Source: a virus. Taken from it: a DNA stretch of 23,950 nucleotides. The notes under the pieces are model-generated. The model was not told the DNA's origin. It worked only from the letters and a program-made list of their open reading frames with translations, and did not search any database. Shown here one piece after another: positions 1 to 23,950 of this stretch. Positions within the stretch are counted from its first letter, which is position 1. Each line of letters begins with the position of its first letter. Position numbers and translations under genes: made by a program. The stretch is taken from the IMG/VR virus record IMGVR_UViG_3300025815_000109, positions 1 to 23,950 of that record; one strand, given 5' to 3'.

Positions 1-198
1 GAACTGACAAGGGTAGGTGTGAGAGTCTGGGTTGGTCCCTATAGATAGCACCACAGATACTCAACCGTCCTATGCATAACACACCTCTATTCATTCCGTG
101 AATGGTTTTCTGTTTCAATATTTCCAAAAAGATATTGTGTTTTAAAATGTCAATACTTAATATGCACTCATCAACTAAATGATAAAGGAAATTTAATT
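1..198. other. non-coding leader upstream of the plus-strand early genes
   Basis: No convincing gene is seen here. The stretch precedes the first plus-strand gene, so it is the natural place for an early promoter. It contains a small perfect hairpin, CATTC-CGT-GAATG (92-104), followed by a T-rich run, and a second inverted repeat, CAATAT (116-121) with ATATTG (132-137). There are also weaker pairings between 21-34 and 54-66 that could form a loose stem. The sequence CCCTATAG near 37-44 recalls the core of T7-type promoters, but it is not seen upstream of other genes here. No tRNA cloverleaf fits. Confidence 0.6.
135..163 (+). promoter_or_regulatory. weak sigma70-like promoter candidate for the early operon
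   Basis: TTGTGT (135-140) and TAATAT (158-163) are separated by 17 bp and lie about 35 bp upstream of the first start codon. They match the -35 and -10 consensus at only 3 and 4 of 6 positions. The placement and AT-richness are the main support. The start at 199 has its own ribosome binding site, AAAGGAA at 184-190. Confidence 0.25.
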
Positions 199-420
199 AT
201 GTTCAACTTATATGAGATTTATACATGTCATCCGGAGACTGGTGAGCGTGGTTGGGATATTGAGTTTATTATCGCGTTAAACCGCGACGACGCCGAAACG
301 TATCCTTTCTTTGATTGTGTAGTTTTAAAGGAAGGTTCGTTTGGTGACTGTAAGCTATCAGTAGCTAATTCAGGCTACCCAATGACAGAAGCAGTTCAGC
401 AACTACTAGGGGCCGCGTAG
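199..420 (+). CDS. hypothetical phage protein, 73 aa
   Basis: Unrecognised small protein. The start is supported by AAAGGAA 8 bp upstream. The product is mildly acidic with several aromatic residues and three scattered cysteines (CHPETG near the N terminus, FDCVV, GDCKL). They do not form a CxxC metal site. It has no membrane segment. It is the first gene after the leader, the usual place for early host-takeover genes in T7-like phages, but nothing in its sequence shows a function. Confidence 0.6.
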   Translation: MFNLYEIYTCHPETGERGWDIEFIIALNRDDAETYPFFDCVVLKEGSFGDCKLSVANSGYPMTEAVQQLLGAA

Positions 421-451
421 GCGGTCCACAACTCAACGGAGAAACATCACC

Positions 452-610
452 ATGACATACGACGAAGCAATGGAAGGTTACGATGTATCAGCAAAGCAAG
501 CCAAGGCGGAGGTGTTAGCGCACGGCATAGACTGGGAAGAATTTGTTGAAGAAGTAGGAAGCAAATCAGTTTACAAATCAAACGAAGTACTTGAATGGTT
601 AGGTTACTAG
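452..610 (+). CDS. hypothetical small phage protein, 52 aa
   Basis: A short ORF that fits the gap between its neighbours. ATG at 452 is preceded by ACGGAGAAA (436-444), a good ribosome binding site, and it ends with TAG at 608-610. That TAG is part of the ribosome binding site of the next gene, which suggests coupled translation. The product starts MTYDEAMEGYDVSAKQAKAE, is acidic and probably helical, and ends in WLGY. No family is recognised. A minus-strand ORF covers the same stretch but has no ribosome binding site and opposes the operon. Confidence 0.6.
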   Translation: MTYDEAMEGYDVSAKQAKAEVLAHGIDWEEFVEEVGSKSVYKSNEVLEWLGY

Positions 611-621
611 GAGAAATGACA

Positions 622-966
622 ATGAACAACTTACAAGAATTTGATAACTACGTTGACTCGCTATGTGATGACGTATGGTTCAACTATGAGCATGACCTAA
701 ATGATCAAGATGACTGGCACGATATTGCACACGAATTAGCAGACAGCAGCCAATATGTGATTTACTACGGCATGGCATGGGATCTGGTGACGATGATGCG
801 CCACGCTGATTCAGCACTGTTTAATGATGCAGAGGATGCCGCGTTCAATCACGGTATAGAATTTGAAAGCGCTAATCAGATGATGACATTGATCGCGTAT
901 GAGTTGATTTATCAAGCGATTATGCTCACATTGAACGACAAATTTAACAAGCAAGAGGTGGCGTAA
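622..966 (+). CDS. hypothetical acidic protein, 114 aa
   Basis: The start was chosen at ATG 622 because AGGAG lies at 609-613, 8 bp upstream. ATG 616 is too close to this site, and ATG 595 would lie inside the preceding gene. The product is very acidic, with many Asp and Asn and the aromatic stretches DDVWFNYEHDL and QYVIYYGMAWDL. It is probably all-helical, with no TM segment or metal motif. It resembles the small acidic DNA-mimic-sized proteins that phages and plasmids carry, but that is a comparison of composition only. Its TAA stop overlaps the next ATG by one base (TAATG). Confidence 0.65.
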   Translation: MNNLQEFDNYVDSLCDDVWFNYEHDLNDQDDWHDIAHELADSSQYVIYYGMAWDLVTMMRHADSALFNDAEDAAFNHGIEFESANQMMTLIAYELIYQAIMLTLNDKFNKQEVA

Positions 967-1136
967 TGACAGCTAAACAATACTATTTATCTCTATTGGT
1001 GGGATTACCTACGCACGTGATACAAGAGAGCATGGCAAACCCTACCGATTACATGACGCGAACACATATCCTATTGCACGGCGTTGTATTACGTAGACGC
1101 GGTGCAGAGATACCTAAACTGGAGGTGACAGCATGA
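966..1136 (+). CDS. hypothetical small protein, 56 aa
   Basis: ATG at 966 shares its A with the previous stop, and GAGGTGGCG just upstream (956-963) can serve as ribosome binding site. The product begins MTAKQYYLSLLVGLP, has a central segment rich in Met, Thr and His, and carries a basic RRRG patch near the C terminus. The last codons contain GGAGGTGA, which is the ribosome binding site of the next gene. Family unknown. The overlap-coupled position in the tiny-gene cluster is the main reason to call it. Confidence 0.5.
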   Translation: MTAKQYYLSLLVGLPTHVIQESMANPTDYMTRTHILLHGVVLRRRGAEIPKLEVTA

Positions 1137-1309
1137 ATCCAACACTACTTGACATTGCGATTCTGTTTAGCTTTGTTCCGGTTTGGGCCGGCCTTTGCTG
1201 GGCTTATGAGAAGTATTCAGACCCACGAGCGAGACGCAGACGACAGCGTAAGGCACGACGTAAAGCACTGCGACGGGACTTACAGCGACAAGGGAGGTTG
1301 TTAAGATGA
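1133..1309 (+). CDS. small single-TM protein with a strongly basic tail, 58 aa
   Basis: ATG at 1133 overlaps the previous TGA (ATGA) and follows a near-perfect GGAGGTGA (1121-1128). Residues 4-25 form one hydrophobic helix (LLDIAILFSFVPVWAGLCWA). They are followed by a tail of about 30 residues rich in Arg and Lys (DPRARRRRQRKARRKAL and onward). By the positive-inside rule this is a small inner-membrane protein with an N-out tail and a cytoplasmic basic domain that could bind nucleic acid or membrane lipid. No family is recognised. Small phage membrane proteins of this shape sometimes act in superinfection exclusion or lysis control, but here that is only a possibility. Confidence 0.6.
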   Translation: MNPTLLDIAILFSFVPVWAGLCWAYEKYSDPRARRRRQRKARRKALRRDLQRQGRLLR

Positions 1310-1476
1310 AAAAGTTTCAGATAACGACTATTGAAACAAATGAAAAAGTTTATTACGTAAATGCAAAAACGGAGGACGAAGCGTTGAAACTACTTAAAAC
1401 AGAAATTTATGATCACGATATTTATTTTTTGAATGAGGAACTAAAAAGCATTGTATTAGACGAGGGTGACAAATGA
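1306..1476 (+). CDS. hypothetical small protein, 56 aa
   Basis: ATG at 1306 overlaps the previous stop (ATGA), and GGGAGG at 1292-1297 is the ribosome binding site. The product (MKKFQITTIETNEKVYYVNA..., ending in LDEGDK) reads as a beta-strand, beta-strand, helix, beta-strand pattern with an acidic C terminus. Such small alpha/beta proteins are common among uncharacterised phage proteins. This gene is more AT-rich than its neighbours. It has no catalytic or metal motif, and no function can be assigned. Confidence 0.55.
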   Translation: MKKFQITTIETNEKVYYVNAKTEDEALKLLKTEIYDHDIYFLNEELKSIVLDEGDK

Positions 1477-1697
1477 GAATCACAACGGCGAAGAAGTACT
1501 ACGGATGCACAACAAACTTTGGCAGCGATGGGATCATCATCGAGTTTGGTAAGTACACTGTCGATATATACTTGACAAAACGATTTAAAGTATCAACCAT
1601 GTATGCACCACCAGATGATTACATTACGTTCTCGTATATTGTTTGGCTTGGGTGGTTACGCATAGAAATATCTGGACGGATGGAGATGGAAGCATGA
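1473..1697 (+). CDS. hypothetical small protein, 74 aa
   Basis: ATG at 1473 overlaps the previous TGA and has GAGGGTGA just upstream (1462-1469). The product has an N-terminal KKYYGC segment, strand-like stretches, and a hydrophobic aromatic patch near residues 49-60 (YITFSYIVWLGWLRIEI). That patch could be a short amphipathic or membrane-associated segment, but it is too short to be a confident TM helix. Family unknown. Confidence 0.5.
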   Translation: MRITTAKKYYGCTTNFGSDGIIIEFGKYTVDIYLTKRFKVSTMYAPPDDYITFSYIVWLGWLRIEISGRMEMEA

Positions 1698-1882
1698 CAT
1701 ATCAAAAGTTAATTGAAACATTGTTACGCATGGATGATCGTTACTTGAAACAAGAGGTTTGTTACAGTAGAGGTGAGGATGACTTGCAGCTTATTAACGC
1801 AGTGAAGATCACACACTTTACGTACCGTGTAGATGATGCAAGTATGCCTGAAGAAGGTCATTTTGTTTTAACGTTTGACTAG
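1694..1882 (+). CDS. hypothetical small protein, 62 aa
   Basis: The start was set at ATG 1694 (MTYQKLIETLL). It overlaps the previous stop as ATGA and follows GGATGGAGATGGAAG. A further in-frame TTG at 1643 would extend it into the preceding gene and has no better ribosome binding site. The product has an N-terminal helix and then strand-like sequence (INAVKITHFTYRVD), with an acidic character. No function is visible. Confidence 0.55.
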   Translation: MTYQKLIETLLRMDDRYLKQEVCYSRGEDDLQLINAVKITHFTYRVDDASMPEEGHFVLTFD

Positions 1883-1891
1883 GAGAGAGAC

Positions 1892-2065
1892 ATGATTGGA
1901 ATGAATGTTATGTATACCGTAGAGTTATACGATGATGTATGGTCGCAGGTGTGGTCGATAGACTGTATTGATCAAGCGAAGGACTACGTATATTCTAAAC
2001 GTGGCAACGGTAAACGATACCGAATTGTCAAGCACACAACGGAGGTGATTTATGAGGGAGTGTAA
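1892..2065 (+). CDS. hypothetical small protein, 57 aa
   Basis: ATG at 1892 follows TAGGAGAGAGAC (1880-1891), where AGGAGAG is a strong ribosome binding site. The product (MIGMNVMYTVELYDDVWSQV...) has a strand, then a helix, then a basic segment (SKRGNGKRYRIVKH). This is a compact alpha/beta pattern like other small early proteins in this cluster. Its last 14 bases overlap the next gene, whose GGAGGTGAT ribosome binding site lies inside this gene. Family unknown. Confidence 0.5.
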   Translation: MIGMNVMYTVELYDDVWSQVWSIDCIDQAKDYVYSKRGNGKRYRIVKHTTEVIYEGV

Positions 2066-2252
2066 CATGTACGACCTAGACTTAACCATTGATGTTCAGG
2101 TTCAGTATCACTTCGACAGACGCGACAAGTTTATTGAATTAACATCTGTCAAGTGGTACGGATCAGAAATAGTGGAGCATATTAGCGACAAAACTTATGA
2201 CAAGATTGTTGAACATATTAAAGAAGAGGACTTGTACAGGCACGAAGAGTGA
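2052..2252 (+). CDS. hypothetical acidic small protein, 66 aa
   Basis: ATG 2052 is preceded by GGAGGTGAT (2041-2049), only a few bases upstream. ATG 2067 (MYDLDLTIDVQ) would be a shorter alternative. The body has alternating strand-like hydrophobic residues (LDLTIDVQVQYHF) and a C-terminal helix rich in Glu, Lys and Ile. No known motif is seen. It is one of the chain of overlapping early genes. Confidence 0.55.
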   Translation: MRECNMYDLDLTIDVQVQYHFDRRDKFIELTSVKWYGSEIVEHISDKTYDKIVEHIKEEDLYRHEE

Positions 2253-2323
2253 TGTTAGACTCTATGCAGAAAGCATATAAGACTATCTTAAATTTATTAT
2301 CTTATAAGGTATTTATCCTATGA
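2252..2323 (+). CDS. possible 23-aa leader ORF
   Basis: ATG at 2252 overlaps the previous stop (TGATG), and the frame closes with TGA at 2321-2323, overlapping the next ATG (2320). It would encode MLDSMQKAYKTILNLLSYKV plus three residues. The only ribosome-binding-like sequence is a weak GAAGAG. It may be a translational bridge that couples the flanking genes rather than a functional peptide. The stretch is AT-rich and includes TATAAG (2276-2281), so a weak internal promoter is another reading. Confidence 0.2.
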   Translation: MLDSMQKAYKTILNLLSYKVFIL

Positions 2324-2502
2324 GTATCTCTAAAGAGCAGAAGATACTGGAACTTGTTGAACGGCAGTTGGACTTGTTAACCGTAACGGAAGCGTTGAAC
2401 ATTGCAGGTGGGTTTTTCACTGAGTTGTTAGAGTCAATGGACGACGGTGAGATTGATGAATTGTACAGCGACATGGGAGCAGGCAGACATGGCCTTCACT
2501 GA
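2320..2502 (+). CDS. hypothetical small acidic protein, 60 aa
   Basis: ATG 2320 follows TAAGG (2306-2310). The first 50 residues are two acidic amphipathic helices (SKEQKILELVERQLDLLTV and EALNIAGGFFTELLESMDD). The C terminus (GAGRHGLH) is encoded within the ribosome binding region and first codons of the primase gene, a 14-bp overlap that suggests coupled translation with it. It could be a partner of the primase-helicase, but only position supports that. Confidence 0.55.
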   Translation: MSISKEQKILELVERQLDLLTVTEALNIAGGFFTELLESMDDGEIDELYSDMGAGRHGLH

Positions 2503-4117
2503 AACACACCAGCCTTGTGCAGACTGCGGCAGCAGTGATGCGTTAGCGTACAATGAGGACGGCTCTAGTTATTGTTTTAACTGTAGCAAGTACACCAAAG
2601 CCGATAAGTTTAACGTACGGGAAAACGTACGAGAGCTAGGATCTATCAGCGATGCACCAAAGCCATCGTTTAGCCAGACAGAACACCGTTTAATCACGGC
2701 GGAGTACAGATCCATTACTGACCGTCTCATTACAGGAACAACGGCGAAGAAGTACGCAGCACTTAAGCAGGGTGATGTTACAACATTCGGTTACTACAAC
2801 CCTGAAGATCCAACAAAGCCGATAGCTGCCAAGGTACGCAACCCTGACAAGCGGTTCAGCATCATTGGAGATTGGAAGCAGGCTGGCTTGTATGGACAGC
2901 ACTTGTTTCCTGAAGGTGGTAAGTATGTGACTATCGTTGAAGGTGAGTACGATGCGTTAGCGGCTCATCAAATGACAGGCAGTAAATATCCCGTTGTCAG
3001 TGTCCGTAACGGTGCAACGTCGGCGGCAAAAGACTGTCGCCTCTTTTATGATTGGCTGAACAGCTTCGAGAACATTGTGCTTTGCTTCGATGCTGACGAG
3101 CCGGGACAGAAGGCAGCGAAGGAGTGTGCTGATCTGTTCGGTAACAAGGCAAGGATTGTTAAGCACGTCAACGGCTACAAGGATGCGTGTGATTACCTTG
3201 TTAACAATCAGTCAGAGCTATACACCAAAGCGTTCTGGTCAGCACAGCCGTACACACCTGAAGGTATCGTTGGTGCCGGTGAGCTACGCGATCTGATCAA
3301 AAAGCCACTCACCAAGGCGAAGGTACAGTATCCGTTCGATGGACTGAACAAACACTTGTACGGCATACGCACGTCTGAGTTGGTAACTATCTGTGCTGGC
3401 TCTGGACTGGGTAAGAGTACACTGCTGCGTGAGATAGTCAGTTCCATTATGGCACAGTCTGAGGACAACCTTGGGTTGATGTTTCTTGAGGAGACACCTG
3501 AGCGTACCATGCGTGGCCTTGTAGGTCTTGAACTGAACAAGCCTATCCACCTTCCAGACTGTGAGTACAACGACACTGACATTGATCTAGTCTACGATAC
3601 GATGGACTATGAGAACCGTGTCTATCTCTGGGAACACTTCGGCAGTAACGAGATAGAAAACGTACTGGGCAGGATGAGATACTTTGTCAAGGTACTAGGC
3701 GTACGTTATATCGTACTCGATCACGTCTCTATCTTGGTGTCTGACCAGAGCAACGGTGATGAGCGACGTGCTTTGGATATGATCATGACTAAGCTGCGGA
3801 CGTTCGTTCAGGAGATGGGTATTTGTATGTTCCTTGTGAGCCACCTGAGACGCCCTGAAGGGAAGCAGTTGGAGGATGGTGCTGTCACTAGCCTTGGTAT
3901 GTTACGTGGCTCTGCGTCGATTGCACAGCTGTCTGATGCGGTCATTGGTGCTGAGCGTAACAGTCAGAGTGATGATCCTGTTGTCAGAAACACGACCGTG
4001 CTGCGTGTGTTGAAGAACAGATACACGGGTAAGACAGGGAAGGCGTGTGAGGTATTCTACAACGAGGCTACTGGACGACTGACACAGCGTGAGGAGAAGG
4101 ATAGTGCTATCTTATAA
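2489..4117 (+). CDS. bifunctional DNA primase-helicase, T7 gp4-like (542 aa)
   Basis: This protein would unwind the replication fork as a ring helicase and lay RNA primers for lagging-strand synthesis. The start is ATG 2489 with GGGAG at 2475-2479; an upstream in-frame GTG at 2447 lies inside the previous gene. A zinc-binding domain has C10, C13, C29 and C32 (CADC...CFNC). The TOPRIM primase core shows VEGEYD at 150-155 and CFDADEPG around D201. The RecA/DnaB-type helicase domain has Walker A GSGLGKST (304-311, K309), an FLEE segment like T7's MLEE, Walker B VLDH (D411), SHLRRP (H452) and a C-terminal AERN arginine-finger region. The size is close to T7 gp4A (566 aa). No in-frame internal start giving a helicase-only form (as in T7 gp4B) was identified. 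Confidence 0.95.
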   Translation: MAFTETHQPCADCGSSDALAYNEDGSSYCFNCSKYTKADKFNVRENVRELGSISDAPKPSFSQTEHRLITAEYRSITDRLITGTTAKKYAALKQGDVTTFGYYNPEDPTKPIAAKVRNPDKRFSIIGDWKQAGLYGQHLFPEGGKYVTIVEGEYDALAAHQMTGSKYPVVSVRNGATSAAKDCRLFYDWLNSFENIVLCFDADEPGQKAAKECADLFGNKARIVKHVNGYKDACDYLVNNQSELYTKAFWSAQPYTPEGIVGAGELRDLIKKPLTKAKVQYPFDGLNKHLYGIRTSELVTICAGSGLGKSTLLREIVSSIMAQSEDNLGLMFLEETPERTMRGLVGLELNKPIHLPDCEYNDTDIDLVYDTMDYENRVYLWEHFGSNEIENVLGRMRYFVKVLGVRYIVLDHVSILVSDQSNGDERRALDMIMTKLRTFVQEMGICMFLVSHLRRPEGKQLEDGAVTSLGMLRGSASIAQLSDAVIGAERNSQSDDPVVRNTTVLRVLKNRYTGKTGKACEVFYNEATGRLTQREEKDSAIL

Positions 4118-4607
4118 GCTAGGAAAAAACGAACAAAAGGTCTGTGAGTCTATCGCTCGTATGCGTTATGAAAATGCGAGAGATAAAGGATTCAACAACA
4201 AACTGTCTGAAACTTTATTTACTAAGTCATATAAAGATGCTGATGTTGACGGTGTTGGTTCTGAGATGGCAGCAGCAAAGATGCTCAATGTGTACTACGA
4301 TATTGAGACAGACTTTCAAGCTCATGAACTACCCACTCATGACTTGATATGTAACGGTAAGACTGTTGATGTTAAGACAACCAAGTACAGGACAGGCAGA
4401 CTTATCATCATGCCTCACAAGAAGAACGATCAATGTGATCTTTACCTACTAGTAGTGGGAGAGTTTCCTGAGTATACTGCAGTAGGTTATGCTACTTATG
4501 ATGAGATAGTACAAGAGGAAAACTGGGGCGATCCTTTTGGTAGAGGTAAACCAGCCTACTTTTTAGATCAGCATAAGCTGACGCCAGTAGAGGAACTTAT
4601 TGAATGA
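4104..4607 (+). CDS. putative PD-(D/E)XK-fold nuclease-like protein (167 aa)
   Basis: The start is probably GTG 4104, placed 7 bp after AGGAG (4092-4096); GTG 4089 is an alternative. It overlaps the primase by 14 bp. Residues 50-91 show a restriction-endonuclease-like core: a helix with E54 (GSEMAAAKML), D80 (THDLIC) and a strand ending in D89-V-K91 (TVDVKTTK). The spacing fits the E...D...(D/E)xK arrangement of PD-(D/E)XK enzymes. The C-terminal half (GYATYDEIV, AYFLDQHKL) looks like the helix-strand tail of such proteins. It could process branched or host DNA beside the T7-type endonuclease I at 7610. The fold is inferred from motif spacing only, and the activity is unknown. Confidence 0.6.
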   Translation: MLSYKLGKNEQKVCESIARMRYENARDKGFNNKLSETLFTKSYKDADVDGVGSEMAAAKMLNVYYDIETDFQAHELPTHDLICNGKTVDVKTTKYRTGRLIIMPHKKNDQCDLYLLVVGEFPEYTAVGYATYDEIVQEENWGDPFGRGKPAYFLDQHKLTPVEELIE

Positions 4608-4846
4608 GATGTATAGCGTGTGACGTAGAGCTAACAGACTACGAAGCAACAAGACGGTTTGCTGTTAGCCAAGAGTTTGTAGACTTGTGCAACAAATGCT
4701 TCGCTGTTAGTCTTGATGACGGTGATGTAATCGACCGCGCCGATCTACGTACACTCGCAGACCTAGAGGAGATGATCTACCATGAGCAAGATTGGGAGTT
4801 GGATATTGGAACAGGAACAGTTGATGGAGACTTATCAGAAGTTTAA
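4604..4846 (+). CDS. small zinc-finger protein, 80 aa
   Basis: ATG 4604 overlaps the previous TGA (ATGA). The protein has two CxxC pairs, CIAC (residues 3-6) and CNKC (29-32), so it should bind one zinc in a treble-clef or ribbon-like knuckle. The rest is a very acidic helical tail (ADLEEMIYHEQDWELDIG). Small two-CxxC proteins often sit near replication genes in tailed phages, and some contact RNA polymerase or DNA. Which role applies here cannot be read from the sequence. Confidence 0.7.
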   Translation: MRCIACDVELTDYEATRRFAVSQEFVDLCNKCFAVSLDDGDVIDRADLRTLADLEEMIYHEQDWELDIGTGTVDGDLSEV

Positions 4847-5012
4847 CCACGACGCTGAACGTAACGAACTGAATGAGAAATACCATGAATACCTGTTACT
4901 TGGATATAGAAACCACTTTGGATCACTTAACGATCTGGTGTGCCGTTACGAAGGTGAAGAACGATATACAAGTTCACACCTCACCAGACACATTGCAGAA
5001 GGTGTTGAATAA
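4782..5012 (+). CDS. small protein largely overlapping the DNA polymerase start (76 aa)
   Basis: ATG 4782 has a strong ribosome binding site, AGAGGAGA, 9 bp upstream. The N terminus (MSKIGSWILEQEQLMET) resembles a class of small MSKIG-W-LE phage proteins that I recognise from memory, and the acidic, helical composition persists to about residue 38. From there the frame runs 140 bp into the DNA polymerase gene in a different frame, and the sequence looks arbitrary (LLLGYRNHFGSLNDLVCRYEG). It also overlaps the zinc-finger gene by 65 bp. It may be a real gene whose stop was lost, or the N-terminal part alone may matter. Confidence 0.45.
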   Translation: MSKIGSWILEQEQLMETYQKFNHDAERNELNEKYHEYLLLGYRNHFGSLNDLVCRYEGEERYTSSHLTRHIAEGVE

Positions 5013-6525
5013 TGCAGACAAAATCGTTGGACATAACCTCATCGGATTCGACGTGGGTATTCTTGATCGTGTTTGGAACGTACGGGTTGCTAGGCATCTT
5101 GTTGTGGACACTCTCTACCTCTCCAGACTCTACAATCCCAGCCAAGACGGGGGACATTCACTGCGTAATTGGGGAACAATCCTTGGAGGAACAGGGAAGC
5201 TCGACTTCACAGACTACGACGGTGGACTAACAGACGAGATGATCGAGTACTGTATCGCTGACGTTGAACTGACTGAACAGGTTCACAGGTGGTTGGATAT
5301 GCAGCTATTTAAAGAGGGTTTTTCTGAGAAATGTATTGATCTTGAGCATCGTGTAGGCTGGATCGCCACTGAGCAGGAACGTAACGGTTTTAAGCTTGAC
5401 GTACCGTATGCAGAGAAGTTGATGATGGATCTTATGTTTGAGATGAACAACATCGAAGCAGAGCTACAAGCTATCTTCCCACCCATCGTTGAAGAACGTT
5501 GGTCAGAGAAGACAGGTAAGCAACTGAAGGACAAGGTAACAGTATTCAATCCCGGCTCACGGAAGCAGATAGCTGAGAGACTACAAGGTCTGGGTGTCAA
5601 GTTTGACAAGAAGACTGAGAAGGGAAACATCATCGTTGATGAGAAGGTACTTGATGGGATAAATCTTCCCGAAGCCAAGGCTGTTGCACGTTACATGATG
5701 TTACAGAAGCGGGTAGCTCAAATAGATTCATGGTTGAAAGCAGTGAAGGACGATGGTAGAGTACATGGCAGAGTCATTACCAACGGAGCTGTGACAGGAC
5801 GCATGACACATCAGTCACCTAACATGGCACAAGTGCCAGCAGTATCCGCACCGTTCGGTACAGAGTGTCGATCATGTTGGACAGTGGATGAAGGTAACAA
5901 GTTAGTTGGCATCGACGCCAGCGGTTTAGAGTTACGTATGTTAGCTCACTACATGGACGACGAAGACTACACTAATGAAATACTCAATGGCGATATTCAT
6001 ACGGCTAATCAACGAGCAGCTAAACTTGAGAGCCGCCCTCTTGCGAAAACATTCATTTATGCGTTTTTGTATGGAGCCGGAGATGCTAAGATCGGAGCTA
6101 TCGTTGGAGGAAATAGCGTTACTGGACGCAGACTTAAAGAAACATTTCTTTCTAACACGCCGTCTCTTGAAAGAGTTAGAAGAGATACTCTCGGACAGGC
6201 TGCATCGGGCGTCCTTGTTGGACTCGACGGACGAAAACTCAGAGTCAGATCAGAACACGCCGCCTTGAATACATTACTTCAAGGTGCTGGAGCTATCGTT
6301 ATGAAGGAAGCCTTGACAATCTTGAATGCTAAGTTACTGTACATACCACACAGATTTGTTGCTAACGTCCATGACGAATGGCAAATAGAAACACCAGCAC
6401 ACTACGCTGATACGGTTGGACGTATGGGTGTACGTGCTATCAAGCTTGCCGGAGAGACACTCAGCCTACGGTGTCCATTAGACGGCGAATATAGAGTAGG
6501 CAACAATTGGGCAGAAACTCATTAA
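4873..6525 (+). CDS. family A DNA polymerase with 3'-5' exonuclease, T7 gp5-like (550 aa)
   Basis: This is the replicative polymerase. The exonuclease domain has D11-I-E13, GFD60 and Y126-x3-D130. The polymerase domain has TGRMTHQSPNMAQVP (308-322), motif A GIDASGLELR (D348), motif B R388-PLA-K392-TFI-Y396 followed by FLYGAG, and motif C VHDE (D501, E502). It ends in the conserved C-terminal His (GNNWAETH). Y396 is the residue equivalent to E. coli Phe762 and T7 Tyr526. It is about 150 aa shorter than T7 gp5, and the thioredoxin-binding insertion of the thumb is absent: residues about 201-226 lead directly to VFNPGSR. The start is uncertain: ATG 4873 or 4885, both with weak ribosome binding sites. 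Translation is probably coupled to the upstream overlapping ORF. Confidence 0.95.
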   Translation: MRNTMNTCYLDIETTLDHLTIWCAVTKVKNDIQVHTSPDTLQKVLNNADKIVGHNLIGFDVGILDRVWNVRVARHLVVDTLYLSRLYNPSQDGGHSLRNWGTILGGTGKLDFTDYDGGLTDEMIEYCIADVELTEQVHRWLDMQLFKEGFSEKCIDLEHRVGWIATEQERNGFKLDVPYAEKLMMDLMFEMNNIEAELQAIFPPIVEERWSEKTGKQLKDKVTVFNPGSRKQIAERLQGLGVKFDKKTEKGNIIVDEKVLDGINLPEAKAVARYMMLQKRVAQIDSWLKAVKDDGRVHGRVITNGAVTGRMTHQSPNMAQVPAVSAPFGTECRSCWTVDEGNKLVGIDASGLELRMLAHYMDDEDYTNEILNGDIHTANQRAAKLESRPLAKTFIYAFLYGAGDAKIGAIVGGNSVTGRRLKETFLSNTPSLERVRRDTLGQAASGVLVGLDGRKLRVRSEHAALNTLLQGAGAIVMKEALTILNAKLLYIPHRFVANVHDEWQIETPAHYADTVGRMGVRAIKLAGETLSLRCPLDGEYRVGNNWAETH

Positions 6526-6535
6526 GGAGAAACTT

Positions 6536-6940
6536 ATGTCTGCAAACAAACTACCACCCATCACTGTACGCGGTACCGTCTACTGGTGTGAGCGTAACAA
6601 GCTCAACAAGTACAGTAACAAGTATCAAGTGCAGCTTGGAAACCTCAGCGAGAAAGCTGTTGAGGCCATTGAAGAGATGGGTATTGCACCTAGCAACAAG
6701 GGCGATGACCGTGGCTTCTTTATCACCATGAAGAGCAACAACCCTATGCGTCTAACGGATGAGAACGGTGTTGAGATTCCTGAAGATGTTCTTATCGCTA
6801 ACGGATCTGAAGCTATCGCTGTTGTAGGATACTATGACTGGTCTGTTGGTACAGGACGTTCACCATCCATGATCAAGATGAAGGTTACTAACCTGATCGA
6901 ATACGCTGACAACTCAGTATCTGAAGCGGAAGCGTTGTGA
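6536..6940 (+). CDS. putative single-stranded DNA-binding protein (134 aa)
   Basis: ATG 6536 follows AAGGAGAAAC, an excellent ribosome binding site. The protein is rich in strands: RGTVYWCERNKLNKYSNKYQVQLGNL looks like an OB-fold beginning, then GFFITMKSNN, then IAVVGYYDWSVG...IKMKVTNLIEY. It ends in a short acidic tail (SVSEAEAL), as is usual for SSB and T7 gp2.5-type proteins. Its place between polymerase and 5'-3' exonuclease is where T7-like marine phages keep their SSB. Sequence identity to gp2.5 is not obvious, and the call rests on fold pattern, size and location. It would coat single strands at the fork. Confidence 0.6.
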   Translation: MSANKLPPITVRGTVYWCERNKLNKYSNKYQVQLGNLSEKAVEAIEEMGIAPSNKGDDRGFFITMKSNNPMRLTDENGVEIPEDVLIANGSEAIAVVGYYDWSVGTGRSPSMIKMKVTNLIEYADNSVSEAEAL

Positions 6941-7629
6941 TTCTGATTGATGGTGACATTGTGGCTTATCGTTGTGCATTCAAGTGCAATGATGAGTCAG
7001 TCAAGACTGCCTGTTATACTACGGGCAGTTTCTTGTCTGATATGGTAAGCGATCTATACACTATGATAGACGGCGAACCAGACTACCGTGTCTACCTGAC
7101 AGGTAAGGGTAACTTTCGTAATGACATAGCCGTTACTGCGCCTTACAAGGGTAACCGTAAGGACAAAGAAAAGCCTGTACACTTGGAAGCTATACGCAAG
7201 TACCTGATCGAAGATTGGAATGCTGTTGTGTCAGAAGATGAGGAAGCAGATGACTTGATTGCTATCGACGCTACCGCCATCCCTGACAGCATCATTGCTA
7301 GTCTCGACAAGGACTTCCAGCAAGTACCGTGCAGACATTACAACTTCAACAAGCGTGAACTAACATCTGTCAATGAAGAGGAAGGCTTACTGTTCTTCTA
7401 TCGTCAGATCATCATGGGCGACAAAGCTGATAACATTGTCGGTGTGTATGGTATTGGTGATAAGAAGTCTCAGAAGCTCCTTGAAGGACTGACAGAGATA
7501 GAGATGTTTAACAAGTGCGTTGAGTTGTTAGAGTCTGAAGAGCGTGTCATTGAGAACGCTAGGCTGCTTTGGCTGCGTCGTGAACCTAATCAAACATGGG
7601 AAAGACCAAGTGAAGAGAACGAGACGTAA
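6937..7629 (+). CDS. 5'-3' exonuclease, FEN/T7 gp6-like (230 aa)
   Basis: This metal-dependent nuclease would remove RNA primers and degrade DNA 5'-3'. It uses a GTG start at 6937 that overlaps the previous TGA (GTGA). Acidic metal ligands are visible as LIDGD (D5, D7), SEDEEADD (100-106), SLDKD (D124, D126) and GDKAD (D162, D165). The APYKGNRK arch segment is at 68-75. The helix-hairpin-helix segment VGVYGIGDKKSQKLL (168-182) binds the duplex. Size and order match T5/T4/T7 FEN-type phage exonucleases. In T7 the same enzyme also breaks down host DNA for nucleotides, which fits the ribonucleotide reductase in this operon. Confidence 0.85.
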   Translation: MILIDGDIVAYRCAFKCNDESVKTACYTTGSFLSDMVSDLYTMIDGEPDYRVYLTGKGNFRNDIAVTAPYKGNRKDKEKPVHLEAIRKYLIEDWNAVVSEDEEADDLIAIDATAIPDSIIASLDKDFQQVPCRHYNFNKRELTSVNEEEGLLFFYRQIIMGDKADNIVGVYGIGDKKSQKLLEGLTEIEMFNKCVELLESEERVIENARLLWLRREPNQTWERPSEENET

Positions 7630-8017
7630 CGTACCGAAAGGTTATGATAGCTGGTTCGAGTATGATCTTCACCAGAAGTTCAAGAGATGCGAGTACCATG
7701 TTAACAAGCTAACGTACACGCAGGTTAAGACGTACGAACCAGACTTTGTATATTACAGTATAGATTCTACTATATATATTGAAGCTAAGGGGAGGTTCCG
7801 TGACAGAGCAGAAGCGAAGAAGTATGTTGATATTAGCCGATGCCTTGGCGAGAAGGAGACATTGGTCTTCGTCTTCCAAAACCCAAGAACAGCTATGCCC
7901 GGAGCAAGACGTAGAAGTGACGGAACAAGATACACCATGCAAGAATGGGCAGACAAACAGGGATTCACATGGTACACACCAGAAACCTGTCCTGTCGGAT
8001 GGAGTAAAAAGCAATGA
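7610..8017 (+). CDS. endonuclease I, Holliday-junction resolvase, T7 gp3-like (135 aa)
   Basis: The likely start is GTG 7610, just after GGGAAAG and overlapping the exonuclease gene by 20 bp. An in-frame GTG at 7544 would give 157 aa, mostly inside the exonuclease gene. The catalytic set of T7 endonuclease I is present: E17 (SWFEYDL), P44-D45 (YEPDF), E58-A-K60 (IYIEAKGRF). The downstream DGTRYTMQEWADKQGF block resembles T7's YGEFCEKHGIKF. The family resolves branched DNA during replication and packaging and helps to degrade host DNA, as a dimer. T7 gp3 is 149 aa. The N terminus is basic (MKRTRRNVPKG). Confidence 0.88.
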   Translation: MKRTRRNVPKGYDSWFEYDLHQKFKRCEYHVNKLTYTQVKTYEPDFVYYSIDSTIYIEAKGRFRDRAEAKKYVDISRCLGEKETLVFVFQNPRTAMPGARRRSDGTRYTMQEWADKQGFTWYTPETCPVGWSKKQ

Positions 8018-8778
8018 CTAGACACCTAGTAATACCTGATACTCAAGTAAAACCGGGACTGCCTAACCAGCATCTGTACTGGGCTGGACGCTACGCAGCC
8101 GCTACAAAGCCTGACGTTATCATTCATCTGGGGGATCACTGGGACATGCCAAGTCTCAGTAGCTATGACGTAGGTAAGAAGTCCTTTGAGGGACGGCGGT
8201 ATACACTTGACATTGAAGCTGGCATCGAAGCTATGAATCAATTCATGTTACCTATCCACAAAGAACAGGAGCGATTGCGTAGTAACAAAAAGAAGACATG
8301 GACACCACGGATGGTATTCTTGTTAGGCAACCATGAACAGCGTATAGAACGTGCTATTGAAGCTGACCCTAAACTAGAAGGACTGATGAGCTATGATCAT
8401 TTCTTATTAGACGAAACCGGTTGGGAAGTTGTACCTTTTCTACAACCAGTCATCATCGATGGCATCGCGTACTGCCACTACTTCACGAGTGGAGTCATGG
8501 GCAGACCCGTCACGTGTGCAAAACTTATGTTGCAAAAGAAGTTCATGTCGTGCATCATGGGACACGTGCAAGACAGAGACATAGCCTACGCACGTAAAGC
8601 AGACGGTAGTAACATCACTGGTTTGTTTGCTGGTATCTATTACAACCACAGCGAAGACTACCTAAACGCACAAACGAACGGAAGCTGGTCTGGAATCTGG
8701 ATGCTCAACGAAGTAGACGACGGTTCCTTTGATGAGCTACCAATCAGCATGAACTATCTTAGGAGAAAATACGGATGA
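8014..8778 (+). CDS. calcineurin-like metallophosphoesterase (254 aa)
   Basis: ATG 8014 overlaps the previous TGA (ATGA). The family motifs are in order: PDTQ (D9), HLGDHWD (D41, D44), LLGNHE (N106, H107), H155 (YCHYF) and GHVQ (H184). They bind two metal ions and hydrolyse phosphoesters. The first motif reads D-x-Q rather than the usual D-x-H. Phage members of this family are typically nucleases or phosphatases of unknown substrate. Position between endonuclease I and DUF3310 suggests DNA or nucleotide processing. No signal peptide is present, so it acts in the cytoplasm. Confidence 0.85.
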   Translation: MTRHLVIPDTQVKPGLPNQHLYWAGRYAAATKPDVIIHLGDHWDMPSLSSYDVGKKSFEGRRYTLDIEAGIEAMNQFMLPIHKEQERLRSNKKKTWTPRMVFLLGNHEQRIERAIEADPKLEGLMSYDHFLLDETGWEVVPFLQPVIIDGIAYCHYFTSGVMGRPVTCAKLMLQKKFMSCIMGHVQDRDIAYARKADGSNITGLFAGIYYNHSEDYLNAQTNGSWSGIWMLNEVDDGSFDELPISMNYLRRKYG

Positions 8779-9062
8779 GTATTGATAACGCTACTCCTGA
8801 AGAGTGGGATACAGTTGCAGCACTTAACAACTTATCTATCAGAAAGAAAGCAGACCCAGTAGAACAACCCGACCACTACAACAAAGGCGCAGTAGAAGCC
8901 ATCGAAGCTATCAAGGCATCCATGCCTGACCATGAGTTTCGTGGTTATCTGAAAGGCAACGCACTGAAGTATCTGTGGCGGTATGATTACAAAGGCAAAC
9001 CCATCGAAGACTTACGCAAGTGTCGATGGTACATTGAACGACTGATTAAGGAATTAAATTAA
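8775..9062 (+). CDS. DUF3310 family protein (95 aa)
   Basis: ATG 8775 overlaps the previous TGA, and AGGAGA (8761-8766) is its ribosome binding site. Residues 33-94 carry the DUF3310 signature: QPDHYNKGAVEAIEAI, then FRGYLKGNALKYLWRY, KGKPIEDLRKCRWYIERLI. In T7 the domain is part of the gp1.7 nucleotide kinase, so a nucleotide-related role is plausible. This protein has the domain and only a short acidic N-terminal extension. It sits directly before the ribonucleotide reductase gene, which fits nucleotide metabolism. Its enzymatic activity has not been shown from sequence. Confidence 0.85.
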   Translation: MSIDNATPEEWDTVAALNNLSIRKKADPVEQPDHYNKGAVEAIEAIKASMPDHEFRGYLKGNALKYLWRYDYKGKPIEDLRKCRWYIERLIKELN

Positions 9063-10933
9063 TGGACGCATATCAACAATACATTCACAAGTCCCGCTAC
9101 GCACGTTACCTACCAGACGAGCAACGTCGAGAGACTTGGGAAGAAACAATCGACAGGTACCTAAACTTCTGGGTTGAGAAAGGTAAGCTTACTCTTGAAG
9201 AAGCTAATGGGATGTTCAAAGACATTCATGATCTAGATGTTATGCCCAGTATGAGAGCGTTGATGACTGCAGGGGAAGCACTAGATCGTGACAACGTAGC
9301 TGGCTTCAACTGTAGCTACCTACCTATTGATCATCCTAAAGCGTTTGACGAGATGATGTACGTCCTGATGTGCGGTACAGGCGTAGGCTTCAGCGTTGAG
9401 CGTCAGTACGTATCCAAACTACCTGAAGTTGCGGAGGAATTTCATGACACCGATACCGTTATACACGTCGCCGATTCTAAAATTGGCTGGGCTAAAGCAT
9501 ACAGAGAACTTATTAGCTTGCTCTATTCGGGTCAGCTTCCAAAGTGGGACGTATCTGGAGTACGATCTGCAGGCGCAGCCCTTAAGACCTTCGGCGGTAG
9601 AGCATCTGGTCCAGAACCTCTTGTCGATCTGTTTAACTTCACCGTTGACGTCTTTCGGGAAGCTCATGGACGTAAACTCTCCTCAATCGAATGTCACGAT
9701 TTGTGCTGTAAGATTGCACAGATCGTTGTCGTCGGGGGAGTGCGTAGAAGCGCTCTCATCAGTTTGTCTAACCTCACTGACGATAGACTCCGACGATGCA
9801 AGTCAGGCCAGTGGTGGCAAGACAATCCTCAGCGTGGCCTAGCCAACAACAGTGCATGTTATACAGAGAAGCCAGACTTTGAGGCATTCCTAAATGAATG
9901 GAAAAGTTTATACGAGTCCCGATCAGGAGAGCGAGGTATGTTCTCTAGAGTCGCAAGTCAAAAGCAAGCTGCAAAGAACGAGCGACGAGATGCTACCTAT
10001 GATTTTGGAACTAATCCATGTAGCGAAATTATCTTACGGCCTTACCAGTTCTGCAATCTATCAGAAGTTGTTGTCAGGGCAACCGATACGTTGTCAGACC
10101 TTAAACGAAAAGTACGTGTTGCGACTATCCTTGGAACTTTACAGGCTACCTTAACTGACTTCCGTTACCTACGTAAGGTGTGGAAGAACAACACTGAGGA
10201 AGAAGCATTGCTTGGTGTGTCGTTAACGGGAATCATGGATCATCCGACGTTGTCGGGAAGGAGGGATAAAGGTGTCCTCAAAACATGGCTTACTGAGTTA
10301 CGTGAAGAGGCTATCGGAACGAATAAATCATGGGCTAACCGACTGGCTATTAATACTTCTACTGCTATTACCGCCGTTAAGCCTAGCGGTACTGTGTCTC
10401 AACTGGTTGATTCTGCTAGTGGTATACACCCACGATACGCACAACAGTACATCAGACGAGTACGAGCAGACGCAAGAGACCCATTGTGTACAGTCCTTGA
10501 GGCCGCAGGAATCCCTGTAGAGGACGATGTAATGTCACCCAGTACCAAGGTATTCTCCTTCCCTATAAAGTCTCCTGACGGGGCTGTGACGGCCTCTGAG
10601 ATGGGTGCTATGGAGCAGTTAGAACTGTGGGAGATTTATCAGGACTTTTGGTGTGAACACAAACCGTCAATGACCTGTTACTACAGGGACGATGAGTTTC
10701 TTGAGGTAGGTCAATGGTTGTACAACAAGTTCGATAAGATCAGTGGTGTATCGTTCTTGCCATACAGTGAACACACATACCAACAAGCACCTTATGAGCC
10801 TGTTGATCTTGAGACTTATGAGAAACTGAAGGCAGAGTTTCCAGAGACTATTGATTGGAACATCTCTGAAAACTCTGATATGACTGAAGGATCACAGACG
10901 TTAGCCTGCACTGGTAACAACTGCGAGATTTAG
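9062..10933 (+). CDS. nrdJ: adenosylcobalamin-dependent (class II) ribonucleotide reductase, NrdJ/RTPR-type (623 aa)
   Basis: This enzyme makes deoxyribonucleotides from ribonucleotides using coenzyme B12, without oxygen or an activating subunit. The catalytic residues match the monomeric class II type: C84 (NCSYL), NPCSE at 318-322 (C320 thiyl, E322), and C331 in FCNLSEV, exactly 11 residues after C320 as in the Lactobacillus enzyme. A C-terminal redox pair, C616 and C621 (ACTGNNCEI), recycles the active-site disulfide. KPSGTVS follows in the barrel. ATG 9062 overlaps the DUF3310 stop. It is shorter than the 739-aa Lactobacillus enzyme. As last gene of the plus-strand operon it supplies dNTPs for replication. 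Its stop overlaps the end of the opposing virion gene by 4 bp. Confidence 0.95.
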   Translation: MDAYQQYIHKSRYARYLPDEQRRETWEETIDRYLNFWVEKGKLTLEEANGMFKDIHDLDVMPSMRALMTAGEALDRDNVAGFNCSYLPIDHPKAFDEMMYVLMCGTGVGFSVERQYVSKLPEVAEEFHDTDTVIHVADSKIGWAKAYRELISLLYSGQLPKWDVSGVRSAGAALKTFGGRASGPEPLVDLFNFTVDVFREAHGRKLSSIECHDLCCKIAQIVVVGGVRRSALISLSNLTDDRLRRCKSGQWWQDNPQRGLANNSACYTEKPDFEAFLNEWKSLYESRSGERGMFSRVASQKQAAKNERRDATYDFGTNPCSEIILRPYQFCNLSEVVVRATDTLSDLKRKVRVATILGTLQATLTDFRYLRKVWKNNTEEEALLGVSLTGIMDHPTLSGRRDKGVLKTWLTELREEAIGTNKSWANRLAINTSTAITAVKPSGTVSQLVDSASGIHPRYAQQYIRRVRADARDPLCTVLEAAGIPVEDDVMSPSTKVFSFPIKSPDGAVTASEMGAMEQLELWEIYQDFWCEHKPSMTCYYRDDEFLEVGQWLYNKFDKISGVSFLPYSEHTYQQAPYEPVDLETYEKLKAEFPETIDWNISENSDMTEGSQTLACTGNNCEI

Positions 10934-13900
10934 TCGAACACACCTTTAAGGGTCTTACCCACTACTGGAAGAGCGTATATTGTTTCATCTGGTAGTGGGT
11001 CTCCTTTAGTTGCTGCTTCACCCATATCTTTTAAGACAGCGGCAGGCAAAGTAGCACTAACAGGCGGGAATATATTAGTCAGCATAGCGTTTGCAGGGTC
11101 TTGCATAAACTTGGTGTAGCCATAATCGTTAGCACCCATAGCACCCAAGGTAAGTACTGAACCTATCTGATACAAAGCACCAACAGCAGCTTCTTCAGGG
11201 TTTGGTGCTTCTCCTTTCAACACTTGACGACCTTCGTTGACAACACCGAAACCACCACCAGAAATAACTAGGTACTTCATTGCGTTATTAAGTGCTTCTT
11301 TTTTGTTACCTTGTTGCCACTCTCTAAAGATACGACGTTCCATTAGATCAAGCTGTTTGACAGCAAAACCTTTTAACATGTAAAAGATTCGTGCGTTAGG
11401 AGTTTTAAGTCCTGCTGAAGTCTGGGCTGCTGGGTTGATAGGCTGTAGCCTGAACAGATCAAACATCACAAGATCACGAACAAGTTCACTGTTAGTATCA
11501 CCAGCAGCTATATCTCTTTTAAGTTGATCTAGTTCCGCCTTACTAAAAGTGTTAGCCCACTTACTATCAAACGACCCTCTAGCCATGTCTTGCTTGGCCT
11601 TGTTAAAAGAAGCACCCATGATCTTTGTCTTACCGAACTTATCAAGACCAGAAAAACCAGAAGCTTTCATAGACCATTCAAGTAAATCTTCACTGCCCTT
11701 AGCTAGTTTTTCTAGGAACTTAACTCCTGTTATAGAGCTATCACCTTTAGTAGACCGTCTAATAAACTCACCAAAGACCTGCCTAGCCAGACCAACATCA
11801 TCAGCAGAAAGACGTATATTGTTTTTACCAAAGACAGACTTAAGTACGTTACCTACACCTAACTCAAAAGCAGCGTTGAATAAATCGTGTACGTTCATCA
11901 ACGCACCGTAAGGGTTAGCAATAGTACCTACATATCCCAAGCTTCTAACAACTTCTAGCTCTTGAGACATACCCCTGTTAGCGTTAACGCCTAGGTCATC
12001 TAGTATTTCAATAGCGTTTTTAATTTGTAGATCAGAAAGACCTTCGCGTTCCATTGCTTCACGTATGATCTTCTCATCAAACAACTTAAAGGAATCGCTT
12101 TCAAGTTTAGCTGTTGCTTCTAAGGCAGTCATCTCACCTTTCTTGACTTTTTTCCTAAGACGCTTTGGCAGCTTATCAACATCTAACGCTACAGTAGGCA
12201 TACCAGATGTACGGAAACCTAACTGCTTACCTAGCTCCATACGTGTAAGAGTTTCTCTTTGCCAACGCCAATGAGAATCAAAGATGTTAGCGTACTCTAG
12301 CTCATCTCCGTCTAGCTTTGCTCGCTCCTCTTCCATAGACTTACGACTACGTTTCTTACTAGCTACGTCCTCTGCTTTACCAGCAGCTCTTGCCCTGTTG
12401 ATACGCAAACTAACATCGTCATCTACATACTTTAACGCAGAGTGCAGCCACACATCTGACAAAACACCAGCAGTCACTTCTTTACGATAACGACCGTTAA
12501 ACTCTACGTTATCATCAAAGAACTTTTGCAGTCTTTCACCAGCACCTTTACCTATTTTAGCATCAGCGTATTTCTTAGCGGCTTGTAAAGATTTTGCTGC
12601 TGCTTTGGCCCCAATGTTTGTTGCATTAACAGCATCCAACATCAAGTCATTAAACTTAACGTCATCCGCTAAGTTTCTTAGACCTTCCATACCCTTCCAC
12701 ATTTCGTCTAGCTCAGACTGACCACGAACTACACGGTTCATTCCACGAATAATACGAGAAGAGAATGCTGGACCTACTACTGTTTCTGCTAAGGTAGCCA
12801 GTGGTGATGCAAAACGCCGAAACTTAACAATGCTGCTTTGTGCTTCCGGTATTGTTCTTCCTTTATCTATAGATAGACGACCTGCTGCTAGGTCTAGCAA
12901 GTCTTCTCTAAAGGCGTTAAGCTGTGTAACATCATCAAAACCCCTGTTAGAATCTTTAATTAATTGCTTAACTCTTTTGTTCTTACCTACAACCTTAGCT
13001 GCCTGCTTACCACTAACACCCATCTCTTCTGCATAACGCATCAAACGAAGCATTGTGTTACCTAGTGCATTAGGATCAGTACCTTGTCGCCCTACTGCGT
13101 CAGCAAGAAACTCAGTCTCTCTAATAATTAACTGGTCAACAAGATCATCGTCCGTTAACTCTGCGGTTGGTCTGGTTATTTTTTGTCCAGACACGGCAGT
13201 CTGTAACGCATCAACTTGTTGTGTGTGTAAGGTATCTGGATTTGTAGATGTTTTTACAAGATTAGGATTAAAAACAGAATCAATTATTTTACCTACACTA
13301 CCACCTACTAATGCGCTAGTGCTGCCTAAAATTAACCGTTCTTCTGCAGATTCTCCTGAAGCAAAACCGTATGTACCTGCCTCTATCGCACCTTGTTTAG
13401 GTAGGCTGACAATGCCTGCTCTGGTTAAAAGGGCTGTGCTTAAAAATGCTGAAGGAATAATACCAACCGTTTCTGCAGCTACAGCAGCGCCGGGATTAAG
13501 ATAAGAAAACTCTTCCCTTTCCCTGTTAATCCTGTCTTTCTCAACAGAGTAAGAAGTGTCGTTTACCTTAGATGCGTATAAAGCCTCTAGTTCGTCTGCG
13601 GTTTGTAAAGATAAACCACCAGCTATTTCACGAAGAACCCCTATACCCTCTTCAGATTTAGAGTTTCTGTAGGCGTTTACTTTTTCTTTCAAGCTGTCAG
13701 ACAAACCAGCCATTGCATCTTCTTGTTCAACAACGTCTGGTTTAGAAACTTCAGATAGTCTTTGATTCAATTCTGCAAAAGCATTAATCTTTGCCTTAAG
13801 AGATTCAGAAATGTCTACGTCTTTTAAAACACCACCTATATCTGAACGCTTTACATCACCTATACGTGGTCCTCTAGCTGCTTCAAATTCTTCACGGGTC

Positions 13901-14388
13901 ATCCCGTAAGTACCCATAGGACTAATTTCTTTACGAACAGGGGCTAAAGTAGTATCGGGTTTGGCGACACTAGGTCTTTCAGGAATTGAAACAGACGGTA
14001 AAGATGGCTTTGACTGAGCCATTAAGTCAGTAAGGGTAACGTCAGGTTTATCAACGCTTACATCAGGAAGCTCTCTAGACTCTAAAGCATATCTAGCACG
14101 ATCAACAACTTGCTTAAACATGCTGGGAGTTTTATCAAAGTCCGTATCAAACTCATCACCGGGCTTGACAAAAAACTCTATCTTAGTAGCATCTTGCGGG
14201 GTAATGCCTAGTATCTTACCAACAGAAGCTTCGTCTGTTTTCAGTACAGCCGCTACCTCTTTTAAAGTAGCACCAGCATCTACTGCTTGACGCGCTAGTC
14301 TAGGTATAGCTTTTTTAGGGTTCTTAAAATCTTCCCTATCATCTACATTAGAACTTTTAGGTTGTTTACTAACGGTTGCTTTAGCCAT
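10930..14388 (-). CDS. large internal virion / DNA-ejection protein, gp16-like in position (1152 aa)
   Basis: This is the last gene of the minus-strand virion operon, in the place and size class of T7 gp16 (1318 aa). The start CAT at 14386-14388 follows a GAGG site. The N terminus is basic and disordered, with a helix-turn-helix-like segment at about 30-62 (LARQAVDAGATLKEVAAVLK...). Residues 64-250 are low-complexity with Pro, Ser and Asp. At 255-370 there is a pattern seen in large phage ejection proteins: TADELEA, a charged helix, YLNPGAAVAAETVG, a hydrophobic stretch, GAIEAGTYGFASGE, and a glycine-rich repeat (GSTSALVGGSVG) that could insert in membranes. The remainder is mostly helical. 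No lytic transglycosylase motif is evident, unlike T7 gp16. The function is inferred from order and composition. Confidence 0.65.
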   Translation of the reverse strand: MAKATVSKQPKSSNVDDREDFKNPKKAIPRLARQAVDAGATLKEVAAVLKTDEASVGKILGITPQDATKIEFFVKPGDEFDTDFDKTPSMFKQVVDRARYALESRELPDVSVDKPDVTLTDLMAQSKPSLPSVSIPERPSVAKPDTTLAPVRKEISPMGTYGMTREEFEAARGPRIGDVKRSDIGGVLKDVDISESLKAKINAFAELNQRLSEVSKPDVVEQEDAMAGLSDSLKEKVNAYRNSKSEEGIGVLREIAGGLSLQTADELEALYASKVNDTSYSVEKDRINREREEFSYLNPGAAVAAETVGIIPSAFLSTALLTRAGIVSLPKQGAIEAGTYGFASGESAEERLILGSTSALVGGSVGKIIDSVFNPNLVKTSTNPDTLHTQQVDALQTAVSGQKITRPTAELTDDDLVDQLIIRETEFLADAVGRQGTDPNALGNTMLRLMRYAEEMGVSGKQAAKVVGKNKRVKQLIKDSNRGFDDVTQLNAFREDLLDLAAGRLSIDKGRTIPEAQSSIVKFRRFASPLATLAETVVGPAFSSRIIRGMNRVVRGQSELDEMWKGMEGLRNLADDVKFNDLMLDAVNATNIGAKAAAKSLQAAKKYADAKIGKGAGERLQKFFDDNVEFNGRYRKEVTAGVLSDVWLHSALKYVDDDVSLRINRARAAGKAEDVASKKRSRKSMEEERAKLDGDELEYANIFDSHWRWQRETLTRMELGKQLGFRTSGMPTVALDVDKLPKRLRKKVKKGEMTALEATAKLESDSFKLFDEKIIREAMEREGLSDLQIKNAIEILDDLGVNANRGMSQELEVVRSLGYVGTIANPYGALMNVHDLFNAAFELGVGNVLKSVFGKNNIRLSADDVGLARQVFGEFIRRSTKGDSSITGVKFLEKLAKGSEDLLEWSMKASGFSGLDKFGKTKIMGASFNKAKQDMARGSFDSKWANTFSKAELDQLKRDIAAGDTNSELVRDLVMFDLFRLQPINPAAQTSAGLKTPNARIFYMLKGFAVKQLDLMERRIFREWQQGNKKEALNNAMKYLVISGGGFGVVNEGRQVLKGEAPNPEEAAVGALYQIGSVLTLGAMGANDYGYTKFMQDPANAMLTNIFPPVSATLPAAVLKDMGEAATKGDPLPDETIYALPVVGKTLKGVFD
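10957..11000. terminator. candidate hairpin at the convergent junction
   Basis: A 9-bp perfect inverted repeat, ACCCACTAC (10957-10965) and GTAGTGGGT (10992-11000), can extend inward by two G-T wobbles, a G-C and an A-T pair. It begins 23 bp after the reductase stop, inside the 3' coding end of the minus-strand 1152-aa gene. The plus strand downstream is only modestly T-rich (CTCCTTTAG), so it is not a canonical intrinsic terminator. It could slow or stop readthrough in either direction, where no non-coding space is available. Confidence 0.35.
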
Positions 14389-14395
14389 GGAAACC

Positions 14396-15508
14396 TCAGT
14401 ATAAAGCTATGCCACCACCACCGGCGACAAGATTAGGATCAATAGGACCAGCACCTGTTAAAATACGTGCTTGAGACTCTGCTTGTTCTAATGTAAGTCC
14501 TTGCTCATCCATTAAGTCTTTAACGATACTGTCAAATAGTTGTTGTTGCAGCCTTTCGTTTTCGTCAATAGCTTCTGATTGTTCCTGACCTTTTATTTTA
14601 CGACGCATACCAGACATAGCAAAGTCAATTAATTCTGTCTTGCCTTTGATACCCTGTTTAATGCCTAATGCCATTTGTTCTTGAAAAACTTCTACCTCAT
14701 CTTCTGTACCGCTGCCTGTTAAAAAATCATGAATGTCGCGGTTGCCCATCCAGTCTTGCCAGAAATGAGTATTAGAACCTGCGTTTATAAGATCTTCTGT
14801 AATTATCCTTGCTTGTCTGTCATACTCTTCGTCAGAATACATAGCGTCTGTTTTTTGTTTCTGATCAGCATCAACAGCTTTAACAACAGCAGACACAGCA
14901 GCCTTTCTTTCAAAAGTAGATTTAGGTTCCGTTGAGTTAAGTGTGTCGATGTGTTGCTGAAGCGACGGGACTTTTTCCAATAAATCAGGATTGTTATTAA
15001 CATAGTCTGCATAATATCCTGTTAATTCCATCGCACTTTTAGAAGCCGCTGCACTTTCTTGTTGCTCTCTTTTTAGATTAGCCTCTTTTAAAATATCGTC
15101 ACGCAACCTTGGAGGAATAACTATTTCTTCTTCTCCTACTTTTAAAGTAGTAGGCACTTCTGTTTGTTGATTTGCTAACATACCGTTAGAAACAAAATCA
15201 ATTATTTTTTTATCGTCTCTTACTTGTATTTTAGCTGCTCTTTCGGCTTGATTAAAAGTATACTGGTCTCTACTAGCTGTTAATCTAGCAGCTTCGTCGT
15301 ACTTACCAGCTTTGTTTAACTTATCAATAGCAAAGTTAAATCTTTGCGTAGGGTCCATAGCAGCAAGTTGTTGTTGCTCTGCTTGTTGCTGCTGTTGTTG
15401 CATACGAAGAGCAGGAGCCTGACCAATACCACGCGCAGCAGTAAACAAACCCTCTTGATAAGAAGGCTGTAACAGACCCTGTAAGAATGTTTGTGAAAAC
15501 TTAGCCAT
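14396..15508 (-). CDS. probable internal virion protein, gp15-like in position (370 aa)
   Basis: Starts at CAT 15506-15508 with AAGGGATTAATC upstream, 2 bp after the previous stop. The N terminus (MAKFSQTFLQGLLQPSYQEG) leads into a glutamine-rich run (RMQQQQQQAEQQQL, about 36-49) encoded by CAA/CAG repeats. The rest is charged and helical (KLNKAGKYDEAARL, EEYDRQARIITEDLI, ENERLQQQLFDSIVKDL). It ends in a glycine-rich VAGGGGIALY tail. It is far shorter than T7 gp15 (747 aa). Order between two other putative internal proteins suggests a core or ejection component. Sequence alone does not prove it. Confidence 0.55.
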   Translation of the reverse strand: MAKFSQTFLQGLLQPSYQEGLFTAARGIGQAPALRMQQQQQQAEQQQLAAMDPTQRFNFAIDKLNKAGKYDEAARLTASRDQYTFNQAERAAKIQVRDDKKIIDFVSNGMLANQQTEVPTTLKVGEEEIVIPPRLRDDILKEANLKREQQESAAASKSAMELTGYYADYVNNNPDLLEKVPSLQQHIDTLNSTEPKSTFERKAAVSAVVKAVDADQKQKTDAMYSDEEYDRQARIITEDLINAGSNTHFWQDWMGNRDIHDFLTGSGTEDEVEVFQEQMALGIKQGIKGKTELIDFAMSGMRRKIKGQEQSEAIDENERLQQQLFDSIVKDLMDEQGLTLEQAESQARILTGAGPIDPNLVAGGGGIALY

Positions 15509-15510
15509 GA

Positions 15511-16788
15511 TTAATCCCTTCCAAATATGTTACCGAACAATCCGCCAAGACCGCTACCAACACCTTCTATAATTTCACCTATATTACCAAAACCGCCCGG
15601 ATCAATAACAGTACCGGACTTAGTAACCTGCGGTGTAAACAAACCAGCAAGAATGTTAGATCCTATGCCGCCTAGTAAGTTAGCACGTGCTTGCTCTGCC
15701 AACAATCTAGACTCAATACCAGACAACGCAGTCTCACCAAAGAGTCCTGTACCGTACAACTGAGCTTGTTGCTGTAGCTCTGCCATGCGCTGTGCTGGTT
15801 GCGCTGCTGCTAACAGCTGTGCCTGCGGTAGATAGCTTGCACCAAGGAACTGCTGTCCTAGTCCTGCTTGTTGTGCCTGCTCTGCCTGAGCCTGCTGCAT
15901 AGCGCCTAGCATGGCTCTGTTACGGGCTTCTTCTTGCGCTGTAGCCATAGCCAGCATTTCAGGAGTAGCACCACCGTAGGCAGCAGAGCTAACACCAAGT
16001 CTACCTTGCCCTGCTAAACGCTCTTCAAGTGCTAGACGTTGACGTTCCTCTTCAGGACGTTGTGCTGCTCGCATACGCTCAAAGATAGCCTGCTCACGTG
16101 TTGCTGTAGGCATCTGTGCTTGACCGAAGAAGTCACCTGCACCGCCAAACAACTGTTGTTGCATAGCTTGCTCTTGAGGTGATAACGTCATACCTACTTC
16201 AAGACCGCCTGTAGTTGGTTGTTGCTGAGTAAGTCGTTCTTGATTCATTATTGAGCGTTTTAATTGTTGCATTGCGTCTTGTTCTGCGGCAAATCTTGCT
16301 CCGCCTTGAGGTATCATTGGACTTGCGTCATAAGACCTTATAGCGTTTTGAAGAAGGCTGTCATATTGCGATTTTAAGGCAGGATCTGTTTGCATCATTT
16401 GCGGCAAATCTTGAAGTAACTGATCGCCTCTTGACATAACGCCTGAACCCACGCCACCTAAAGGAGGTAACGCCATTGATGGAGGTGCTGTTGGGCTAGG
16501 AGCAAAACCACCGGGACTTGTTACTGGCATTGTTGGTTGACCACCCATACGTGTAGTAAACATAGCACCTGTAGGAGTAGTCACCGTAAACGGTTTAAAC
16601 TGTGACCCAGCAAGACCACGCTCTGCAAGCCCCATTGCTGCCGCTTCAGCCTCACGACCAACATCACTTAGCCTGTCATAAGCCTCACCTGTTAACAATG
16701 TACCTGCAATGGCAGGAATTGCTGGTGATAAAGCAGAACCTATGTCCTGTATATTCCCAAAAATATCACTAAAAAATCCATTACTCAT
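15511..16788 (-). CDS. probable internal virion protein, gp14-like in position (425 aa)
   Basis: ATG at 16786-16788 overlaps the preceding stop as ATGA. The N terminus (FFSDIFGNIQDIGSALSPAIPAIAGTLLTG) and the C terminus (GGFGNIGEIIEGVGSGLGGLFGNIFGRD) are glycine-rich and hydrophobic, as expected for a protein that inserts into membranes. In between is a Pro/Met-rich linker (about 78-115) and a long Gln/Ala-rich helical region (EEARNRAMLGAMQQAQAEQA, LLAAAQPAQRMAELQQQAQ). Position after the gp12-like tail gene matches T7 gp14 (196 aa) or P22-type ejection proteins. It is an inferred ejection protein. Confidence 0.6.
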   Translation of the reverse strand: MSNGFFSDIFGNIQDIGSALSPAIPAIAGTLLTGEAYDRLSDVGREAEAAAMGLAERGLAGSQFKPFTVTTPTGAMFTTRMGGQPTMPVTSPGGFAPSPTAPPSMALPPLGGVGSGVMSRGDQLLQDLPQMMQTDPALKSQYDSLLQNAIRSYDASPMIPQGGARFAAEQDAMQQLKRSIMNQERLTQQQPTTGGLEVGMTLSPQEQAMQQQLFGGAGDFFGQAQMPTATREQAIFERMRAAQRPEEERQRLALEERLAGQGRLGVSSAAYGGATPEMLAMATAQEEARNRAMLGAMQQAQAEQAQQAGLGQQFLGASYLPQAQLLAAAQPAQRMAELQQQAQLYGTGLFGETALSGIESRLLAEQARANLLGGIGSNILAGLFTPQVTKSGTVIDPGGFGNIGEIIEGVGSGLGGLFGNIFGRD

Positions 16789-18308
16789 AGCAGTTTACCT
16801 ATCAAAGCCATTACGTTAATCTCCTGAAGTGACAGTGGTGAGCCATCTATCTCTGACTCTAGACCTACCTGCACACTTGTTCCATATCCGGTGGTGTTGA
16901 GGCTACGCTGGTTTGTTAGCTGACCACCTGTAAATTCTACTGTTGTATACTCACTTTCACCGTAGAACCCAGTTATCTGCGTACCTACCGTAAACTCTGT
17001 TGTTGCGTATGTTGTATCAAAATCATAAGCCCACTTCATAAATACAACTGAGTTGTTTGCACCAACCAGTGTAGGCTTTAGCTTCTTTAATATTTTAATT
17101 CTAGCACTATCACCAAATGTCAAGCTTGGACTGTAGTATTTAAATCTGTAACCACTGCCGTTATCGCTGTAACCTGTATACGTACTGATACCGTTAGTTG
17201 TACCTACGTGTAGCGTACCGTCTTCTAATCGTGTGTACGATGTAAACTTAGTTGACGGCCAACGAGTCACACGGTATGATCCATTCTCTAACGTACCTCG
17301 TACATCGAAACAATACGTTACATCCTGACCTGTAAAGGTTAACAGGTAGAATCCTTCTTCTGGGCTGTATACCGATCTAAAGAACTGTGTCTCGTTCTGC
17401 AGTGCAGCAATAATATCTTTTGTAATGTTGCCGGACAAGCTGCTGATAGGCATTGACTTTTCTTGTATTGTTCTACCAAAGCTCTTAAGTCCCGTGTGTG
17501 ACAAGAACAACACGTCTGTACCAGTGTACTGCACAGTGTCCCTGTTGACGCAACCAATGCCTGCTACGGTATCTGACAAAGTCATAGAAGCAGGAGAAGT
17601 AGCACCGTCGTACACAATGATGCTGTGCTTACCAAAGATAATTAACAGACCGTTGTGTGCTGCTAAAGCTACAATCTCGTCGTAACCGTCAGGCCATACC
17701 TTGGACACGTCAATGTTTCCGCTAGAGCCTCCTGACCATGCTGCTCCGTCTAACAAATCAGACCAATAGATAGTGGACTTGTTAGTACTAAAGTCCGCAG
17801 TCCACAAACGGCCATACGCCGCTAACACCTCATGACCGTACATAGTACTAGCAACGCCAGTAGCATGAGGATGACTTGACAGTGCTTCTACAGACCCTAC
17901 GTGATTAGAGTAAACCAAAGGCTCATAACCACGTTGAAAGAAAAACAAATGGTCATTAAAGTTAACAATCTTCCAGTCGTTAGCGCTAATTGAGTAACCA
18001 CCGGGAGTCTCGTCTACTAGTGTAGTTGTGCCGCTGATAATCTTGTTGTTACCAACAGAGAATATCTTGGTGTTTCCTGCGTCGTCCCTATATTCTTTGA
18101 TGCTGTACAAAGAATCAGTACCAAGTACAGTCTTGTTTGTTGTTACAACAGTGTGGCCCTTACGTGCAGCAATACGACCACGTTTGTCAATCACGGCGTT
18201 GTCTGCAATCTCTGCAAACGACGGATCTTGAGCCAACGGCGAGTCTTCGGTGTTAACACCTTTGAATGCCGGAGCTACAAGATTAATACTCTTAAGTTCT
18301 TGAGCCAT
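16785..18308 (-). CDS. tail tube/stabilisation protein, gp12-like in position (507 aa)
   Basis: The start was set at CAT 18306-18308 (MAQELKSINLVAPAFKGVNT). A longer frame to 18437 would overlap the previous gene and begins with an artefactual hydrophobic stretch. The INLVAPAFKGVNTEDSPLAQ opening and ADNAVIDKRGRIAARKG segment are features I recognise from marine podovirus tail proteins annotated as tail tubular B or P22 gp10-like. The body is all-beta with repeated aromatic and Gly-rich turns, as in a beta-propeller (WSDLLDGAAWSGG, TYCFDVRGTLENG, GTTNGISTYTG). It would form the tail tube or plug below the adaptor ring. It follows the gp11-like gene by 1 bp. T7 gp12 is longer (794 aa), so a P22 gp10-type role (about 470 aa) is an alternative. 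Confidence 0.7.
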   Translation of the reverse strand: MAQELKSINLVAPAFKGVNTEDSPLAQDPSFAEIADNAVIDKRGRIAARKGHTVVTTNKTVLGTDSLYSIKEYRDDAGNTKIFSVGNNKIISGTTTLVDETPGGYSISANDWKIVNFNDHLFFFQRGYEPLVYSNHVGSVEALSSHPHATGVASTMYGHEVLAAYGRLWTADFSTNKSTIYWSDLLDGAAWSGGSSGNIDVSKVWPDGYDEIVALAAHNGLLIIFGKHSIIVYDGATSPASMTLSDTVAGIGCVNRDTVQYTGTDVLFLSHTGLKSFGRTIQEKSMPISSLSGNITKDIIAALQNETQFFRSVYSPEEGFYLLTFTGQDVTYCFDVRGTLENGSYRVTRWPSTKFTSYTRLEDGTLHVGTTNGISTYTGYSDNGSGYRFKYYSPSLTFGDSARIKILKKLKPTLVGANNSVVFMKWAYDFDTTYATTEFTVGTQITGFYGESEYTTVEFTGGQLTNQRSLNTTGYGTSVQVGLESEIDGSPLSLQEINVMALIGKLL

Positions 18309-18309
18309 A

Positions 18310-18957
18310 TCAGATAGTCCTAAATACCATCTCTTCAGGGTGCTTTGCTGCGTCAATAGCAATAGCGTCAGACAAGTACTGGTTAGCAATAGTAAAGTAC
18401 TCAGCAGTAGACGTACCGCCTGTCTCACCACGTTCACGTGCCAACAACGCTACAGCAAGGTGTATTACTGGCATAGCAGGAATAAGCAACTCATCAGTGT
18501 TAGCACTCAAATCTGCTTGTCGCTTAACAGTGTCTACACGAATACTGTACACACTGTCTGGTGTTGGGCCTACAAGGATCTGTGTGTCGCCATTAGAGTC
18601 CAACCCGTTGTACGTGTAGTACCGTGGTGTGCCTTCTGCTGCACTGCTAATGTACAATTGCTCGTTAAACCAGTCTTTAGTTTGATACTCCATAAAACAG
18701 TTTTCAGTATCGTTGAGCATTGACATAACTTTAATATTGTCACCACCACCTGTCAGCGAGTATGTATTGTCTGACGCAGTAGTAGATATTGTTATAGTCT
18801 CACGCAACGCAGACCAATCAGCTGCCTGACCTACCAGTGTCTTAGCATCATTAATAAAGTCACCTACCATTTTAACGTAGGTTGTACTGGTAACAGACGA
18901 TGTTTCCTCTTCACGAAGTCTGCGTAGTACACTGTTCATAAGGTTAAGATATGTCAT
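18310..18957 (-). CDS. head-tail adaptor / tail tubular protein A, gp11-like (215 aa)
   Basis: ATG 18955-18957 overlaps the preceding TGA (ATGA), with AGGA upstream. The N-terminal helix MTYLNLMNSVLRRLREEETS, then VKMVGDFINDAKTLVGQAADW and SALRET, is the usual opening of phage adaptor/tubular A proteins. T7 gp11 is 196 aa, so the length fits. The middle is beta-rich (NTYSLTGGGDNIKVMSM, YYTYNGLDSNGDTQI). The C terminus is helical (PVIHLAVALLARERGETGG). It should form the ring joining portal to tail tube. The order next to the gp12-like gene supports this. Confidence 0.75.
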   Translation of the reverse strand: MTYLNLMNSVLRRLREEETSSVTSTTYVKMVGDFINDAKTLVGQAADWSALRETITISTTASDNTYSLTGGGDNIKVMSMLNDTENCFMEYQTKDWFNEQLYISSAAEGTPRYYTYNGLDSNGDTQILVGPTPDSVYSIRVDTVKRQADLSANTDELLIPAMPVIHLAVALLARERGETGGTSTAEYFTIANQYLSDAIAIDAAKHPEEMVFRTI

Positions 18958-21900
18958 ACCAGCATTCCTGTTTGTCTGCCAATAAATTTATTAAGTTCGC
19001 TCAAAGCGTCTGTTTGTTTTTGTGGAGCAAGTGCTATAGGTGTTAAAGGTTGGAATGGGCTAAGACCTTTAAGGAACGGATCAAACTCTACAGGCTGTCG
19101 TGGCATTGCTGCTGCAATCTCTTGCGCTGTTGGTTGTGCCGATGCAAGACCTAACAAACCTACGCCTAATGCTTGACCAAGGCCTGTAATACCTTCACCA
19201 AGACCTGTTACTTGTTCTTCTAAACCAGATACTTGTTGTTGTACTACATCAAACTGCTCACCAAACTGAGACTGTAGACCACCTTCAACTTCTGCAAGTT
19301 GTTGTAGCACACCAGATTCTACGCCTGTGATTTGTGACAACAAATTAGCTTCAGTATCTGATAAACTTGTAGCAAATCCTTGCTCTGCTTCTTCAAGACG
19401 TTCTGTTAGTGACTGCTCAGTTTGCTGTGTTGTTTCTTCAATAAGCTCTCGTAATGCTGCATCTTGAGTTAACATGCCTTCACTAAGAGCGTTTAAGTTA
19501 ACACCAACACGTAGACTTAATTCATCAATACTGAGACCTAGCTCTTCATAACGCTGTCTACTTGCTTCATCTAGTTCCTCAATGCGACCACCAGCACGTA
19601 TAACATCCTCAGCAACACGCGCTACATCTGAAGTAAGCGTGCCTAGTTGACCGCCAAGAGCAGCACGTTCTTCAGCAGCAATGTCAAGTTGTTCGCCTGT
19701 CTGTTGCTCATAGGCGTCAATTCGATCAGTTAGACGTTCATTAATGCCTTCTATTTGAGCAGCAGTTTCACCTCTAACGCCTGTAATCTGCTCTGTAAGT
19801 TGATCACTAAGCCCTTGATTACGTGCAATAGCAGCAGCTTCAGAAGCAGACAACGTTGCTAAAAACTCTGATCTAAGTCCTGTAAGTTCTTCTAACTGTT
19901 GTGCAGTATTAGCATCAATACGTTCTTCAAGACCTGTTATCTGTTGTCCTAAACGAGATTCTACATCAGTTATATCTACACCTAATGTGTTTAACTGCTG
20001 TTGTAAACCTCCAGTTTGAGCAGATATTTCTCTAAGAAGTTCTGCATCACCGCCTGTTATTTCAGCTAACAATCGCGCTTCGGCTTCAGTAAGTTGCCTA
20101 GCTTGTCCTTGTGCTTGGGCTTCTAATGCGTCTTGCAGACTTGCTTCTACGTCACGTACTTCACCACGAACACCTGCAATAGATGTTTCTAGTTGTGTTT
20201 GTACTTGACCTAAATCAGTACCTAACTCGTTAAGTCTTGTATTTAGACCACCTTCAACTGTAGATAGTTGTTGCAAAACACCTGCTTCAACACCTGTTAT
20301 TTCTGATAACAACCGTGCTTCTGCTTCTGTTAACTCTCTTGTTTGTCCCTGCTGTGCTGCTTCAATAGCGTCTCTAAGACTGCTTTCTACTCCTGCAATT
20401 TCTTCTCGTACAACACCAAACTCTTCCTCAGCGTATTCTTGTAAAGCATCGGTAGCTTCTTCTGCACTTAAAAGACCTTGCTCAAGACGATCAAAATCAA
20501 CACCAAATTCTTCAGCTAAACTATCTACTGTTATATCAAGTTCATCAAAACGTTCTTGTGAAGCAGCATCTAAGTTTTCAACTAAACCGCCTACTTCAAT
20601 TAAATCTTGAGCTAACTCGTATCGTTCTTGTTGAGCCTCTGTTAAACCAGCCTGTAATTCTTCACGAACAACGCCCAACTCTTGCTCAGTATATTCACGT
20701 AATGCGTCAGTAGCTTGTGCTTGTGATATTTGACCATCACGTAGTTCTTGAATATCAACATTAGTACCAGCAAAAAGTTCTTCTACAGTTTGATTTGTAG
20801 CTTCAAATCTGTCGCGCATTTCTTCGCTAAGGTTTTCAATGTTACCATTAGCTGCAATCCAAGCTTCCATTAACTCTTGGCGTTCTTGTTGAGCCTCTGT
20901 TAAACCAGCTGCAAGCTCTTCTCGTACAGCGCCAAACTCTTGTTGAGTATACTCACGTAGCGCATTAGTAGCTTCTTCTTGACTAAGCTGTCCTGAACGT
21001 AACTCATCAATGTCAACACCAGTACCTTCAAACATCTCTTGCATTGTTTGATTTGATTGTGCAAGTAAGTCACGCATCTCTTGACTAAGCTCTGTAGTCT
21101 GACCACGTGCTTCAACAATAGCTTCCATAAGACGCTGACGATCTTGTTCTGCTTGAGTAAACCCTGCTTCTTGACTGGCTCTTATGTCTTCACGTTCTGT
21201 CGCAGCTTGTTGCAGTCCTTCTTCTAGACCACTAACGTTCTCTGCAAGATCGCTTACAACTTCATTAACACCACCAAGGTCTTCAATAATCTGTTGTTGA
21301 TTAGAATCTAACTCTTCTATTTGACCACCTTGACGAACAAACTCTTGCAGTGTTTCTTGTTGTTGTTCTGTTAAAGTACCTATTGCAGTTTGTATACCTG
21401 CTGTTTCTAAGTCTTGGTCTTCAAGAGATTCTAGTACAGGCTGTATGTATTCATCTAACAATTCACGTACAACGCTGTCTTCAAAACCTGTAGCTTCTTG
21501 TGTTGTATCAGCAAGTATGTCTTCTTCTGGCAATTCTTCATAACGACTTAACTCTTGCTCTAAAGACTCTCTAACTTCTGGATCTTCTTCTCTTTCGATT
21601 GCCTCGCGTAACTGATCTATAAAGCTAACATCAGACGGTTCAAAGTTTAAGTTTCCAGTAGCACTAGCTCCTATACCGCTTCTTGTTGAATTAAAAACAG
21701 AATCTACGGCGTTTACCGTTGCCTGAGTAGCATCATATAACCAGTCAGGAACTTCAGGCATAACGGAAGCTATTTGTGAAACTATAGTTTGTCCTTCTTG
21801 TATTATTGCTCCTGTCTCAGAAGATAATGCAAACCAAACGCTAGAATCTACTCCGGTTGACTCAATAATATTTCCGGCAGCGTCTCTAACAACTTGACCA

Positions 21901-23174
21901 AGAACATCTCCGTTAGCACTTACAAGTTGATCTGTTGTAGTGCTATTAACAGCATCTCCAATTTGACCAAATACTTCACTTTCTCTTAAAGAATTCATTG
22001 CTGTGTTGCTTAAGAAAGAAGTTGCAGCAGCCCGTAAAGCACCTTCAGGATCTATTTGTCCTGTTGTTAACAACTGTGTTGCTGCATTTACAATGGAAGA
22101 GGCAGCAGCATTTGCAGATAGTGCAGCAGCAGAACCAGCAACGGCATTGGGAGCTATTGCACTAGCAATTGCAGGAGTTGCTACTACACTAAGAGCAATT
22201 GCAAAACCTAATTTAGCAATGTCTCCTATGTTAACACTATCATCTATCTTATTAGTTTTAACGTAGGCAGATCCGTTCCATTTAAAACTATCTCCATCGC
22301 TATTATACATTGTACCTTCTACGCCATACTTAGCTAGAAGAGCTTGGTTGGCTTCAGAGTTAACCCAACGGTCATACGCAGATGATTGCTCCTGCATTTG
22401 CTGACCATACAACTCTGTGTAGTCAGACTGAGCATCATCACCGTATTGAGTAAGATCTTCGCCCTCAAGAATCATCAACTCATCTTCAGTTAGTCCTCCG
22501 GTGTATTCATCCCAGTTACCAACATCGTAATCACCAGCTTGAATTAACCCCTCTCGCTCAGTCATGTAAGCAAGATAGTTATCAAAGTCACCGAAGGCTT
22601 GCTGAAGCATTCTAGAGCCTTCGTCATTGAAGTACTCACGTAGCTCAGATTCTGTTACTTGTGTTGCGTCACCTCTTTTGTATAAAAAATCAGGATTTGC
22701 ATCACCTAACTCAACACCTTTAAAAAATGTAAAGGTAGTTACGCCTTCTGGTTCTGGTGCAGGTTCAGCATCTTTTGTATCTGGTAAAGGCTTAGGTGGA
22801 GCAAGCTCTATTTCAGGCTCTGGAGCAGGTGCAGGCGCTGGTGGTTCAGCGTTAGGGTCAAACGGTCCAGTTTCACCGGGCTGAGTCTTTGTAGGATCAC
22901 TGCTAGGCGTACCTACAGGTGCAGTTTGTTGTGGAGCAGGAGCAGGTGTTGGTACTGGAGCATTAGGATCGAATGGCCCAGACTTTCCCGGCATCTGCTT
23001 GGGTGGTGAACTAGGCGTACCTACAGGACCAGTCGGAGCGGGTGCTGGTTGTTTAGTAGGAGCAGGCTTAGTAAGCATACCTTCCCTGCCTTTTACAGGC
23101 ACATAGCCAACAGGAGTAAACTCAACAAGCTGCCCGTTTATCTCTAAAATGTCACCGTATCTTGGAGTTGCCAT
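18954..23174 (-). CDS. giant repetitive coiled-coil virion protein (1406 aa), function unknown
   Basis: The start CAT 23172-23174 follows GAGGGAAAAG and abuts the holin stop. Residues 30-145 are Pro/Ala-rich and contain a 36-residue duplication (PVGTPSS...GPFDPNA, at about 50 and 86). Residues 150-310 look globular. Residues 313-370 are hydrophobic and Ala-rich (GFAIALSVVATPAIASAIAP), possibly membrane-interacting. Residues 515-665 are acidic helices. Residues 671-928 are three tandem 86-residue units, and 929-1088 are two 80-residue units of another family. Diverged copies follow at about 1176-1261 and 1271-1324. The C-terminal 60 residues are non-repetitive and Pro-rich. The main region is a coiled coil rich in Glu, Gln, Leu and Thr. 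It may be a tail fibre, tape-like or ejection protein. Position before the adaptor gene marks it as a virion protein. Confidence 0.6.
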   Translation of the reverse strand: MATPRYGDILEINGQLVEFTPVGYVPVKGREGMLTKPAPTKQPAPAPTGPVGTPSSPPKQMPGKSGPFDPNAPVPTPAPAPQQTAPVGTPSSDPTKTQPGETGPFDPNAEPPAPAPAPEPEIELAPPKPLPDTKDAEPAPEPEGVTTFTFFKGVELGDANPDFLYKRGDATQVTESELREYFNDEGSRMLQQAFGDFDNYLAYMTEREGLIQAGDYDVGNWDEYTGGLTEDELMILEGEDLTQYGDDAQSDYTELYGQQMQEQSSAYDRWVNSEANQALLAKYGVEGTMYNSDGDSFKWNGSAYVKTNKIDDSVNIGDIAKLGFAIALSVVATPAIASAIAPNAVAGSAAALSANAAASSIVNAATQLLTTGQIDPEGALRAAATSFLSNTAMNSLRESEVFGQIGDAVNSTTTDQLVSANGDVLGQVVRDAAGNIIESTGVDSSVWFALSSETGAIIQEGQTIVSQIASVMPEVPDWLYDATQATVNAVDSVFNSTRSGIGASATGNLNFEPSDVSFIDQLREAIEREEDPEVRESLEQELSRYEELPEEDILADTTQEATGFEDSVVRELLDEYIQPVLESLEDQDLETAGIQTAIGTLTEQQQETLQEFVRQGGQIEELDSNQQQIIEDLGGVNEVVSDLAENVSGLEEGLQQAATEREDIRASQEAGFTQAEQDRQRLMEAIVEARGQTTELSQEMRDLLAQSNQTMQEMFEGTGVDIDELRSGQLSQEEATNALREYTQQEFGAVREELAAGLTEAQQERQELMEAWIAANGNIENLSEEMRDRFEATNQTVEELFAGTNVDIQELRDGQISQAQATDALREYTEQELGVVREELQAGLTEAQQERYELAQDLIEVGGLVENLDAASQERFDELDITVDSLAEEFGVDFDRLEQGLLSAEEATDALQEYAEEEFGVVREEIAGVESSLRDAIEAAQQGQTRELTEAEARLLSEITGVEAGVLQQLSTVEGGLNTRLNELGTDLGQVQTQLETSIAGVRGEVRDVEASLQDALEAQAQGQARQLTEAEARLLAEITGGDAELLREISAQTGGLQQQLNTLGVDITDVESRLGQQITGLEERIDANTAQQLEELTGLRSEFLATLSASEAAAIARNQGLSDQLTEQITGVRGETAAQIEGINERLTDRIDAYEQQTGEQLDIAAEERAALGGQLGTLTSDVARVAEDVIRAGGRIEELDEASRQRYEELGLSIDELSLRVGVNLNALSEGMLTQDAALRELIEETTQQTEQSLTERLEEAEQGFATSLSDTEANLLSQITGVESGVLQQLAEVEGGLQSQFGEQFDVVQQQVSGLEEQVTGLGEGITGLGQALGVGLLGLASAQPTAQEIAAAMPRQPVEFDPFLKGLSPFQPLTPIALAPQKQTDALSELNKFIGRQTGMLV
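19911..20390 (-). repeat. two 240-bp units (80 aa each) of a second repeat family
   Basis: Units lie at 20151-20390 and 19911-20150. Both carry VE(S/A)SLxDAxEA, then LTEAEARLL(S/A)EITG, then LN-LG-D. A diverged third copy (EANLLSQITGVESGVLQQL) is encoded near 19200-19360. The repeat unit differs from the 86-residue family that it directly follows. Confidence 0.8.
20391..21164 (-). repeat. three tandem 258-bp units (86 aa each)
   Basis: Units lie at 20907-21164, 20649-20906 and 20391-20648. Each begins with G(F/L)T(Q/E)A, contains V-D-(I/F)-x-x-L near the middle, and ends with EYxxxExGxVREE. A 29-bp stretch is identical at 20623-20651 and 20881-20909, exactly 258 bp apart, which shows recent duplication or gene conversion at DNA level. 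A diverged fourth copy is encoded around 19392-19649. Confidence 0.9.
22903..23027 (-). repeat. 108-bp duplication in the proline-rich head of the 1406-aa protein
   Basis: A 17-bp DNA stretch is identical at 22903-22919 and 23011-23027, 108 bp apart. It corresponds to the 36-residue protein duplication PVGTPSS followed by GPFDPNA and a Pro/Ala run. Simple proline-rich repeats of this kind usually form flexible linkers. Confidence 0.75.
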
Positions 23175-23573
23175 TTACTTTTCCCTCGACACGCCTTTGG
23201 TTTTTTCATAAGAGCGCATAGCACCAAGACCAAGCATACCCATCAGTACAGGCATCATAGTCTCTAGGTCAATGAGTGGTATAGTGACTTCAATAGCCAA
23301 CAGAGCTAGTACAAAGTTGGTAAACGGTATAACCATAAAGTTACCCATCATACCCAAGACACAACACCAGCCTACTGCAGGTCTCCAACCAGAGACAAAC
23401 AAGGACTTATGTGCCGCTTCTACTTTGTTAACCTCTAGCTGTGCCTTAGCAAGCTCCTGAGCGTGTCTCTGAGCCATTGTAGCAACTTCATGGGCCAGCC
23501 TAGCCTTCTGGTCCTTGTCCTGCACAAACTTGTCTAGAAGCCCTGTAACAGGCCCTATGAGCGACTCAATCAT
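23175..23573 (-). CDS. holin, 3-TM family (132 aa)
   Basis: ATG 23571-23573 overlaps the preceding gene's stop (ATGA). Residues 1-60 form an amphipathic, charged helix (DKDQKARLAHEVATMAQRHA). LFVSGWRPAVGWCC (58-71) begins the first membrane segment, followed by hydrophobic stretches at about 70-83, 85-101 and 105-120. The SGWRP motif before the first TM is typical of the three-TM holin family first known from gene transfer agents. Holins open the inner membrane at lysis. No endolysin is present in this window. The neighbour upstream is a small one-TM protein, and downstream is the 1406-aa virion gene. Confidence 0.8.
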   Translation of the reverse strand: MIESLIGPVTGLLDKFVQDKDQKARLAHEVATMAQRHAQELAKAQLEVNKVEAAHKSLFVSGWRPAVGWCCVLGMMGNFMVIPFTNFVLALLAIEVTIPLIDLETMMPVLMGMLGLGAMRSYEKTKGVSREK

Positions 23574-23767
23574 CTAGCAAACTCCAAAATAGCAATAGCC
23601 ACAGTGACGATAACAGCAATAGACGCAAAGCCTCCTGTCATCATCTTCTCTAGTTTGTCAAAGCGTTGGTTGTGTGCGTCCAGTTGCATCTGGATCATTT
23701 GGTAACGAATGCTGCACTCACGCTCGTGTGACTCTAAACGCGATATAGCTTGCTCTAGGTCTGACAT
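23570..23767 (-). CDS. small coiled-coil protein with a C-terminal TM segment (65 aa)
   Basis: ATG 23765-23767 is preceded by AAGGAATAGTC. Residues 1-43 form a charged coiled coil (LEQAISRLESHERE, MQLDAHNQRFDKLEKMM). Residues 45-63 are a single TM helix (GGFASIAVIVTVAIAILEFA). This coiled-coil plus C-terminal TM layout is like XhlA-type lysis accessory proteins, so it probably assists the adjacent holin. The membership is inferred from shape and position only. Confidence 0.6.
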   Translation of the reverse strand: MSDLEQAISRLESHERECSIRYQMIQMQLDAHNQRFDKLEKMMTGGFASIAVIVTVAIAILEFAR

Positions 23768-23769
23768 GA

Positions 23770-23950
23770 CTATTCCTTATTATTTTGCTCGACAGTTACC
23801 TGAGCGTCTAGTTTACCAATTTCTACTTCTAGTCTGTTTAGCTGCCTGCGTAACTCGTGTATCTCTACGTTGCGTTCTTCCAGAGCCATGATCTTAGCGT
23901 TCTGTATAAGATCATCTGGTAACGCACCACGCATACCCAAAGGCCATTCA
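23770..23950 (-). CDS. 3' end of an unrecognised gene, cut by the window edge
   Basis: A minus-strand frame open at the window end and closed by TAG (plus-strand 23770-23772), directly upstream of the 65-aa gene. The visible 59 residues end in a heptad-like acidic/basic helix (RNVEIHELRRQLNRLEVEIG) and QNNKE. An internal ATG (MRGALPDDLIQNAK, about 54 aa) could be its true start, making it a complete small gene, but the upstream sequence has only a weak ribosome binding site. No family is recognised. Confidence 0.5.
   Translation of the reverse strand, partial: EWPLGMRGALPDDLIQNAKIMALEERNVEIHELRRQLNRLEVEIGKLDAQVTVEQNNKE

Follow-up and report, generated by a model that had tools for sequence, protein, structure and literature searches.

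The window, that is, the whole 23,950-base stretch of the IMG/VR record analysed here, recurs as an identical stretch in a 37.7-kb contig. Because this contig has terminase genes twice, once at each end, the full genome is probably about 35 kb long and circularly assembled. Profile scans of part of the ORFs matched terminase, portal, capsid, adaptor and nozzle genes, and long-tail genes were absent from these matches. The DNA polymerase encoded in the window shares 50% identity with its counterpart in Pelagibacter phage HTVC103P. HTVC103P-type phages are described as having morphogenesis genes of the HMO-2011 type (PMC8528129), but the portal encoded here matches that group only distantly. The ribonucleotide reductase (9062-10933) is 94% identical to that of genome G005, and since the DNA polymerases of the two are just 59% identical, a recent exchange is suggested.

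One gene of the window encodes a giant modular protein of 1406 amino acids and, as an earlier note on this DNA had stated, it is located between a holin and an adaptor gene, both of them recognised by profile matches (Table 1). Its start lies one base past the holin gene, and it shares 4 nt with the adaptor gene. With dozens of relatives and purifying selection in its core (dN/dS about 0.06-0.14), it is not a chance ORF. On the other side of the adaptor gene comes a gene for a tail nozzle-like protein; its longest ORF (16785-18437) has a GTG start within the adaptor gene, and the true start probably lies near 18320, giving 511 residues. Proteins of 425, 370 and 1152 amino acids are encoded after the nozzle gene, in the slots of the T7 ejection proteins. 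No Pfam or PHROG profile names them, and they are candidate ejection proteins by position only. Among close relatives the 1152-aa and 370-aa proteins (10930-14388 and 14396-15508) are very diverse, their conservation being often confined to a small part of their length. Finally, a separate 1017-aa protein of the same genome, encoded with the capsid gene on one side and the lysis genes on the other, has many PHROG tail-fibre matches together with a Peptidase_S74 match (3.3e-11). To judge from these matches it is the standard fibre of this phage, and the giant protein is not the main one.

Table 1. Positions of the giant gene, its modules and its neighbours in the window
Feature	Position	Strand	Basis
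Tail nozzle-like protein, 511 aa	16785..18320	-	phrog_5107, 3287, 578 and 511
Adaptor (gp11/gp4-type)	18310..18957	-	SU10_adaptor 6e-15; 4-nt overlap with giant gene
Giant modular protein, 1406 aa, complete gene	18954..23174	-	ORF with ATG start; relatives at the same syntenic place
N-terminal beta mini-domain, residues 1-30	23085..23174	-	AF2 strands 9-12, 15-20 and 23-26, pLDDT 73-87
GMLT short motif, residues 32-35	23070..23081	-	recurs close to the N-terminus in nearly all relatives
Pro-rich linker, residues 36-145	22740..23069	-	36 Pro; 36/37-residue duplication
Conserved compact core domain (TFTFF ... WNGSAYVKT), residues 146-310	22245..22739	-	AF2 pLDDT mostly 70-95
Hydrophobic Ala/Gly/Ser-rich helical segment, residues 311-420	21915..22244	-	hydropathy; AF2 helices, pLDDT about 55-66
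Variable junction, residues 421-560	21495..21914	-	high column entropy; pLDDT mostly under 50
Long amphipathic helical shaft, residues 561-1340	19155..21494	-	periodicity, 86- and 80-residue repeats, charge
Non-repetitive C-terminal peptide ending GMLV, residues 1341-1406, putative docking end	18957..19154	-	family-wide C-terminal alignment
Holin, directly upstream of giant gene	23175..23573	-	GTA_holin_3TM 4e-21; PHROG holin 1e-36

Architecture of the giant protein

Most of the architecture outlined in the earlier note was recovered. The Pro-rich linker does contain a duplication, in which PVGTPSS...GPFDPNA is present twice at an offset of 36-37 residues, and the hydrophobic stretch reaches a hydropathy maximum of 2.04 in a 19-residue window beginning at residue 322. 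The non-repetitive C-terminal segment was likewise borne out and is conserved among relatives. The coiled coil of about 800 residues stood in part. Residues 560-1340 contain a single Pro in 781 residues, together with 72 Gly and internal repeats of 86 and 80 aa, and their hydrophobicity has a period of 3.62 (peak 1.58, against 0.51 for the best of 100 shuffles), with only 0.57 of power at the heptad value of 3.5. These features support a long amphipathic helical rod of about 780 residues, which may follow a hendecad-like pattern; a classical heptad coiled coil is not established. The shaft has a net charge of -121, in contrast to the downstream proteins, and the protein as a whole is strongly acidic (81 K+R versus 260 D+E).

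Structure prediction, which the earlier note had proposed, was done with AF2 on monomers, and the fold searches were made with residues 1-580 of the window protein and with one whole relative. The models gave beta strands within residues 1-30 and a mostly well-predicted core, and no significant fold match: Foldseek against viral models and the PDB returned nothing at E 0.001 or better, and in a second look at the PDB, Z was at most 5.4, below the level that is meaningful for helical models, with nearly all matches falling on the hydrophobic helices and beyond (residue 311 onward). That no fold match was found for the core domain in these searches is not evidence of a new fold. In the relative folded whole, no C-terminal strands were predicted, but pLDDT there was low, and the model may be in line with the earlier view that no beta-rich tip is visible; in the window protein the C-terminal 66 aa form a short peptide.

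Sequence searches were equally sparing. The whole protein had no match among 50,697 public phage records, residues 141-425 had none there even at E 10, and no relatives were found in 84,980 species genomes. Pfam and PHROG gave nothing at cut-off. Matches to Baculo_PEP_C and Apolipoprotein lay below it and were treated as composition, and the sole PDB sequence match, an apolipoprotein at 0.0077, was judged a generic amphipathic-helix match. Thus, homology to a characterised tail fibre or to a non-virion protein, against which the earlier note had set its proposal, was not found at significance in Pfam, PHROG, the PDB or cultured phages.

An exchangeable family beside the adaptor gene

In IMG/VR, by contrast with these collections, a scan with the whole protein found 71 loci and a scan with the core profile found 209 matching stretches (about 200 relatives); in alignment A1 the core domains are 48-88% identical to that of the window. 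Does the family belong to this genomic site? Of the 549 relatives returned by an adaptor-only scan, the top 80 were retained. In all 37 distinct loci that were new in this adaptor-selected set and had enough upstream sequence, the gene immediately upstream of the adaptor gene encodes a family member and overlaps the adaptor gene by 4 nt. In a wider set, 76 distinct upstream ORFs carry the core and the C-terminal motif, 15 are cut at the 5′ end so that the C-terminal motif alone is visible, and one complete ORF (L180) has the C- and N-terminal modules with a different head. The C-terminal family motif is found on every one of these upstream ORFs, although the profile used was built from family members and so tests presence at the site rather than giving independent proof of homology for the cut ORFs. 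On these sequence comparisons the gene belongs to an undescribed family that is represented at this position in all the related phage loci that were checked.

Within this fixed place the protein is extensively exchanged. The N-termini of the relatives fall into several unrelated types, the module of residues 1-30 being swappable, and yet a GM[LFMVI] motif persists near the N-terminus although the sequence around it changes: 64 of 67 distinct N-termini have it, where shuffles would give 3.7, and so do 46 of 55 distinct C-termini, where shuffles would give 1.6, although related sequences inflate such counts. The idea that other virion proteins share the motif, which might then reveal a partner, was discarded, as strict GM[LF] matches outside the giant family comprised only ribonucleotide reductase and two further late proteins. 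The hydrophobic stretch is part of the family consensus and is usually kept. The shafts, helical in the window, are of entirely different types among relatives: Glu/Lys arrays in L130, Arg/Glu arrays with Pro-Glu repeats in L133 and L139, Asp-Gly and collagen-like repeats in L061, Pro-Gln/Glu repeats in L112, and collagen-like plus helical segments in L007, L024 and L028.

Some members are rearranged further. L180:297-4217 retains the same kind of N-terminal module as well as helical repeats and the C-terminal peptide, with an unrelated head that replaces the core and that itself had no match in the public phage records. L133, L138 and L139 have about 490-540 residues ahead of the core, among them helical Arg/Glu arrays and extended Pro-Glu or Pro-Ala stretches, and in L112:832-3165 the small N-terminal module (YHVGNMTFPDIQSARAYDY...) is repeated mid-protein.

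Complete family members range from 771 to 2042 aa. Length that varies with repeat content, together with conserved short motifs at both ends, would suit a role in setting the length of a tail or core structure, as a ruler or scaffold, one of three options in the earlier note, but this 2.6-fold variation, the complete change of shaft chemistry and a set of named structural genes that is of the short-tail type, with apparently no long tail to measure, make such a role highly improbable.

The neighbours behave differently. Across loci the holin is 87-100% identical where present, and the adaptor and nozzle proteins are mostly 65-98% identical. In loci whose adaptors are 94-98% identical to that of the window, and whose holins are 94-100% identical where present, the giant proteins are often just 33-55% identical, over part of their length. 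The mean distance of the core is 0.43 versus 0.05 for the holin, and core distances follow neither those of the adaptor (correlation 0.01) nor those of the holin. The C-terminal end does follow the adaptor: rho is 0.52 for the last 60 aa and 0.36 for residues 60-150 from the end, with hardly any correlation beyond 150 aa (0.12 to -0.04). Because the C-terminus is the part physically nearest the adaptor gene, linkage may explain some of this correlation. However, the far end of the nozzle gene, more than 1.5 kb away on the other side of the adaptor gene, still correlates at 0.80 with the adaptor, so the steep drop within the giant gene is more than DNA distance alone would explain. From this we infer that the C-terminus is part of the tail cassette and serves as the docking end, although the drop could also be read as the mark of a recombination hot spot in the repeats.

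These patterns also bear on a late non-virion role. Since the giant gene begins one base past the end of the holin gene, and the holin and small membrane proteins are encoded next to it, the product might be part of the lysis block or be displayed on the surface of the infected cell, to which the Pro-rich linkers of the family and a weak TonB match in one relative could also be fitted. Moreover, its putative place in the virion is read from gene order, and the possible "new virion machine" of the earlier note accordingly exceeds the evidence. The 4-nt overlap and the co-inherited C-terminus nevertheless tie the gene to the adaptor, and the core does not track the holin. We therefore regard a lysis or cell-surface role as improbable.

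A possible second fibre and its known counterparts

What, then, might this protein do? Our preferred reading, to which we give about an even chance, is that a short-tailed marine phage has here a second, modular fibre, probably trimeric and attached by its C-terminus. The chains would associate along the long helical shaft, most likely in threes, and the C-terminal 60-150 residues would dock on the tail, at the adaptor or the nozzle. The shaft would act as a spacer whose chemistry matters little, keeping the exchangeable head formed by the N-terminal modules (beta mini-domain, Pro-rich linker, core domain and hydrophobic helices) at a distance from the particle, where it would touch the host envelope, while ordinary receptor binding would be left to the S74-type fibre. 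We favour a fibre because shaft types known from fibres, collagen-like ones included, occur in the family (Pfam Collagen in 6 of 18 relatives, with matches also to PHROG tail-fibre and collagen-like minor-tail families), because mosaic hypervariability stands beside nearly invariant neighbours, because the protein is strongly acidic, and because three other genes occupy the T7-type ejection protein slots. Several observations weigh on the other side. The PHROG and collagen matches probably stem from low-complexity repeats and not from the core, the diversity of the proteins after the nozzle gene indicates that hypervariability is not specific to fibres, and no recognisable receptor-binding domain was found in the profile and fold searches. 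A hydrophobic segment is not what one usually finds in an exposed fibre, and the polarity suggested here is opposite to that of known tail fibres, which mostly dock via their N-terminus.

The hydrophobic stretch, being usually kept, is also what makes an ejected trans-envelope protein the main rival. Held inside the particle or in its channel, like a tape measure or the T7 inner core, the protein would leave with the DNA and line a passage through the host envelope, with the hydrophobic stretch inserted in a membrane and the shaft reaching across the periplasm. The long helical architecture and the adjoining adaptor gene are compatible with such a conduit, another option of the earlier note; 2 of 18 relatives matched tape-measure PHROGs, and several tape measure proteins are among the low-ranking fold matches of the relative, none of them significant. 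On the other hand, neither a muramidase nor another ejection-protein domain was found in 18 relatives with Pfam, the acidity of the giant protein would be unfavourable beside packaged DNA, and collagen-like and Asp-Gly shafts would be unusual for such proteins. Ejection-protein profiles matched the giant protein as little as they matched the candidates encoded after the nozzle gene. An ejection role thus seems possible, though somewhat unlikely.

If the protein is a second fibre with swapped shafts, evolution treats shaft chemistry as interchangeable and keeps the ends, and the family would point to a protein for host contact in uncultured marine phages that form a widespread group. A bolder extension, which we consider rather unlikely, is a class of appendages of reversed polarity, in which a C-terminal peptide is fixed to the tail, head and shaft chemistry are freely exchanged, and a rod of tens to more than 100 nm carries a distal hydrophobic head that touches or enters the host membrane.

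How does the protein compare with known systems? Siphovirus tape measure proteins are also very long and helical, with a hydrophobic segment and conserved ends, but the giant protein comes from an apparently short-tailed phage, belongs to a family with swapped shaft chemistries, and had no significant tape measure profile match in Pfam or PHROG. With the T7 ejection proteins gp14-gp16 it shares neighbours in the virion cassette and a hydrophobic stretch, whereas it is acidic and other genes occupy the gp14-gp16 positions. Like the T7 gp17-type tail fibre, it has a long helical shaft and is encoded in a podovirus late operon. Unlike gp17, it has no gp17-like N-terminal domain among its Pfam and PHROG matches and no visible beta tip, in accordance with the earlier statement that this is not a standard T7 fibre layout; its docking would be C-terminal, and its gene lies upstream of the adaptor gene, while that of gp17 follows the ejection proteins. 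The P22 tail needle gp26 is likewise a long helical rod on the tail, where the giant protein is proposed to dock as well, but gp26 docks by its N-terminus and the giant protein would do so by its C-terminus; the giant protein is also much longer and had no PDB sequence match to a needle. Collagen-like and S74-type phage tail fibres resemble the giant family in their modular, repeat-rich shafts, with collagen-like segments in some relatives; the window protein itself differs in having neither a Gly-X-Y repeat nor an S74 chaperone by Pfam, the S74 fibre of this genome being a separate gene.
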